Origin: Falsiroseomonas frigidaquae
Lineage (GTDB): Bacteria > Pseudomonadota > Alphaproteobacteria > Acetobacterales > Acetobacteraceae
Direction: 5' to 3'
Assembly (NCBI RefSeq): GCF_012163145.1
Contig: NZ_JAAVTX010000002.1
Span: 248,001 to 312,000, forward strand
Length of the DNA: 64,000 nt
Made by a program: the position numbers and the translations under genes. The notes under the pieces were generated by a model, which did no database searches, had not been told where the DNA came from, and saw only the letters and a program-made list of their open reading frames with translations. Shown here piece by piece: positions 1-64,000 of this stretch (positions are counted from its first letter, which is position 1; every line of letters begins with the position of its first letter).

Positions 1-1
1 C

Positions 2-895
2 CGCTTCACGCATGCGCACGCCGCGCTGGCGGCGGAAGCCGCGCATTGGGCCGGCATCTTCGCCGACCGTCGTCGCATCATCCAGCTCGTCCCCGCACAC
101 CACATCTACGGCTTCCTGTTCACCATCCTGCTGCCGGAGGCGCTGGGCGTGCCGGTGGTGGATGGCCGCGCGCTGTCGCCGGGCCGCCTGGCGCGGCTGC
201 TGCGCGGCGATGACCTGCTGGTGGGCTTCCCCGCCGGCTGGACGCCCATGCTGCGCAGCCTGGACCGGCTGCCGGACGGCATCCGCGCCACCAGCAGCAC
301 CGCGCCCCTGCCCGCCGCCACACACCACGCGCTGCGCGAGGCCGGTGCCGCGCAGGTGGTGGAGGTGTACGGATCTTCCGAGACCGCCGGCCTCGCCGCG
401 CGCAGCGTACCCGAGGCGCCCTTCGCCCTGCTGCCGCGCTGGCGCCCCGGCCAGGCAGGCGAGGCCGCCTCCGTCATCGAGGTCGCGACCGGCGCGGAGA
501 TCGCCCTGCCCGATCGCTGCGAATGGCTCGGCGGCGGCACGCTGCGCCTGCTCGGCCGCAAGGACGACGCGGTGCAGGTCGGTGGCGTCAACGTCTATCC
601 GGCACGGGTCGCGGCACGGCTGGCGGCGCATCCGCTGGTGTCGGATGCCGCTGTGCGTCTGGATGCAACGCTGCCGGAGCCGCGGCTGAAGGCTTTCGTC
701 ACGCTGCACACGCCGCGCGAACGCGCTGGCGCGCATGCGGCGCTGGAGGCCTGGTGCCGCGAGAACCTGCCGGCCGCGGAGCGCCCGGTCAGCATCGAGC
801 TGGGAGGCCGGCTGCCGCGCAACGCGCTGGGAAAGCTTTCAGACTGGGCATCGGCCGGGACTTCAGGCGCGGCTTCGGCCGCCGCGCCTCACTGA
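2..895 (+). CDS. AMP-binding acyl-CoA ligase, 4-coumarate-CoA ligase-like (5' partial)
   Basis: The reading frame is already open at base 2, so the N-terminal part lies outside the window and about 297 residues are visible. They carry the hallmarks of the acyl/aryl-CoA ligase (ANL) superfamily: an HHIYGF segment like the substrate-pocket HxYG of 4-coumarate-CoA ligases, the adenylate-binding YGSSETAG motif, and the C-terminal hinge and catalytic region (GRKDDAVQVGGVNVYP, then RNALGKLSDW with the catalytic lysine). The family activates carboxylic acids through an acyl-AMP to a CoA thioester. The protein is short compared with typical 4CLs after the YGSSETAG motif. Because a gas-vesicle operon follows, it may be the p-coumaryl-CoA ligase that feeds the photoactive yellow protein chromophore; that is inference. 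It ends 13 bp before the convergent chemoreceptor gene. Confidence 0.85.
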   Translation, partial: RFTHAHAALAAEAAHWAGIFADRRRIIQLVPAHHIYGFLFTILLPEALGVPVVDGRALSPGRLARLLRGDDLLVGFPAGWTPMLRSLDRLPDGIRATSSTAPLPAATHHALREAGAAQVVEVYGSSETAGLAARSVPEAPFALLPRWRPGQAGEAASVIEVATGAEIALPDRCEWLGGGTLRLLGRKDDAVQVGGVNVYPARVAARLAAHPLVSDAAVRLDATLPEPRLKAFVTLHTPRERAGAHAALEAWCRENLPAAERPVSIELGGRLPRNALGKLSDWASAGTSGAASAAAPH

Positions 896-908
896 GCAGC
901 CGCCGCCG

Positions 909-2474
909 TCACGCCGCCTTCTGCCGCAGCAGCAGGCGGCGGATCGCGGCGGCCAGTTCCGCCTCCTCCGTCGCCTGGGCGAAGATGAAGACCAGCCGCG
1001 CCTCGCTATCCACGCCGGCCATCTTCACGCGCTGTGCCGGCAGCCCCGGCAGGTCCAGCATCGCTTCCGACCCGGCCGGCATCAGCGGCGCCGGCGTGAA
1101 GCGCGCGCCGTGGTCGGAGATGTCCTTCAGTCGCCCCTCCAGCGTCTCGCCATTCAGGATCAGCCGCGCCGGCAGATCCACCGCATGGCGCGGCTCCCGC
1201 CGCCGATCGGTTTCGCTCAGCCCGCTGCGGGCCAGGCCGATGATGCGGCTCTGCAGTGTCGACAGGCAGGCGGAGACCTGGCCGGAGGCGCCGTGGATCA
1301 TGCCGACGGACATGCGGTTGTCGTCGATTTCCTGCACCGCGGCGGCAACGCGGCGGCTGGCGCCGGTGGCGGCTTCGGAGGCGTCGCGCACCGCGCTCGC
1401 CACTTCCTCCACCACGCTCGACTGGTCCTGCAGCATCTCGGCGATGCGGCCGGTGATGGTATCCAGCGCACCCATGCCGGCATGCACGCTGTCCATCGCA
1501 TGCAGGGCATTGGCCGCGCCGGCCTGCACGCTGGCCAACCGTTCCGCAATCTCGGTGGAGGCCTTGGCGGTCTGCGCCGCCAGCGTCTTCACCTCGCCGG
1601 CGACCACGGCGAAGCCTTTGCCGGCCTCCCCCGCCCGCGCCGCCTCGATCGTCGCGTTCAGCGCCAGCAGGTTGGTCTGCCGCGCGATCAGGCCGATCAT
1701 TCGCGTCACGTCGTCGATCTCATCCGCCTGGCGCCGCAGATCATCGAAGGTGGTGCGCGCGGCGTCGGAGGCGGTGACCACCTGGCGCGTCGTCTGCGCA
1801 GCCAGCGCCATCTGGCTGCTGCTCTCGCGGATCGCCTCGACGATGCGCGCGGTGCCGGCCGCCGCCTCGTCCGACCCGGCGGCGGAGCGCTCGGTCTCGC
1901 CCTGCGCCGCGGCGGCCTCGTGCGAGGCACGCACGGTCGCGCGTTCCAGCGTATCCGCAATCTCCTCCAGCTCGCGCGCCGAGGTGTTGATCTCATCCAC
2001 CGCGGCATCGGTCTCGCGCTCGATGGCCTCGGCCATGTTGCGGATTGCGTCGGCCTTGCCGTCATCCTCGCGCAGGTCGCGGTCCAGCCGGTCCTGGCGC
2101 AGCGCCAGCATATCCGCCGCCAGCAGGGGGATGGCGGCGCAGCACGCCGTCGCGCGCCGCAGGCCGGCGCCCGGCTGCGCGGGCGATGCGCCCACTTCCT
2201 CCAGCGCCGCCAGCGCGGCGTCCATGGCGGTGTCGAGCTGGCGCCTGCCGCGCAGCAGCGCGGCCAGCAGCAGCCCCGCCAGCAGCGACAGCGGAAGGCC
2301 CGCGAGCAGCGCCGGCAGCGCCAGTCCCGGCATGGCCACGGCGACAGCCAGCGCGGCACCCGCCAGCGCGGCGGCGGCCGCCAGCAAGGGCGGCGCCGCA
2401 GCGGAATCGGTGGCACGCCCGGGGAAGCGTGGCAGGCGAGCCGCAGGGGCTGCAATTGATGGGCGTCGCGACAT
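909..2474 (-). CDS. Methyl-accepting chemotaxis protein with C-terminal PilZ domain
   Basis: This 521-residue chemoreceptor has two closely spaced hydrophobic helices (about residues 28-49 and 51-74) with almost no periplasmic loop, so it probably senses an intracellular or membrane signal. A long helical cytoplasmic domain follows. The conserved signalling tip that binds CheW/CheA lies near residues 256-300 ([20 protein letters not shown], then [11 protein letters not shown]). At the C-terminus, RRREPRH (424-430) and DISDHG (451-456) match the RxxxR and [D/N]xSxxG c-di-GMP-binding motifs of PilZ. No classical HAMP or PAS domain is obvious. The start is set by an ATG preceded by GGAGGAG. It is divergent from the gas-vesicle operon and convergent with the ligase, so it could couple motility to the neighbouring buoyancy or light-related genes. 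Confidence 0.9.
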
Positions 2475-2614
2475 GCCGAGCTCTCCTCCGTCGTGCGGCG
2501 CTTCGCAGCCCCACCGACGGCCAAGCCTGCGACGGCTCGGGCGAAGAAGCGGTAAACGCCCCGCAGATTTTCGCGATGCACACGACCCTGCGCTTCACCG
2601 CTGATTCACCAAGC

Positions 2615-2635
2615 CGCTGCTAGCCTCGCTGCTAG
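2615..2635 (+). promoter_or_regulatory. 9-bp direct repeat upstream of the gas-vesicle operon
   Basis: CGCTGCTAG occurs at 2615-2623 and again at 2627-2635, giving a 12-bp period, in the 221-bp divergent region between the chemoreceptor and the gvp operon. TGCTAGCCT inside it resembles an extended -10 element. It could be a direct-repeat operator or part of the promoter. No clear -35 is visible, and the rest of 2475-2695 shows nothing else that I can assign. Confidence 0.3.
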
Positions 2636-2695
2636 ACGCCCAGGACGGGTGTCGGCGCCCGGGCGCAATCCCGGCCCGGCCAGGATGCCCGGCAA

Positions 2696-3385
2696 TTGGA
2701 TTTCGGTTCCCGCAGCATCCGTTCCGCCGGCCTCGGCAGCGGCAGCATCGAGGTGACGCTGCCCAGCCGCCTGCGCGAGCTGACCGGCCTGCCCTGCCGC
2801 ATCACGCTGCGCGACGGGCTGCGGCCAGAGATCGTGCTGGTACCGGACCTGCGCGCCGCGCGGCAGGCGCTGCAATCCCTGTGGACACGCCTTGCCGCGG
2901 CGCTGGACCTGCCGCAGGGGGCCCTGCCGCTGGCCGAGACCGGCATCGCGCTGCGGCCGGATGCCGCGCCGACGCGGCTGTCCTGGACCGACGGGCTGTT
3001 GCTGGCCGCGCCGCCGCCACATGCGCCGGAAGCCACGGCACGCCTGCTGCGGGCGATGGGCGTACCGGCCGCCACGCAGGCCGGCGTCTCGGCGGAACTC
3101 GGCGAAGCCTGCGCCGCCGCCTTCGCCTTCGCCGCCACCGGCCTGGTGCCCTGCCCCGAGGACCAGGAGGCCTGCGACATCGCCGCGGCCGCGCTGGCCG
3201 GCGCCGGGCTGGCCCCGGTGCAGGGCGCCGAGGATGCCGGCTGCGATGCCTTCTGGGCCGCCGCCACGCCGCCGCTGCGCCGGCTGCGCGACCTGCACCT
3301 GGACCTTGCCGCCACGCCCAGCCGCCACGCCGCGCTGCGGCGCGCCTGGCGGCAGGGTGTTGCCCTTGAACTCACCGGAGACTGA
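2696..3385 (+). CDS. Unknown protein, first gene of the gas-vesicle operon
   Basis: A 229-residue, Ala/Leu-rich soluble protein without signal peptide, membrane helix or recognisable motif. I do not recognise the family. An in-frame TAG at 2633 limits the start. The only candidates are the TTG at 2696, with AGGA about 10 bp upstream, or an internal GTG at 2753, so a TTG start is likely but unproved. The N-terminal part (GSGSIEVTLPSRL, then ITLRDG and EIVLVPD) looks like a compact beta-rich domain followed by helices. It ends 6 bp before gvpN and is read in the same direction, so it should be co-transcribed with the gas-vesicle genes. Its job could be regulatory or in assembly; nothing in the sequence decides this. 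Confidence 0.7.
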   Translation: MDFGSRSIRSAGLGSGSIEVTLPSRLRELTGLPCRITLRDGLRPEIVLVPDLRAARQALQSLWTRLAAALDLPQGALPLAETGIALRPDAAPTRLSWTDGLLLAAPPPHAPEATARLLRAMGVPAATQAGVSAELGEACAAAFAFAATGLVPCPEDQEACDIAAAALAGAGLAPVQGAEDAGCDAFWAAATPPLRRLRDLHLDLAATPSRHAALRRAWRQGVALELTGD

Positions 3386-3391
3386 CCGCGC

Positions 3392-4378
3392 ATGGCCCAC
3401 CCCCCCACCTCCACCGCGCAGGCAGCCCTGGACAATGCGCTGCGCCTGCAACCGGGCCCCGAGCATGTCCGCACGGCGGAGCTGGACGCGATCCATGGAC
3501 GCGCGCTGGCCTATCTGAATGTCGGCTACCCGGTGCATTTCCGCGGCCCGGCCGGCAGCGGCAAGACCAAGCTGGCGCTGTCCCTGGCGCAGGAACTGGC
3601 GCGGCCGGTGCTGCTGCTGGTGGGTGACGACACCTTCGACACACGCAGCCTGATCGGCGGCGATACCGGCACGCGCACCCGCCGCGTGGTGGACCGCTAC
3701 ATCACCAGCGTGATGAAGATGGAATCGGAAACCGCCCCGGTCTGGCTGGACCGCGCGCTCACCATCGCCTGCACCGAAGGCTGCACGCTGGTCTACGACG
3801 AATTCAACCGTGCACCCGCCTCCGCCAACAACGTGCTGCTGACGGTGCTGGAGGAACGCATCCTCGTGTTGCCGAAATCCGGCCGCGGGGAGACGGCGGT
3901 GCGGGTGCACCCGGAGTTCCGCGCCATCTTCACCTCCAACCCCGAGGATCATGCCGGCACCCATGCGGCGCAGGATGCGCTGATCGACCGCATGGTGACG
4001 ATCGATGTCGAAAGCTTCGACCGCGACACGGAAATCGCCATCACGGTGGCGCGTTCCGGGCTGGCGGAGGTGGATGCTGCGCGGATCGTGGACATGGTGC
4101 GGGATTTCCGCCGGTCGCGCGAATGGGTGCAGCGGCCGACTCTGCGCGCCTCCATCATGATCGCCCGCATGGCGCAGCGGCTGGAGCTGCGCGTGGCGGC
4201 GGATGAACCGCGCTTCGTGCAGCTCTGCCTGGACCTGCTGGCCAGCCGCGCCAAGCCAGGCCCGAACGGCGTGCCGGACCCGCGCCAGCGGCAGATGCTG
4301 GCGCGGCTGATCGAGCATTTCTGCGGCGCGGAGGCGGCGACCTCGCTACGCCCCGCGCGCGCCGGGATCGCGGCGTGA
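3392..4378 (+). CDS. gvpN: Gas vesicle protein GvpN (MoxR-like AAA+ ATPase)
   Basis: A 328-residue AAA+ ATPase of the MoxR/GvpN group. The Walker A motif GPAGSGKT is at residues 52-59. The Walker B region reads CTLVYDEFNRA, the typical GvpN/MoxR form with DE followed by FNR, and IFTSNPEDHAG forms the sensor-1 segment. GvpN is needed for full widening of gas vesicles from initial bicones to mature cylinders in several organisms, and is thought to act in the cytoplasm on shell growth. The gene follows the operon's first gene by 6 bp, and its stop overlaps the next start (TGATG). Full length for the family. Confidence 0.95.
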   Translation: MAHPPTSTAQAALDNALRLQPGPEHVRTAELDAIHGRALAYLNVGYPVHFRGPAGSGKTKLALSLAQELARPVLLLVGDDTFDTRSLIGGDTGTRTRRVVDRYITSVMKMESETAPVWLDRALTIACTEGCTLVYDEFNRAPASANNVLLTVLEERILVLPKSGRGETAVRVHPEFRAIFTSNPEDHAGTHAAQDALIDRMVTIDVESFDRDTEIAITVARSGLAEVDAARIVDMVRDFRRSREWVQRPTLRASIMIARMAQRLELRVAADEPRFVQLCLDLLASRAKPGPNGVPDPRQRQMLARLIEHFCGAEAATSLRPARAGIAA

Positions 4379-4704
4379 TGCGCGCCGCACCCGGCACCAT
4401 CCCGCCACGCCGCTCGCGCCTGGGCCGCGGCGGGGACCGCGTGACGCTCGAGTCAGTGGCGGCGGAGTTTGCTTTGCTGGCGCAGCGCCGCGCGCGGCTG
4501 CAACGGCAACTCGACCTGCTTGGCCGGCAGGCGGATGCGGCACGCGGCAACCTCTCGCGCGTCGAACTGCGGCTGGTCGCGCTGTCCGGCCGCATGACGC
4601 TGCCGGCTTCGCGCGGCACGGCGCCACCGTCGGAAAATCCGCCCCCTGCCGCTTCCCCCGCGCGGCCGCGTGCCGCCGCGCGCGGCGCGCTTCTCGAATA
4701 CTGA
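4378..4704 (+). CDS. Small coiled-coil protein in the gas-vesicle operon (GvpV-like position)
   Basis: A 108-residue basic protein. The ATG at 4378 overlaps the gvpN stop, and a GTG one codon upstream is also possible. Residues about 22-72 form one amphipathic helix with heptad-like spacing (LAQRRARLQRQLDLLGRQ, then LSRVELRLVAL), followed by a Pro/Ala-rich tail. Placed directly behind gvpN, it occupies the position of GvpV in some gas-vesicle clusters (for example that of Serratia sp. 39006 as I recall it). I cannot establish homology by eye, so no symbol is given. It ends 12 bp before gvpO and is almost certainly part of the operon. Confidence 0.75.
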   Translation: MRAAPGTIPPRRSRLGRGGDRVTLESVAAEFALLAQRRARLQRQLDLLGRQADAARGNLSRVELRLVALSGRMTLPASRGTAPPSENPPPAASPARPRAAARGALLEY

Positions 4705-4716
4705 AGGATTCGTCCC

Positions 4717-4974
4717 ATGGACCTCACCGCGATCGTCGCCCAGACCAAGCGCCAGATGGCCGCCATCACCGGCCTCGCGCCCGAGACCGTCGCCCGTTTC
4801 GACCGCGAGGAGGAAGGCTGGTGCATCGCCATCGACATGGTGGAGCACCGCGCCATCCCCCGCACCAACGACCTGCTGGCCAGCTTCGAGGTGAAGCTTG
4901 ACGAGCAGGGGAATGTTCTGCGCTGGAAGCGCACCGGCCGCTTTCTGCGCAGCCAGGGCGGCGAGACGGGCTGA
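4717..4974 (+). CDS. gvpO: Gas vesicle protein GvpO
   Basis: An 85-residue protein matching the GvpO family: an N-terminal helix, then a GW-C-I-ID-VE-R-IP-TND-LASFEV-LDE-GN pattern (residues about 34-67) and a basic C-terminal strand RWKRTGRF. GvpO is a small accessory protein essential for vesicle formation in haloarchaea and common in bacterial clusters; its exact biochemical role is unknown. It is preceded by GAAGGA at good spacing. It follows the coiled-coil gene by 12 bp and precedes gvpJ by 4 bp. Confidence 0.92.
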   Translation: MDLTAIVAQTKRQMAAITGLAPETVARFDREEEGWCIAIDMVEHRAIPRTNDLLASFEVKLDEQGNVLRWKRTGRFLRSQGGETG

Positions 4975-4978
4975 GGCG

Positions 4979-5272
4979 ATGACCCTGCAGCACAGCGTCG
5001 CCGGATCGGGCCTGGCCGACATCCTGGAGAGAATCCTCGACAAGGGCATCGTGGTCGCCGGCGACATCTCCGTCAGCCTGGTGGGGGTGGAGCTGCTGAC
5101 CATCCGCCTGCGGCTGGTCATCGCCTCCGTCGACCGGGCGCTGGAGATGGGGATCCGGTGGTGGGAGGCGGATGCGGGCCTGACCGGCAAGACGGATACG
5201 CTGCAGGCCGAGAATGCTGCGCTGGTGCAGCGCGTCGCCGCGCTGGAACAGGCGCTGGAGATTCGCCGATGA
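4979..5272 (+). CDS. gvpJ: Gas vesicle protein GvpJ (GvpA-family minor shell/nucleation protein)
   Basis: The translation from ATG 4979 gives 97 residues with the GvpA fold: ILERILDKGIVVAGDISVS, then LVGVELLTIRLRLVIASVD. It carries AGDI where major shell GvpA proteins have DAW, and has the GIRWWEAD segment and a C-terminal coiled-coil (LQAENAALVQRVAALEQALE) typical of the long GvpJ proteins (compare Bacillus megaterium GvpJ with its WWENDPYL region). I therefore call it GvpJ rather than the major shell protein. GvpJ is a minor component thought to help nucleate or cap the vesicle. Its stop overlaps the gvpH start. Confidence 0.88.
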   Translation: MTLQHSVAGSGLADILERILDKGIVVAGDISVSLVGVELLTIRLRLVIASVDRALEMGIRWWEADAGLTGKTDTLQAENAALVQRVAALEQALEIRR

Positions 5273-5775
5273 GGCCGCCGCGCCACCCGCCCTCCGTCGC
5301 CCGCCGCATGGCGGATGCGGACCGTCCGCCGCAGGCCGCGACCAGCCTCGGCGGCATCTTCGAGGGGCTGCAGAAGCTGACGGAGACCTTGCAGGGCCTG
5401 TCGCAGAAGGCGGGCGGCGAGGAAGGCCGCGTGGTCTTCGGCTATTCCATCCGCACCGCGGGCGGCGAGACCCGGGCCGAGCCCTTTGGCCATGTGCCGC
5501 CCGCAGCCGCGGAGGCGAGGCCGGCGCCGCGCCAGCCCATCGTCGATGTCTTCGAGGAAGCGGAGGCGATCCGCGTGATTGCCGAGATGCCGGGTGTCGG
5601 CGCCGCCGATTTCGCGGCGCGGGTGGAAGACGGCGAGCTGGTGCTGGAAGCCGCGGATGGCCGCTGGCACAAGCGCGTGCCGCTGCCAGGCGCGGTGGAT
5701 GCGGCCGGCATGACCGTCGCCGCGCGGCACGGCATCATCGAAATCGGGCTGCCGCGCACTAGGCCCGTCGCATGA
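5269..5775 (+). CDS. gvpH: Gas vesicle protein GvpH (Hsp20/alpha-crystallin-like)
   Basis: A 168-residue protein whose C-terminal half is an Hsp20-like beta-sandwich (IVDVFEEAEAIRVIAEMPGV, then VEDGELVLEAADGRWHKRVPLP). The N-terminal third (LGGIFEGLQKLTETLQGL, then VVFGYSIRT) is the conserved GvpH leader. GvpH is a small-heat-shock-like chaperone-type accessory protein in gas-vesicle operons. The ATG at 5269 overlaps the gvpJ stop (ATGA), and its own stop overlaps the next start by 4 bp, a sign of translational coupling. Confidence 0.88.
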   Translation: MRPPRHPPSVARRMADADRPPQAATSLGGIFEGLQKLTETLQGLSQKAGGEEGRVVFGYSIRTAGGETRAEPFGHVPPAAAEARPAPRQPIVDVFEEAEAIRVIAEMPGVGAADFAARVEDGELVLEAADGRWHKRVPLPGAVDAAGMTVAARHGIIEIGLPRTRPVA

Positions 5776-6533
5776 GCGGGCTGTATGTCTTCGGCGTGGT
5801 GCAGGCAGATGCGCTGGCCGATGCCAGCGCCTTCGGCCCCGGCCTCGGTGGCGCGCAGCTGCGCCTGCTGCCGGGCGAACAGGGGCTGGCCGCACTGGTG
5901 GCCGATGCGCCGGCGGAGCCGCCGGAAGCCACGCGCCGCAACATGCTGGGCCACACGGCCGTACTGGAACGCGCCATCGCGGCGGCGGATGTGCTGCCGG
6001 TGCGCTTCGCCACCGTGGCACCGGATGCCACGCGGCTGGCCGGCTGCCTGGATCGCAACGCGGCCGCCTTCCGCGTGGCGCTCGCCGCCATCGCCGGGCG
6101 CATCGAACTGGGCGTGAAGGCGAGCTGGCAGGAAGGCGTGGCGGTCCGCGACATCCTGGCCGCCGATGCAGGGCTGCGCGCACTGCGCGACCGGCTGCAG
6201 AACCGGCCGGCGACGCAGACCTATCAGGAACGCATCGAACTTGGCCGCCGTGTGGAAGCCGCCATGAACACGATGCGCGACCGCGACGCGGCGATGCTGG
6301 CGGCGCGCCTGGACCCGCTGGCGGAACGCTGCATCACGCTGAAGCCGGTGGATGACAGCATGGTGCTGAACCGCGCCTTCCTGGTGCGGCGCGACCGCGA
6401 GACCGAATTCGACGCGGCGATGCGCGAGCTGGGCGAGGCACAGGGCGCACGGATGAGCTTCCGCTACATCGGCCCCGTGCCGCCCTACAACTTCGTCACG
6501 CTGCGCGCCGATTGGCTGGGGGAGGCCGCGTAG
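5772..6533 (+). CDS. Gas vesicle protein GvpF/GvpL (first copy)
   Basis: A 253-residue GvpF/GvpL-family protein. It starts with the typical MSGLYVFGVV strand and has the family's LPVRFATVAPD segment, the mid-region KASWQEG helix and the C-terminal YIGPVPPYNFV motif characteristic of GvpF/L. These proteins are accessory or minor structural factors that bind GvpA and are needed at an early step of vesicle assembly. It is the first of three family members in this operon, which suggests specialisation. It starts by ATGA overlap with gvpH and is followed within 1 bp by gvpG. Confidence 0.92.
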   Translation: MSGLYVFGVVQADALADASAFGPGLGGAQLRLLPGEQGLAALVADAPAEPPEATRRNMLGHTAVLERAIAAADVLPVRFATVAPDATRLAGCLDRNAAAFRVALAAIAGRIELGVKASWQEGVAVRDILAADAGLRALRDRLQNRPATQTYQERIELGRRVEAAMNTMRDRDAAMLAARLDPLAERCITLKPVDDSMVLNRAFLVRRDRETEFDAAMRELGEAQGARMSFRYIGPVPPYNFVTLRADWLGEAA

Positions 6534-6534
6534 C

Positions 6535-6786
6535 ATGGGGCTGTTCAAACTGCTCACCCTGCCCGTCTCCCTGCCGCTGGGCGGCATCGAATGGCTGGCG
6601 CGGCGCGTCGACCAGGCGGTGGATGCGCAATGGAACGACCCCAAGCGCATCGAAGCTGCGCTGATCGCGCTGGAGCGGCGGCTGGAGGCCGGCGAGATCG
6701 ACGAGGATGCCTTCGAGGCCGCGGAAGCCGACCTGCTGCGCGAATTGCGCGAAATGCGCGCCCGCCTGGCGCCGCCGCCGCCATGA
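6535..6786 (+). CDS. gvpG: Gas vesicle protein GvpG
   Basis: An 83-residue, mostly helical protein with the GvpG signature MGLFKLLTLPVSLPLGG at the N-terminus, a W-A-R-V region, and an acidic helix (EAGEIDEDAFEAAEADLL) near the C-terminus. GvpG is a small accessory protein essential in haloarchaea and usually encoded beside gvpF. Full length for the family. Its stop overlaps the start of the downstream ATPase gene by 4 bp (ATGA). Confidence 0.93.
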   Translation: MGLFKLLTLPVSLPLGGIEWLARRVDQAVDAQWNDPKRIEAALIALERRLEAGEIDEDAFEAAEADLLRELREMRARLAPPPP

Positions 6787-8855
6787 AGCTGCTGGTGGAT
6801 CCGGCGCGGGCGGAGGAAGCCGGCCGCGGCATTGCCAGGCTGGATGCTGCGGATATGGCCGCGCTCGGCCTGGTGCCCGGCGCGCTGGTGGCGCTGACCG
6901 GCGCCCGTACCACCCATGCCCGCGCCTTGCCGCACCGCCCCGGCACGCGCGCCCCCGGCCGCATCGCGCTGGATGGCGCGACGCGTGGCAATGCGGGGCT
7001 GGGCCTGGGCGATGCGGTGCAGGCCGCGGCGGCGCCGGAGGCGGCGCAGGCCGTGCAGATCACCCTGGCCGGCCAGGCGGTAAATGAGGCGCTGCTGCGC
7101 CGCGCGCTGGATGGCGTGCCGCTCTGCGCCGGGGAATCCTTCCGGCTGGCGCTGATGGGTGGCGGCGACCTTCCGCTGCGTGTCGTGGCGCTGGACCCGC
7201 CCGGCCCGGCGATGCTGTCGCCCGCCACGCGCATAATGCGGGAGAAGGCGGCGCCGGCTCCTCGCGCCGGCCTGCGCTACGAGGAAATCGGCGGCCTGGC
7301 CCGCGTGCTGGAGCGGGTGCGGGAGGTGGTGGAGCTGCCGCTGCGCCACCCCGCCGCCTTCGCCGCACTCGGCATCACCCCGCCGCGCGGCGTGCTGCTT
7401 TCCGGCCCGCCCGGCACCGGCAAGACGCTGATCGCACGCGCGGTGGCCACGGAGACGGGCGCGCATTTCATTGCCATCAACGGGCCGGAGATCGTGGACC
7501 GATTCTACGGCGCCTCCGAACAGCAATTGCGGAAGCTGTTCGAGGAGGCGCAGCAGCGCGCGCCCGCCATCATCTTCATCGACGAGCTGGACGCGATCGC
7601 GCCGAAGCGGGATGCGCTCTCGGGCGAGAAGCAGGTGGAACGCCGCATCGTCGCGCAGCTTCTCACCCTGATGGACGGGCTGGCGGGACGCGGGGAGGTG
7701 GTGGTGCTCGCCGCCACCAACCTGCCGGACAGCCTGGACCCCGCCTTGCGCCGCCCCGGCCGCTTCGACCGCGAGATCCGCATCACGCCGCCGGACCGCG
7801 AAGGCCGGCGGGAGATTCTCGCCGTGCACAGCCGGCCGATGCCGCTCGCCGCCGATGTGGACCTCGATGCGCTGGCGGAGGCGACGCCCGGCCATGTGGG
7901 CGCCGACCTGGCAGCCCTGTGCCGGGAGGCCGCGATGGCGGCGCTGCGCCGGGCGGGCGCGCTGGACCCGGACGGGCTGGCGCTGGCCGTGGAGGGCCTG
8001 GTGGTGACGGCGGCCGATTTCGCCGAGGCGCGGCGCGTGGTCACCCCCTCCGCGCTGCGCGAAAGCTTCGTCGAGATCCCCAATGTGCGCTGGGCGGAGG
8101 TCGCCGGCATCGAGCCGGTGCGGGAAGCGCTGCGCCGCGCCGTGGAATGGCCGCTGCGGCGGCCCGAGGCTTTTTCCCGTCTTGGCCTGCGGGCGCCGCG
8201 CGGCGTGCTGCTGCATGGCGCGCCGGGCACCGGCAAGACGCTGGCCGCCAAGGCGCTGGCGACCGAAGCCGGCGCCGCCTTCATCGCCATCCGCGCGGCG
8301 GAGATGCTGAGCGAATGGCAGGGCGCCAGCGAAAAGGCGCTGCGCGAGGCCTTCGCCCGCGCCCGCGCCGCCACGCCCTGCATCCTGTTCTTTGACGAGA
8401 TCGACGCCATCGCCGGCCGCCGTGGCGGTGGGGAGGGCGCGACCATCGAACGGATGGTGGCGCAGCTTCTGGTGGAGATGGACGGCATCGCAGATCCGCC
8501 CGGCGTGGTGGTGCTCGGCGCCACCAACCGGCTGGACCGGCTGGACCCGGCACTGCTGCGGCCCGGTCGCTTCGACCTGCTGGTGGCGATGCCGCTGCCC
8601 GATGCCGAAGCGCGCCGCGCCATCCTGGATGTACATGCCGGGCGCATGCCGCTTTCCGCCGATGTGGATTGCGCGGCGCTGGCGGCGGCGACCGAAGGCT
8701 TCGTCGGCGCCGACCTCGCCGGGTTGTGCCGGCGCGCGGCGCTGGAGGCCCTGGCACGCGCCGGGGAAGGACAGGATCCGGACGCCGTCTCGGCGGCCGA
8801 TTTCGCTCTCGCGCTGACCGCGCAAAAGGAAGCCAGATCATGGACAAGCCCCTGA
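6783..8855 (+). CDS. Cdc48/VCP-like double-AAA+ ATPase of the gas-vesicle operon
   Basis: The ATG at 6783 overlaps the gvpG stop and gives 690 residues. An N-domain (about 1-165) resembles the Cdc48 substrate-binding double-psi barrel. Two AAA+ modules follow: D1 with Walker A GPPGTGKT (208-215) and Walker B IIFIDELD (263-270), and D2 with Walker A GAPGTGKT (479-486) and Walker B ILFFDEID. Both keep RPGRFD arginine-finger/second-region segments. Cdc48/p97/VAT proteins form hexameric unfoldases. In a gas-vesicle operon it plausibly remodels or disassembles shell proteins, or keeps hydrophobic subunits soluble; this is inference. Both ATPase sites look intact. The next start is 16 bp inside its 3' end. 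Confidence 0.93.
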   Translation: MKLLVDPARAEEAGRGIARLDAADMAALGLVPGALVALTGARTTHARALPHRPGTRAPGRIALDGATRGNAGLGLGDAVQAAAAPEAAQAVQITLAGQAVNEALLRRALDGVPLCAGESFRLALMGGGDLPLRVVALDPPGPAMLSPATRIMREKAAPAPRAGLRYEEIGGLARVLERVREVVELPLRHPAAFAALGITPPRGVLLSGPPGTGKTLIARAVATETGAHFIAINGPEIVDRFYGASEQQLRKLFEEAQQRAPAIIFIDELDAIAPKRDALSGEKQVERRIVAQLLTLMDGLAGRGEVVVLAATNLPDSLDPALRRPGRFDREIRITPPDREGRREILAVHSRPMPLAADVDLDALAEATPGHVGADLAALCREAAMAALRRAGALDPDGLALAVEGLVVTAADFAEARRVVTPSALRESFVEIPNVRWAEVAGIEPVREALRRAVEWPLRRPEAFSRLGLRAPRGVLLHGAPGTGKTLAAKALATEAGAAFIAIRAAEMLSEWQGASEKALREAFARARAATPCILFFDEIDAIAGRRGGGEGATIERMVAQLLVEMDGIADPPGVVVLGATNRLDRLDPALLRPGRFDLLVAMPLPDAEARRAILDVHAGRMPLSADVDCAALAAATEGFVGADLAGLCRRAALEALARAGEGQDPDAVSAADFALALTAQKEARSWTSP

Positions 8856-9829
8856 GGTTCCTGGGTGCCGCCCCGGCAGAGGGCGCCGCGACCCTGGCGG
8901 CAAGGCTGGGGCCGGATGTGCAGGTGATGCAGCTGGGGGCGGTGGCCGCGCTGCTGCAGCCGGGCGATGCGCCGCTGCGCCGCCTGTTCATCAAGCGCGA
9001 CCGCGCCGCGCTGCTGCGGCAGTTGAAGACGGTGCAGACGCGGCTGGAGACCGCCTGCCAGGCAGGCCCCTTCCTCGCCTGCGACCCCGGCGCCGCCACC
9101 TGCCCACAGGCCGAGCTGCGCACGCTGCTGGAAGCGGCGGCGGAGGATATGGCGGCGGCGCTGGCCCGCTTCGGCCGGCGTCACCAATGGGATGTGATCC
9201 TGCGCTGGGCGCCGGAGGCCATCCTGCGCGAACACCGCATGGCCATGGTGGCCAGCGGCGCCGGCATGGCGGTCGCCATCAAGGACGTCCTGGCGCGGGA
9301 GGTGGCGCAGCGCACGGAAGCCTTGCGCCGGGTGCTGGCACCGCAGGTCATCGCCATCGCGGAGCAGGCGCCCTGCGCCGGGGATGGCGAGGCCGGCGCC
9401 ACCGTCATCATCCGCGCCGGCGCCGATGCCGCGATCGAGACGGCATTGTCGGCGCTGCCGGAATCCGCCACCCGCCATGCGAGCTGCGACCTGCGAGGCC
9501 CGCTGCCGCCGCTCGCGATCGGCGCGCTGCGCATCGCCCGCACCGAGCCCAAGGCGGTTGCCGCCGCCTGGGAATTGCTCGGCCTACCGGAGCGGCTGGA
9601 GCCGGCGGAACTCACCCGCCTGTGGCGCGGCCTGGCCGCGGCGCTGCACCCGGACCGGCAGGGCCCGCGCGCCGATGCCGCCGCGATGGCCGAGGCCAGC
9701 GCCGCCTACCGCCTGTTGCGGCAGGAGGTGGTGCGCCAGGGCGACGGGCCGCTGGACCGCACCGCCGTGCTGGCCCGCGCCGGGTCATACCTCGCCTTGC
9801 CCGATCCGCTTGCTGCGGAGGCCGCGTGA
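8840..9829 (+). CDS. GvpF/GvpL-family protein with C-terminal J-domain-like segment
   Basis: A 329-residue protein; ATG 8840 follows AAAGGAAG and overlaps the ATPase gene by 16 bp. Residues 1-235 have GvpF/L features (FIKRDRAALLRQL, WDVILRWAPEAILREHR, GPLPPLAIGALRI in place of the usual GPxPPY). Residues about 242-296 look like a DnaJ J-domain core: an LLGL start, a basic helix (LTRLWRGLAAAL), HPD at 270-272, and a final helix MAEASAAYRLLRQEV matching the usual NEAYEVL-type helix IV. HPD is the tripeptide by which J proteins stimulate Hsp70 ATPase. The fusion suggests recruitment of DnaK to nascent shell proteins. The J assignment is by eye and is the less certain part. Confidence 0.85.
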   Translation: MDKPLRFLGAAPAEGAATLAARLGPDVQVMQLGAVAALLQPGDAPLRRLFIKRDRAALLRQLKTVQTRLETACQAGPFLACDPGAATCPQAELRTLLEAAAEDMAAALARFGRRHQWDVILRWAPEAILREHRMAMVASGAGMAVAIKDVLAREVAQRTEALRRVLAPQVIAIAEQAPCAGDGEAGATVIIRAGADAAIETALSALPESATRHASCDLRGPLPPLAIGALRIARTEPKAVAAAWELLGLPERLEPAELTRLWRGLAAALHPDRQGPRADAAAMAEASAAYRLLRQEVVRQGDGPLDRTAVLARAGSYLALPDPLAAEAA

Positions 9830-9830
9830 C

Positions 9831-10607
9831 ATGCCGGATGCGCTCTACGCCTATGCCGTGGCGCCTGCCGGCAGCCTGCCGGATCGCCTCCAGGTCACCG
9901 GCATCCTGCCCGGCGCCGAGGTGCTGGCGCTGGAGGAGGCCGGGCTGACGGCGCTGGCCAGCCCGGTACCGCGAGAGGCCTTCGAGGCCGGGCCCGGCTG
10001 CCGGACGGAGGATGCGGATTGGCTCGCCGCCCGCGCCGCGGCGCATCACGGCGTGGTGGCCGCGCTGCCCGGCACGGTGCTGCCGCTGGCCTTCGGCGCG
10101 GTGTTCTCGGGCGAGGCGCCGCTGCGGGACTGGCTGCGGCAACGCGCGCCGCGCCTGTCCAGCGCCCTGGCGGCCGTGTCCGGCTGCACCGAATGGTCGG
10201 TGACGCTGGAGGAGGATGCGGCGCAGCACGGCGCCTGGCTGCGCCACGCCGATCCGGCGCTGGCGCAGCTTGCCGGCAAGGCGGAGCAGGCCAGCCCCGG
10301 CACCGCCTTCCTGCTGGCGCGGCGGTTGGACAAGGCGCTCGCCGCCAGCCGCCAGGCCCGGCTGCAGGACACGGCGCAGGCGCTCGGCCGGCTGCTGCAG
10401 GCGGAGGCGCGGCACCTGGCGCCAAGCCGCCCCCGCAACGCCGCCGTGGCCGGCTGGTCCGCCCTGCTGGCAGAGGCCGCGCAGCACCGGCTGCGCACGG
10501 CGCTGGAACTGGAGGCGATCATGCTGTCCGGCACCGGGCTCAGCCTCACCCTCTCCGGCCCCTGGCCGCCCTATGCCTTCGCGCGGGAGGCCGCTTCCGA
10601 TGCCTGA
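9831..10607 (+). CDS. Gas vesicle protein GvpF/GvpL (third family member)
   Basis: A 258-residue GvpF/L-family protein starting at ATG 9831, one base after the preceding stop. It begins with the typical MPDALYAYAV strand, has the family's VLPLAFGAVF segment and a WSVTL strand, and ends in LTLSGPWPPYAFA, the diagnostic GP-PPY-F motif of GvpF/L. It lacks extra domains. With the copies at 5772 and 8840 it makes three GvpF/L proteins, as in other large enterobacterial and rhodobacterial clusters. Its stop lies 8 bases inside the next gene. Confidence 0.9.
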   Translation: MPDALYAYAVAPAGSLPDRLQVTGILPGAEVLALEEAGLTALASPVPREAFEAGPGCRTEDADWLAARAAAHHGVVAALPGTVLPLAFGAVFSGEAPLRDWLRQRAPRLSSALAAVSGCTEWSVTLEEDAAQHGAWLRHADPALAQLAGKAEQASPGTAFLLARRLDKALAASRQARLQDTAQALGRLLQAEARHLAPSRPRNAAVAGWSALLAEAAQHRLRTALELEAIMLSGTGLSLTLSGPWPPYAFAREAASDA

Positions 10608-10833
10608 CATGGTCGATTTCCTGCCGCGCCAGCCCCTGCCCGGCCCGGCGGCGCCACAGCAATCGCTGGTCGATGTGCTGGACAAGCTGCTGGATACCGG
10701 CGTGGTGCTGGACGGGCAGATCGTCATCTCCCTCGCCGGGGTGGACCTGATCCATATCGGGCTGCGCGCCCTGGTCGCCTCGGTCGATACGGCGCAACGG
10801 CTGGTGACGGCCGCGCCACGGAGCCGCGCATGA
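10600..10833 (+). CDS. gvpS: GvpA-family protein, GvpS/GvpM type
   Basis: ATG 10600 overlaps the preceding gene by 8 bp and yields 77 residues. Residues 21-68 are a GvpA-fold segment: SLVDVLDKLLDTGVVL, then DGQIVISLAGVDLIHIGLRA and LVASVDTA. The ISLAGVDLI core and DG in place of DAW place it with the GvpS/GvpM minor components rather than the major shell protein GvpA. The N-terminal 20 residues are variable and Pro-rich. These minor proteins are thought to sit at tips or seams, or to nucleate assembly. Its stop overlaps gvpK by 4 bp. Confidence 0.85.
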   Translation: MPDMVDFLPRQPLPGPAAPQQSLVDVLDKLLDTGVVLDGQIVISLAGVDLIHIGLRALVASVDTAQRLVTAAPRSRA

Positions 10834-11129
10834 GCGGGCTGCACGCCGGGCCGCCGCCGCCACCGGTGTTCCGCTTCGCGCTGGACCCGGCGGATGCGGA
10901 ACGCGACCTGGCGCGGCTGGTGCTGACACTGGTGGAGCTGGTGCGGCGGCTGCTGGAAACCCAGGCGCTGCGCCGTATGGAAGCCGGCACGGTGACGGAG
11001 GATGAGGTGGAACGCCTCGGTACCGCGCTGATGCAGACGCGCGGCGCCGTGCTCGGCCTGTGCGACCGGCTCGGCCTGCAGCCGGAGGAGTTGAACCTGG
11101 ACCTCGGTCCGCTGGGACGCCTGCTGTGA
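10830..11129 (+). CDS. gvpK: Gas vesicle protein GvpK
   Basis: A 99-residue helical protein with the GvpK family pattern: DLARLVLTLVELVRRLLETQALRRME, then VERLGTALM and a C-terminal LGLQPEELNLDLGPLG. GvpK is an essential small accessory protein of unknown mechanism found in nearly all gas-vesicle clusters. The ATG overlaps the gvpS stop (ATGA), and the stop overlaps a GTG start of the last operon gene. Confidence 0.94.
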   Translation: MSGLHAGPPPPPVFRFALDPADAERDLARLVLTLVELVRRLLETQALRRMEAGTVTEDEVERLGTALMQTRGAVLGLCDRLGLQPEELNLDLGPLGRLL

Positions 11130-13282
11130 AGCCTGCTGGGACACACTCCGGCGCGATCAACGCGCTGGCCACGGATGGCGCGATGAGGATGCCGAAGGCG
11201 GGCCTGCGCCGGCTCGGACCGGAAGGTCTGGTGGCGGCGGCGCTGGTTGCCCTCGGCGCGGGCACGTTGGGCGTGCTGCCGGAAGGCGTCGCAGCGGCTG
11301 GATGGACGCCGCTGGCCGCGGCCGGGATGGGGCTGGCCGCGGGGCTGGCCGCACTTGCCGGCCTGTGGCGCCGCGGCAACCCACCGGCGCCACCGCCGCC
11401 GGCGGCGCCGACCCTGGACACCACGACGGAGGCCATCGCCGCGCTGCTGCGCTCCCTGACGGAGGAGATGCTGCGCCTGAAGCGGGACGGCGCCGAGGTC
11501 AGCCGTACCCTGTCACGCGCCGGAGAAGCCGGCGGCCGCATGGCGGAAGCCGCCGCCACCGCCACCGCGCGGCTGGAGGAAAGTGCGGAGAGCAGCGCCA
11601 TCGCCGCCCGCGCCCTGGCCCTGCTGCCCGGCCTGGCGGATGCCCAGGCGCACCGGATCGAGCAGATGTCAGGCCGCGCCGAACAGGCGCTGGCGCTGTT
11701 CCCGCAGGGCATGGCGGCGCGGCTGGACCGGCTCCCGCAGGAGGTGACGCTGGCGCTGGCCGCGCCGCTCGATGCCTCGATCAACGCGGCGGAGGCGTGG
11801 CTCGCCGCCCGGCTGCCGGCAGCCCAGGCGGCGGCGCCTGCGGAGGATGAGGCGACGACGACCCGGCTGGCGGGCGTGGCGCAGCGGCTGGAACGCGCCG
11901 GCGCCGCCATGGTCGGGCTGGGGGAGGTGCTGCCGCAGCGGCTGGATCAGGTGGCCGCCACGCTGGAATCCCGCCTGGAAGCCACCCTGCTGGAGCGGCT
12001 GGAGGCACTGGCCGGTCCGGTGGAACAGGCCGGGGCGGCATTGCGCGCCGAACTGCCTGGCCTTGCCGCGCAGGCCGAGGCAATCGCCACCGCCACCGCG
12101 GCGCTGCGCGCGCAGGCGGAGGCGCCCAGCTCGGGGACGGAGACGGAGGCGGAAAGCGCCAGCCTCGCGCGGCTGGAGGCCCTGGGGGCGCGGCTGGAAT
12201 CCGCGCTCGGCGCCAGCGCCGTCCCCGCCGAGGCCGCTGCCGGGCGGATCGACGCGGCCTGCACCACGCTGCTCGCACAGGCGCAGGCGACGGCCGAGAC
12301 AACAGCCGGCACGGCGCAGCGGCTTGAAGCCGCGACCGCGGCGCTGGGCGCGGAGGCGGAACGCCTCGGCAGCGTCGGGCCCGGCCTGGAGGCGCAGCTG
12401 GCGGAAATGACGGGCCGGATCGACGATGCGACCGAGGCGCTGCGGCAGGAGGCATCGGGCCTCGGCCTGGTGGCGCCGGCGCTGGAATCGCAGGCGCAGA
12501 TCGCCGCCGCCAGCATCGGTGCCGCCACCCAGGCCCTGCGCCAGGAAGCGACCCGGCTCGGCACCCTGGGCGTGGCGGCGGAGGCGCATCTGCTGGCGAT
12601 CGACGCGGCGCAGCCGCTGCTGGATTCAGCCGTCGAACGGTTGGGCGCCTCCTCCGGGGTGCTGGAGGATGCCTCGCGCCGGCTGCGCCCGGCGACGGAG
12701 GCGCTGGCGAGGCTGGCCGGGCACCTGCCGCAGACCTGCGCGGCGCTGGAGCGCGCCAGCGAGGCGCCCGCCCGCGCGGTGGAGCGGCTGGCGAGCGTGG
12801 CTGCGGCGCTGGAAAGCGTGGCCCGCCAGGCGATTCCGGCTGCGCCGGAAGCGCCGCCCGAGCCGACCCCGGAACCGGTCGCCGCCCCCGTCGCGGGGCC
12901 GGATCATCGAGAAAGCGTCGCGTCCTCCATCCTTGGCAGCCTCGCGGCGACGGAGGAGCCGGCCATCGCGGCGACGCTGTTGCGCCTCGATGGCATCGGC
13001 AACGATGTGGAGGAATTGCTGCGCGGGACGGAGGGGCTGGTGGAGGGCGCGGACGCCCCCGCGATGTCGCACCGCCTTGCCCAGCGCGCCCCGGAATTAC
13101 TGGAGACGCTGGACCAGACCATTCGCGGATTGCAATCGGTGGCCACTGCCATCGCGGTGGCCGCCGACCGTGGCCTGATGGACCCGAGCCTGATGGATCG
13201 GGTCCTGATGAACCGAGGCCCGGCTGGCGCCCCTGGTCCTGTGGCGGACCGGGGGGCGCCGCGGCGCGGGGCTACAGGATGA
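11126..13282 (+). CDS. Large membrane-anchored coiled-coil protein at the end of the gas-vesicle operon
   Basis: A GTG at 11126 overlaps the gvpK stop (718 residues); the alternative ATG at 11183 would give 699. Two hydrophobic segments (about residues 33-52 and 56-80) precede a Pro-rich linker and then some 600 residues of Ala/Glu/Leu-rich helix predicted to form coiled coils. Three tandem 32-residue repeats lie at bases 12335-12622; the second and third begin with TEALRQEA and TQALRQEA. Near the C-terminus three 15-bp DNA repeats encode LMD/LMN units. No catalytic motif is visible and I do not recognise the family. Translational coupling to gvpK argues for a function linked to gas vesicles, for example clustering, positioning or stiffening them. 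Confidence 0.8.
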   Translation: MKPAGTHSGAINALATDGAMRMPKAGLRRLGPEGLVAAALVALGAGTLGVLPEGVAAAGWTPLAAAGMGLAAGLAALAGLWRRGNPPAPPPPAAPTLDTTTEAIAALLRSLTEEMLRLKRDGAEVSRTLSRAGEAGGRMAEAAATATARLEESAESSAIAARALALLPGLADAQAHRIEQMSGRAEQALALFPQGMAARLDRLPQEVTLALAAPLDASINAAEAWLAARLPAAQAAAPAEDEATTTRLAGVAQRLERAGAAMVGLGEVLPQRLDQVAATLESRLEATLLERLEALAGPVEQAGAALRAELPGLAAQAEAIATATAALRAQAEAPSSGTETEAESASLARLEALGARLESALGASAVPAEAAAGRIDAACTTLLAQAQATAETTAGTAQRLEAATAALGAEAERLGSVGPGLEAQLAEMTGRIDDATEALRQEASGLGLVAPALESQAQIAAASIGAATQALRQEATRLGTLGVAAEAHLLAIDAAQPLLDSAVERLGASSGVLEDASRRLRPATEALARLAGHLPQTCAALERASEAPARAVERLASVAAALESVARQAIPAAPEAPPEPTPEPVAAPVAGPDHRESVASSILGSLAATEEPAIAATLLRLDGIGNDVEELLRGTEGLVEGADAPAMSHRLAQRAPELLETLDQTIRGLQSVATAIAVAADRGLMDPSLMDRVLMNRGPAGAPGPVADRGAPRRGATG
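12335..12622 (+). repeat. Three tandem 96-bp (32-residue) repeats in the coiled-coil gene
   Basis: Units at 12335-12430, 12431-12526 and 12527-12622 encode 32-residue helical repeats that share a T-x-A-L-x-x-E-A-x-x-L-G pattern at their start. Similarity is clearest between units two and three. The repeat length is close to the 33-residue repeat of cyanobacterial GvpC, but the sequence itself is not GvpC-like. Confidence 0.65.
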
Positions 13283-16200
13283 AGTCGCTGGCCTGCAGCG
13301 CCGGCTGGCCGACCAGCAGAACCACCATCTCCGCCGCGCCGCCATCGCCGGAGTCGACCTGGATGGCCGTGCCGGTGGCGCCGTAGAGCAGGCGGATGGA
13401 AGCCTGGCCATCGCCCAGGAAGGCATCCGTGCCGACAAAGGCGAAGCCCTGGTCGCCCGGCAGCAGCGCGTCGGTGTCGAAATCCTGGAAGCTGATCTTG
13501 TCGCCATCCGCCACCGAGAAGTCGCGGATGCGGTCGGACTGGCCGCGCAGGCTTTCCTCGTAGAAGGCGAAGCTGAAGATGTCCGCGCCCTCACCACCCA
13601 GCAGCACATCGGCGCCGAGGCCACCGTAGATGGTGTCGTCGCCGGCACCGCCCGCGATGCGGTCGATGCTGCTGCCGCCATCGATGAAGTCGTTGCCGGT
13701 GCCGCCCAGGATCGTGTCCTCGTCGGCCATGCCGAACAGGCGGTCGTTGCCGGCATCGCCGAGGAGACGGTCGCGACCGGCATCGCCGACGACGGTATCG
13801 TCGCCCGCACCGCCCGCCATCGTGTCGTTGCCGTCGCCGCCCAGCAGCGTGTCGGCACCCGCATCGCCGACGGCCCGGTCATTGCCGGCGTCGCCGATCA
13901 GCAGGTCGTTACCATCGCGGCCCAGCAGGCGGTCATCGCCGCCGCCGCCCTGCTGCGTGTCGTCGCCGGCGGTGCCGACGAAGCGGTCGGCCGTCTCGCC
14001 GCCGGTCACCTCGGTGCCCTCGAACACCGCATCCGGCCTGGCGTTCAGGTTCTGGATGCGGGTGTCCTCGGCGGCCGAGGTGTCCGCCTGGTTGAAGGCG
14101 GTGTCCGGCGTGCCATGGAACTCCGTCAGGTATTCCTCCAGCGCCTGCTGCTCGCCCAGCGCATTGGCCGGGACGTTGCCGGAGGCGGTGAAGTCCAGCG
14201 AGGCATCGATCGGCGCGCTGACGGTGCCGTCATCCAGCAGGTAGCGGAAGTTGCTGCCATTCGCCTTCACCGGGTAGCCGTCGCCGCCATTGGCCGTGAA
14301 GTTCAGCGCCACCACGCTGATCAGCGCCGGGGCGCCGTCCACCACCTGGCCATTCTCCACCACGCGGGCGATGACCTCGCCAGCCTGGTTGGTCAGGGCG
14401 ATGCTGGTCACCTTCTCACCGGCCGCATTGTCCGGATCGAAGGCAAAGCGCACGCCGCCGAGCTGGATGTAGCCGCCGCTGCCGGGGTTGATGCCCGCGG
14501 CGAAGTTCAGGATGTTCAGCAGGCCCTGCGGCGTGGTGTCGAACACCATCAGCTTGTTGTCGAAGCGCAGCGCGTTCTCGATGTCGAGCTCGGAGACGCC
14601 GCCCGCCGGCTTGCCGGCATCCGGGTTGGCCAGCGGCGGCTCCTTGTCGCCGCTCACCACGTCGATGGCGCCGATCTGCGCGCGGATGCCGCCGCCATTC
14701 TTCAGGGAGAAGACGAAGGGCTGGTCGCCGAGCGCGTCGGAGGCCGCCTCGCGGTTGGCATCGGCGGTCAGATTGCCGAGGTTGGTTTCCTGGCTGCGGA
14801 CCTGGGCGCGCTCACCTTCCAGGTAGACGTCGGTGTAGCCGAAGACGTTGCCGTCCTTGGCGGCGATCACCGCTTCCACCGCTTCGGTGATCTGCGCCAC
14901 CCCGGCGCCCTTGGTGCCGTCGGCGAAGGCGGTGGTGTCGAGGTCGTCGACCGAGACGCCCCAGGCCTCGGCAACATTCTCATCGGTCGCCGCGATGGCG
15001 CCGTTCAGCGTGCTGTCGAGGTTCTCGACGATGATGCGGCCCTCGGCGTCGAAATCCACCACCAGGCGGCCGAGATAGGTGTACTCGTTGTCGGTGTTGA
15101 CGATCAGCGTGGTGCCGCCATCGGCGCCGGTGGCGACCAGCGGATAGGTGTCGGCGAAGTCGGCGGCGTGGCCCGGGAAGGCCACCGCCTCGTCATTCGC
15201 ATCGCCAAGGCGGGTGTTGGAACCGGCCGAGAGGATGATGTCCACGCCGTTCAGCAGGGTGGCCAGTTCCTTCTCGAACTGGATCTGCTGCAGGTGGGCC
15301 ATCAGGATGATCTTGTTGACGCCCTGCGCGATCAGCTCGTCGATCACCGGCTGCAGCTGGGCGGCCAGCAGCGCCATGTCGTTGGCTTCGCTGCCGTCGC
15401 CGGCGAAGCCCTTCACCTCGACGCCGCCGGTCGAGGAGATGTTCTCCAGGATCTGCGTGGTGGCGCCGACCAGGCCGATCTTCTCGCCGCCCTTGTCCAC
15501 CACGGCGGAGGAGACGATGCGGCCGGACAGGGTGGAGGCATCCTCCAGCCCGCCGACGCCCACCGTCTCGGTGTAGCGGCCGGACAGCGCGCCGTCGCCG
15601 GAGAAGTCCAGATTGGCCGACAGGTAGGGGAAGGCGGCATCGGCCACGGCATCGGCGAAGGCATTGGTGCCGAGGTCGAATTCATGGTTGCCGATGGTCG
15701 AGGCTTCCACGCCGATACGATTGTGGATCTCGATGTCGGCGGCGCCCGGGTTGGTGCCGCGGCCATGCGTGGCGCCGACGGAGGCATCGGTACCGGCGGC
15801 CAGGAAGGGGCCGGGGATGAAGTTGTCGCCGCCAGCCAGGATCAGCGTGTTCGGGAAGACGTTGTCGAAGGCATCGACCAGCGCGGCCAGGTTCGGCGCC
15901 GTGTCACCGGCCAGCAGGCCGGCCTCGCCGTCGGCGAAGTGCAGCAGTTGCAGGGTGAAGGACGGCACCTGGGTCGTGGCGAAGATGGACAGCGTGCTGC
16001 TGACTTCGTTGCTGACGATGAGCAGCGCCTGGCCGGTCGGCGAATCCTCGGCCGAGATCACCAGCACGCCCTCGGGGCTGACATCACCCTCGCGCCGCGC
16101 GGCACCGGTGTAGGTCACCGCATCCGGGTCCGTCACGTCGAAGGTCAGCGTCGTGTTGGACCGCTCCAGCGCGACGAAGGCGTAGGTGCGGTCGCCAATC

Positions 16201-17435
16201 TGGGCGATCTCGATGCCCTCCGGCTCCGGGCCCTTGTTGTCGCTGCGGCCGTCATCGACCAGCAGCGGGAACTGCTCGGCCACGATGCGCTCGAGGATGT
16301 CGGCGCTGTCGAAGACCACGTCGCCATCGGCATTGAGGATGGAGAAGGACCGCGCGCCGTACATCAGGATCTGGTCGATATCGCCATCGCCATCCGTGTC
16401 GCCGCGCAGGCCGGGGGCGTTGGAGACGGTGAGGCGGCCGAGGTTGTCGTTGTCCTTCAGCGTCGCCTCGTCCGGGAACACCGTGTCGTCGAGGTCGTAG
16501 CTGCCGCTGCCGACGCGGATGGTCTCACCCGGGTCCAGGAAGTCGTCGCGGTCGTCGCCTTCATTGGCGATGACGTAGAAGGTCTGGCCATCGGCCTGAT
16601 AGCTGTCGATCGCGTCCGGCATGTACTGGCCGAAGACCGGGGCGTTCACGAGGTTGGCGTTCAGCGGGTCGTTGCCCGGGCCGTCCCGGTCGCTGAAATC
16701 GGCCAGCAGGCCGGAGAAATCCTTCAGCCCCAGCGCCACGATCTCGGTGAAGGTGCCGGTGACGAGGTCGAGCTTCGCGACCGCATTCGCTTCCTGCAGC
16801 GTCACCATGGCGGACAGGCCATCGGCGGCGACGGCGATGTATTCCGGCTCCACGTCCTGGGAGACGCTACGGCCCTCGAAGATGCGGACGCCGGCGGCGC
16901 GCAGCGCATCCTCCTGGCCGTCGAAGGCGTCGAAGGTGGCGGTGGTGACGGTGGCGCTGGCGGCGCCGTTGCTCAGGTCGATGATGCTGACGCTGCCGTC
17001 GCCATCGGTGCCGGCCTCGTTCAGCTCACCCTCGTTCGCCACCAGCAGCTTGCTGCCATCCGGGGTGAAGGTCACGGCATCCGGCAGCGCGCCGACCGTC
17101 ACGGCGTTGATCAGGGTGCCATCGGCGGCGTTCAGGAAAACCACCTGGCCGGGCAGGGCCTTGTCCGCGTTCGGCAGCGCCACGGCCACCAGGCCGTTGC
17201 TCACGGCGACGCTGGTGATGTCCGTGGTGGCGAAGCCGAGACCGGTGAAGTCGATGGTGGTCACCAGCACCGGCTGCGCCGGGTTGGACAGGTCCACCAC
17301 CTGCAGCCCGGCGCTGGAGGTCACGAACAGACGCTGGCTGTCCTTGTCGAATGCGGAAATCTCCGCGCCCGCCAGGGCAATGCTGCCGGTCTCGGCGAAG
17401 TTCAGCGCGTTGGTCGGTGTGGTGCTCAGGCTCAT
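13272..17435 (-). CDS. Secreted RTX-type phosphatase/5'-nucleotidase
   Basis: ATG at 17435 (GGAG 8 bp upstream) gives 1387 residues; upstream in-frame starts lack a ribosome site. Residues 1 to about 480 form a beta-propeller-like choice-of-anchor-I region (LPDAVTFTPDGSKLLVANEGE). About 490-1130 is a 5'-nucleotidase/metallophosphatase: LLHFADGEAG, LILAGGDNF, GNHEFDLGTNAF, and C-terminal KNGGGIRAQIG. About 1158-1291 carries a dozen GGxGxDxLx-type calcium-binding RTX nonapeptides, then a C-terminal beta domain. There is no N-terminal signal peptide, which with the RTX repeats points to type I secretion. It should release phosphate from organic phosphates outside the cell. No type I secretion genes adjoin; the RND operon next door is not a substitute. 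The 3' end overlaps the gas-vesicle operon end by 11 bp (convergent). Confidence 0.92.
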   Translation of the reverse strand: MSLSTTPTNALNFAETGSIALAGAEISAFDKDSQRLFVTSSAGLQVVDLSNPAQPVLVTTIDFTGLGFATTDITSVAVSNGLVAVALPNADKALPGQVVFLNAADGTLINAVTVGALPDAVTFTPDGSKLLVANEGELNEAGTDGDGSVSIIDLSNGAASATVTTATFDAFDGQEDALRAAGVRIFEGRSVSQDVEPEYIAVAADGLSAMVTLQEANAVAKLDLVTGTFTEIVALGLKDFSGLLADFSDRDGPGNDPLNANLVNAPVFGQYMPDAIDSYQADGQTFYVIANEGDDRDDFLDPGETIRVGSGSYDLDDTVFPDEATLKDNDNLGRLTVSNAPGLRGDTDGDGDIDQILMYGARSFSILNADGDVVFDSADILERIVAEQFPLLVDDGRSDNKGPEPEGIEIAQIGDRTYAFVALERSNTTLTFDVTDPDAVTYTGAARREGDVSPEGVLVISAEDSPTGQALLIVSNEVSSTLSIFATTQVPSFTLQLLHFADGEAGLLAGDTAPNLAALVDAFDNVFPNTLILAGGDNFIPGPFLAAGTDASVGATHGRGTNPGAADIEIHNRIGVEASTIGNHEFDLGTNAFADAVADAAFPYLSANLDFSGDGALSGRYTETVGVGGLEDASTLSGRIVSSAVVDKGGEKIGLVGATTQILENISSTGGVEVKGFAGDGSEANDMALLAAQLQPVIDELIAQGVNKIILMAHLQQIQFEKELATLLNGVDIILSAGSNTRLGDANDEAVAFPGHAADFADTYPLVATGADGGTTLIVNTDNEYTYLGRLVVDFDAEGRIIVENLDSTLNGAIAATDENVAEAWGVSVDDLDTTAFADGTKGAGVAQITEAVEAVIAAKDGNVFGYTDVYLEGERAQVRSQETNLGNLTADANREAASDALGDQPFVFSLKNGGGIRAQIGAIDVVSGDKEPPLANPDAGKPAGGVSELDIENALRFDNKLMVFDTTPQGLLNILNFAAGINPGSGGYIQLGGVRFAFDPDNAAGEKVTSIALTNQAGEVIARVVENGQVVDGAPALISVVALNFTANGGDGYPVKANGSNFRYLLDDGTVSAPIDASLDFTASGNVPANALGEQQALEEYLTEFHGTPDTAFNQADTSAAEDTRIQNLNARPDAVFEGTEVTGGETADRFVGTAGDDTQQGGGGDDRLLGRDGNDLLIGDAGNDRAVGDAGADTLLGGDGNDTMAGGAGDDTVVGDAGRDRLLGDAGNDRLFGMADEDTILGGTGNDFIDGGSSIDRIAGGAGDDTIYGGLGADVLLGGEGADIFSFAFYEESLRGQSDRIRDFSVADGDKISFQDFDTDALLPGDQGFAFVGTDAFLGDGQASIRLLYGATGTAIQVDSGDGGAAEMVVLLVGQPALQASDFIL

Positions 17436-17811
17436 GGGGATACTCCGAACGCCGCCAGCCCCCCGGGCCGGCGAGGGCTTCAGGCGGGGCGAAATCCGGA
17501 GCAGCCAGGCCGCGCGCAACCGGGCACGGCAAAGGGCCGGCCCATGTGCGATGTCACGTGTTGCTGAACCGGCGTCCGTCTCATCGGCGGACACCTATCC
17601 GCCTCATATGACACGCCGAAGTCAGTTCTGCTGAAGAACCGTTAACCTTTCACCCAGACAACCTGCCCCTCTCATCCGGCCGGGCCGCGGCACCCCCTAT
17701 TACGGACCGCAATGCTTCGTAGCCAAAAGAAGGTGGCCCCGCGCCGCCGGGCGGACCAAAGAACAGGACGCTGCCTCCCCGGCGCCACAGCCAAGGTTCA
17801 TACTTCCCCGC
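17436..17811. other. 376-bp divergent intergenic region
   Basis: This lies between the RTX phosphatase gene and the RND efflux operon and should hold both promoters. On the minus strand, TGTCATATGA near 17600-17615 resembles half of a PHO box (CTGTCAT direct repeats in the consensus), but the second half is not convincing. A small inverted repeat GTCCG/CGGAC flanks 17574-17591. No ORF of interest and no clear sigma-70 promoter were seen. Confidence 0.4.
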
Positions 17812-19290
17812 ATGTCTTTCCCTCCCCCCGCCCGCCGCAATCTGATCCGAGCCTCTGCCCTGCTGGGCCTGGGGGGGCTGGCAAGTGCCTGCGCCGCGCG
17901 AATCGATCCCGCCGCCTCCGGCCTGCGGCTGCCCACGCTGTTCCGGGCGGCGAATGCGGAGCCGGTGCCGGGCGCCATGCGCTGGCCGGATGCCACCTGG
18001 TGGCGAGCCTTCGGCGCGCCGCAGCTGGATGCGCTGATGCGTGCCGCCATGGCCGGGAACCTGGACCTCGCCGCGGCGGCGGCCCGGCTGCGCCAGGCGG
18101 ATGCGGAGGTGCGGATCTCCGGCGCGGCGCTGCTGCCCACGGTGGATGCCGATTTCTCGGCCGGCCGGTCGCGTGGCACCAGCCGCAACCTGAACACCGC
18201 CGGCAGCGCCAGCAACAGCTTCGGCGGGGGCTTCTCCGCCAGCTACGAGGTGGATTTCTGGGGCCGCAACCGGGCGATCCTGGACAGCGCCCGATCCTCC
18301 GCCACCGCCGCGCGCTATGCGATCGGCGTCACCGCGCTCAGCACCCAGTCGGCGGTGGCGAATGCGCTGTTCAACGTGCTCGGCGCGCAGGAGCAGCTGG
18401 AGATCCAGCGCGGCAACCTGGAAGTCGCGACCCGCAACCTGTCCATCCTGCGCCAGCGCGTGGCGGTCGGCACCGCCACTGGGCTGGACGTGGCGCAGCA
18501 GGAAACCGCCGTGGCACAGCAGCGCGCCGCCATCCCGCCGCTGCAGCAGGTGGCGGAGCAGAACAGCTTCGCACTCGGCACGCTGACCGGCGTGGCACCC
18601 GGCGAGATCGATATCCGCGCCGTGCGGCTGGAGGAAATCACCGTGCCGGCTATCGAGCCCGGCCTGCCGGCCGAGGTGCTGGCCCGCCGCCCGGACGTGC
18701 AACTGGCCGAGGCCAATCTGGCCGCCGCCAACGCCAATGTCGCCGCCGCGCGCGCCGCGCTGTTCCCCACCATCGCGCTGACCGGCAGCGGCGGGTTGCA
18801 GAGCCTGGCGCTGGAGACGCTGCTGCGGCCGGGCTCCACCGTCTACAACCTGGCCGCCGGCGTCACCGCCCCGATCTTCAACGCCGGCGCGCTGCGCGCC
18901 CAGGTGGAGCAGTTCAGCGCCCGGCAGGCGGAGCTGCTGGCGGAATACCGGCGCGCCATCCTGTTCGCCCTGCAGGATACGGAGACGAGTCTCTCCGCGC
19001 TGCGCCGCACCACTGAATCGGTGCAGTTGCAGCGGGTGCGGGCGGAGGCGGCGCAGCGCGCCTATGGTATCGCGGAGGCGCAGTTGCAGGCCGGCACGGT
19101 GGACCTGCTGACGGTGCTGACCGTGCAATCCAGCCTGTTCAGCGCCCGCAACGCCCTGGCGCAGGCGCAGGCCGACCGGCTGCAGGCCGCCGCCGCGTTG
19201 TTCACGGCGCTGGGAGGCGGCTGGACCTATGTCGCGCCCGTTGCGCTCGGTGGTGTGGCCCTTGGTGGTGGAGCGAACCTGTCGCCATGA
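17812..19290 (+). CDS. Outer-membrane efflux lipoprotein (NodT/OprM family)
   Basis: 492 residues. The N-terminus RRNLIRASALLGLGGLASAC is a lipoprotein signal with lipobox LASAC and acylated Cys27. The remainder is the two-repeat TolC/OprM-type outer-membrane factor: WWRAFGAPQLDALMRAAM near residue 65, YEVDFWGRNRA, then LPAEVLARRPDVQLAEANLAAAN, the classic NodT-family motif. It forms the trimeric outer-membrane channel for the RND pump encoded downstream. It is the first gene of a four-gene operon and overlaps the adaptor gene by 4 bp (ATGA). Confidence 0.93.
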   Translation: MSFPPPARRNLIRASALLGLGGLASACAARIDPAASGLRLPTLFRAANAEPVPGAMRWPDATWWRAFGAPQLDALMRAAMAGNLDLAAAAARLRQADAEVRISGAALLPTVDADFSAGRSRGTSRNLNTAGSASNSFGGGFSASYEVDFWGRNRAILDSARSSATAARYAIGVTALSTQSAVANALFNVLGAQEQLEIQRGNLEVATRNLSILRQRVAVGTATGLDVAQQETAVAQQRAAIPPLQQVAEQNSFALGTLTGVAPGEIDIRAVRLEEITVPAIEPGLPAEVLARRPDVQLAEANLAAANANVAAARAALFPTIALTGSGGLQSLALETLLRPGSTVYNLAAGVTAPIFNAGALRAQVEQFSARQAELLAEYRRAILFALQDTETSLSALRRTTESVQLQRVRAEAAQRAYGIAEAQLQAGTVDLLTVLTVQSSLFSARNALAQAQADRLQAAAALFTALGGGWTYVAPVALGGVALGGGANLSP

Positions 19291-20738
19291 ACGATCTGCC
19301 CCGGCCCCCGAAGGCGGAAACGCCGCAAACCTCGCATCCCGCCCTGCGCCCGCGACGCCGGGCACGCTGGCTGTGGCTGGTCCTGCTGCTGCTGCTGGGC
19401 GCCGGCGGCTGGTATGGCTGGCAGCAGGGCTGGTTCGGCGGGGGAACTGCCACCACCACGGCGCCCGCCGGCCCGCGCCGCGGCATCGGCGCGCCCGCCA
19501 TCCCGGTCACCGCCGCCACCGCGACGGTGGAGAACCTGCCCATCATGCTGGATGCACTGGGCACCGTGCAGGCCTCCAACACCGTCACCATCGCGCCGCA
19601 GGTCTCCGGCCGCATCACCGAGATCCTGTTCCGCGAGGGGCAGGAGGTGAAGGCGGGCGACGTGCTGGTGCGGATCGATGCGCGCAGCTACCAGGCGGCG
19701 CTGGACCAGGCGGTGGCGACCCGGGCGCAGCGCCAGGCGCAGCTCGCCAATGCCCAGCGCGACCTGCAGCGCTACACCCAGCTCGCCCGCAGCAGCGGTA
19801 CCTCGCAGCAGACGCTGGACACCCAGCGCGCCACGGTGGCGCAGCTGGAAGCGCAGCTGCAATTCGACCAGGCGACGATCGACAACGCGCAGGCCCAGCT
19901 GGACGATACCACCATCCGGTCCCCGATCGATGGCCGCATCGGGTTGCGGCTGGTGGATGTGGGCAATTTCGTTCAGTCCAGCAGCACCACCGGCATTGTC
20001 GTGGTGACGCAGCTTCGCCCCGTCGCCGTCACCTTCACCCTGCCGCAGCAGACCCTGCCGCAGGTGATGGAGGCGTTGCAGGCCGGGCCGGTACCGGTGG
20101 AGGCACGGCTGGCGGAATCGGCGCCGCCGCGGCTGGATGGCAGCGCGCCGCTGCCCAACCCGATCGGCCGGCTGGTGACGGTGGACAACCAGGTGGACGC
20201 CACCACCGGCACCATCAAGTTGAAGGCGGAGTTCGAGAATGCGGACCTGCGCTTGTGGCCGGGCGCCTTCGTCAACACCCGCATCCAGGTGGCCACGCTG
20301 CGGGACGTGGTGGTGCTGCCGCTGGTCGCCGTGCAGCGCGGGCCGCAGGGGCCCTATGCCTTCGTCGTCAAGGACGACAACACCGTGGAACAGCGGCCGC
20401 TGACCCTCGGCACCATCGCTGGCCAGCAGGCCGTGGTGCTGCGCGGCATGCGGCCGGGTGAGCGCGCCGTTTCCTCCGGCGCGCTGCGGCTGGTCTCCGG
20501 CAGCGCGGTGCAGGTGGCGGAGCCGGTGGTGCCGGTGGCGGTGCCTCGGCAGGTGCGGCGGCGCCCCGGTGGCACTCCCGGCGGCGCGCCCGGTGGCGGC
20601 CCCGGCGGGCGGCCCGGCGCTGCCCAGGCGGGCGGTCCGCCTGGTGCCGCGCCGGAAGGTGGTGCTCCGGCAGGTGCGGCTACGGAAAGTGGGGCGCGGG
20701 AGGGCGCTGCGCCGGCGCGGCGACCGGCCGCACCGTGA
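19287..20738 (+). CDS. mdtA: RND efflux periplasmic adaptor (MdtA-like membrane fusion protein)
   Basis: 483 residues. A short cytoplasmic start is followed by a membrane anchor (about residues 30-45), the biotinyl-lipoyl half-motif (VQASNTVTIAPQVSGRITEI), an alpha-hairpin (Gln/Ala-rich, about 130-195), the second half-motif (DDTTIRSPIDGRIGLR) and beta-barrel and membrane-proximal domains. The last 70 residues are a Gly/Pro/Ala-rich low-complexity tail not usual for the family. It links the inner-membrane RND proteins to the outer-membrane channel. It overlaps both neighbours by 4 bp, so expression is coupled. Confidence 0.92.
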   Translation: MNDLPRPPKAETPQTSHPALRPRRRARWLWLVLLLLLGAGGWYGWQQGWFGGGTATTTAPAGPRRGIGAPAIPVTAATATVENLPIMLDALGTVQASNTVTIAPQVSGRITEILFREGQEVKAGDVLVRIDARSYQAALDQAVATRAQRQAQLANAQRDLQRYTQLARSSGTSQQTLDTQRATVAQLEAQLQFDQATIDNAQAQLDDTTIRSPIDGRIGLRLVDVGNFVQSSSTTGIVVVTQLRPVAVTFTLPQQTLPQVMEALQAGPVPVEARLAESAPPRLDGSAPLPNPIGRLVTVDNQVDATTGTIKLKAEFENADLRLWPGAFVNTRIQVATLRDVVVLPLVAVQRGPQGPYAFVVKDDNTVEQRPLTLGTIAGQQAVVLRGMRPGERAVSSGALRLVSGSAVQVAEPVVPVAVPRQVRRRPGGTPGGAPGGGPGGRPGAAQAGGPPGAAPEGGAPAGAATESGAREGAAPARRPAAP

Positions 20739-23700
20739 ATATCTCCGCCCCCTTCATCGCCCGGCCCATCGCCACGGCGCTGCTGGCCATCGCGGTGCTG
20801 CTGACCGGGCTGTACGGCTATATGCGGCTGCCCGTCTCCTCCCTGCCCGAGGTGGATTTCCCCACCATCCAGGTGACGACGCAGCTGCCCGGCGCGTCGC
20901 CGGACACCATCGCGGTGCTGGTCACCGCCTCGCTCGAACGGCAATTGGCGCAGATCTCGGGGCTGGCGGAGATGGTCTCCGTCAGCGGGCCGTCGGTGTC
21001 CCGCATCACGCTGCAGTTCAACCTGGGGCGCGACATCGATGATGCGGCGCAGGATGTTCAGGCGGCGATCAACGCGGCGCGCGGCACCCTGCCCTCCACC
21101 CTGCCCTACCCGCCAACCTATGCGAAGGTGAACCCGGCCGACCCGCCGATCATGACCCTGGCGCTGACCTCGGACACGCTGCCGGTGGCGCGGCTGTCGG
21201 ATATCGTCGACACGCTGCTGGCGCAGCGGCTGGCGCAGGTCGGCGGCGTCGGCCGCGTCGCGGTGCAGGGCAATATGCGTCCCGCGGTGCGCTTGCAGGT
21301 GGATCCGCGGCGCCTGGCCTCCTACGGCATCGGCATGGAGACGGTGCGGAGCGCCGTCACCGCCGGCAATGTGGCCGGCGCCAAGGGGTCCGTGAACGGG
21401 CCGCAACAGGCTTCCGCCGTCATGGCGAATGACCAGATCACCTCCCCCGCCGCCTTCGAGGATCTGATCATCGCCTGGCGCGAGGATGCGCCGGTGCGGT
21501 TGCGCGATGTCGGCGTGGCGGTGGAGGGGCTGGAGAACACGCTGACCGGCGCCTGGTACAATGGCCGGCCCGCCGTGCTGCTGGATGTGCAGCGCCAGCC
21601 GGGGGCCAATATCGTCGCGACGGTGGAGGCGCTGCGCGGCCAGCTCGGCGGCCTGCAGCGCGCCCTGCCGGCGGGGGTCGAACTCGCCGTCGTCTCCGAC
21701 CGGACGGAGACGATCCGCGCCTCGGTGCATGAGGTCCAGCTGACGCTGATCCTGTCCATCATCCTGGTGGTGCTGGTGATCTTCCTGTTCCTGCGCACGG
21801 CGCGGGCCACGGTGATTCCGGGCGTGGCGCTGCCGCTGTCCATCATCGGCACCTTCGGCATCATGGCGCTGCTGGGCTATTCGGTGGACAACCTCTCCCT
21901 GATGGCGCTGGTCATCGCGACCGGCTTCGTCGTGGACGATGCCATCGTGATGATCGAGAACATCGTCCGGCTGATCGAGGAGGGGAAGCCGCCCCTGCAG
22001 GCGGCCTATGAGGGCGCGAAGCAGATCGGCTTCACCATCGTCTCCCTCACCCTGTCGCTGATCGCCGTCTTCATCCCGCTGCTGTTCATGGAAGGCGTGG
22101 TCGGGCGGCTGTTCCGCGAATTCGCCATGGTGCTCACCGTCTCGGTCCTGGTGTCCATGGTGGTCTCGCTGACGCTGACGCCGATGATGTGCGGGTTGCT
22201 GCTGCGCCCGCATGGCGAGGACAAGCCCGGCCGCATCTCCGACCTGTTCGAGCGCGGCTTCGAATCCCTGCGCCGCTTCTATGCCCGCACCCTGGACTGG
22301 GCCCTGGCGCGGGAGGGGATGATGCTGGTGCTGGCGACGCTGACCGTCGCCGGCACGGTGGGCCTTTATGTCATCATGCCGAAGGGCTTCCTGCCGCTGC
22401 AGGATACCGGGCTGATCACCATCACCACCGAAGCGCCGCAGGACGTCTCCTTCGCCCGGATGTCCGAATTGCAGCGCCAGGTGGCGGAGCGGGTGCGGCA
22501 GGATCCGGATGTGGTGGCGGTCACCTCCGTCGCCGGCGCCGGCACGGTGAATGCGGCGCAGAACACCGGCCGGCTGACCGCGGTGCTGCGGCCGCGAGCG
22601 GAACGCAGCGACGATGTCTCCGCCGTCATGGCGCGGCTGGCGCCGGAGCTGGCGACCATCGCCGGCATCGAGACCTACATGCAGCCGGTGCAGGACATCC
22701 AGATCGGCACGCGGCCTTCCGCCACCCAGTACCAGTACACGCTGATGGACAGCGATGCGTCGCTGATCGCCGAGTGGGCGCCGCGCATGCTGGCCGCGAT
22801 GCGGGAATTGCCGGAACTGCGCGATGTCGGCAGCGACCAGCGGGAGGATGGGCTGCGCGTTCAGGTGCAGGTGGACCGGCTGCGCGCGGCGCGGCTCGGC
22901 GTGACCATGCAGGCGGTGGATGACGTGCTGTACAACGCCTTCGGCCAGCGCCAGATCTCCACCATCTACGCGCAGAACAACCAGTACCGCGTGGTGCTGG
23001 AGGCCGATCCGGCGCAGGCGAATGATCCGGCCGCCATCGGCATGCTGCGCGTCACCGGCGCCGCCGCAGGTGCGGCCATCGCGCCGCAGATCCCGCTGGC
23101 GGAGATCGCCACCATCACCCGCGGTCGCGGCCCACTGACCATCACGCGGCAGGACCAGTTCCCGGCGGTGACGCTCAGCTTCAACCTGGCCCCCGGCACC
23201 TCCCTCGGCCAGGCGCTGGAGGCGATCCGCATGGCACAGGCGCGGCTCGGCCTGCCGGATTCCATGTCCGGCAGCTTCGGCGGCGATGCGGCGGAATTCA
23301 CCCGGTCCCTCGCCGGCCAGGGCTGGCTGATCCTGGCCGCGATCATCGTCATCTACATCGTGCTGGGCGTGCTGTATGAAAGCGTCATCCACCCCATCAC
23401 CATCCTGTCCACCCTGCCCTCCGCCGGCATCGGCGCGCTGCTGGGGCTGGCGCTGTTCGGGCTGGATCTGTCGGTGGTGGCGCTGATCGGCATCGTGCTG
23501 CTGATGGGCATCGTCAAGAAGAACGCCATCATGATGATCGACTTCGCACTGGAGGCACAGCGCGACCATGGCATGAGCCCGCGCGATGCGATCCGCGAGG
23601 CCTGCCTGCTGCGTTTCCGCCCGATCATGATGACGACCATGGCCGCCCTGCTCGGCGCGCTGCCGCTGGTGCTGGGCAGCGGGGCGGGGTCGGAGCTGCG

Positions 23701-23854
23701 GCTGCCGCTCGGCGTCTCCGTCATCGGCGGGCTGCTGCTGAGCCAGGTCATCACCCTATACACCACGCCGGTGATCTACCTGGCGATGGAGGCGATCCGC
23801 GACCGTGCCCAGCGCCTGACGCGCCGGGCCGCGCCGCCGGCGCCGGCGGAGTAG
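20735..23854 (+). CDS. mdtB: RND multidrug efflux permease, MdtB-like
   Basis: 1039 residues starting at a GTG overlapping the adaptor stop. This is the full HAE1-type architecture: TM1, a large periplasmic loop, TM2-6, a second loop, TM7-12. The proton-relay Asp pair is in TM4 (GFVVDDAIVMIEN) and Lys in TM10 (MGIVKKNAIMMIDF). VVGRLFREFAMVLT and QIGFTIVSLT are close to the MdtB subgroup. It works as part of a heterotrimer with the following MdtC-like protein in the E. coli precedent, exporting bile salts, novobiocin and similar compounds. The substrate here is unknown. Confidence 0.92.
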   Translation: MNISAPFIARPIATALLAIAVLLTGLYGYMRLPVSSLPEVDFPTIQVTTQLPGASPDTIAVLVTASLERQLAQISGLAEMVSVSGPSVSRITLQFNLGRDIDDAAQDVQAAINAARGTLPSTLPYPPTYAKVNPADPPIMTLALTSDTLPVARLSDIVDTLLAQRLAQVGGVGRVAVQGNMRPAVRLQVDPRRLASYGIGMETVRSAVTAGNVAGAKGSVNGPQQASAVMANDQITSPAAFEDLIIAWREDAPVRLRDVGVAVEGLENTLTGAWYNGRPAVLLDVQRQPGANIVATVEALRGQLGGLQRALPAGVELAVVSDRTETIRASVHEVQLTLILSIILVVLVIFLFLRTARATVIPGVALPLSIIGTFGIMALLGYSVDNLSLMALVIATGFVVDDAIVMIENIVRLIEEGKPPLQAAYEGAKQIGFTIVSLTLSLIAVFIPLLFMEGVVGRLFREFAMVLTVSVLVSMVVSLTLTPMMCGLLLRPHGEDKPGRISDLFERGFESLRRFYARTLDWALAREGMMLVLATLTVAGTVGLYVIMPKGFLPLQDTGLITITTEAPQDVSFARMSELQRQVAERVRQDPDVVAVTSVAGAGTVNAAQNTGRLTAVLRPRAERSDDVSAVMARLAPELATIAGIETYMQPVQDIQIGTRPSATQYQYTLMDSDASLIAEWAPRMLAAMRELPELRDVGSDQREDGLRVQVQVDRLRAARLGVTMQAVDDVLYNAFGQRQISTIYAQNNQYRVVLEADPAQANDPAAIGMLRVTGAAAGAAIAPQIPLAEIATITRGRGPLTITRQDQFPAVTLSFNLAPGTSLGQALEAIRMAQARLGLPDSMSGSFGGDAAEFTRSLAGQGWLILAAIIVIYIVLGVLYESVIHPITILSTLPSAGIGALLGLALFGLDLSVVALIGIVLLMGIVKKNAIMMIDFALEAQRDHGMSPRDAIREACLLRFRPIMMTTMAALLGALPLVLGSGAGSELRLPLGVSVIGGLLLSQVITLYTTPVIYLAMEAIRDRAQRLTRRAAPPAPAE

Positions 23855-23857
23855 CGC

Positions 23858-26800
23858 ATGTCGATCTCCGCCCCCTTCATCGCGCGGCCCATCGGCACCA
23901 CGCTGATGGCCATCGGCCTGGCGCTCGCCGGGCTGGTCGCCTATTTCGACCTGCCCGTGGCGCCGCTGCCGAAGGTGGATTTCCCGACCATCGCCGTCAC
24001 CGCCAGCCAGCCCGGCGCGGACCCGGCCATCATGGCCTCCTCCGTCGCCGCGCCGCTGGAACGCAAGCTGGGCGAGATCCAGGGCATCAGCGAGATGACC
24101 TCGACCTCCTCGCTCGGCAGCACGCGGATCATCATCCAGTTCAACCTGGAACGCTCCATCGAATCCGCGGCGCGGGACGTGCAGGCGGCGATCAATGCGG
24201 CGCAGGCGGACCTGCCCTCCGGCCTCACCAGCCAGCCGAGTTTTCGCAAGCTGAACCCAGGCGACCTGCCCGTGCTGATCCTGGCGATGACCTCCGACAC
24301 GCTGACCGCCGGCGAGATCTACGATGCCGCGGACAGCGTGGTTGTGCCGCGGCTGTCGCAGGTGAACGGCACGGCGACGGTCGCCATCGCGGGGGCCGAG
24401 CAGCCGGCAATCCGCGTCGCGGTGGACCCCGCGGCGGCGACGGCGGCGAATGTCTCGCTGGACCAGATCCGCACTGCCATCACCAGCGCCAACGTCACCC
24501 AGGCCACCGGGCTGATCGACGGGCCGCAGCAATCCTCCGCCATCGCGGTGAATGACCGGCTGAGCACGGCGGCCGAGTTCGGCGAGATCGTCGTGACGCA
24601 GTCCAACGGCGCCATCGTGCGGCTGTCCAGCCTGGCGCGGGTGGACCAGGGGCCGCGGGACCGGCGGCAGGCCGGGTCCTACAACGGCCGCCCGGCCGTC
24701 ATCCTGACCATCTACAAGCAGGCTGACGCCAATGTGCTGGAGGTGGTGGACGGCATCCGCGACCTGCTGCCCGACCTCAACCGCTGGATCCCCGCCGGCA
24801 TCGACATCACCATCATGCGCGACCGGTCGGAGACGATCCGCGCCAGCGTGGCGGAGGTGCAGCACACGCTGCTGATCAGCATCGTGCTGGTGGTGCTGGT
24901 GGTGGCGGTGTTCCTGCGGCGGTTCTCCGCCATCGTCGCCGCCGGCATCTCCGTGCCGCTGTCGCTGCTCGGCACGCTGGGCGTGATGTGGATGGTGGGG
25001 TTCTCGCTGAACAACCTCTCGCTGATGGCGCTCACCATCTCGGTCGGCTTCGTGGTGGATGACGCCATCATCATGATCGAGAACATGGCGCGGATGAGCG
25101 AGCGCGGCATGCGCCCGCGCCAGGCGGCGCTGGAGGGCGCGCGGCAGATCGGCTTCACCGTGGTGTCGATGAGTGTCTCGCTGATCGCTGTCTTCATCCC
25201 GCTGCTGTTCATGGGCGGCGTGGTCGGCCGCATGTTCTTCGAATTCGCCGCGACGCTGTCCATCGCCGTGGCGATCTCCGCCGTCATCTCGCTCACCGTC
25301 ACGCCGATGGTCGCGGTGCTGCTGGCGCAGGGTACGCCCCGCCCGCCGAGCCGCTTCGGGCGCGGCTTCGAATGGGCAATGGACCGCACCATTGATGGCT
25401 ATATGCGCAGCCTGGCCGTGGTGCTGCGCTGGCGCCGGCTGACCGTGGGCTTCACCGTCGCGCTGGTTGGGCTGACCGTCTGGCTCTACATGCAGGTGCC
25501 CAAGGCCTTCTTCCCGGAGCAGGACAGCAACCTGCTGGTCGGCGCCGTGGTGGCGCAGCCGGATACATCCTTCCAGGCGATGGTCGGCTACCAGGACCAG
25601 GTGATGGCGGTGATCCGCCAGGACCCGGCGGTGGAGAACATCGCCGCCTCGCTGGGTGGTGGCGGCTTCTTCGGCTCCTCCAACATCCGACTGCAGGTGG
25701 CGCTGAAGCCGCTGGAGGTGCGCGGCGGGTTGACGGCAAACCAGATCATCGCCCGGCTACGCGCCCCGCTCGGCCGCATCGTCGGCGTGCAGACCTTCCT
25801 GCGGGCGCAGAGCGACATCAACATCGGCGGCCGGCAGGGCAATGCCAGCTACCAGTATGTGCTGCTGACGCCGGACCTCGACGACCTCGGCACCTGGAGC
25901 GAGCGGCTGGTGAACCAGCTGCGCACCCTGCCGCAGGTGGTGGATGTGTCATCGGACCAGGAACGCACCGGCCTGGTCTCCCGCCTGGTGATCGACCGGG
26001 ATGCGGCGGCGCGGCTGGGCGTTTCCATCTCCGCGCTCGGCGGCGCGCTGAACAACGCCTTCGCGCAGCGCCAGGTCTCCACCATCTATCGCATGCGGAA
26101 CCAGTACCGCGTGATCCTGGAGATCGACCCGCGGCTGACCGAGGACCCGTCCCAGCTCACCGGCATCTTCGTGCCGGGGCGCGACGGGCCGGTGCCGCTG
26201 GGGTCGCTGGTGCGGCTGGAACGCACCACGGCGCCGCGCTCCATCACCCATCAGGGGCTGTTCCCGGCGGCCAGCATCAGCTTCTCCCTGGCCGAGGGGG
26301 TGGAGCTGGGGGCGGCGACGCGGATCGTCGAGCAGGCGGCGCTGGACATCCAGATGCCGGCCAGCGTGCGCGGCGAATTCGCCGGCAATGCGCGCAGCTT
26401 CCAGAGCTTCCTGACCGGGCTGCCGCTGCTGATCCTGGCGGCGCTGGTCACCATCTACATCGTGCTGGGCGTGCTGTACGAAAGCCTGATCCACCCGCTG
26501 ACCATCCTCTCCACCCTGCCGACGGCGGGCATCGGCGCGCTGCTGGCGCTGCTGGCCACCGGCACGCCCTTCAGCGTCATCGCGATGATCGGCGTGATCC
26601 TGCTGATGGGCATCGTGAAGAAGAACGCCATCATGATGGTGGATTTCGCCCTCGCCCACGAACGCGAAGGCGGCGAGGGCGGGATGGTGGCGATCTTGGA
26701 AGCCTGCCGCGAGCGCTTCCGGCCGATCCTGATGACCACGCTGGCGGCCCTGTTCGGCGCCATCCCGCTGGCCATCGCCACTGGGCCCGGGGCTGAGCTG

Positions 26801-26953
26801 CGGCAGCCGCTGGGCATCACCATCATCGGCGGGCTTATCCTGTCCCAGCTGCTGACGCTCTACACCACCCCCGCCGTCTACCTGACCTTCGAGCGGATGG
26901 CGGCGACGCGGCGGCGGAGGCTGCCCCCGGCCACCGCGGTGGCGCCGGCCTGA
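23858..26953 (+). CDS. mdtC: RND multidrug efflux permease, MdtC-like
   Basis: 1031 residues, 3 bp after the first RND gene. It has the same 12-TM RND layout with GFVVDDAIIMIENMAR (TM4 Asp pair) and MGIVKKNAIMMVDF (TM10 Lys). QIGFTVVSMSVSLIAVFIPLLFM groups it with MdtC. Two different RND proteins behind one adaptor are the hallmark of MdtABC-type pumps. Both pumps retain the proton-relay residues, so neither looks inactive. The operon probably ends here: the next gene starts 45 bp later with its own promoter-like sequence. Confidence 0.92.
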   Translation: MSISAPFIARPIGTTLMAIGLALAGLVAYFDLPVAPLPKVDFPTIAVTASQPGADPAIMASSVAAPLERKLGEIQGISEMTSTSSLGSTRIIIQFNLERSIESAARDVQAAINAAQADLPSGLTSQPSFRKLNPGDLPVLILAMTSDTLTAGEIYDAADSVVVPRLSQVNGTATVAIAGAEQPAIRVAVDPAAATAANVSLDQIRTAITSANVTQATGLIDGPQQSSAIAVNDRLSTAAEFGEIVVTQSNGAIVRLSSLARVDQGPRDRRQAGSYNGRPAVILTIYKQADANVLEVVDGIRDLLPDLNRWIPAGIDITIMRDRSETIRASVAEVQHTLLISIVLVVLVVAVFLRRFSAIVAAGISVPLSLLGTLGVMWMVGFSLNNLSLMALTISVGFVVDDAIIMIENMARMSERGMRPRQAALEGARQIGFTVVSMSVSLIAVFIPLLFMGGVVGRMFFEFAATLSIAVAISAVISLTVTPMVAVLLAQGTPRPPSRFGRGFEWAMDRTIDGYMRSLAVVLRWRRLTVGFTVALVGLTVWLYMQVPKAFFPEQDSNLLVGAVVAQPDTSFQAMVGYQDQVMAVIRQDPAVENIAASLGGGGFFGSSNIRLQVALKPLEVRGGLTANQIIARLRAPLGRIVGVQTFLRAQSDINIGGRQGNASYQYVLLTPDLDDLGTWSERLVNQLRTLPQVVDVSSDQERTGLVSRLVIDRDAAARLGVSISALGGALNNAFAQRQVSTIYRMRNQYRVILEIDPRLTEDPSQLTGIFVPGRDGPVPLGSLVRLERTTAPRSITHQGLFPAASISFSLAEGVELGAATRIVEQAALDIQMPASVRGEFAGNARSFQSFLTGLPLLILAALVTIYIVLGVLYESLIHPLTILSTLPTAGIGALLALLATGTPFSVIAMIGVILLMGIVKKNAIMMVDFALAHEREGGEGGMVAILEACRERFRPILMTTLAALFGAIPLAIATGPGAELRQPLGITIIGGLILSQLLTLYTTPAVYLTFERMAATRRRRLPPATAVAPA

Positions 26954-26963
26954 CAAGGGGGGC

Positions 26964-26992
26964 TTGATGCATTGGAGGGCAATGTGTAGCCT
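26964..26992 (+). promoter_or_regulatory. Promoter with an inverted repeat in its spacer, upstream of padR
   Basis: TTGATG (26964-26969) and TAGCCT (26987-26992) are separated by exactly 17 bp and resemble a sigma-70 promoter. A perfect 5-bp inverted repeat, CATTG-GAGGG-CAATG (26970-26984), lies inside the spacer, where a bound repressor would block RNA polymerase. Expected transcription would begin at or next to the ATG at 26999, giving a leaderless mRNA. It is likely the autoregulatory operator of the PadR protein. Confidence 0.5.
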
Positions 26993-26998
26993 TCCCGC

Positions 26999-27409
26999 AT
27001 GAGCCCCACTGCCCGCCGCACCCCGCTGCCCATCGACTACGGTGCCCGCGACTATTGGGCGGGCATCATCAAGATGGGCCTGTCGAAATTCTTCATCCTG
27101 CGCGTGCTGCATGACGGCCCGATGCATGGCTACGACATCGCCCGGCGGGTGGAGCGGGTGACCGGCGGCTGCTGTTCCCCCACCGAGGGCACCATCTACC
27201 CCGTGCTGCGCGAATTCGAGGCCGGCGGCTTCGTCACCGTCGCCGAGCAGGTGGTGCAGGGCCGCCAGCGGCGGATCTATGCGCTGACCGACAGCGGCCG
27301 GGCCGCCTTCCGCGTGGCGCTCGATGCCTGGATGGAAGCCACCGCCGTGCTGGCCGACACGGCCCGCGCCTTCCCCACCCCGGATTGCTGCGAGGGAGAA
27401 TCGCCATGA
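26999..27409 (+). CDS. PadR-family regulator with vicinal cysteine pairs
   Basis: 136 residues. The PadR winged helix is clear: LSKFFILRVLHDGPMHGYDIARRVE, then SPTEGTIYPVLREFEAGGFV, and RRIYALTDSGRAAF. Two vicinal cysteine pairs are unusual: C58-C59 directly before the recognition-helix segment SPTEGTIYP, and C130-C131 near the C-terminus. This resembles the placement of metalloid-sensing cysteines in ArsR repressors, so it may sense a thiol-reactive ligand such as As(III) or another soft metal (inference). The start codon directly follows the promoter-like sequence. Its stop overlaps the flavoprotein gene, and the three genes form an operon. Confidence 0.88.
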   Translation: MSPTARRTPLPIDYGARDYWAGIIKMGLSKFFILRVLHDGPMHGYDIARRVERVTGGCCSPTEGTIYPVLREFEAGGFVTVAEQVVQGRQRRIYALTDSGRAAFRVALDAWMEATAVLADTARAFPTPDCCEGESP

Positions 27410-28752
27410 CCAGCCTGCCCATCGCCGTGCTCGGCGCCGGCCCCATCGGCCTGGCCGCCGCCGCCCATCTGCGCGCCCGTGGCCTGCGCCCGCTGGTGCT
27501 GGAAGCCGGGCCGCGCGTGGCGGAGGCGGTGCGCCAATGGGGCCATGTGCGGATGTTCTCCCCCTGGCGCTACAACATCGATGCCGCGGCGCGCGCCCTG
27601 CTGGAAAGCCGCGGTTGGACGCCGCCGGAGCCGGAGGATTTCCCGACCGGCGCCGAGCTCGTCGCCCGCTACCTGGACCCGCTGGCCGCCGCGCTGGCCG
27701 CCGACATCCGCACCGGCGTGCGCGTGACGGGCGTGGCACGGCGGGACATGGGGCGGCTGCGGGACGCGGCGGATCGCGAGGCCGCGCCCTTCACCCTGCA
27801 TCTGCAGACCGCGCAGGGCGAGGAGGCGATCGAGGCCGCGGCGGTGCTGGATTGCACCGGCACCTGGTCCAGCCCCAACCCGGCCGGCGCGCATGGCCTG
27901 CCGGCGCTGGGGGAGGCGGCGCAGGAGGCGCGCATCGCCTATGGCATCCCGGATGTGCTGGGCGCGGCGCGCCAGGCCCATGCCGGGCGGACCACGCTGG
28001 TGGTCGGCGCCGGGCATTCGGCGATGAATGCGGTGCTGGACCTGGTGGAGCTGGCACGGCAGGAGCCAGGCACGCGCATCCTCTGGGCCTTCCGCCGGCC
28101 GCTCGGCGCGGTGAATTTCGGCGGCGGCGCGCGGGATGGGCTGGCGGCGCGCGGCGATCTCGGCGCGCGGGCGCAGGCGCTGGTGGAGACCGGCGCCGTC
28201 ACCGCCCTCGCCCCCTTCCTGATCGACCGTGTGGCGGCGCAGGACAGCGGCCTGGCCATCAGCGGGCGCCAGGGCACGCAGGCCGTGACGGTGCAGGCGG
28301 ACCGCATGATCGTCGCCACCGGCTTCCGCCCCGACCTCGGCCTGCTGCGGGAGGTGCGGCTGGCGCTGGACCTGGCGGTGGAGGCCACCCCCGCCCTCGC
28401 CCCGCTGATCGACCCCAACCTGCACAGCTGCGGCACGGTGCGCCCGCATGGGGAGGCGGAGCTGCGCCACCCCGAACAGGGCTTCTACATCGCCGGCATG
28501 AAGAGCTACGGCCGCGCGCCCACCTTCCTGCTGGCCACCGGGCATGAACAGGTCCGCAGCATCGCGGCCCACCTGGCCGGCGATGCGGAGGCAGCACGGC
28601 GGGTGAAGCTGGAACTGCCGGAGACCGGCGTCTGCAGCACGGACCGCGCGCCCGCCGCCGCATCCTGCTGCACGCCCGTCACGCCGCAGGGCACCTGCTG
28701 CGCGCCGAAGCCCGAACTGGCCGCCACCGCACCCTGCTGCGGCGTGGCGTGA
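27406..28752 (+). CDS. FAD/NAD(P)-dependent flavoprotein monooxygenase-like enzyme with C-terminal CC pairs
   Basis: 448 residues. The N-terminal Rossmann motif is VLGAGPIGLAAAAHL; a second nucleotide-binding motif is TTLVVGAGHSAMN, the two-dinucleotide layout of flavin monooxygenases and ferredoxin-reductase-like flavoproteins. DRMIVATGFRPDLG is the typical ATG motif. The last 40 residues hold three vicinal Cys pairs (SCCTP, TCCAP, PCCGV) plus a further Cys, like a metal- or metalloid-binding tail. Flavoproteins named ArsO occur in arsenic clusters, and this gene sits between a Cys-pair PadR regulator and an MFS exporter. That assignment is a hypothesis and the substrate is unknown. Start and stop overlap both neighbours by 4 bp. 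Confidence 0.82.
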   Translation: MTSLPIAVLGAGPIGLAAAAHLRARGLRPLVLEAGPRVAEAVRQWGHVRMFSPWRYNIDAAARALLESRGWTPPEPEDFPTGAELVARYLDPLAAALAADIRTGVRVTGVARRDMGRLRDAADREAAPFTLHLQTAQGEEAIEAAAVLDCTGTWSSPNPAGAHGLPALGEAAQEARIAYGIPDVLGAARQAHAGRTTLVVGAGHSAMNAVLDLVELARQEPGTRILWAFRRPLGAVNFGGGARDGLAARGDLGARAQALVETGAVTALAPFLIDRVAAQDSGLAISGRQGTQAVTVQADRMIVATGFRPDLGLLREVRLALDLAVEATPALAPLIDPNLHSCGTVRPHGEAELRHPEQGFYIAGMKSYGRAPTFLLATGHEQVRSIAAHLAGDAEAARRVKLELPETGVCSTDRAPAAASCCTPVTPQGTCCAPKPELAATAPCCGVA

Positions 28753-29939
28753 GCGAGCCCTCGCCGCCCGGCGCACGCCGCGTCGTCCTGGCCCTCGGCA
28801 CGGCGCAGACGCTGGCCTGGGCCTCCAGCTACTATTTGCCAGCCATCCTGGCGGCGCCCATGGCGCGCGAATTCGGCATCTCCACCGCCTGGGTCTTCGG
28901 CGCCTTCTCCGCCGCGCTCATCGTCTCCGCCCTCGCCGGGCCGGCGGTGGGTCGGGTGATCGATGCGAAGGGTGGGCGCGGCGTACTGACCGTCTCCAAC
29001 CTGGTGCTGGCGGCGGGGCTGGTGGGACTGGGCCTGGCGCAGGATGCCTGGAGCATGGCGGCGGCTTGGCTGGTGCTCGGCTTCGGCATGGCGATGGGGC
29101 TGTATGACGCGGCCTTCGCCACGCTCGCCGGGCTGTATGGCCGGGCAGCGCGCGGGCCGATCACCGGCATCACGCTGCTCGCGGGCTTTGCCAGCACGGT
29201 CGGCTGGCCGCTCTCCGCCCTGCTGGAGGAGAGCTTCGGCTGGCGCGGCGCCTGCCTGGCCTGGGCGGGGCTGCACCTGCTGGTGGCCTTGCCGCTGAAC
29301 CGCCTGCTGGTGCCGAAGGCGCCGCCTCCCGAACAGCGCAGCGCCGCGCCGGAAGCCGAGGCCCCGGCACCAAGCCGTCTGACCATGCCGCTGCTGGCCT
29401 ATGTGTTTGCCGGAAGCTGGTTCATCGCCGGCGCCATGGCGGCCCATCTGCCGGCGCTGCTGCAGGCGGCGGGCGCCACCGCCGCGGCGGCGGTTGCGGC
29501 CGGGGCGCTGATCGGGCCGGCGCAGGTGGCGGCGCGGGTGGCGGAATTCGGGCTGCTGCGGCGCTTCCATCCGCTGGTCTCGGCCCGGCTGGCGATGCTC
29601 GGCCATCCGCTCGGCGCGCTGGCGCTGGTGCTGGTCGGTGGCCCGGCGGCGGCGGCCTTCGCGGTGCTGCACGGCATGGGCAACGGGGTGATGACCATCG
29701 CCAAGGGCACGCTGCCGCTCGCGGTGTTCGGGCCGGGCGGCTACGGCGCGCGGCAGGGGCTGCTGGGCGCGCCGGCACGGCTGTTGCAGGCGGCCTCCCC
29801 CTTCCTGTTCGGGCTGATGCTGGAACGCGGCGGGGTGCAGCTGGCGCTGGGCGTGACCAGCGCGCTGGCCCTGACAGGCTGCCTCGCCTTGCTGCTGCTG
29901 CGCGCGGCGCCGGCGGGCGTGGTTCAGGCGGGCAAGTAG
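28749..29939 (+). CDS. MFS transporter (possible metalloid or drug exporter)
   Basis: 396 residues from a GTG overlapping the flavoprotein stop. Twelve hydrophobic segments, with an MFS motif-A-like loop (GRVIDAKGGRG) between TM2 and TM3. A cytoplasmic middle loop is Ala/Pro/Glu-rich (about residues 190-215). No cysteine-rich segment is present. MFS proteins such as ArsK and ArsJ export arsenicals in other bacteria, so the operon context allows that role, but substrate specificity cannot be read from the sequence. The 3' end overlaps the convergent cysteine hydrolase gene by 16 bp. Confidence 0.88.
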   Translation: MSEPSPPGARRVVLALGTAQTLAWASSYYLPAILAAPMAREFGISTAWVFGAFSAALIVSALAGPAVGRVIDAKGGRGVLTVSNLVLAAGLVGLGLAQDAWSMAAAWLVLGFGMAMGLYDAAFATLAGLYGRAARGPITGITLLAGFASTVGWPLSALLEESFGWRGACLAWAGLHLLVALPLNRLLVPKAPPPEQRSAAPEAEAPAPSRLTMPLLAYVFAGSWFIAGAMAAHLPALLQAAGATAAAAVAAGALIGPAQVAARVAEFGLLRRFHPLVSARLAMLGHPLGALALVLVGGPAAAAFAVLHGMGNGVMTIAKGTLPLAVFGPGGYGARQGLLGAPARLLQAASPFLFGLMLERGGVQLALGVTSALALTGCLALLLLRAAPAGVVQAGK

Positions 29940-30628
29940 CCGAGCAGATCCTCCACCCGCATCACCTCGCAATAGATCCGGTTAAGGATCTCCAGCTCCC
30001 GCTCATGCAGCGCGTCGCTGCCGGCGGCGCAGGCATCCTCCAGCACGATCACGTCGAAGCTCTCATCGGCCAGGCTGCGGACGGTGGAGCTGACGCATTG
30101 GTCGGTGAAGATGCCGGCGCAGACCACATGGGTGATGCCCATATTGGACAGGATCAGGCGGAGATTGGTGCCGGTGAGCGCCGAATCCGTGGTCTTGGTG
30201 ACCACGATCTCCCCGGGCTGCGGCGCGATGCTGGCCACGATCTGCGAATCCGGCCGGTCCTGCGGCAGCAGCAGGTTGTTCCAGCCGGGCTTCTTCTGGC
30301 TCAGCGAGCGGTCCGCGCCATCCGGCCGCAGGCAGGCGATGCGGGCGAAGAACACCGGGTTGCCATCGGCCCGGAAGCGCGCCAGCAGGCGCTGGATGGC
30401 GGGCAGCACGGTGCCGTGCATGCGGGTGTGGAAGGGCGTCCATGCGTGGAAGCGGGCCAGTTCCTCGCCCGCCAGCCCCGCCGGGTCCGGGCGCTCCAGA
30501 TAGGTTTCCTGCACGTCGATCACCAGCAGCGCGACGCGGCCGCGGACCAGCACCGGGTCCGGCGTCTCCGGCGCGCCCTGATAGTAGAAGGATCGCCAGC
30601 CGGTCTTCCAATCCATCGCTTCCCCCAT
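29924..30628 (-). CDS. Isochorismatase-family cysteine hydrolase
   Basis: About 234 residues from ATG 30628; ATG 30616, preceded by GGGGGA, is an equally possible start and 30652 less so. The catalytic triad of the family is visible: Asp in LLVIDVQ, Lys in VVTKTTDSAL, and Cys in GIFTDQCVSSTVRSL. Family members hydrolyse isochorismate, nicotinamide, N-carbamoyl compounds or peroxyureidoacrylate; the substrate here is unknown. The gene is divergent from the isocitrate-lyase-superfamily gene 98 bp away and may share regulation with it. Confidence 0.88.
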   Translation of the reverse strand: MGEAMDWKTGWRSFYYQGAPETPDPVLVRGRVALLVIDVQETYLERPDPAGLAGEELARFHAWTPFHTRMHGTVLPAIQRLLARFRADGNPVFFARIACLRPDGADRSLSQKKPGWNNLLLPQDRPDSQIVASIAPQPGEIVVTKTTDSALTGTNLRLILSNMGITHVVCAGIFTDQCVSSTVRSLADESFDVIVLEDACAAGSDALHERELEILNRIYCEVMRVEDLLGYLPA

Positions 30629-30726
30629 GCCCCCGCCCCGAATCTTGTGCACGCGGCCCGGCCGGGGCGCTACCCGCGGGCGGCCACCTCGCCTAACAAG
30701 AGGGCACCAAGAAGGAGGTCCGCCCC

Positions 30727-31662
30727 ATGCCCGACGCCAATACTGCCGCCTCTGGCCCCGTCCTGCCGATCGGCTTCGCCGATACCCCCGGCCGCAACCG
30801 CCGGCTGCGCGAGCTTCTGGCGGGGAAGGAGCTGTTCCTGGCCCCCGGCGCCTTCGATTGCGTCACCGCCCGGCTGGTCGATGCCTCCGGCTTCCCGGCG
30901 CTATACATCACCGGCGCCGGCATCTCGATGAGCGCGCTAGGCGCGCCGGATGTGGCGGCGCTGTCCTTCGGCGAGATCATCGACCGCATCCGCCGCATCT
31001 GCGACGTGGTCTCCATCCCGGTCATCGCCGATGGCGATACCGGCTATGGCGGCCCGCTGAACGTGATCCGCACCGTGCGGGAATATGAGCGCGCCGGCGT
31101 CTCCGCCATCCAGATCGAGGATCAGGAATGGCCGAAGAAGTGCGGCCATGAGCCGGGCCGCAAGCTGGTTTCCGCGACCGACATGCAGATGCGCATCCGC
31201 GCCGCGGTGGAAGCGCGGCGGGACCCGGATTTCGTGGTGATCGCCCGCACCGATGCCCGCGCCGGGGAGGGCTTGGCCGCCGCCATCGGCCGCGCCCGGC
31301 AGTACCGGGAGGCCGGGGCCGATGTGATCTTCGTCGAAAGCCCGCAATCCGAGGCAGAGCTGGAGGAAGTCGGCCGCGCCTTCCCGGACGTGCCGTTGCT
31401 GGCGAATATGGTGGAAGGCGGCAAGACGCCGATCCTGCCGGCGGAGCGCCTGCAGGCGCTGGGCTTCCGCCTGGCGATCTACCCCAACGCCATGACGCGG
31501 CTGATCGCCAAGGCGGGGATGGAGATGCTGGCCTCGCTGAAGGAGACCGGCTCCTCCAACGCCGTGGCGGACCGCATGTACAGCCATGGCAAGCTGTGGG
31601 AGCTGTTCGACAACGCCACCTGGCGGGCGCTGGAGGATCGCTACCTGCGGGTGGAGAAGTAG
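30727..31662 (+). CDS. Isocitrate lyase/PEP mutase superfamily enzyme
   Basis: 311 residues, with a strong ribosome site (AAGGAGGT) ahead of ATG 30727. The superfamily's Mg-binding and catalytic features are clear: ADGDTGYGG, IEDQ, and the active-site loop KKCGHEPGRKLV, whose catalytic Cys is typical of isocitrate and methylisocitrate lyases rather than PEP mutases. It could be a 2-methylisocitrate-lyase-like or a related C-C bond lyase. No prpC/prpD genes adjoin, so I give no symbol. The structured repeat at 31694-31787 follows it. Confidence 0.88.
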   Translation: MPDANTAASGPVLPIGFADTPGRNRRLRELLAGKELFLAPGAFDCVTARLVDASGFPALYITGAGISMSALGAPDVAALSFGEIIDRIRRICDVVSIPVIADGDTGYGGPLNVIRTVREYERAGVSAIQIEDQEWPKKCGHEPGRKLVSATDMQMRIRAAVEARRDPDFVVIARTDARAGEGLAAAIGRARQYREAGADVIFVESPQSEAELEEVGRAFPDVPLLANMVEGGKTPILPAERLQALGFRLAIYPNAMTRLIAKAGMEMLASLKETGSSNAVADRMYSHGKLWELFDNATWRALEDRYLRVEK

Positions 31663-31693
31663 GGGCGCCAGATCAACAGAGGGTGCAACCTGC

Positions 31694-31787
31694 GGCCGGC
31701 GTTCAAGCCGGCCGAGCGGCCGGATGGCCGCCGCCGCCTATGCGGCGAAGCCAAGCCGCGCGGAGCGCGGCGCCCGGCGTCCGAGGG
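31694..31787. repeat. Structured intergenic element, copy A (three hairpins)
   Basis: Between convergent genes. Hairpin 1: GGCCGG (31694-31699) pairs with CCGGCC (31708-31713) around an 8-nt loop. Hairpin 2: GCCGC-CTAT-GCGGC (31733-31746). Hairpin 3: GCCGCGC-GGA-GCGCGGC (31755-31771). A conserved tail GCCCGGCG...GAGGG lies at 31772-31787. From 31726 to 31787 it aligns without gaps to 49285-49346, while the stems of hairpins 2 and 3 differ in sequence but remain paired. No U-tract follows, so it is not a classical intrinsic terminator. Confidence 0.7.
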
Positions 31788-31793
31788 TAGAAT

Positions 31794-32105
31794 TCACCCT
31801 TCCTCGGCAATGATCCGGTGCTGGCGGACCACCTCCGCCATCACCCGGCGGATGAACTCCTCGGCGAAATCCTCATCCAGCCCGGCGCGGGCGGCGTTCT
31901 CCCGCAGGCGGGCGACCTTCGCCTCCTCCCGCGCCACATCCACGGCCTCCAGCCGGTGGCGGGCCTTGAGCTGGCCCACTTCCCGCGTCACCCGGAAGCG
32001 CTCGGCCAGCATGGCAACCAGAGCGGTATCGATATTGTCGATGCTGCGGCGCAGTCGCCAGAGATCCTCCGGTGCGGCCTGCTCGGCCGTGGTGTCTTCG
32101 GGCAT
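31794..32105 (-). CDS. Chorismate mutase (AroQ type)
   Basis: 103 residues forming the all-helical AroQ fold: LRRSIDNIDTALVAMLAERF, then a long helix 2 beginning LKARHRLEAVDVAREE, and a third helix with VVRQHRIIAEEG. Arg, Lys and Glu residues in family positions (R in LRRSID, K of the LKAR segment) are present. It converts chorismate to prephenate for Phe and Tyr synthesis. It is encoded alone, with no PDT or DAHP-synthase domain, 84 bp downstream of aapP on the same strand and probably read through from it or from its own weak promoter. Confidence 0.9.
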   Translation of the reverse strand: MPEDTTAEQAAPEDLWRLRRSIDNIDTALVAMLAERFRVTREVGQLKARHRLEAVDVAREEAKVARLRENAARAGLDEDFAEEFIRRVMAEVVRQHRIIAEEG

Positions 32106-32189
32106 GTGCGCCTGCCGCCTTCTCGCCTGGAATTATGTCAGGCAGGCGTAGCAGAAGGCCCCGGGCCAGGGGAAGCCGGGCCCCTCCCG
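32106..32189 (-). other. 84-bp gap after aapP with GC-rich inverted repeats
   Basis: The gap between aapP and the chorismate mutase gene contains GGCCCGGCTTCCCC and CCCGGGGCC segments that can fold into a GC-rich stem, without a T-run. It could attenuate transcription leaving the aap operon. Weak evidence. Confidence 0.3.
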
Positions 32190-32933
32190 CTAGAGGATCT
32201 GGCTCAGGAACAGCCGGGTGCGGTCGTAGCGGGGGGCGGAGAAGAACACCTCCGGCGCGGCCTGCTCGACGATCTCGCCCTGATCCATGAAGACCACCCG
32301 GTTCGCGACGGTGCGGGCGAAGCCCATCTCATGCGTCACCACCACCATGGTCATGCCGGTGCCGGCCAGCTCCACCATCACGTCCAGCACCTCCTTGATC
32401 ATCTCGGGGTCCAGCGCGCTGGTCGGCTCGTCGAACAGCATGATGCGGGGCGCCATGCACAGCGCGCGGGCGATGGCGACGCGCTGCTGCTGCCCGCCCG
32501 AGAGCTGCAGCGGGTATTTGCGCGCCTGTTCCGGAATCCGCACCCGCTCCAGATGCGCCATGGCGATGCCCTCCGCCTCCGCCTGCGGCATCTGCTTCAC
32601 CCAGGTCAGGGCGAAGGTGCAGTTCTCCAGCACCGTCATGTGCGGGAACAGGTTGAAGGATTGGAAGACCATGCCAGTCTCCCGCAGCACCGGCGCATCC
32701 TGCTTCGGCTCGCCGCACAAGGCGCGGCCATGGATACGGATATCGCCCTTCTGGTGGCGCTCCAGCTGGTTGATGCAGCGGATCATGGTGGATTTGCCGG
32801 AGCCGGAGGGGCCGCAGACCACCACGCGCTCCCCTTCCGCCACCGTCAGGTCCAGCCCCTTCAGCGCCTGGAAGCCGCCATACCATTTGCTGACGCCGAT
32901 GAGTTGGATGGCAGCCTTCCCAGGGGGGCTCAT
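32190..32933 (-). CDS. aapP: Amino-acid ABC transporter ATP-binding protein
   Basis: 247 residues. Walker [11 protein letters not shown]-loop [14 protein letters not shown], signature LSGGQQQR, Walker [14 protein letters not shown] and switch His in VVTHEMGFA are all intact. Closest to the polar-amino-acid GlnQ/AapP group. It powers the general L-amino-acid importer encoded by the three upstream genes. It is last in the operon and overlaps aapM by 4 bp. Confidence 0.95.
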
Positions 32934-34261
32934 CGCCGCTGCCCCTCGCCCAGCCTGCGTTCCAGGTTCAGGCTGTATTGCGACATCAGGAAGCAGAAGA
33001 CGAAGTAGATCATCGTGATGAAGAAGAAGGGCTCAATGAACAGGCCGAGCCAGCGCGTATCCTCCCCCACCGCGCGCGACATGCTGAGCAGGTCGAACAG
33101 GCCGATGATGGAGACCAGCGTGGTGTCCTTGAACAGGCCGATGAAGTTGCCGACGATGGACGGGATCATGATGCGCAGCGCCTGCGGCAGGATGATGAGG
33201 GAGGTGGACTGCCAGAAGCCCAGCCCCATCGCGGCCGCCGCCTCATACTGCCCCTTCGGGATCGCCTGCAGCCCGCCGCGCACGATCTCCGCCATATAGG
33301 CCGAGGCGAAGAGGCAGACCGCGACGATGGCGCGCAGCAGCCGGTTCACCTCGACGCCGGCCGGCAGGAACAGCGGCAGCATGGTGTTGAACATGAACAG
33401 GATGGTGATGAGCGGGACGGAGCGGAACAGCTCGATGAAGGTCACGCAGAACACCCGGATCAGCGGCATCTGCGACCGTCGTCCGAGCGCCAGCAGCACG
33501 CCCGCGGGCAGGGAGAAGGCGATGCCGATGCCGGAGATCACCAGCGTCAGGAACAGCCCGCCCCAGACCCGCGTCGGCACCTCGACGAAGCGGAGCTGCG
33601 ACACGACCAGCAGCGCCAGCACATACAGCGCCGCCAGCGCGCCCCAGCCGATGCGCCGCGCCCTTTCGTCATCCGCCGCACCTGCCAGTCGCGCCACCAG
33701 CGCGCCGAAGCCGAGGCCGAAGCGCATCTCCGCCAGCGTGGTCAGCCACACCCACAGGAAGGCCGCGCCGCCGAGGGCGATCAGCGCGGTCCAGACCACG
33801 CCCTGCGCGCCACCATGGAAGAAGTAGGAGGCGAGCAGCGGATACAGCAGCACCAGGCTCAGCCCGATCGCGACCTTGGACTTCACCCGCGGCAGCCAAA
33901 GCGGCACGGCCCAGGCGAGCAGGATCAGGAAGCCGATGTTGATGCGCCAGACCTGGTCCTTCGGATACAGCCCGTAGATCAGGTTGGGGATCCACTCGAC
34001 GACGCCCGGCCAGCAGGCGCCCGAGCGGCCGACCAAGTCGAGGCACTGCCGGCGGTTCTCCGCCTCCCACACCGCCTTCACCAGCGCCCAGTCGATGATC
34101 GTGGTGACCACGACGTAGAAGATATAGCCGCCGAGGAAGGTCAGGATGGCGTTCGGCAGGCTGGAGAACAGATTGGCGCGCATCCAGCCGACCACGCCGA
34201 TGGTGGAGGGCGGCGGCGGATCGGCGGGCCTCGGCGTGAAGACCAGCGGCGCGTCCGACAT
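32930..34261 (-). CDS. aapM: Amino-acid ABC transporter permease AapM
   Basis: 443 residues. This is longer than ordinary HisM-type permeases because of the extra N-terminal membrane segments and loop (about residues 1-230), as in AapM of Rhizobium. The C-terminal half is a normal permease: [31 protein letters not shown], and an EAA loop [24 protein letters not shown] that docks to the ATPase. It pairs with AapQ, which ends 1 bp upstream. Confidence 0.93.
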
Positions 34262-34262
34262 C

Positions 34263-35480
34263 TCAGCGCTCCCTCAGCAGGATGCGTCGGTTGTAGAGGT
34301 TCAGCACGAAAGACACGCCGAGGCTCACCGCGCAGTAGAAGCCCATGGTCATCGCCACGATCGGAATCGCGCGGCCGGATTGGTTCAGCGAGGTGTTCAT
34401 CCACACGCTGACCAGATCGGGGAAGCCGATGGCGATGGCAAGCGAGGAGTTCTTCGTCAGGTTCAGGTACTGGCTGATCAGCGGCGGGATGATCACGCGC
34501 ATCGCCTGCGGCAGGATGATGAAGCGCATGGTGCGGGAGGGCTTCACGCCGAGTGCGCGCGCCGCCTCCGTCTGGCCATGGCTGACGGACTGGATACCGG
34601 CGCGCACGATCTCCGCGATGAAGCAGGATGTGTAGATCGAAAGCGCCACGATCAGCGCGCAGAAGGCGGGCGGCACGGAGAAGCCACCGCGAAAGTTGAA
34701 GCCCCGCAACGCCGGCCAGTCCCAGGCTAGTGGCGCGCCGGAGGCCAGGAAGACCAGCAGCGGCAGCAGGAGGATCAGCGCGGCGCCGGCCAGCCCGGAC
34801 GGAAAGGCGCGCCCCGTGTCGCGCAGCCGTCGCTTTGCCCAGATATGCAGCACGACTGCCCCAGCCACTGCCGCAACCAGCGCCAGCAGCGTGAGCGCGA
34901 ATCCCTCCTGCGCCACCGGCGCCGGGAAATAGGCGCCGCGGTTGTTGAGGTACATGACGCCGCCGAGGTCGATGCTCGCGCGCGGCAGGGGCAGCAGGTT
35001 GAATACCCCGAAATACCAGGCGATGATCTGCAGCAGCAGCGGCGTGTTGCGCAGGATCTCGATGTACCAGCGCGCAAGGGTGCGGATCAGCCAGTTGGTC
35101 GAAAGCCGAGCCAGCCCCATCACCAGGCCCAGGATGCTGGCGAACACCGCGCCAATCACGGCGACCAGCAGCGTATTGGCGATGCCGACCTGGAAGACGC
35201 GGAAATAGCTGTCGCCCTCCCGGTACGGGATCAGCGTGAAGGCGATGTTGAATCCGGCCGAGACGTCGAGGAAGTCGAACCCCGCCGACATGCCGCGCTG
35301 CGCCATGTTGGTGATGGTGTTCGAGACCAGGTACCAGATCAGCCCGACGACGCAGACGAAGGTGACCGCCTGGTAGAACACCGATCGCACCGTCGCATCG
35401 TTGACGAAGGCGCCGAGGCGCATCGGCGGAGTTGCCGGACGGCGGATCACGCTGGATGGGGACCCGGTGAGTTGGGACAT
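34263..35480 (-). CDS. aapQ: Amino-acid ABC transporter permease AapQ
   Basis: 405 residues from ATG 35480, chosen over an upstream in-frame start because AGGG lies 6 bp before it and the extra residues look non-coding. About eight membrane segments; an extended N-terminal region like AapQ; VMGLARLSTNWLIRTLARWYIEILRNTPLLLQI is spread over the first permease segments. The EAA loop reads TEAARALGVKPSRTMRFIIL. It forms the membrane channel with AapM. It follows aapJ after about 107 bp. Confidence 0.93.
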   Translation of the reverse strand: MSQLTGSPSSVIRRPATPPMRLGAFVNDATVRSVFYQAVTFVCVVGLIWYLVSNTITNMAQRGMSAGFDFLDVSAGFNIAFTLIPYREGDSYFRVFQVGIANTLLVAVIGAVFASILGLVMGLARLSTNWLIRTLARWYIEILRNTPLLLQIIAWYFGVFNLLPLPRASIDLGGVMYLNNRGAYFPAPVAQEGFALTLLALVAAVAGAVVLHIWAKRRLRDTGRAFPSGLAGAALILLLPLLVFLASGAPLAWDWPALRGFNFRGGFSVPPAFCALIVALSIYTSCFIAEIVRAGIQSVSHGQTEAARALGVKPSRTMRFIILPQAMRVIIPPLISQYLNLTKNSSLAIAIGFPDLVSVWMNTSLNQSGRAIPIVAMTMGFYCAVSLGVSFVLNLYNRRILLRER

Positions 35481-35587
35481 GGGCAGCCCTGCTTGCGCGC
35501 AGGCCCGCGTGCAGGCCAAGGACGGGCCGCGCAACCCGCGCGGCCCCCGGCCTCAGCCCATCGCGGCCCGGCCTGTCAGAGGAAGGC

Positions 35588-36613
35588 TCAGCGGAACGGC
35601 ATGGCGTAGAGGATGCCGCCATTGTTCCACAGCGCGTTCAGCGACCGCTCCCGCGGGATGCCAATCGGCGTGTTGGCGCCCACATTGCGTTCATAGATCT
35701 CGCCGTAATTGCCGACATGGCGCAGCACCCGCACCATGAAGTCGTTCGGCAGGCCCATGCCCTGGCCGACATTGCCCTCCACGCCGAGCAGCCGCTTGAT
35801 GCCGGGGTTCGGCGATTGCAGCATCTGCGTGACATTGGCGGAGGTGACGCCCATTTCCTCCGCCTCGATCATGCCCATCAGCACCCAGCGGACAATGTCG
35901 CCCCAGTTGTTGTCGCCGTGACGCACCACCGGGCCGAGCGGCTCCTTCGAGATGGTTTCCGGCAGGATCATGTGGTCGTTCGGCGTCGGGAAGGCGGAAC
36001 GCCGCGCGGCCAGGCCCGACTTGTCGTTGGTGTAGGCATCGCAGCCGCCACCCAGATACGTCTCCACCAGCACATTGACGTTCTCATTCGTCACCGCAGT
36101 GAAGCGCATGTTGTTGGCGCGGAAATAGTCGGCGAGGTTCAGCTCCGTCGTCGTGCCGGTCAGCACGCAGATCGTCGCGCCATCGAGTTCGCGGGCGGAG
36201 GTGATGTTGGATGCGCGGGGCACCACGAAGCCCTGGCCGTCGTAGAAATTCACGCCGGCGAATTCCAGGCCGAGCTGCCCGTCGCGCACCGCGGTCCAGG
36301 TGGTGGTGCGGGACAGCATGTCGCTCTCGCCATTGGCCAGGGACGTGAAGCGCACCGCCGAGGTCACCGACTGGTACTGCACCTTGCCCGGATCGTTGAA
36401 GATGGCGGCGGCGACGCCGCGGCACACGTCCACATCCATGCCGGACCAGGTGCCGTTCGCGGCCAGGGCATAGAAGCCCGGGGTTGGCAGGCCGACCTGG
36501 CAGTTCAGGCTGCCACGGTCACGAACCTGCTGCAGCGTCTGCTGCGCGGATGCCGCGCCCGCGACGCCAAGCATCGTCGTCGCTGCGATGAGCAGCGAAA
36601 CACCAATCCTCAT
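35588..36613 (-). CDS. aapJ: General amino-acid ABC transporter substrate-binding protein
   Basis: 341 residues from ATG 36613. The signal peptide (VSLLIAATTMLGVAGAASAQ, cleavage after ASA) and the AapJ-type fold are clear: VRDRGSLNCQVGLPTPGFYA, WSGMDVDVCRGVAAAIF, WGDIVRWVLMGMIEAEE. Cysteines at C38, within DVCRG and in ICVLTG are family-typical. It captures L-amino acids in the periplasm for AapQMP. It is first in the operon, with a promoter candidate about 110 bp upstream. Confidence 0.95.
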   Translation of the reverse strand: MRIGVSLLIAATTMLGVAGAASAQQTLQQVRDRGSLNCQVGLPTPGFYALAANGTWSGMDVDVCRGVAAAIFNDPGKVQYQSVTSAVRFTSLANGESDMLSRTTTWTAVRDGQLGLEFAGVNFYDGQGFVVPRASNITSARELDGATICVLTGTTTELNLADYFRANNMRFTAVTNENVNVLVETYLGGGCDAYTNDKSGLAARRSAFPTPNDHMILPETISKEPLGPVVRHGDNNWGDIVRWVLMGMIEAEEMGVTSANVTQMLQSPNPGIKRLLGVEGNVGQGMGLPNDFMVRVLRHVGNYGEIYERNVGANTPIGIPRERSLNALWNNGGILYAMPFR

Positions 36614-36720
36614 CCCCTCAACTCCCAGATTATTCTGCCGAAATCCCTGCAAGTGATGTGCCACGTCCTCGTTGGAACATGTGCTGCAACCGGTCTGCGC
36701 CGGACACCACTTCGGGAGCG

Positions 36721-36749
36721 AAGCTAGGGGGATCGGATTGGCGTATCAA
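36721..36749 (-). promoter_or_regulatory. Candidate sigma-70 promoter of aapJQMP
   Basis: Read on the minus strand: TTGATA (36749-36744), 17-bp spacer, TAGCTT (36726-36721), in a short AT-rich island. It closely resembles the padR promoter (TTGATG-N17-TAGCCT). The start codon lies about 100 nt downstream. The remaining bases of 36614-36788 show no other clear feature. Confidence 0.4.
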
Positions 36750-36788
36750 GAATTATGTTAAGTCAGTGTTATCCGACGGCTCCGGCCA

Positions 36789-40494
<3,706 letters not shown>

Positions 40495-40512
40495 GCCACC
40501 ACAGATAGGGGC

Positions 40513-42015
40513 TCAGGCGGCCGCGGTCACGGCCTCTTCCGGCCCGTTCGGGTCGCCGGGCGCCGTCTCCCAGGCCAGGCCCACCAGCACCACGCTGCGC
40601 CGCCCGCCACGCTCCGCGCGCACCACCAGCACGCCCTGTTCCTCCAGATAGGCCAGCAGCCGCCGCGCCCGGCCGAGGGAACGGCTGCCATAGGCGCGCG
40701 CCAGCGTGGCATCGGATGGGCAGGGCTGGCGTTCCAGCGCGGCGCGGGCCAGCAGCAGGAACACGCCCTGCACGTCATCCGGCAGCGCCTCCGCCCGCGC
40801 CACCGCCTGCGCCCATTCGCTGCGCTCCGCCGCTTCGGCGCCGATCCCGGCGCGGGCGGTTGTCAGCAGGCGGCGGAAGGCGGGGATGTCGATGGCCGGG
40901 CCGCCCACTTCCTCGATCCTGCAGCGCACCAGGAAATCCTGGTACAGCACGCTGGCCGGGCGGAAGGGCGCATCCGGCTCCGCCAGGATTTTGGTCAATA
41001 CGCCCGCGATCTTGCGGCGGTGCTCGGCCTTTTCCTCGGGCGTCGGCGGCGCCACCGGCTCCGCGGCCGGCAAGGCGGGGCGGTGCTGGGCGAGCTGCGC
41101 CAGCAGGTCGGGCGCCGAAGCGCGCGGCATCCGGCGGGGCGGGCGCGGCGTCTCGGGCTCCGGCGCCACCAGGATCAGTTCGCGTGCCTCCGCCGCGCTG
41201 GCCTGGGTCGGCGGTGGCACCAGCTTCGGCCCGGCGCTGCGCGACCCGGTTTCCACAACCCCCACCCGCACCCGCAGCGGGCGCCGGGACACGGCGGGGC
41301 CGAGCGCCATGAAATGCCCGCGCTCCAGATCGCGGAACATCTCCGCCTGGCGCCGCTCCATGCCCAGGAGATCCGCCGCGCGCGCCATGTCGATGTCGAG
41401 GAAGGTGCGCCCCATCATGAAGTTGGAGGCCTCCGCCGCCACGTTCTTGGCCAGCTTGGCCAGGCGCTGCGTCGCGATCACCCCGGCGAGCCCCCGCTTG
41501 CGGCCGCGGCACATCAGGTTGGTCATGGCGCCCAGCGCGGCCCGGCGCGCCTCGTCCGAGGTCTCGCTGGCGGCGGCGGGGGCGAAGAGCTGCGCCTCGT
41601 CCACCACCACCATCACCGGGTTCCAGGCATCCCGGTCCACGTCGAACAACCCGCCGAGGAAGGCGGCCGCCAGGCGAAGCTGCTGTTCGACCTCGACATT
41701 CTCAAGATTCAGCACCACCGAGACGCGATGCCGCCGCACCCGTTCCGCCACCTGCTGCAGCGCCTGGTCGGTATAATCCGCCGCATCCACCACCAGATGC
41801 CCGAAGCGATCGGCCAGCGAGGTGAAATCCCCCTCCGGATCCACCACCACCTGCTGCACCCAGGGGGCCGATTGTTCCAGCAGCCGTCGCAGCAGATGTG
41901 ACTTGCCGGACCCGGAATTGCCCTGCACCAGAAGGCGGGTGGACAGCAGTTCCTCAAGATCGAATTCGGCAGGGGTGCCGGAGGCGCTCAGGCCGATATC
42001 GATGGCGATCGTCAT
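40513..42015 (-). CDS. HerA/VirD4-like P-loop ATPase
   Basis: 500 residues. Walker A GNSGSGKSHLLRRLL sits at residues about 32-46, followed by VVVDPEGDF and Walker B VMVVVDEAQLF. GRKRGLAGVIATQRLAKL is the sensor segment typical of HerA-type helicase-like ATPases. The C-terminal 200 residues contain a probable winged helix (LGRARRLLAYLEEQGVLVVRA). HerA proteins pump DNA or act in DNA ends processing, but this group of short HerA-like ATPases is uncharacterised. No NurA nuclease adjoins. The 113 bp upstream gap shows no recognisable promoter. Confidence 0.8.
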   Translation of the reverse strand: MTIAIDIGLSASGTPAEFDLEELLSTRLLVQGNSGSGKSHLLRRLLEQSAPWVQQVVVDPEGDFTSLADRFGHLVVDAADYTDQALQQVAERVRRHRVSVVLNLENVEVEQQLRLAAAFLGGLFDVDRDAWNPVMVVVDEAQLFAPAAASETSDEARRAALGAMTNLMCRGRKRGLAGVIATQRLAKLAKNVAAEASNFMMGRTFLDIDMARAADLLGMERRQAEMFRDLERGHFMALGPAVSRRPLRVRVGVVETGSRSAGPKLVPPPTQASAAEARELILVAPEPETPRPPRRMPRASAPDLLAQLAQHRPALPAAEPVAPPTPEEKAEHRRKIAGVLTKILAEPDAPFRPASVLYQDFLVRCRIEEVGGPAIDIPAFRRLLTTARAGIGAEAAERSEWAQAVARAEALPDDVQGVFLLLARAALERQPCPSDATLARAYGSRSLGRARRLLAYLEEQGVLVVRAERGGRRSVVLVGLAWETAPGDPNGPEEAVTAAA

Positions 42016-42128
42016 CCAGGACTCCAGGGGCGCGAGCGGCTGAGTAGCCGCAACCCGCCCGCCCCGGAAGCGTCATCCTCCATGCCCTTGATTCCGCGCG
42101 GGCCGATGGCCGACTCGGGGCTGGGCTG

Positions 42129-42653
42129 TCAGGCTGGCACGCCACGCAGCGCGCCGCCCATCTCCCCGGCCTCCGGGCCGATCCAGGAATCCAGCAACTG
42201 CCGCGCGAAGCCGGCATGGTCGATCCGGCGCACCAGGCGTCCCGGCGCCTCCAGCACCACCGATCCGTCCAGGAAAAGCTGGCGCTCCACATCACCCGCC
42301 CGCACCGGGCGCAGCCAGGCCCGAAAGGCGGGCGGCAGGGAGCCGGAGAGCCGCTCCTGCCATTGCTCCACCACCGTATCCAGCGCCAGGTCGCGCAGGA
42401 AGCGGGCCTCGACCATCCGCAGCCGGCCGGCCATTCCGGCCGCCGCCTCCGGGTCCAGCGGCTCCCGGTCCACCAGTTCACGGTACAGGGCGACGCGGCA
42501 CCAGTCGCCTGACCACCAGCCGCCCTGAAACGTGGCGACGCCGTTCAGCACCAGCCGCCGACCCTTCGCGGTGGTCGCCATGGGAAAGCCGAAGCCGGTG
42601 CGCGCCCCCGGAAGGCCGGCCAACCCGGCCATCAGCAGGTCACGCCGATTCAC
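42129..42653 (-). CDS. Chalcone-isomerase-like protein with Tat-type leader
   Basis: 174 residues from a GTG at 42653. The start reads MNRRDLLMAGLAGLPGA, a twin-arginine leader that should send the folded protein to the periplasm. The rest follows the chalcone-isomerase-like pattern seen in bacteria: LVLNGVATF, CRVALYREL, LRMVEARFLRDLALDTVVEQW, GDVERQLFLDGSVVL, LLDSWIGPEAGEMGGALRG. These bacterial proteins have no proven enzyme activity and are linked to lipid or fatty-acid binding. I rate the family assignment as likely. Nothing notable lies in the 223 bp upstream. Confidence 0.7.
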   Translation of the reverse strand: MNRRDLLMAGLAGLPGARTGFGFPMATTAKGRRLVLNGVATFQGGWWSGDWCRVALYRELVDREPLDPEAAAGMAGRLRMVEARFLRDLALDTVVEQWQERLSGSLPPAFRAWLRPVRAGDVERQLFLDGSVVLEAPGRLVRRIDHAGFARQLLDSWIGPEAGEMGGALRGVPA

Positions 42654-42876
42654 AGGACCAACCCCACCGCCAGCAGCCGGGCCGGCACCGAGCCAAGTCG
42701 AGCGGGCAGCGGGGCGGCCGCAGCCCCGCAGCCAGCGCCACGCCCCCGCCCACGAAAAGCCGGCTCCGATCCGATCCGCATCCAGCTCCTCCTCGATCCC
42801 GCCGCGATACGAAGCGCCGGGCGCAACGGATGCAGCGGGGCCGAAAAAGACTTCGGCGGATGCCCCGGGACGCCGC

Positions 42877-44553
42877 TCAGCCCAGGCTGCGCTGGATCGC
42901 CTGCATCCAGACCAGCACCGCGCCTGCCCCCGCATCCGGCTGGCCCAGCGCCCGGTCGCCGAGATAGGCGGCGCGGCCGAGGCGGGGGCGCATGGTGGCG
43001 GTGGCCGCCGTGCCCGCCTGCGCCGCCGCCAGCGCGGCATCCCAGGCCGCGGCGGGCGAGGCCGGCGTTGCGGCGAAGGCCTCCGCCGCCGGGTGCAGAG
43101 CGTCCAGCATGGTCCGGTCGCCTGGCCTGGCGCCGCCGAGCTCGCCAATCGCCGCGACAGACTGGCGGAAGGCTTCGGCCCAGCCGGCGTGGTCCGCATC
43201 CCGGTCGCCCAGCACCTGTGCCGCGCGCAGCAGCGCGGTGGCGTAGAATGGCCCGGAACTGCCGGCGATCGCCCGCCGCAACGCCTGCGCCATGGCGGAC
43301 AGCGCGCTGGCCGGGGTGGCGAAGGCGCCCTCCGGCAAGGCCCGGATCGCCGCCGCGCCGCGCGCCATGGACAGGCCGAGATCACCATCCCCCGCATGGC
43401 TGTCGAGCGCCGTCAGCGCCGCCTCCTCCGCCTCCAGGGCCGCCGCGACGGCCAGTGCCACGCGCCGCAATGCTGGCGCGAGGGGGCCGGGTTCGGGGTG
43501 GCCGGGCGCCGGGTCCGCCGGTGTCGCGACGGTGGCGCGCGGCGCCAGCATGCCGCCGCCGGGCCAGGCCGGGGCGCTGGCGGGCGCATCCAGCCGCGCC
43601 AGTCGCGCCGCATCCAACCGCATCAGGCTGATCGAGCAGCCGGGCATCTCAAGCGCCGTCATGAAATTGCCGGCCCAGCCGCGCGGCACCGCGATGCCGC
43701 GGTCGCGCAGCCCCGCCAGCGCGGCGCGGGCCACGACGGAAAGCTCCATCGGCGGCGTGCCGCCCAGCCCGTTCACCAGCAGGGCCACCTGGTCCCCCTC
43801 CCGCAGTCCGGCATCGGCCACCAGCGTGTCCAGGATTGTCGCCACGATGGCATCGGCCGGGGCCATCGGCGCGCGCCGCACGCCCTGCTCGCCATGGATG
43901 CCGAGGCCGAGCTCCATCTCATCCTCGCCCAGCGCGAAGCCCGGTACCCCGGCGGCCGGCACGGTGCAGGCGCCGAGCGCCACGCCCATGGTCACCACTG
44001 CACTGGAGGCGGCCTCCGCCTCGGCCAGCACGGCATCGAGATCCAGCCCCGCCTCGGCCGCGGCGCCGGCCACCTTGTGCACCAGCACGGTGCCGGCGAT
44101 GCCGCGGCGGCGCTCGGGGGCCACCGTCTCATGCAGCGCGGCGTCATCGGCCACCACCACCAGCTTCGTCGGGATTCCCTCCGCCGTGGCCAGCGCGGCG
44201 GCGAGGCCGAAATTCAGCCGGTCCCCGGTGTAGTTCTTCACCACCAGCAGCGCGCCGCGCGGCCCGGCGGCGGCGCGGATGCCGGCCAGCACGGCATCGA
44301 CGGAGGGCGAGGTGAAGACATCCCCGGCGATGGCGCCCGCCAGCATCCCCGGCCCGACATAGCCCGCATGCGCCGGCTCATGCCCCGCCCCGCCGCCGGA
44401 CAGCACGGCCACCGGGCGGTGCTCGGGTACCGGAAGGGCGGCCCTCACCACCACGTCCTCGGCATCCAGCAGCGCCAGGCCAGGGTTGAGGTCCGCCAAC
44501 CCTTCCAGCATTTCCCGCACCACGCGGCGCGGATCATTCACCAGCTTCTTCAT
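42877..44553 (-). CDS. Dihydroxyacetone kinase, fused DhaK-DhaL
   Basis: 558 residues from ATG 44553. DhaK domain (about 1-330): GGGAGHEPAHAGYVGPGML and GDVFTSPS bind dihydroxyacetone, VVKNYTGDRLNFG, and the substrate-binding His in LGIHGEQGVRR. DhaL domain (about 360-558): SHAGDGDLGLSMARGA is the Mg/ADP-binding Asp cluster, with GSSGPFYATALLRAA and GDRTMLDALHPAAEAF. The fusion is of the ATP-dependent type, needing no PTS partner DhaM. It makes dihydroxyacetone phosphate for glycolysis. It stands alone, 58 bp after the Mla-linked lipoprotein gene. Confidence 0.94.
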   Translation of the reverse strand: MKKLVNDPRRVVREMLEGLADLNPGLALLDAEDVVVRAALPVPEHRPVAVLSGGGAGHEPAHAGYVGPGMLAGAIAGDVFTSPSVDAVLAGIRAAAGPRGALLVVKNYTGDRLNFGLAAALATAEGIPTKLVVVADDAALHETVAPERRRGIAGTVLVHKVAGAAAEAGLDLDAVLAEAEAASSAVVTMGVALGACTVPAAGVPGFALGEDEMELGLGIHGEQGVRRAPMAPADAIVATILDTLVADAGLREGDQVALLVNGLGGTPPMELSVVARAALAGLRDRGIAVPRGWAGNFMTALEMPGCSISLMRLDAARLARLDAPASAPAWPGGGMLAPRATVATPADPAPGHPEPGPLAPALRRVALAVAAALEAEEAALTALDSHAGDGDLGLSMARGAAAIRALPEGAFATPASALSAMAQALRRAIAGSSGPFYATALLRAAQVLGDRDADHAGWAEAFRQSVAAIGELGGARPGDRTMLDALHPAAEAFAATPASPAAAWDAALAAAQAGTAATATMRPRLGRAAYLGDRALGQPDAGAGAVLVWMQAIQRSLG

Positions 44554-44611
44554 GGCGTCCCCCAATCCCGTCCGGGAAGGATCGGCGTGGCCTCGCCGCG
44601 CGTCAAACCTC

Positions 44612-45490
44612 TCACGGCGCCAGCGCTTCCGCCGCCCGGTCGATCGCCGCCAGCAACTCGGCGCGGCCGCCGGCCAGGCGGCGGGCCTCGGCCAGCCAGC
44701 GCCGCGCATCCGCCGCCTCCCCGCGCATCGCGGCACCCTGGCCGGCGCGCAGCCAGGCATCCGCGGCGGCGACCGGATCGCCAAGCCGCTCCAGCGCCGC
44801 GCCCTGCAGCGCCAGCGCCCGCGACAGGCCGCGATAATCCAGCGAATCCCGGCGCAGATCGGCCGCCGTGGCGGCGTGCAGCCGGGCGCCCGCGGCATCC
44901 CTGCGCAGCAGCGCCGCGGCGCCTTCCAGCTCCACCGCATCGGCCCGGAAGGCGGGGTCGCGCGGCGCGCCGATGGCCGCCCGCGCCGCCAGCACCCCGG
45001 CCAGCTCGCCGCGCCCGGCCGCCAGCAGGCCGAGCAGGAAATGCGCCCGCAGCGCCGCCGCCGGATGTTCCGCGCCGCGCCCGGCGACGACCCGCGCCAG
45101 CGCCTCCGCCTCCGTCATCCGGCCCAGGCGGAACAGCGCCGTCGCCTCCGCCAGCAGCAGCCCGGCGGAGGCACCGCGGCCGCGCCGGGCGAGGCCCGCC
45201 CGCACCTGCCGCGCCACGGATAGCGCCGCCGGCGCATCGCCATGCGCGAGGGCGGCGGTGGCCTGGCCGAAGCCCATGGCATCGATCGCCGCGGCATCGT
45301 CGCGTTCCCGCGCGCGGTCCAGGGCCCGCGCATAGAGCCGCGCCGCCACCGCCGGCTGGTCCTGGTTGAGCGCATCCCGCGCACTGTCCGCCGCACGGTC
45401 CAGCACCGTGTCGCGCGGCGGGCCTTCCGGGGCGGCACGACCACCACAGGCTGCCAGCAGCAGGGCCAGGACCAGCAGCGCAGGCTTCAC
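44612..45490 (-). CDS. TPR-like lipoprotein of the Mla-type operon
   Basis: 292 residues. The signal MKPALLVLALLLAACGG with lipobox LAAC puts the acylated Cys at residue 15. The mature part is an Ala/Arg-rich helical solenoid, with several 34-residue-like helix pairs of TPR style (ALNQDQPAVAARLYARALDRARE, then LLLAEATALFRLGRMTEAEALAR). No enzyme motif. Its start overlaps the MCE gene by 4 bp, so it is likely a periplasmic or outer-membrane-linked partner (equivalent in position to MlaC or PqiC) of the lipid transporter. I cannot show homology to either. Confidence 0.8.
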   Translation of the reverse strand: MKPALLVLALLLAACGGRAAPEGPPRDTVLDRAADSARDALNQDQPAVAARLYARALDRARERDDAAAIDAMGFGQATAALAHGDAPAALSVARQVRAGLARRGRGASAGLLLAEATALFRLGRMTEAEALARVVAGRGAEHPAAALRAHFLLGLLAAGRGELAGVLAARAAIGAPRDPAFRADAVELEGAAALLRRDAAGARLHAATAADLRRDSLDYRGLSRALALQGAALERLGDPVAAADAWLRAGQGAAMRGEAADARRWLAEARRLAGGRAELLAAIDRAAEALAP

Positions 45491-46497
45491 GGGCGCAGCC
45501 GCTCCACCATCGGCCGCGGCACGCCGGCGGAGACATTGCGCGCCGGCGCGCCGCCGCCGCCCAGCAGCCAGTGGCGTCGCAGCTGCGCCAGCAGCAGCTC
45601 CATCTGCCGCGCGGCTTCCTGCGCCTGCACCATCACCGCCGGCAGGCTGTCCGTACCGTCCCGCACATTGGCGGCGACCTGCGGCAAGGCGGGCGTGGCG
45701 CGAGCGAGGTCGGCGCTGGCGCGTTCGACCTGCGCCAGCACGCGCTCCGCCCGCGTCACCAGCCCGGGCAGGGACCCGCTGCCGCGACCATTGGCCAGGC
45801 CAGCGGTGAGCTGGCGCACCTCCCGGCTCGCCGTCTCGATATTCTCCATCACCGCGGCGGCGCGGGCGGTGGCGGCCTCGGCCTGGCGGATCAGCGTGTC
45901 ATCCGCCAGCAGGCGGCCCACCGTACCCTCCCCGCGCTCCAGCCGCTGCGTCGCGGCGGCGAAGGCGGCGGTGCCGGTGCGCAGCTCGTCCAGGATGGGA
46001 AAGACGCGCTGCTGCAATTCATCCAGCAGCGTGCCGAGGGTTTCGGTCGGTGCGCGTTCGCTGGTGGCGCGGATCCAGGCGCGGTCCCAATCCAGCTCCT
46101 CGCCCCGGCCGCGCTGGATATCCAGGTAGGCAGGACCGGCCACGCCGAAGCGGCGCCGCACCACGGCGGTGGAATCGCGGCGGATGAAGGGCTTCGCCTG
46201 TTCCTCGATGCGCAGCTCGGCGCGGATGCGGCGCTCCGGGTCGACGATGATGCGGCGGACGGAGCCGGCGCGGATGCCCAGCACTTCCGCCTCCGCCCCC
46301 ACGGACAGGCCCGCGACGCCTTCCTCCGGCAGCAGCACCATCAGCGTGGCGCCACGCGCGAACCATTCGCGGATCACGCCGCGCTGGAACAGGGCGCCGA
46401 GGAACAGCACCAGCGCCAGCAGCACCAGCGCGCCCACCCAGCGATCCGTGTGGCGTAGCCGGACGCGATCTTCCTGGCTTATCGCGGAGCCTGACAT
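45487..46497 (-). CDS. MlaD-type MCE lipid-transport protein
   Basis: 336 residues from ATG 46497. One membrane anchor (about 18-40), then an MCE domain: ATLMVLLPEEGVAGLSVGAEAEVLGIRAGSVRRI, GVAGPAYLDIQRG. A long helical region (about 140-320) follows, as in larger MCE proteins that build periplasmic tunnels. It should carry lipids between inner membrane and the outer envelope. It overlaps the ATPase-like gene by 19 bp and the lipoprotein gene by 4 bp. Confidence 0.9.
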   Translation of the reverse strand: MSGSAISQEDRVRLRHTDRWVGALVLLALVLFLGALFQRGVIREWFARGATLMVLLPEEGVAGLSVGAEAEVLGIRAGSVRRIIVDPERRIRAELRIEEQAKPFIRRDSTAVVRRRFGVAGPAYLDIQRGRGEELDWDRAWIRATSERAPTETLGTLLDELQQRVFPILDELRTGTAAFAAATQRLERGEGTVGRLLADDTLIRQAEAATARAAAVMENIETASREVRQLTAGLANGRGSGSLPGLVTRAERVLAQVERASADLARATPALPQVAANVRDGTDSLPAVMVQAQEAARQMELLLAQLRRHWLLGGGGAPARNVSAGVPRPMVERLRP

Positions 46498-47174
46498 GGT
46501 GCGTCCCCCTTCAGGCCGTCCTGCTGCAGAACCCACCACTGGCTGGCGGGGAAGCCGGGCTGGTCCCAGGCGCGGCGCGACCTGGTGGACCACAACGCGG
46601 CGGCGCCGCGGGCGCGGGCCGGCGCCAGCGCCGCCAGCAGCGGCTCCGCCAGCATGTCGGCGGTCTCACGATCCAGCGGGCTTTCCAGCAGGATGAGGTC
46701 CGGCGCGCCGAGGAAGGCCCGCGCACAGCCGGCACGGGCCAGGTCGGTCCGCGTCAGCTCCGCCGGATGCGCCAGCGGCAGGCCATCCAGGCCGAACAGG
46801 CGGCACAGCTCCGCCGCCTCCGCGCGCAATTCGGCATCGGGCGTGTCGTCGTGATGCCGGCGGGCCAGCAGCATGCCTTCCGCCACCGTCAGATGCGGCA
46901 GCCAGCCGCCATCGCCGGGGGCAATGCCGATGCGCCCGCGCAGCGCCTGCGCCGGCACCCGTGGCAGCGCCGCCCAATCCTGCTCCAGGAAGCGCACCTG
47001 CCCGGAGGCCAGCTTGACCAGCCCGGTACAGAGCATCGCCAGGGCGCGGGCCATGCCGGGATCTTCCGCATGCACCAGGGCCAGATCGCCGGGCGCCAGC
47101 GCCAGCTCCACCCGCCCCTGGATGGGGGAGGCGCCGGGCGCCGGGGCTGCCCGCACATCCAGTACCGCTGTCAT
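46479..47174 (-). CDS. Degenerate ABC ATPase-like subunit of the Mla-type transporter
   Basis: 231 residues aligned in layout with MlaF ATPases (GDLALV before the P-loop, PHLTVAEGMLL after the Q-loop region, ARAGCARAFLGAPDLILLES for signature helix and Walker B). The key residues are gone: the Walker A position reads HAEDPGMARAL (no GxxGxGK[S/T]), the LSGGQ signature is ELTRTD, the Walker B Glu position is ES instead of DE, and the switch His region reads WSTRS. There is no frameshift or stop, so it is not an ordinary pseudogene. It likely cannot hydrolyse ATP and may be a structural subunit or need another ATPase. Confidence 0.8.
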   Translation of the reverse strand: MTAVLDVRAAPAPGASPIQGRVELALAPGDLALVHAEDPGMARALAMLCTGLVKLASGQVRFLEQDWAALPRVPAQALRGRIGIAPGDGGWLPHLTVAEGMLLARRHHDDTPDAELRAEAAELCRLFGLDGLPLAHPAELTRTDLARAGCARAFLGAPDLILLESPLDRETADMLAEPLLAALAPARARGAAALWSTRSRRAWDQPGFPASQWWVLQQDGLKGDAPCQAPR

Positions 47175-47986
47175 GCCGCGGCCACGCTGAGCAGCGCGCT
47201 GGCCGCCAGGATCGCCAGCAGCCCACGCACGAAGGCCCGCGGCAGCAGGTGGGAGGGGGTCTCGGCGCGGGTGGAGGACATGCCGGTAATGGCGCAGACC
47301 AGCGCCACCAGCGCGCCGATCACCACCAGCTTCACCGCGAACAGCGCGAACTCGGCGGTATCGGTCGCGCCGAACAGGTTGAGCAGCAATTCCCGCGGCG
47401 GCCCGACCACCAGATCCGTGAACCAGCCGGTCAGGTAGCCGGTGACCAGCGCCACGCCGAGGAAGATCACCCCCAGCGTGAAGCCGGCCAGCGCCATCGC
47501 CACCACCCGCGGCAGCACCAGCAGTGCGAAGGGGTCGAGGCCCTGCGCCTCCAGCACCTCGAGCTGCCCGCCGGCCTTGGTGGCGCCGAATTCCACCACC
47601 GTGACGGTGCCGCTGCGGCCGAGCAGGATCAGCCCGACCAGCACCGGCGTCACCTCCCGCACCAGGACGGTGGCGAGCAGCGTTCCGGTGTAATCCTCCT
47701 GCCCCGCGAAGCTGAGCCAGCGCAGCGTCTGGTGGACCACGCCGAAGCCGATGAGGGTGGCGGTGATGACCACGGTGCCGAAGCCGCCGGCGATGGCCTG
47801 GCGCAGGCTGCGGCGCAGTTCGGAGCGCAGGGTGCGGCGGCGCCAGCTGGACGGGTGCAGCCCTTCGGTCACCACGCCGGCAGCCAGGGCCAGCGTCGCC
47901 AGCAGCATCTGCGCGCCGCGCCGCACGGGGCCGCCGATGCTTTCCAGCAGCAGCCAGGGCAGCGCCACGGGCTGCGCCTCCGCCAT
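47171..47986 (-). CDS. MlaE-type ABC permease
   Basis: 271 residues from ATG 47986, preceded by AGGGAGG; an in-frame ATG at 48004 is possible. About five membrane helices, with MlaE features: REVTPVLVGLILLGRSGTVTVVEFGATKAGGQLEVLEAQGLDPFALLVLPRVVA, split by hydrophobic segments. GRSG...E/GA...ALGLDP is the family's cytoplasmic coupling pattern. It forms the inner-membrane channel of the MCE lipid transporter and is first in the operon: permease, ATPase-like, MCE, lipoprotein. All four genes overlap. Confidence 0.9.
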   Translation of the reverse strand: MAEAQPVALPWLLLESIGGPVRRGAQMLLATLALAAGVVTEGLHPSSWRRRTLRSELRRSLRQAIAGGFGTVVITATLIGFGVVHQTLRWLSFAGQEDYTGTLLATVLVREVTPVLVGLILLGRSGTVTVVEFGATKAGGQLEVLEAQGLDPFALLVLPRVVAMALAGFTLGVIFLGVALVTGYLTGWFTDLVVGPPRELLLNLFGATDTAEFALFAVKLVVIGALVALVCAITGMSSTRAETPSHLLPRAFVRGLLAILAASALLSVAAA

Positions 47987-48101
47987 CGCCCCCTCCCTTG
48001 CCATCCCGTACCGTTCAGCGCCGGTGGTCGCAAAAAGTTTCCATCCACGCGGCACTCGTGCCGCGCCTCGGCGTTGCCGGGCATGAACGAGGAGCAGCAT
48101 C

Positions 48102-49250
48102 ATGGCGGACGCAGGAGACAGGCACCGCATGGCGGGCAGGCCCGCAGCGGGGGAAGGCGGCGGCTGGATGCTGGCCGCGGCGGCACTGGCGGGGCTGCTG
48201 GCGCTGGATTCCGCCCGGCGCGGGCCGCGCCCGTCGCCCGTGCGACGCACCCCGCCCCGGCGTGAGGCCCACCCCGGCAACCGGCCGGAGGCCGGCCCGG
48301 GCGCACGGGCGACGGAGCCGGGGGCCGGGCGCAACGCCGAACGCCCGACCGAGATTCCGGCGCGCGGCTGGTGGCAGATCGTCAAGCGCACGGTGATGCA
48401 GGCCAGCGAGGACCGGCTGATGACGGAAGCCGCCGGCATCACCTTCTACACCCTGCTGGCGCTGTTCCCGGCGCTGGCGGCGCTGGTGTCTCTCTACGCG
48501 CTGGTGGCGGACCCGACGACGATCCAGGGGCATCTGGATGCGCTCGGCGGCATCGTGCCGGGCGGTGGCATGGAGATCCTCACGGAGCAGGTGCAGCGCG
48601 TGGCGGAATCCGCCGATGGGACGCTGGGCTTCGGCGCCATCGCTGGCCTGCTCGTGTCGCTATGGTCGGCCAACCAGGCGGCGAAGGCGTTGTTCGACGC
48701 GCTGAACGTGGTCTACGAGGAGCATGAGAAGCGCAGCTTCATCAAGCTGACGCTGACCACGCTGGCCTTCACGCTCAGCTTCATCCTGTTCGCCATCCTG
48801 ACCATGGTCGCGGTGGTGGCGGTGCCGGTGGTGCTCGGCCTGGTCGGCCTGGGCAGCACGGCGGAGACGCTGCTGGATTATGGTCGCTGGCCGGTGATGC
48901 TGGCGCTGGTCGGGCTGGTGCTGGCCTGCCTGTACCGCTGGGGCCCGAGCCGGGCGGAGGCCAAGTGGCGCTGGGTGAGTTGGGGCAGCGCCTTCGCCGC
49001 GCTCGTCTGGCTCGCCGCCTCCGCCGGCTTCTCCTGGTACGTCGCCAATTTCGGCAGCTACAACGAGACCTACGGCTCGCTCGGCGCGGTCATGGGCTTC
49101 ATGACCTGGATCTGGATTTCCGCCATCGTCATCCTGCTCGGAGCGGAGCTGAACGCCGAGATGGAGCACCAGACCGCGCGGGACAGCACCACGGTGCCGG
49201 ACCGGCCGATGGGCCGGCGCGGCGCCGAGATGGCCGATACCGTGGCCTGA
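48102..49250 (+). CDS. YihY/BrkB-family membrane protein
   Basis: 382 residues from ATG 48102 (GAGGAG 7 bp upstream). A variable N-terminal 90 residues (one hydrophobic segment, Arg/Pro-rich) is followed by the YihY/virulence factor BrkB core: MTEAAGITFYTLLALFPALAALVSLYAL, LWSANQAAKALFDALNVVYEE, six membrane helices and the FGSYNETYGSLGAVMGFMTWIWISA motif. Function unknown; long mis-named ribonuclease BN. Divergent from mlaE. The structured repeat copy B follows directly. Confidence 0.9.
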   Translation: MADAGDRHRMAGRPAAGEGGGWMLAAAALAGLLALDSARRGPRPSPVRRTPPRREAHPGNRPEAGPGARATEPGAGRNAERPTEIPARGWWQIVKRTVMQASEDRLMTEAAGITFYTLLALFPALAALVSLYALVADPTTIQGHLDALGGIVPGGGMEILTEQVQRVAESADGTLGFGAIAGLLVSLWSANQAAKALFDALNVVYEEHEKRSFIKLTLTTLAFTLSFILFAILTMVAVVAVPVVLGLVGLGSTAETLLDYGRWPVMLALVGLVLACLYRWGPSRAEAKWRWVSWGSAFAALVWLAASAGFSWYVANFGSYNETYGSLGAVMGFMTWIWISAIVILLGAELNAEMEHQTARDSTTVPDRPMGRRGAEMADTVA

Positions 49251-49258
49251 AACCGAGC

Positions 49259-49346
49259 GGACCGGCTTCTTGACCGGTCCGAACGGCCGCCGCGGCCAGT
49301 GCCGCGAAGCCAGGGAAACCGGAGGTTTCCGCCCGGCGCTTGAGGG
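49259..49346. repeat. Structured intergenic element, copy B (three hairpins)
   Basis: Hairpin 1: GGACCGG (49259-49265) pairs with CCGGTCC (49274-49280), loop 8 nt. Hairpin 2: GCGGC-CAGT-GCCGC (49292-49305). Hairpin 3: GGAAACC-GGA-GGTTTCC (49314-49330). Tail GCCCGGCG...GAGGG at 49331-49346. A further palindrome CGGCCG...CGGCCG follows (49357-49375). Spacing from hairpin 2 to the tail is identical to copy A, with compensatory stem changes. It lies between the convergent yihY-like and substrate-binding-protein genes. Confidence 0.7.
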
Positions 49347-49387
49347 CGGCCCGGAGCGGCCGCGCGAAACGGCCGTTCGTATAAGTC

Positions 49388-50995
49388 TCAGCGTGCCGCC
49401 TTGCGGATGTTCCAGGCGATGATGATGCCTGGCATCGCCAGCACGCCGGAGATGCGCGGGGTGACCGCCGAGGGCAGGTACCACTGCCCATAGGGCACGT
49501 AGGGCACCAGGTTGTAGGCGCTGGCGTGCAGCTCCTCCAGGATGCGCTTCCGCTCCTCGGCGTTGGCGGCGTAGGGGAAGGCATCGATCAGCGCCTGGTG
49601 CGCGGCATCGCAGGGCCAGCCCGGCCAGGCCCGGTCGCAACTCGCCTGCATCGGCACATTTCCCACGGGGTCGGAGGCGCCGAGGCCGTTCCAGTAGGTC
49701 AGGCCGATATGCCAGCCGCCCTCGCTGGGCGGGCGGCGATTGGCGCGGCGCCCGGCCATCGAGGCGAAGTCCATCGCCTGCACATCCGTACGGAAGCCGA
49801 CGGACTGCATCTGCTGCGCCAGCACCAGGGTCGCGGTGTGGACGAAGGGATTGTCGGTCGGGTCCATCATCACGATCGGCGTACCATCATAGCCGCTTTC
49901 GCGCAGCAATTGCCGCGCCCGTTCGCGGGCGGCGGGGCTGCCGAGCCGTTCCGGCACGCCGGCATTGGTCTCCTGCGCCGAGCCGCAGACGAAGAAGGCG
50001 TGGCAGACCTGGTACAGCGCCGGGTCGGGGAACATGCCCTGGAGGATTTCCTCCTGGTTCACCAGCAGCATCAGCGCCTGCCGCGCGCGCGGGTCGTTGA
50101 AAGGCGGGTGGATGTGGTTCATGCGGATCATGCCCGGCGCACCGAGCGTATTGGTGCGGACGATCTGCATGCCGCGTCGCTGCAGCATCGGCAGGAAGTC
50201 CACGCCGGGGCTCTCGATGTAGTCGATCTCGCCCTGGATCAGCGCCAGCGTCGAGGTCTGCGCATTGGCGATGTTCTGCCACTCGACGCGGTCGACATGC
50301 ACCACCTTGCCGCCGGCGGTGCCGGAGGCGGGCTCGCTGCGCGGCACGTAGTTCGGGTTGCGGCGATACACCACCGTGCTGCCGGGCACCCATTCCTCGC
50401 GTGAGAAGATGAAGGGCCCGCTGCCGATGGTCTCGCGGATCGCGGTGAAGGGGTCGGTCGCGGCGATGCGCGCCGGCATGATGGCGGGCATGTTGCCGGC
50501 CGGCTTCGAGAGCGCATCCAGCATCAGCCCGTAGGGCCGGTTCAGCGTCCAGACGATGGTCTTGCCATCGGCCTGCGGCTCCATGCTCGCGGTGATCGCC
50601 ATGATCTGCCGGCCATGCGGGTCGCGCGCGCCCCAGCGGCGCAGCGAGGCCACGACATCGGTCGCAGTGACCGGCGCGCCGTCATGGAAGGCCAGGCCGT
50701 CGCGCAGCGTGAAGCGCCAGACCAGCGCATCGTCGGAGACACTGTACGCGCCCACCATCTGCGGCTGCGGGCGCTGCTGCGCGTCGCGGCCAAACAGCTG
50801 ATCGTAGATCATGTGCGCGTGGGACTGCACCACGCCGGCGGTGGTGTTGATCGGGTCCAGCGTCTGCAGATCCGCATTCGGCACCATGCGCAGGATGCGC
50901 TCGGGCGGGATCGCCTGGGCAATGGCCCTCGGTGCGAATACCGGCCCGGCCAGCAGGCTCGCGCCGAGGACCAGGGTGGCGAGGCGGGTCAGCAT
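49388..50995 (-). CDS. ABC transporter substrate-binding protein, peptide/nickel (DppA-like) family 5
   Basis: 535 residues with a signal peptide (MLTRLATLVLGASLLAGPVFA, cleavage near residue 26). Family-5 motifs include VVQSHAHMIYDQLFGRDAQ, WRFTLRDGLAFHDGAPVTATDVVASLRRW and NHIHPPFNDPRARQAL. It binds oligopeptides or similar solutes in the periplasm. No permease or ATPase genes lie nearby, so it is an orphan and may use a remote transporter. Confidence 0.92.
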   Translation of the reverse strand: MLTRLATLVLGASLLAGPVFAPRAIAQAIPPERILRMVPNADLQTLDPINTTAGVVQSHAHMIYDQLFGRDAQQRPQPQMVGAYSVSDDALVWRFTLRDGLAFHDGAPVTATDVVASLRRWGARDPHGRQIMAITASMEPQADGKTIVWTLNRPYGLMLDALSKPAGNMPAIMPARIAATDPFTAIRETIGSGPFIFSREEWVPGSTVVYRRNPNYVPRSEPASGTAGGKVVHVDRVEWQNIANAQTSTLALIQGEIDYIESPGVDFLPMLQRRGMQIVRTNTLGAPGMIRMNHIHPPFNDPRARQALMLLVNQEEILQGMFPDPALYQVCHAFFVCGSAQETNAGVPERLGSPAARERARQLLRESGYDGTPIVMMDPTDNPFVHTATLVLAQQMQSVGFRTDVQAMDFASMAGRRANRRPPSEGGWHIGLTYWNGLGASDPVGNVPMQASCDRAWPGWPCDAAHQALIDAFPYAANAEERKRILEELHASAYNLVPYVPYGQWYLPSAVTPRISGVLAMPGIIIAWNIRKAAR

Positions 50996-51037
50996 GGGTC
51001 GTCCCCCGTGGAGTGATGGCGCTTTATGGACCGGTTG

Positions 51038-51832
51038 TTACAGATCGGACAAGACCGGCTCCGCCACCTCGAAGGGCTGCACCTGGACACCCTGCCCGGG
51101 CCGCGCCACCAGCGCGTGGTTCGCCGCGATCGGCAGCCAGCCGGCGGTGCGTTCATCCACCGGCTCCGACACCACCAGCACATTCGCACCGGCGCGGCGC
51201 CAGTACAGCGTGGGCGGGCGGTTGTCCGAGGACCAGCGGAAGCAGGTCAGCGTCTGCCCGTCGCTATGCGCCGCGGCGAAGCGCAGCGGCTGGGTGCTGC
51301 CGGCCGCCTGCATCATCGCCAGCACCCGCGCCAGGGTGCGCGACAGCGCGCCGATCGGGTCCTCCGCCAGCCCATCCGCCGCGGCGGCCAGGAAGATCGC
51401 CTCGGTATCGCCGGTGCCCTGGCGGTGTTCGTACAGCGCATCCGGAATCAGCGCCTCCATCCGCCGCTTGATGCGGAGGTAGTCGCCGACCTGGCCGTTA
51501 TGCATGAACATCTGCCGCCCCAGGCCGAAGGGATGGCAATTGGCCCGCGTGGTCGATGTGCCGGTGGAGGCGCGGACATGCGCGAAGAACAGCCGCGACC
51601 GCACCTGCGAACAGAGTGAGCGCAGATTCTCGTCCGACCAGGCCGGGCGGATTTCCCGGTACAGGCCCGGCTCCTCCCGCTCCCCGTACCAGCCCAGGCC
51701 GAAGCCGTCGCCATTGGTGGCGGTCTTGCCCTCATCGGCATGCATCGACTGGTGGATCAGCGAATGCGCCGGCGCGCAGACCAGGTCGGCGAGGAAGATG
51801 GGTTCGCCCAGATAGGCGAGGAAGCGGCACAT
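51038..51832 (-). CDS. Class II glutamine amidotransferase (YafJ/EgtC-like)
   Basis: 264 residues from the ATG at 51832, chosen because Ntn amidotransferases need Cys as residue 2 after Met removal (MCRFLAYLGEP). Further motifs: HADEGKTATNGDGFGLGWYGE, FAHVRASTGTSTTRANCHPFG, FMHNGQVGDY. These are typical of the GATase II domain in YafJ and EgtC, which hydrolyse gamma-glutamyl amides. The substrate is unknown, and no other ergothioneine genes adjoin. It is divergent from the TetR gene 116 bp away. Confidence 0.9.
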   Translation of the reverse strand: MCRFLAYLGEPIFLADLVCAPAHSLIHQSMHADEGKTATNGDGFGLGWYGEREEPGLYREIRPAWSDENLRSLCSQVRSRLFFAHVRASTGTSTTRANCHPFGLGRQMFMHNGQVGDYLRIKRRMEALIPDALYEHRQGTGDTEAIFLAAAADGLAEDPIGALSRTLARVLAMMQAAGSTQPLRFAAAHSDGQTLTCFRWSSDNRPPTLYWRRAGANVLVVSEPVDERTAGWLPIAANHALVARPGQGVQVQPFEVAEPVLSDL

Positions 51833-51948
51833 GGGGGGCGTGGTCCGGAGGGTGGCAACGGCGCAGGTTGCTTCCACCATGCGTCCAGGGCAAGCGGAAC
51901 CGTCCCCCCGCATTGCCCCCCGCATTGTCCCACCTGGGGGCCGGACCT

Positions 51949-52536
51949 ATGCTGGCGAGGATGTCCCGCCCCCGCAGCTTCGACGAGGATGCCGTCATCG
52001 AGGCGGCGATGCGCCAGTTCTGGCGCCATGGCTATGCCGGCACCAGCGTGCGCGACCTGGGCCAGGTGATGGGGCTCGGGCAGGCGAGCTTCTACAACGC
52101 CTTTGGCGACAAGCGCAGCCTGTTCGCACGCTGCCTCGACCGCTACCTCGACCAGGGCATGCGTGAGCGGCTGCGGCGGATGGCCGCCACCCAGCCCCCG
52201 CGGCTGGCGATCGCCGGGCTGCTGGAGGAGATCGTCGCCCGGTCGCTGCGCGACCGCATGGGTTGCCTGCTGGTGAATTCAGCGCTCGAAGTGGCGCCGC
52301 ATGACCGCGGCGTGGCCGGCGTGGTGGCCAGCCGGCTGGCGGAGCTGGAGGATTTCTTCCGCGGCCGCGTACTCGCCGGGCAGGCGGATGGCAGCATCAG
52401 CCTGGCGCGGGATGCGGATGACCTGGCGCGGCTGCTGATGACGCTGCTGCTGGGCCTGCGCGTGCTGGCGCGCGGGCGGCCGGACCGCGCCACGATGCAG
52501 GGCGCGGTGCGCCAGGCACTCGCCCTGCTGGATTGA
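51949..52536 (+). CDS. TetR/AcrR-family regulator
   Basis: 195 residues from ATG 51949, or 191 from ATG 51961. The N-terminal helix-turn-helix is typical: AMRQFWRHGYAGTSVRDLGQVMGLGQASFYNAFGDKRSLF. Residues beyond 60 form the ligand/dimer domain; RDRMGCLLVNSALEVAPHD is the TetR C-terminal-domain motif found in one subgroup. The target is unknown; it may control the divergent amidotransferase gene. It ends in a convergent hairpin at 52551-52575. Confidence 0.9.
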   Translation: MLARMSRPRSFDEDAVIEAAMRQFWRHGYAGTSVRDLGQVMGLGQASFYNAFGDKRSLFARCLDRYLDQGMRERLRRMAATQPPRLAIAGLLEEIVARSLRDRMGCLLVNSALEVAPHDRGVAGVVASRLAELEDFFRGRVLAGQADGSISLARDADDLARLLMTLLLGLRVLARGRPDRATMQGAVRQALALLD

Positions 52537-52550
52537 AGGCGAGGCCGTCG

Positions 52551-52575
52551 CCGGCCCGGCGGAATGCCGGGCCGG
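52551..52575. terminator. Perfect 10-bp stem-loop between convergent genes
   Basis: CCGGCCCGGC (52551-52560), loop GGAAT, GCCGGGCCGG (52566-52575). It sits 15 bp after the TetR stop and 10 bp before the end of the DUF3618 gene. It lacks a T-run, so it may be a bidirectional, Rho-assisted or RNA-stabilising terminator. Confidence 0.6.
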
Positions 52576-52584
52576 CCTGCCGGA

Positions 52585-53739
52585 TCAGCCGAGGCCGCTC
52601 ACCGGACGGTTGCCGGTCCCGGGCTGCGGGCTGGACGGATAGCCACCCGGCGTGGTGCCGGCGGCATGGCCGGTACCGGTCGCGCCGCCGGACGGCTTCG
52701 TGGTGTCGCGATTGCCGTCCTCCGGCGTTTCGGCCAGCGCCTCCTTGGCGTTCGCGGCGATGTTGTGGGCCGCGTCCCGCACCGCTTCCCGCGCCTGACC
52801 GGCGAGGCCCGCTGCGCTGCCGGCCGCGGTATCGCGCGCATGCTCGGCATGGCCGCTGACGGTGTCGCGTGCCTTCTCATAGCCTTCCTGCGCCAGGGCG
52901 CCGGCCTGATGCGCCAGGTCGTCCCGCGTCTCGCCCATCAGGCGGTCCTCGGTCTCCGTCCCGGGCAGCAGGGCACCGACGGCGGCGCCGAGGGCGATGC
53001 CCAGCGCGCCGAGCACCAGGGGCTGCTCGCGCAGTACCCAGTTCGCCGTGTTTTCCGCATCATCCGCCCAGTGACCGATCCGGTCCCGCGCGTCGCGCGA
53101 ATATTCGGACGCGGTGCGGGAGGCACGGCCGGCATAGTCGGATGCCAGGTGCGAGGCATGCCCGGTACCACCGCGCACGCTGCTGCTGGCGGAGCTGGCC
53201 GCGCCGCCGAGCGATTCGCCCGCCGCGCCGACCGCGCCCGCCACGCTGCGATAGGCCGAGCTGGCCGCATCGGAGGCGCTGCGGGCCGCACCGGCCACGC
53301 TGTCGCGCACCCCGCCGGCGGCATCGCGCACCGCACCGGCCGCATCGCCCACCGCGCCGCTCGCGCGCTCACCGATGCCCGGTTCGGCACGCTCCCACCC
53401 CGTGGCGGGATAGTTGTCGCCGTAGGGTGCCTCGTAGGCACCGCTGCGGCGCCGCGGCAGCGACGGGCCACGCCCGCCCTGGCCCAGCATCATCCAGCCG
53501 ATGCCGGCACCGATCAGCAGCAGCGGCAGCGGATTGTCGCGCACCGCGGCGCCCAGGTTGCGGGTGAATTCCGCGCCGCCCGAAGTGCGGGCGTAGTCCA
53601 GCGCCTGCTCGAAGAGCTGGCCGGGGGAGGCGCGGTCGCGCAGTTCCTCCAGCGTCTCCGTCAGCCCTGCGCGGGTGCGCTCCACCTCATGCTCGATATC
53701 CGCGCTGCTGCGGTTGCCGGGATCCGTCGTGCTGCTCAT
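52585..53739 (-). CDS. DUF3618-containing stress-type membrane protein
   Basis: 384 residues. The N-terminal DUF3618 part reads IEHEVERTRAGLTETLEELRDRASPGQL, then NPLPLLLIGAGIGWMML, one membrane segment. A long Ala/Ser/Gly-rich region follows (about 140-260) with repeated short helices (AGAARSASDAASS) and a second hydrophobic segment (LVLGALGIALGAAVGALLPG, about 238-257). Function unknown. DUF3618 proteins regularly accompany DUF1469 holin-like proteins in alphaproteobacteria and are linked with the general stress response. It overlaps its upstream partner by 4 bp. Confidence 0.85.
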   Translation of the reverse strand: MSSTTDPGNRSSADIEHEVERTRAGLTETLEELRDRASPGQLFEQALDYARTSGGAEFTRNLGAAVRDNPLPLLLIGAGIGWMMLGQGGRGPSLPRRRSGAYEAPYGDNYPATGWERAEPGIGERASGAVGDAAGAVRDAAGGVRDSVAGAARSASDAASSAYRSVAGAVGAAGESLGGAASSASSSVRGGTGHASHLASDYAGRASRTASEYSRDARDRIGHWADDAENTANWVLREQPLVLGALGIALGAAVGALLPGTETEDRLMGETRDDLAHQAGALAQEGYEKARDTVSGHAEHARDTAAGSAAGLAGQAREAVRDAAHNIAANAKEALAETPEDGNRDTTKPSGGATGTGHAAGTTPGGYPSSPQPGTGNRPVSGLG

Positions 53740-54164
53740 CGCACCTGCTCCTTCGCGACCTGTGCATCCCGGGACAGCTGCTCGGCGGTCCGCTGGGGCA
53801 TCAGGTTCGTCGTGTTCAAACGGGAAATGCCGCTGCGGATCAGCGCGTAGCCGATCACCGCCGCGACGATGGCGACGATGAGCTGCGACCAGCCCACCGG
53901 AACGCCGAAATGCACCAGCAGCGAGACCAGCGCGAACAGCAGCAGGATCAGCGTGCCCAGCAGCATGCCGGCCCCCGCGCCCAGCGGTGTGATCGCGCCC
54001 GTCGCGTGGCTGATCTTCTCACCGACCTCGGCGCGGGCAAGCTTCACTTCCTGCCGGAACAGCGTCGAGATCTGGCCGATCACCGTGGTGAACAGCTCCG
54101 GCACCGAACGGCCGGTATCGTGGGCTGCATGGCGTGGATCCACGCCATAGGGATCAGAGGACAT
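53736..54164 (-). CDS. Holin-like DUF1469/PF07332 membrane protein
   Basis: 142 residues from ATG 54164. N-terminal amphipathic helix (VPELFTTVIGQISTLFRQEVKLARAEVGEKI), then two membrane helices (about 65-86 and 93-115). The family is called phage_holin_3_6, but it is a normal chromosomal protein of unknown function. Middle gene of the stress trio: 11-bp overlap with the upstream gene and 4-bp overlap with the DUF3618 gene. Confidence 0.88.
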   Translation of the reverse strand: MSSDPYGVDPRHAAHDTGRSVPELFTTVIGQISTLFRQEVKLARAEVGEKISHATGAITPLGAGAGMLLGTLILLLFALVSLLVHFGVPVGWSQLIVAIVAAVIGYALIRSGISRLNTTNLMPQRTAEQLSRDAQVAKEQVR

Positions 54165-54924
54165 TGCCGCTGCCTCCCTTGCCGGGGTTCTCGGGCATGC
54201 TGGGCGCACGGCCGCCCGGCCAGGCCGCCGCGCCGCCCAGCGAGGCCGCCGCGAGCGTCGTCGGCTTGGCGCCGCCGCTGTCGTTGTTGGCAGGCGGTGC
54301 CCAACCCGGGGCCTGCGCCGCCGTCTCCGGCCGCACGCCACCGCCCATCGGCGCGGTGTGATGCCCTGTGCCGGCGTAGCCCTGCCTGCCGCGGCGCGAT
54401 GCCTCGGCCGAGCTCTTGGCGAAGCGCGCCAGACCGAAGCCGGCGAGCACGGCGGCACCGAAGAAGGCGGCCGGCTGGCGGCGCGCCAGATCCTCGACGC
54501 GGCCGAGCAAGTCTGCCGGGCTGCTGTCACGCAGGGTGCGGCCCATGCCCTCGATCGCGGAAGCCGCCTCGTGCACGTAGCGCGCCATCACCGGGGATTG
54601 CTCGCCCAGCTTGTCGGCGGCGCCATGCACCGCTTCGGCGAAGCCCTCGGCCTGCTCGGCGCCGGCGCGCTTCTGCGCCTCCGCGAAACCTTCCGCGCGC
54701 TTGCGGGCCGCATCCAGCACCTCCGCACCCTCGGCCTTCACATCAGCCACGGCGCCGGCCGCCTCGCGACGGACGGTGCCGGAAACCTCGCCGGCCTGCG
54801 CCTTGGCTTCGTCCAGGGCGGCGCGGCCGTCCTCGGCGACGCGGTGCGTCGGGTCGGACCGGGTGGGGCTGTTCGGGTTCGGAGGGTTGCGGTCGGGGAA
54901 ACCGCCCTGTCTCGTGTCGCTCAT
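54154..54924 (-). CDS. Helix-rich stress-linked protein of unknown function
   Basis: 256 residues from ATG 54924. Residues about 30-140 are long Ala/Glu/Lys-rich helices of LEA-like or phasin-like character (RAALDEAKAQAGEVSGTVRR, AARKRAEGFAEAQKRAGAE). A hydrophobic stretch (PAAFFGAAVLAGFGLARFA, about 164-182) precedes a Gly/Pro/Ala-rich tail. No enzyme motif. First gene of the stress trio, reading from an EcfG-like promoter about 70 bp upstream. Confidence 0.8.
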   Translation of the reverse strand: MSDTRQGGFPDRNPPNPNSPTRSDPTHRVAEDGRAALDEAKAQAGEVSGTVRREAAGAVADVKAEGAEVLDAARKRAEGFAEAQKRAGAEQAEGFAEAVHGAADKLGEQSPVMARYVHEAASAIEGMGRTLRDSSPADLLGRVEDLARRQPAAFFGAAVLAGFGLARFAKSSAEASRRGRQGYAGTGHHTAPMGGGVRPETAAQAPGWAPPANNDSGGAKPTTLAAASLGGAAAWPGGRAPSMPENPGKGGSGNVL

Positions 54925-54992
54925 CTGGCTCACCTCACCTGCTGCTTCGCCGGCGCGCGGACCCATGCCCGCCGCCATGACGCTGCATCTCC

Positions 54993-55017
54993 AACAAAAG
55001 GCGGCCACAACTGTTCC
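54993..55017 (-). promoter_or_regulatory. EcfG (general stress sigma) promoter-like element
   Basis: On the minus strand GGAAC (55017-55013) is followed after 16 bp by TGTT (54996-54993). The alphaproteobacterial EcfG consensus is GGAAC-N16/17-CGTT, so this is one mismatch away. The distance to the start codon (54924) is about 70 bp, and the genes served are typical members of the general stress regulon. The plus-strand part of this 314-bp gap, up to the start at 55239, shows no such motif. Confidence 0.6.
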
Positions 55018-55238
55018 TTGCGATGGCGCAGCCTTCCGCTGCTTTCGCGAATGCGCCGCCTTTCGCCGCTTCACCGGAGGCGCCCCCGGCGCAGCGCCAC
55101 CGGCTGTCTGCTTCGGCTGCGCCCTCCGGCTGCCTGTCGCAGCACATGATGTTGATGCATGCTGGTCACGCCCGCGGAATGGCTTGGCACCCCCGCAGCC
55201 ACGTCGCGTTGCAGCCCATACAGCGGAGGAGGCGAGGA

Positions 55239-55628
55239 ATGTCCGACAGCAGTGGAGCGCCGCAGGCCAACCCGGCGCTCTCGGTGGCGATCACGCCGAT
55301 GCGGCGCACCGCCGAGGGCATCTGGGAAAGCGCCGAGCGCGACGGCGCGCAATTCTACCTGGTCGAACTTGTCCAGAATGGCGGCGAGGATGCGGAGGTG
55401 GTGGTGGAATGCCAGGACGCCCGCAGCGCAGCCCTTGCCGCCCGCGTGGTGGCGGCGACCGTCGCGGCGCTCGGGCTGGCCGATAGCAATGGGGACAGCA
55501 CCACCGTCAGCGCCTTCGACGACGAGACCGCGACGCTTCTGGCCGAGAACCCGACGCCCGAGGTGACCGCCCCGGCCGGTGAATGGGTCGAAGAGGATGC
55601 CGAGGAGCCGGGGAAACCGCTGCAGTAG
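55239..55628 (+). CDS. Small acidic protein of unknown function
   Basis: 129 residues from ATG 55239, with a strong ribosome site (GGAGGAGG). Very acidic C-terminal half (EWVEEDAEEPGKPLQ). The middle, QFYLVELVQNGGEDAEVVVEC, may be a small beta-hairpin fold. No known domain recognised. The stop codon TAG is the first three bases of the 31-bp tandem repeat array. No neighbour suggests a role. Confidence 0.7.
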   Translation: MSDSSGAPQANPALSVAITPMRRTAEGIWESAERDGAQFYLVELVQNGGEDAEVVVECQDARSAALAARVVAATVAALGLADSNGDSTTVSAFDDETATLLAENPTPEVTAPAGEWVEEDAEEPGKPLQ

Positions 55629-55742
55629 CGCCCGCCGAATGGCGCGCGCAGTTCGGTAGCGCCCGCCGAATGGCGTGCGCAGTCCGGTAGCGCCCGCCGA
55701 ATGGCGTGCGCAGTTCGGTGGCGCCCGCCGAATGGCGTGCGA
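55626..55742 (+). repeat. 31-bp tandem repeat array (3.7 copies)
   Basis: Units start at 55626, 55657, 55688 and 55719; the last is partial. Each contains CGCCCGCCGAATGGCG and ends with AGTTCGG or AGTCCGG. Differences between copies are single bases. A 5-bp inverted pair (TTCGG and CCGAA) crosses the unit junction. The first unit overlaps the stop codon of the upstream gene. Since 31 is not a multiple of three, it is not coding. Confidence 0.85.
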
Positions 55743-55787
55743 CGCCCGCGCCGAGATGGTATTGCGGCATCGGTACAAGGAAGTCCG

Positions 55788-58070
55788 ATGTCCGGCACAG
55801 AAACGGTCGAGCCCGACCTGCAGGCGCTGATCCGCCACATCCAGGAAAGCCGCGGGGTCGATTTCCGCGGCTACAAGAAGTCCAGCCTCCGCCGCCGCAT
55901 CCAGCGGCGGATGGAGGAGGTCGGCATCGACGGCTTCGCCGCCTACCACGCCTTCCTGGAAGCGCATCCGGATGAATTCCCGGCGCTGCTGAACACCGTG
56001 CTGATCAACGTAACCTCCTTCTTCCGCGATCCGGAGGCATGGGAGGCGCTGCGCTCCGATGTGGTGCCCAGGCTGGTGGAGCGCATCGGCGAAACCGGCC
56101 AGCTGCGGATCTGGAGCGTTGGCTGCGCCACCGGGGAGGAACCCTACAGCCTGGCGATGGCCTTCGCCGAGGTGCTGGGCCCGGATGCCTGCAACCGCCT
56201 GAAGATCTACGCCACCGACCTGGACGAGGACGCGCTGCGCACGGCCCGGCAGGCGACCTACACCCCGCGCGACGTGGAAGGCGTGCCGCCGGACCTGCTG
56301 GCGCGCTACTTCGACCGCACCCCGAACCACTACGTGCTGCAGCGCGAGCTGCGGAAATGCGTGATCTTCGGCCGCCACAACGTGGTGCATGATGCGCCGA
56401 TCATCCGCATCGACCTGCTGGTCTGCCGCAACCTGCTGATCTACCTGGAGACGGATACGCAGAACCAGGTCCTGCCGCGGCTGCACTATGCGCTGGCGGA
56501 TGACGGGTTGCTGTTCCTCGGCAAGGCGGAAACACAGCTCGCGCGGTCCCGGCTGTTCGAGGCAGTGGATCTGAAGCACCGTATCTTCCGCAAGGTGCCG
56601 CAGGGCTGGCGCCGCAGCCATGGCGGCAGCGTCACCTTCGCCGGCCCGCCGGCCACGCTGGGGCCCGGGCGCGCGCCCACCCTGCACCAGCGGCTGCTGG
56701 AGGCGCTCGCCGACGGTACCGCCCAGGCCTATCTGGCGGTGGACAATGATGGCGTGCTGGTCTTCGCCAACCCTGCCTCCCGCCGCCTTCTCGAAGTGGG
56801 CGAAGGCGATCTTGGGCGGCCTTTCCAGGACCTGGCGATCTCCTACAGGCCGGTGGAGCTGCGGAGCCGCATCGACGAAGCCTCCCGCAGCGGGCGGGCT
56901 GTACGGCTCGAACATCTCGAATACCAGCATCCCCCCGCCAGCCCGGTTCGCCTGACCATCGACGTCACGCCGCTGTTCGCGCGGGACGGCCTGCAATTCG
57001 CCACCCTGCTCGGCTTCTCCGACACTACCCGCGCCTGGACCCTGCAGCAGGAGCTGGAGGCGGCGCAGGAAAGCCTGGAGACGACCATCGAGGAGCTCCA
57101 ATCCGCCAATGAGGAGCTGGAGACCACCAACGAGGAACTGCAATCCACCAACGAGGAGCTAGAGACCACCAACGAGGAACTCCAGTCCACCAACGAGGAA
57201 CTGGAGACGATGAACGAGGAGCTGCGATCCACCAACGACGAGCTTGAGGCGGCGAATGAGGAGCTGCGCCTGCGGCAGGAGGAGACCACCGAGTTCCGCC
57301 GCCACATGGACGGCGTGCTCCGCAGCATGGATGCCGGCATCATCGTACTGGACCCGTCGCTGAAGGTGCGGTCCTGGAACCGTTGGAACGAGGCGGTCTG
57401 GGGCCTGCGGGCGGAGGAAGTGGTGGACCGGCAGGCGCTGGAGCTGGATATCGGCCTGCCGCTGGAACCGCTGCGGTCCGACATGCAGCGCGTACTGTCC
57501 GGCCAGGTGGACCATGCGGAGACGACGATCGCGGCGGTGGACCGGCGCGGCCGTGGCCTGAAATGCCGCGTGCGGATCTCCCCGCTGCTCTACGAGACAG
57601 CCGGGCCGCGCGGCGTCGTGCTGATCGTGGAGGACGTGACCGAAGCGCGGCAGGACCAGGATTACGCGCGCTACCTCGGCCGCATCCTCGGCCATTCGCT
57701 GAACGAGGTGTACTTCCTCGACCCGGAGACGCTGCGGTTCATCCTGGTCAATCGCGGCGGCGAACAGAAGCTGGGCCAGTCCATCGCGCAGCTTCGTCGC
57801 ATTCCCTTCACCGACCTGCTGGTGGGCGTGTCCTCCCTCGCCTTTCGCGCGATGCTGGCCCCGCTGCTGGCCGGCGAGGTGCAGGAACTGGTCGTCGAGG
57901 CGGTGCTGCATCGGACGGACGAGGCCGGCGGGCCGGCGGAACGCCCGGTGGAGATGTGCCTGCAGTATTTCGGTGACGAGATGCCGCCACTGCTCGTCGC
58001 GATCCTGCACGACATCGCGGACCGGCGCCGGCTGACGGGTGAGGCCGACCGGGTAGCGGCGCCGCCGTGA
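55788..58070 (+). CDS. CheR methyltransferase-PAS signalling protein
   Basis: 760 residues from ATG 55788 (AAGGAAG ribosome site). CheR domain (about 1-270): FRGYKKSSLRRRIQRRM, TSFFRDPEAWEAL, WSVGCATGEEPYSLAM (SAM-binding), YATDLDEDAL, DLLVCRNLLIYL. Two PAS-like modules follow (about 300-430 and 510-640), joined by a striking coiled coil with repeats of the type STNEELETTNEEL (57090-57269). A third, degenerate PAS lies near the C-terminus. This arrangement is that of CheR-PAS proteins partnering CheB-type esterases in stress or light signalling. CheB is encoded convergently downstream. Confidence 0.93.
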   Translation: MSGTETVEPDLQALIRHIQESRGVDFRGYKKSSLRRRIQRRMEEVGIDGFAAYHAFLEAHPDEFPALLNTVLINVTSFFRDPEAWEALRSDVVPRLVERIGETGQLRIWSVGCATGEEPYSLAMAFAEVLGPDACNRLKIYATDLDEDALRTARQATYTPRDVEGVPPDLLARYFDRTPNHYVLQRELRKCVIFGRHNVVHDAPIIRIDLLVCRNLLIYLETDTQNQVLPRLHYALADDGLLFLGKAETQLARSRLFEAVDLKHRIFRKVPQGWRRSHGGSVTFAGPPATLGPGRAPTLHQRLLEALADGTAQAYLAVDNDGVLVFANPASRRLLEVGEGDLGRPFQDLAISYRPVELRSRIDEASRSGRAVRLEHLEYQHPPASPVRLTIDVTPLFARDGLQFATLLGFSDTTRAWTLQQELEAAQESLETTIEELQSANEELETTNEELQSTNEELETTNEELQSTNEELETMNEELRSTNDELEAANEELRLRQEETTEFRRHMDGVLRSMDAGIIVLDPSLKVRSWNRWNEAVWGLRAEEVVDRQALELDIGLPLEPLRSDMQRVLSGQVDHAETTIAAVDRRGRGLKCRVRISPLLYETAGPRGVVLIVEDVTEARQDQDYARYLGRILGHSLNEVYFLDPETLRFILVNRGGEQKLGQSIAQLRRIPFTDLLVGVSSLAFRAMLAPLLAGEVQELVVEAVLHRTDEAGGPAERPVEMCLQYFGDEMPPLLVAILHDIADRRRLTGEADRVAAPP
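57090..57269 (+). repeat. Heptad repeat (7-residue, 21-bp) segment in the CheR-PAS gene
   Basis: About eight heptads of the form (S/T)xNEEL(E/Q) run in one continuous coiled coil between the two PAS regions. The DNA is also repetitive with a 42-bp period (alternating ETTNEELQ and STNEELE). Such a segment is a known family trait of CheR/PAS signalling proteins. Confidence 0.8.
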
Positions 58071-58106
58071 AACCGGCGGCTGCGCTCGCCAGACTCCGTT
58101 GACTCC

Positions 58107-58123
58107 AGCGCAGGAAATGCGCT
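58107..58123. terminator. Hairpin between convergent cheR-PAS and cheB genes
   Basis: AGCGCA (58107-58112), loop GGAAA, TGCGCT (58118-58123), in the 83-bp gap between the convergent genes. There is no T-run. It may serve both genes. Confidence 0.45.
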
Positions 58124-58153
58124 CCCACTGAACCACTCATCACGGCGTTTGCG

Positions 58154-59188
58154 CTAGGCTGGCATGGCAGGCGCCTCGGTCGGTGGCTCGTCTTCCGTCT
58201 GCCGCAGCATGTCCATCGCATCGCTGATCAACACGGCGGCACGCGCTGCCTCCTCCGCCGCCCGCTGCCAGCGTTGCGAGGCATGGCGCATGCCGCGCGC
58301 CTCCGCCTGATGCTGCATCCGCAGGAACAGTTGCTGCCTGTCGTGATGCGTGCGGATCGCAACCGAAAGCGCTTCCTCCAATGCTTCCTGCTGTGTCAGC
58401 GCCAGGGTCTCGGCGCCGTAGGCATGGCCGATCTGGCACCGGAAGCGCGGCACCTTCTTGTCCTCGATCTCGTTCAGCACGCCGCCACAGGCGGGGCAGC
58501 TCATCCGGCTCGGCTGGCCAATGGTGGTCGTGTTCGGCGGCATGGCGGCGAACTCCTGGCGCGAGATGCGGACCTCGGCGCTCAGCCGCGGTGGCACCGG
58601 GGGGGCGGCGCCGGCTGGGCTCTGGGCCAGCCGGTCAAGCAGGGCCGGCAGCTCGATGGCCGGCAGGCAATGGTCGGGGCTGTCGCCGAACAGGGCGTTG
58701 CGCGGCATGTCGGGCCATGTGGCATCCGCCGGGTCCTGCACGACGCTGATGCCGCCGCAGGCCTTGATGGCGATGAGCCCCGCGGTGCCGTCATCCAGCA
58801 GGCCACTCAGCACCACGCCGATCACGCGCGGCCCGCATGCCACCGCGGCGGAGCGGAACAGTACGTCGATCGCGGGGCGGGAACGATTTTCCTGCGGGCC
58901 GCGGCTCAGGGCCATGTGCTGCCCGTCCGGCGCCACCAGCAGATGCCGGTCCGGCGGCGCCACGCTGATGGTGCCGACCCGCAGCGGCGCGCCATGCACC
59001 GCCTGCTTCGCCGGCAACGGCCCGGCACGGTCGAGGATATGCGCCATGGCGCTATTCGCATTCGGCGAGATATGCTGCACCACGAGCACCGCCGCGGGCA
59101 GGTTCGCGCTCAGGCGGCCGCACAGCGCCACCAGCGTGTCCACACCTCCGGCGGATGCGCCCAGGACGATCACGTTGTGATTTACCAT
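58154..59188 (-). CDS. CheB-type protein-glutamate methylesterase (no receiver domain)
   Basis: 344 residues from ATG 59188 (AGGAG 6 bp upstream). The CheB catalytic domain starts at once: NVIVLGASAGGVDTL (active-site Ser), VQHISPNANSAMAHIL (His), and VVLSGLLDDGTAGLIAIKACGG (Asp). There is no N-terminal receiver domain. A C-terminal extension (about 215-344) has a zinc-ribbon-like CPACGG...CQIGHAY pair of motifs and a helical tail, a form known in stress-type CheB proteins. It pairs with the CheR-PAS protein and is divergent from the histidine kinase gene. Confidence 0.92.
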   Translation of the reverse strand: MVNHNVIVLGASAGGVDTLVALCGRLSANLPAAVLVVQHISPNANSAMAHILDRAGPLPAKQAVHGAPLRVGTISVAPPDRHLLVAPDGQHMALSRGPQENRSRPAIDVLFRSAAVACGPRVIGVVLSGLLDDGTAGLIAIKACGGISVVQDPADATWPDMPRNALFGDSPDHCLPAIELPALLDRLAQSPAGAAPPVPPRLSAEVRISRQEFAAMPPNTTTIGQPSRMSCPACGGVLNEIEDKKVPRFRCQIGHAYGAETLALTQQEALEEALSVAIRTHHDRQQLFLRMQHQAEARGMRHASQRWQRAAEEAARAAVLISDAMDMLRQTEDEPPTEAPAMPA

Positions 59189-59348
59189 CGATCGCTCCTG
59201 CCTTATCGTTTCGACGTGCAGCCAAGTTTCCCACGCAGGCAACTTCGCGGGAGGATGCGCCTTCAGGCCTTCAAATGCCGCTTTGAAACGCAGATGCGGC
59301 GGCAAAGTCGCCCAGGCCACACGGCCCGGCAACATGTATAGGGTAGGC

Positions 59349-61373
59349 ATGGCACAGCCGGATGAAGATCTCGGAGAGCGGGCCCGCCTGGCCGGGGAAA
59401 GCGAACAGTTGCGCGTGGCGCTGGAGGACGCGCAACAGGAAGCGGCCACCCTGGCCGAGGACTGCGCCCGCCTGGTGGCGGAGCTGGCGGTCCGCACCCG
59501 CAGGCTGCGCGAGGTGGAGTCCAGGCTGACAGAGCGGGAAGCTGCAGCCGCCACTGCGCAGGCCAAGCTGCGCCCACAGCCTCACAAGCTGCCGGGCAAC
59601 GGCGACACGTCCGATACCGCCGAGAGCCTGCGCGTGGCATTGGAGGAACTGCACGTCATCGCGGAGGAGCTGGAGGAGGCGAATACCGCGCTGGCCGACA
59701 ACAATGCGGAGCTGGAGGAACGGGTCGAGGCGCGCACCGCCGAACTGGCCGCCATCAATGCCCGGCTGCGCGACAGCGAGGAAAGCCTGCGCCTGGCACA
59801 GCGCTATGCCGGCGCGGGGACTTGGGACTGGGACATCCGTCGCAACAACATCGTCTGGTCCGCGGAATACTTCGACCTCTATGGCCTGGACCCTGCGGTC
59901 ATGCGTCCTTCCTACGCCGCCTGGGTCGAATCGGTGGTGCCGGAGGACCGTGCGGCGGCGGAGGCGGCGTTGCGCGACTGCGTCGCGAATTGCGCGCCGG
60001 AATTTTCGGTCGAGTATCGCATCCGGCATCCCCGCCACGGGCTGCGCTGGCTTGCCGGCCGCGGCCGGCTGGTCTGCGACGAGCAGGGCAAGCCGCTCCG
60101 GCTGATCGGGCTCAACATCGACATCACGGAACGCAAGCAGTCGGAGCTGGCGCTGAAGGATGCCAACCAGGACCTGCGGCGGGAGGTGGAACAGGAAGTC
60201 CGCGCCCGCGAGGCCGCCCAGGCCCGCCTGTTCCAGACGATGAAGCTGGAGGCGCTGGGCCAGCTGACCGGCGGCGTGGCGCATGACTTCAACAACCTGC
60301 TCTCCGTCATCACCAGCGGCATCGCCCTGCTCCGCACCACGGAGGACCCGGCCCGGCGGGAGAAGCTGGTGGAGGCGATGGGCCAGGCCGCGAAGCGTGG
60401 CGCGGAACTGACGCGTCGCCTGCTGAGCTTCGCCCGGCGCCAGACTCTGAAGCCGCAGCCGCTCGACCTGCAGCTGTGGCTTGAGGAGATGCGGGAATTG
60501 CTGGCCCGCACGCTGCGCGGCGACATCACCATCGGCATCCACGCCGCACCGGACATCTGGCCCGTGCTGGTGGATGCGGCGGAGCTGGAACTGGCGCTGC
60601 TGAACCTTGGCGTGAATGCGCGCGATGCGATGCCGCGCGGCGGCACGCTGCGCCTGATGGCGACGAATGTGACGATCGGCCAGGGCGACGTGGAACTGGC
60701 ACCGGGCGACTACGTCGAGATTGCGTTGTCCGATACCGGCATCGGCATGACGCCGGACGTTCTGGCGCGGGTCTTCGAGCCTTTCTACACCACCAAGGAG
60801 GCCGGCCGCGGCACCGGCCTCGGCCTGGCGCAGGTCTATGGCTTCGTGCGGCAGAGCAACGGCGCGGCGCGCATCCGCAGCGAGACGGGCGGCGGCACCA
60901 CGGTGACGCTGCTGCTGCCGCGCTCCCTCGGCGTTCCCACCACGCCACAGGCGGCGGAGAATCTACTCCAGCCGACGAGCGGCATGGCACCGCTGCGCCT
61001 GCTGCTGGTGGAGGATGATACGGATGTGGGCGACCTGACGGAGGAAGTGCTGCGCCACCTGGGCCACACCGTCAGCCGGGTGGATTCGGCGCAGGCGGCG
61101 CTTTCGGTGCTGAAGCAGGGGCTGCAGGTGGATCTGGTGATGACGGATGTGGTGATGCCGGGTGGCCAGGATGGGCTGGACCTCGCGCGCACCCTGCGGT
61201 CACAGCGGCCCGAATTGCCGATCGTGCTATGCAGCGGCTTCAGCGGCGCACCCCTGCGCGTGGCCGCAGCCGGCCTGCCGCTGCTGCGGAAGCCCTTCGG
61301 GCTGGAGGAACTGCGCGGCGCCCTCTCCGCCGCGATCGAGGGGCACCGGCCGCCGGAGATGCGGGCCTCCTGA
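59349..61373 (+). CDS. PAS hybrid histidine kinase with C-terminal receiver
   Basis: 674 residues from ATG 59349; upstream in-frame ATGs at 59334 and 59283 are possible. N-terminal coiled coil (about 10-60), second coiled coil, then a PAS/PAC domain (about 160-270, FSVEYRIRHPRHGLRWLAGRG). Phosphoacceptor GGVAHDFNNLL at about 312-322, ATPase N-box LNLGVNARDAM, G1 DTGIGM and G2 GRGTGLGLAQVYGF. A receiver domain (about 550-670) has LLLVEDD, acceptor Asp in VMTDVVMPG and Lys in LRKPFG. No membrane segment, so it is a cytoplasmic sensor. With CheR-PAS and CheB it forms a signalling block. Confidence 0.93.
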   Translation: MAQPDEDLGERARLAGESEQLRVALEDAQQEAATLAEDCARLVAELAVRTRRLREVESRLTEREAAAATAQAKLRPQPHKLPGNGDTSDTAESLRVALEELHVIAEELEEANTALADNNAELEERVEARTAELAAINARLRDSEESLRLAQRYAGAGTWDWDIRRNNIVWSAEYFDLYGLDPAVMRPSYAAWVESVVPEDRAAAEAALRDCVANCAPEFSVEYRIRHPRHGLRWLAGRGRLVCDEQGKPLRLIGLNIDITERKQSELALKDANQDLRREVEQEVRAREAAQARLFQTMKLEALGQLTGGVAHDFNNLLSVITSGIALLRTTEDPARREKLVEAMGQAAKRGAELTRRLLSFARRQTLKPQPLDLQLWLEEMRELLARTLRGDITIGIHAAPDIWPVLVDAAELELALLNLGVNARDAMPRGGTLRLMATNVTIGQGDVELAPGDYVEIALSDTGIGMTPDVLARVFEPFYTTKEAGRGTGLGLAQVYGFVRQSNGAARIRSETGGGTTVTLLLPRSLGVPTTPQAAENLLQPTSGMAPLRLLLVEDDTDVGDLTEEVLRHLGHTVSRVDSAQAALSVLKQGLQVDLVMTDVVMPGGQDGLDLARTLRSQRPELPIVLCSGFSGAPLRVAAAGLPLLRKPFGLEELRGALSAAIEGHRPPEMRAS

Positions 61374-61386
61374 ACGGATGCCCTCG

Positions 61387-61402
61387 CCGGCCGGGCCGCC
61401 GG
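61387..61402. terminator. Weak GC hairpin between convergent genes
   Basis: CCGGC (61387-61391), loop of 6 nt, GCCGG (61398-61402), in the 31-bp gap between the histidine kinase gene and the convergent membrane protein gene. Short stem, no T-run. Confidence 0.3.
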
Positions 61403-61404
61403 AG

Positions 61405-61977
61405 TCAGAAAGCGGCGCGAAAATCGTCCGGCACGACGAAGTCCCGCGCCGCGCCACGTGCCCGCGCCAGGCCTTGCGGAAAGCCGCTGCGGTCACCGGG
61501 CCGGGCGGCGGTGTTGGGCGCGATCCGGCGCAGCGGGCGCGCCTGTTCCCGTCCGTGCCGCGCCTTCAGCGCCTGGTCGGCCAGGATGTCCAGCATCGTC
61601 ACGCCGGCCACCATCGCCAGCGCCAGCATCACATTGTCCCGCTTCGGATTGCCCGGGCGCAGCGCCGCGATCAGCGTGGCAGCATCCACCGCATCCCCCA
61701 CCATGCGGCTGCGCAGGCCGACGGACGGGTCCACGGACAAGGCCAGCACGCCCGAGGCAACCTCCCGCGCGCCATAGGCCCGCATCAGGCCTTCCTGGCC
61801 GCGCATGCCCAGGGCACGGGTCATCCGCCGTGGCGCCAGCATCTGCGCCACGCCCAGGCCGATGCTGAACCAGCCCAGCGCCCGCGCCAGCCGGTCCGCG
61901 GCGCCGAGCGAGCCGGGGCCACGGCGCAGGATGCGCGGGTCGCCCTTCTGGCGGGACATGTTCGCGATCATGCTCAT
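61405..61977 (-). CDS. Small membrane protein coupled to a Zn-alcohol dehydrogenase
   Basis: 190 residues from ATG 61977, overlapping the dehydrogenase stop (ATGA). Three to four hydrophobic helices (about 32-50, 90-105, 112-132), with the pattern [28 protein letters not shown] and [15 protein letters not shown], as in the N-terminal region of proteins annotated as cyclase/dehydrase next to such dehydrogenases in proteobacteria. The usual SRPBCC C-terminal domain is missing here. Function unknown. Confidence 0.75.
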
Positions 61978-63149
61978 GGCTTCAGCACCACCTTGATGCA
62001 GCCGTCCTGCTTGTTGCGGAAGATATTGTACATCTCCGGTCCATCCTGCAGCCCCACGGTGTGGGTGATGACGAAGGACGGATCGATCTGGCCTTCCTCG
62101 ATGCGGCGCAGCAGGTCCTCCGTCCATCGCTTCACATGCGTCTGGCCGGTACGGATGGTCAGTCCCTTGTTCATCACCAGGCCCATCGGCAGCTTGTCCA
62201 CCAGTCCGGAATAGACACCGGGGACGGAGAGGATGCCGGCGGGGCGGCAGACATAGATCATCTCCCGCAGCACATGCGGGCGGTCATTCTCCAGCATCAC
62301 CACCTGCTTGGCGCGGTCCAGCAGCGTGTCCGGCTGGCCGATGCCGACATGACTTTCCATGCCGACGGCATCGATGCATTTATCCGGCCCCTTGCCGCCG
62401 GTCAGCTCATTCAGCCGCTCGATCACGCTTTCTTCTTCGAAGTTGATCGTGATGGCGCCGCCGGCGGCGGCCATGCCGAGCCGTTCGGGCAAGCGGTCGA
62501 TGGCGATGACCTGCTTCGCGCCGAGCAGCACGGCGCTGCGGATCGCCATCTGCCCGACCGGGCCGCAACCCCAGATCGCCACCGTGTCGTCCGGCTTGAT
62601 GTCGCATTGCACCGCGGCCTGCCAGCCGGTCGGCAGGATGTCGGACAGGAACAGCACCTGTTCGTCCGTCAGCCCGTCCGGCACCTTGATATGCGTCTGG
62701 TCGGCATAGGGCACGCGCAGATATTCGGCCTGGCCGCCGGGATAGCCGCCGGTCAGGCCGCTATAGCCGAACAGGCCGGCGCCGGCATGGCCGAAGACCT
62801 TGTCCGCCATCTCCTTGTTGCGGTTGGTGGTCTCGCAGACCGACCAGTTGCCGCGCCTGCACTGCTCGCAGGTTCCGCAGGTGATGGTGAAGGGCACCAC
62901 GATGCGGTCGCCCTTTTTCAGGCTGCCCTTCGCGGCGGAACCGACCTCCACCACCTCGCCCATCGTCTCATGGCCCATGATGTCGCCGGGCTTCATGGCG
63001 GGGATCAGGTTGTGGAACAGGTGCAGGTCCGATCCGCAGATCGCGCAGCTCGTCACCTTGATGATGGCGTCGCGCGGATCCTCGATGGTGGGATCGCTGA
63101 CCGTGTCGCAGCGAATGTCTTCCTTGCCGTGCCAGACCAGCGCCCGCAT
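61974..63149 (-). CDS. Zinc-dependent alcohol dehydrogenase (formaldehyde-dehydrogenase-like)
   Basis: 391 residues from ATG 63149 (AAGGGG 8 bp upstream). Catalytic zinc ligands: Cys in [14 protein letters not shown] and His in GHETMGEV. Structural zinc cluster [18 protein letters not shown]-binding fold [14 protein letters not shown] with acidic ID after beta-2. The long insert and sequence style place it with the glutathione-independent formaldehyde/alcohol dehydrogenases. The substrate is not decidable. First gene of a two-gene operon with the membrane protein. Confidence 0.92.
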
Positions 63150-63242
63150 CCGCGTCACCCCTTCAAGATGTGGCTTGAATGCGGGATGGGGTTGCGGGTT
63201 CGGCACCGCCGCGGTCACGCTGCCGCGCTTTCGGCCACGCAA

Positions 63243-63281
63243 TCACACGGGTGCGTCACACGGGCGCATCACACGGGCGCA
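63243..63281. repeat. 13-bp tandem repeat (3 copies) at the end of the NADH dehydrogenase gene
   Basis: TCACACGGG(T/C)GC(G/A) occurs at 63243-63255, 63256-63268 and 63269-63281. The third copy includes the stop codon and the last residues (DAPV) of the oxidoreductase gene. Likely a slippage-born duplication. Confidence 0.8.
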
Positions 63282-64000
63282 TCGCTGGGCGGACGGCGGG
63301 AGGGGGCGGTGATGAGCCGCGCGCCGCGCTGGAAGGTCAGGTAGCTCCACAGCCATTCGAAGGAGACGACGACGCGGCTGCGGAAGCCGACCAGGAAATA
63401 GACATGCGCGATGCCCCAGAACCACCAGCCGATCAGGCCGGTGAGCCTGAAGCGCCCCAGCGCCACCACGGCGGAGCGCCGGCCGATCGTCGCCAGCTCC
63501 CCCTGGTGGCGGTAGCGGAAGGCGCCGGGTGCCGTACGGCCCGCGGCGCGCGCGGCCAGCAGGCGGCCGACATGGCGGCCCATCTGCTTGGCGGCCGGCG
63601 CGGTGCCCGGCACCGGCTTGCCCTCCGCATCCTTGGCCTGCACCAGGTCGCCCACGGCGAAGACCTCCGGCAGGCCTGGCAGGGACAAATCCGGCCCGAC
63701 CTCAAGCCGCCCTGCCCGGCCCGGCTGCACGCCCAGCCACTGCGCGGCCGGGGAGGCGACGACTCCCGCGGCCCAGACCACGGTGCTGGCGGGGAAGCGA
63801 TCCTCGCCGCAGGTGACGCCGGCCTCGTCGCAGAGCGTGACCTTGCGGCCGGTCAGCACCTGAACGCCCTTGGCTTCCAGCGACCGCCGCGCGGTCTCGC
63901 CCAGATCCTCGGGGAAGGTGGACAGCACGCGCTCGCCGGCTTCCAGCAGGATGATGCGCGCCATCTCCGGCCTGATGCGGCGGAATTCGCGGGACATCGC
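63269..64000 (-). CDS. Type II NADH dehydrogenase (C-terminal part; 5' end beyond the window)
   Basis: About 243 residues are visible; the frame is open to base 64000, so the N-terminal FAD-binding part is outside. Present are RIILLEAGERVL (second nucleotide-binding region), TVVWAAGVVASPAAQWLG, the FAD-contacting VFAVGDLVQAKD and TAPAAKQMGRHVG. The C-terminal amphipathic/hydrophobic tail (LTGLIGWWFWGIAHVYFLVGF) binds the membrane as in NDH-2 proteins. It transfers electrons from NADH to quinone without proton pumping. Its 3' end is bounded by the 13-bp repeats. Confidence 0.9.
   Translation of the reverse strand, partial: AMSREFRRIRPEMARIILLEAGERVLSTFPEDLGETARRSLEAKGVQVLTGRKVTLCDEAGVTCGEDRFPASTVVWAAGVVASPAAQWLGVQPGRAGRLEVGPDLSLPGLPEVFAVGDLVQAKDAEGKPVPGTAPAAKQMGRHVGRLLAARAAGRTAPGAFRYRHQGELATIGRRSAVVALGRFRLTGLIGWWFWGIAHVYFLVGFRSRVVVSFEWLWSYLTFQRGARLITAPSRRPPSDAPV

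Follow-up and report, generated by a model that had tools for sequence, protein, structure and literature searches.

The window (the whole stretch of DNA that was analysed, 64,000 nucleotides from Falsiroseomonas frigidaquae) carries two related hairpin-rich elements, copies A and B. Copy A spans about 31687-31787 on the + strand. It is preceded by a 311-amino-acid-residue open reading frame (30727..31662, + strand), which we take to be an isocitrate lyase/PEP mutase-like protein, and followed by a convergent gene (31794..32105, − strand), presumably chorismate mutase-like. Copy B spans 49251..49381, also on the + strand, between a 382-residue frame (48102..49250, + strand; the gene caller puts its start at 48168), which we assume to be YihY-like, and a convergent gene on the − strand (49388..50995), presumably encoding an ABC substrate-binding-like protein. 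These coordinates, taken from open reading frames and gene calls, agree with the original prediction that both copies lie between convergent genes. Both elements are longer than was proposed there.

Copy A consists of a leader AACCTG, four hairpins and a tail GAGGG, all read on the + strand. Hairpin 1 (31693..31714; 31693-31700 paired with 31707-31714) was seen in the predicted fold. Hairpin 2 of the family model (31716..31731; 31716-31721 with 31726-31731), hairpin 3 (31732..31747; 31732-31737 with 31742-31747) and hairpin 4 (31750..31778) were found by both folding and covariation; the last two had been called hairpins 2 and 3 in the original prediction. Hairpin 4 has a GGA loop and a variable 7-bp stem (31755-31761 with 31765-31771, fold and covariation), which is surrounded by an outer GCC/GGC (31750-31752 with 31776-31778). 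Judged from its sequence, copy A consists of the core only, and it owes its place in the family to this core alone; because TACCA/TGGTA ends were not found there, it is not filed as an IS630 MITE, the candidate class of the full-length copies.

Copy B appears from its sequence to be a degenerate full-length element of 131 bp, AACCGAGCGGACC...GGCCGTTCGTA. Its ends are decayed but can be aligned to two intact relatives (L041 and L039), which have the ends TACCAGCGG...GGCCGTTGGTA or CGCTGGTA. The left flank is TGA (49248..49250, + strand), the stop codon of the upstream gene, and the right flank is TAA (49382..49384, + strand), which is of the TNA type and differs from the left one. On the + strand, hairpin 1 (49259..49280; GGACCGG at 49259-49265 with CCGGTCC at 49274-49280) was read from the sequence, and a nearly identical helix is present in the fold. 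Hairpin 3 (49291..49306; 49291-49296 with 49301-49306) was found in the sequence, the fold and the family model. Hairpin 4 with its outer GCC/GGC (49309..49337; variable stem 49314-49320 with 49324-49330) follows the family model; the single-sequence fold contains the variable stem and lacks the outer pairs.

Bases 31726-31787 of copy A and 49285-49346 of copy B align without gaps, with 44 of 62 positions identical. This identity alone is only moderately above chance, because the runner-up 62-base match to copy A in the window, on both strands, reaches 38/62. As originally described, the stems differ in sequence and are paired in each copy: the variable stem is GCCGCGC/GCGCGGC in copy A and GGAAACC/GGTTTCC in copy B, and the 5-bp stem is GCCGC/GCGGC and GCGGC/GCCGC, respectively. 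Fold z-scores in 111-base windows were −3.04 for copy A and −1.77 for copy B on the + strand, and −2.86 and −3.10 on the − strand. Single words occur in the window near chance level, GCGAAGCCA 39 times with at most one mismatch (34.5 expected) and GCCCGGCGNNNGAGGG 37 times with at most two (24.2 expected). The composite pattern GCGAAGCCA-N-GGA-N-CCCGGCG has 8 exact copies genome-wide, and its reversed control has none. This genome-wide count is the decisive evidence that the observation is real.

A covariance model was built from the 8 exact-pattern copies. It gave 63 matches in the F. frigidaquae genome at E≤1, 53 of them at E≤0.001, so that the refuting outcome named in the original prediction, a scan without further copies, clearly did not occur; copies A and B both belong to a single dispersed family of hairpin-rich small mobile DNA. 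The anatomy was read from 54 of 56 own-genome matches with flanks, the two partial matches being dropped here and in the work on context and flanks. In the common plan, which has exceptions, hairpin 1 is variable and is followed by GAG; next come hairpin 2, which has a GAAY-like loop, then hairpin 3 and AGCCAAG. The plan continues with hairpin 4 (GGA(T) loop, outer GCC/GGC), CGCCCGGCG, NNTGAGGG and often a fifth hairpin, the stem of which varies between copies. Of 53 own rows, 41 contain AGCCARG and 29 contain CCCGGCG; the GC content of the matches is 0.69-0.86. Full-length copies, mostly 132-172 bp, have the ends TACCA...TGGTA, an arm on each side and, between them, the conserved core, the hairpins of which are linked through unpaired words that are conserved as well (AGCCAAG, a GGA loop, CGCCCGGCG and NNTGAGGG). 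Head-to-tail arrays with a period of about 105 bases lie at C16:397682-398073 and C13:10682-11070. Tandem arrays of four similar core units, period about 104-105 bases, were seen on the − strand at L067:3683-4074 and L068:4683-5067. At L092, L085:6075-6181, L093 and L104, hairpin 3 is much longer (CGCGCCCAGACCA...CGGCGCG), which marks a subfamily; L104 also carries a repeated half-element.

The pairing covaries far beyond the controls. In 53 distinct own rows, standard pairs made up 96.3% of the cells against 75.6% after shuffling, and the covariation score was 0.375 against 0.091 shuffled and at most 0.057 with the partners slid. In 91 rows from named taxa the score was 0.488 against 0.108 shuffled; these loci were picked by exact pattern, so that their conserved words are biased, and no selection was made on the stems. 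Each of the two alignments had been fitted to the structure of the model, and identical rows were left out of the pair counts. The proposal that pairing is kept while the sequence changes is upheld by both sets. No known Rfam RNA family accounts for the element in the loci scanned: there were no matches above the curated gathering cut-off in the window and four element loci, and in four other loci searched with an E-value threshold there was one sub-threshold sul1 match, outside the element.

The family is widely spread in alphaproteobacteria. When relatives were scanned with the model, 21 of the 60 genomes searched had matches at E≤0.001, including all 16 of the genus, 2 of 20 from other genera of the family and 3 of 24 from other families. 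Each of the 15 other genus genomes had 35-78 matches and our own genome 51, under stricter filters and with at most 78 candidates scored. A class sample gave matches in 26 of 289 genomes (at most 16 candidates scored per genome). A named scan found at least 80 loci among at least 119 stretches, and the taxa among the matches listed include Roseomonas-like genera, Roseococcus, Magnetospirillum, Paramagnetospirillum, Azospirillum, Niveispirillum, Nitrospirillum, Telmatospirillum, Terasakiella, Erythrobacter, Qipengyuania and MAGs. A plasmid search with the array unit of our genome had no match, while copies from two Azospirillum loci matched 3 and 7 plasmid records; a phage search with one Azospirillum copy found none. 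In IMG/VR, 62 stretches match. One of its records, UViG_2708742415_000004 (47.9 kb; L238, L277, L279), has 26 matches at E≤0.01 in three stretches, arranged as arrays on both strands at a density far above that of our genome.

The ends of the element were examined for terminal words. Among 85 placed copies of the A5 set, ATACCA lies within 70 bases on the 5' side of 15 and TGGTAT within 80 bases on the 3' side of 23, where the three control offsets gave 0 or 1. Own copies (the A4 set) have the 5' word in 4 of 56 and the 3' word in 6 of 56, the latter word also turning up in 3 of 55 at one of the control offsets. In most copies, copy A among them, no TIR is visible. TIR pairs were defined as TACCA/TGGTA with at least 11 of 18 terminal bases matching, 80-260 bp apart, and were searched in 451 records (2.64 Mb, some overlapping). 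This gave 33 pairs, three of which are alternates in one locus, L172. A TNA flank is present on the left in 27 of 33 and on the right in 26. The two flanks are identical 3-mers of the form TNA in 19 pairs, the corresponding counts being 3 for 1-mers, 1 for 2-mers and 0 for 4-mers. The core motif is contained in 26 of the 33 pairs, 18 of them with identical 3-mers; 23 of these 26 are 132-172 bp long and the others 199, 251 and 254 bp. An own copy at C12:465352 has the flanks TCA and TTA, and the empty site in G002 is a single TCA.

The L172 locus contains an IS630-family transposase in pieces (Pfam DDE_3, E 3.7e-27 for one piece; HTH_33 and HTH_32), which adjoins the TIR element and has the flanks TAA and TTA of its own. 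A scan of 34 loci (L451-L484) for IS630 ends found TIR pairs in four, 1158-1167 bp long, and all four (L452, L453, L454, L478) have TACCA ends and identical TNA flanks. Their hosts are Rhodovastum, Microvirga, Sinorhizobium meliloti and genome G016. At their left ends, the G016 IS630 and a Telmatospirillum element are identical at 22 of 27 positions. The IS630 family is usually described as duplicating TA. The full-length form has IS630-like TIRs and the same kind of duplication as these IS630 elements, and it is short and without a transposase gene. A helper in the same genome is expected but not defining, since helpers can be lost; PF13358 has no match in our genome, nor in G003, G005, G009 and G014 (4 of the 15 other genus genomes), all of them copy-rich, and draft genomes may miss IS copies at contig ends. 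PF13358 is present in 15 of 21 element-bearing genomes and in 19 of 39 others.

Other candidates for a partner were discarded. A TIR-like pair around a helicase-like frame (L226:6220-7965, by eye) was taken as chance. A long partner with the M-type ends of our genome was sought, and all pairs formed by the pattern hits were 91-235 bp long. As for a dedicated gene between neighbouring copies, inspection of seven loci by eye showed only metabolic, transport, regulatory and hypothetical genes.

Filled and empty orthologous sites identify the copies as a mobile element. Ten junctions, a non-random choice of high-scoring copies together with A and B, were compared with up to four close relatives each, with further genus genomes added for A and B. 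Eight of the ten are polymorphic, with at least one relative lacking the copy. Copy A is shared with G002 and G003 and missing from G001 and G008, and it was not seen in six further relatives. G002, G003 and G008 have no copy B; at its site G001 has a different copy in the opposite orientation and G010 has family-like sequence (by eye). The sites L085, L083, L086, L069, L070 and L074 are each empty in at least one relative, and the L069 site of G001 again holds a different copy in the opposite orientation. The L079 copy is common to our genome and G001, is tripled, as tandem units, in G008 and is decayed in G002 and G003. The L071 copy is shared with G002, and its flanks are not joined in the other three relatives. 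The idea of a REP-like mobile repeat, raised in the original prediction, thus holds as far as mobility goes. Other palindromes were met at some sites. Downstream of the ortholog of the gene preceding copy B, L334, L335 and L337 (in G014, G013 and G006) have a different, very large palindrome, a candidate for another repeat family. The element-free junctions L299, L331 and L437 carry a different GC-rich palindrome, CCCTCCCCC...GGGGGAGGG, which in L299 is followed by TTTT and is terminator-like.

The L085 junction, which by eye we take to be ribBA-ribH, bears on whether the core moves by itself. The own copy there (L085:2652-2783) has at its borders a 17-bp direct repeat of the gene-overlap sequence, and in G001, G002 and G008 the junction is empty, with overlapping genes. 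This is the sole such case among own copies outside tandem arrays; around own-genome copies in general no target duplication was seen, the best direct repeats otherwise being at about the level of mismatched flanks. The core could be a separate mobile unit that was captured by IS630-type MITEs and spreads alone by another enzyme, as the 17-bp duplication, the tandem arrays and the TIR-less insertions missing in relatives (L070, L083, L085) would suggest. However, core-only copies could be full-length copies with decayed ends, and the left edge of the different G003 copy in the L085 junction reads TGA-TACC. On balance we consider a separate core possible but somewhat unlikely.

The copies are placed at gene ends. 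According to a home-made gene caller, 16 of 54 own copies lie between convergent genes, 35 between co-directional and 1 between divergent genes, and of the remaining two one overlaps a called gene and the other is located at an edge; background gene pairs in the same loci are 150 co-directional, 33 convergent and 31 divergent. Among the co-directional copies 20 are in the orientation of the genes, a number inflated by two arrays, and 15 are opposite. After 8 of the 33 TIR pairs were dropped (no core, both edges non-TNA, or L172 alternates), 13 of the remaining 25 full-length copies (52%) lie exactly at the stop codon of a neighbour, TAA or TGA. Stop codons make up 18%, 30% or 41% of intergenic TNA sites depending on the background (p 1e-4, 0.017 and 0.19), and because of this range the excess over background is only suggestive.

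Why the stems stay paired was examined in three sets of orthologous copies. Of 348 paired positions 9 had changed, and of 162 unpaired ones 35; pairing was assigned from the fold predicted for the own copy, the sequence pairs are non-independent and the stems are GC-rich. The stem conservation implied by the original prediction, which had proposed selection on structure, is present in these sets. Selection on mobility alone fails to explain stems that are kept in resident orthologous copies. Intermediates with G-U and A-C are about equal (30 and 34 cells in two alignments; 7 and 7, small numbers, when 35 co-directional rows are oriented by transcription). The cause of the pairing therefore probably acts on DNA, not on one RNA strand, and may be selection or templated correction. 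Template switching at quasi-palindromes, which copies one arm onto the other, would produce paired changes by mutation alone. It would fit the similar rarity of A-C and G-U intermediates and loops that drift while stems hardly do, but single-sided stem changes exist in L071 and L079, and the conserved unpaired words in the consensus of own copies require another cause. As the source of the paired changes, it seems to us a rather unlikely, though reasonable, candidate.

A functional 3'-end RNA element, either a bidirectional terminator or an mRNA stabiliser, would be selected by the host, with mobility incidental. The conserved stems of the orthologs and the near lack of copies between divergent genes are in its favour. 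Against it, a scan of copies A and B found no stem followed by a T-run at either, which leaves intrinsic terminators at these two sites unsupported and goes against the bidirectional terminator suggested earlier. A cause at the RNA level gains nothing from the pairs either, since G-U is not in excess over A-C and the copies have no orientation preference. In addition, relatives manage without the copy at 8 of 10 junctions, and the L079 site of G002 and G003 holds decayed remnants. We regard this explanation as unlikely, while a copy may still have gained a benefit after insertion.

A REP/REPIN-like family moved by a RAYT (IS200-type Y1 tyrosine transposase) is very improbable: hairpins with conserved unpaired words, gene-end siting, head-to-tail clusters of units of about 105 nt and both orientations would suit it, but PF01797, the transposase for which a search had been advised, is in none of the 16 genus genomes (the control was positive in E. 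coli), which largely refutes it for the genus, and in 7 of 26 element-bearing against 51 of 263 other genomes of the class sample, GTAG and CGTC occur in 8 and 16 of 53 own rows and neither in the consensus, and TIRs with a TNA duplication are DDE-like. RAYT was rejected as mobiliser, being not found in the genus and not associated with the element in the class sample.

The reading we favour, and consider probable, is a non-autonomous IS630-type MITE family with a conserved multi-hairpin core, of which copy B is a degenerate full-length member and copy A a core-only one. An IS630-family (DDE) transposase, acting in trans and perhaps no longer resident, would move the full-length form. Since TNA includes TAA and TGA, insertion at a stop codon would duplicate it and leave the gene intact; such targets, together with selection against promoter hits, may bring copies to gene ends. 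After insertion, the pairing of the core could be kept by host selection for a gene-end hairpin or by template-switch correction of the palindrome. Copy A may have lost its ends by decay or may have moved in another way. A bolder version, in which these are class-wide MITEs that settle at stop codons, the core is a portable gene-end module of DNA hairpins long kept paired by the cell, and core-only units spread by a second, RAYT-independent mechanism, is to our mind distinctly unlikely.

The favoured reading gives the anatomy and the probable engine of an abundant intergenic repeat of many alphaproteobacterial genomes. With it, gene-end siting would have a simple explanation, the duplication of TAA or TGA stop codons at TNA targets, and the orthologous copies are material for measuring selection against templated mutation in palindrome pairing. 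We found no published name for the family. No description of it was recognised in the portions of the open-access literature available here (including PMC12306157, PMC3733652, PMC6006769, PMC3245306, PMC3049150 and PMC2229807), which is not proof of absence.

The IS630 elements with TACCA ends from Rhodovastum, Microvirga and Sinorhizobium are like the present family in the start of the TIR and the TNA duplication, but they are 1158-1167 bp long and coding. In the parts of PMC3049150 and PMC2229807 drawn on, RUP of Streptococcus pneumoniae is a 107-bp repeat attributed to IS630-Spn1 and is, like the present family, a small intergenic non-autonomous repeat with IS630-like ends. RUP is AT-rich and has TA-containing targets, whereas the present family is GC-rich and has a multi-hairpin core with changing stems and 3-bp TNA duplications. 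BOX, from the same host, is modular and structured and encodes the stop codon of a gene in 36 cases, a stop-codon overlap shared with our family (PMC3049150, in part); by its description it is set apart by another host and another proposed helper IS, ISSpn2. Correia/NEMIS, ERIC and the Caulobacter CIR are likewise MITE-like palindromic repeats, and are set apart by their description as other families in the table of PMC2229807. CGTC REPs, in the sections of PMC3733652 consulted, belong mostly to Alphaproteobacteria (including A. lipoferum), apparently have no dedicated transposase and are reported missing in Acetobacteraceae. According to the same sections, CGTC and GTAG REPs are, like the present family, hairpins between unidirectional and convergent genes, and they consist of a hairpin of 20-40 bp with a terminal tag, CGTC REPs almost always having AT at the base of the stem. 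Unlike REPs, the present family has several hairpins over about 80-170 bp, and TIRs on its full copies.
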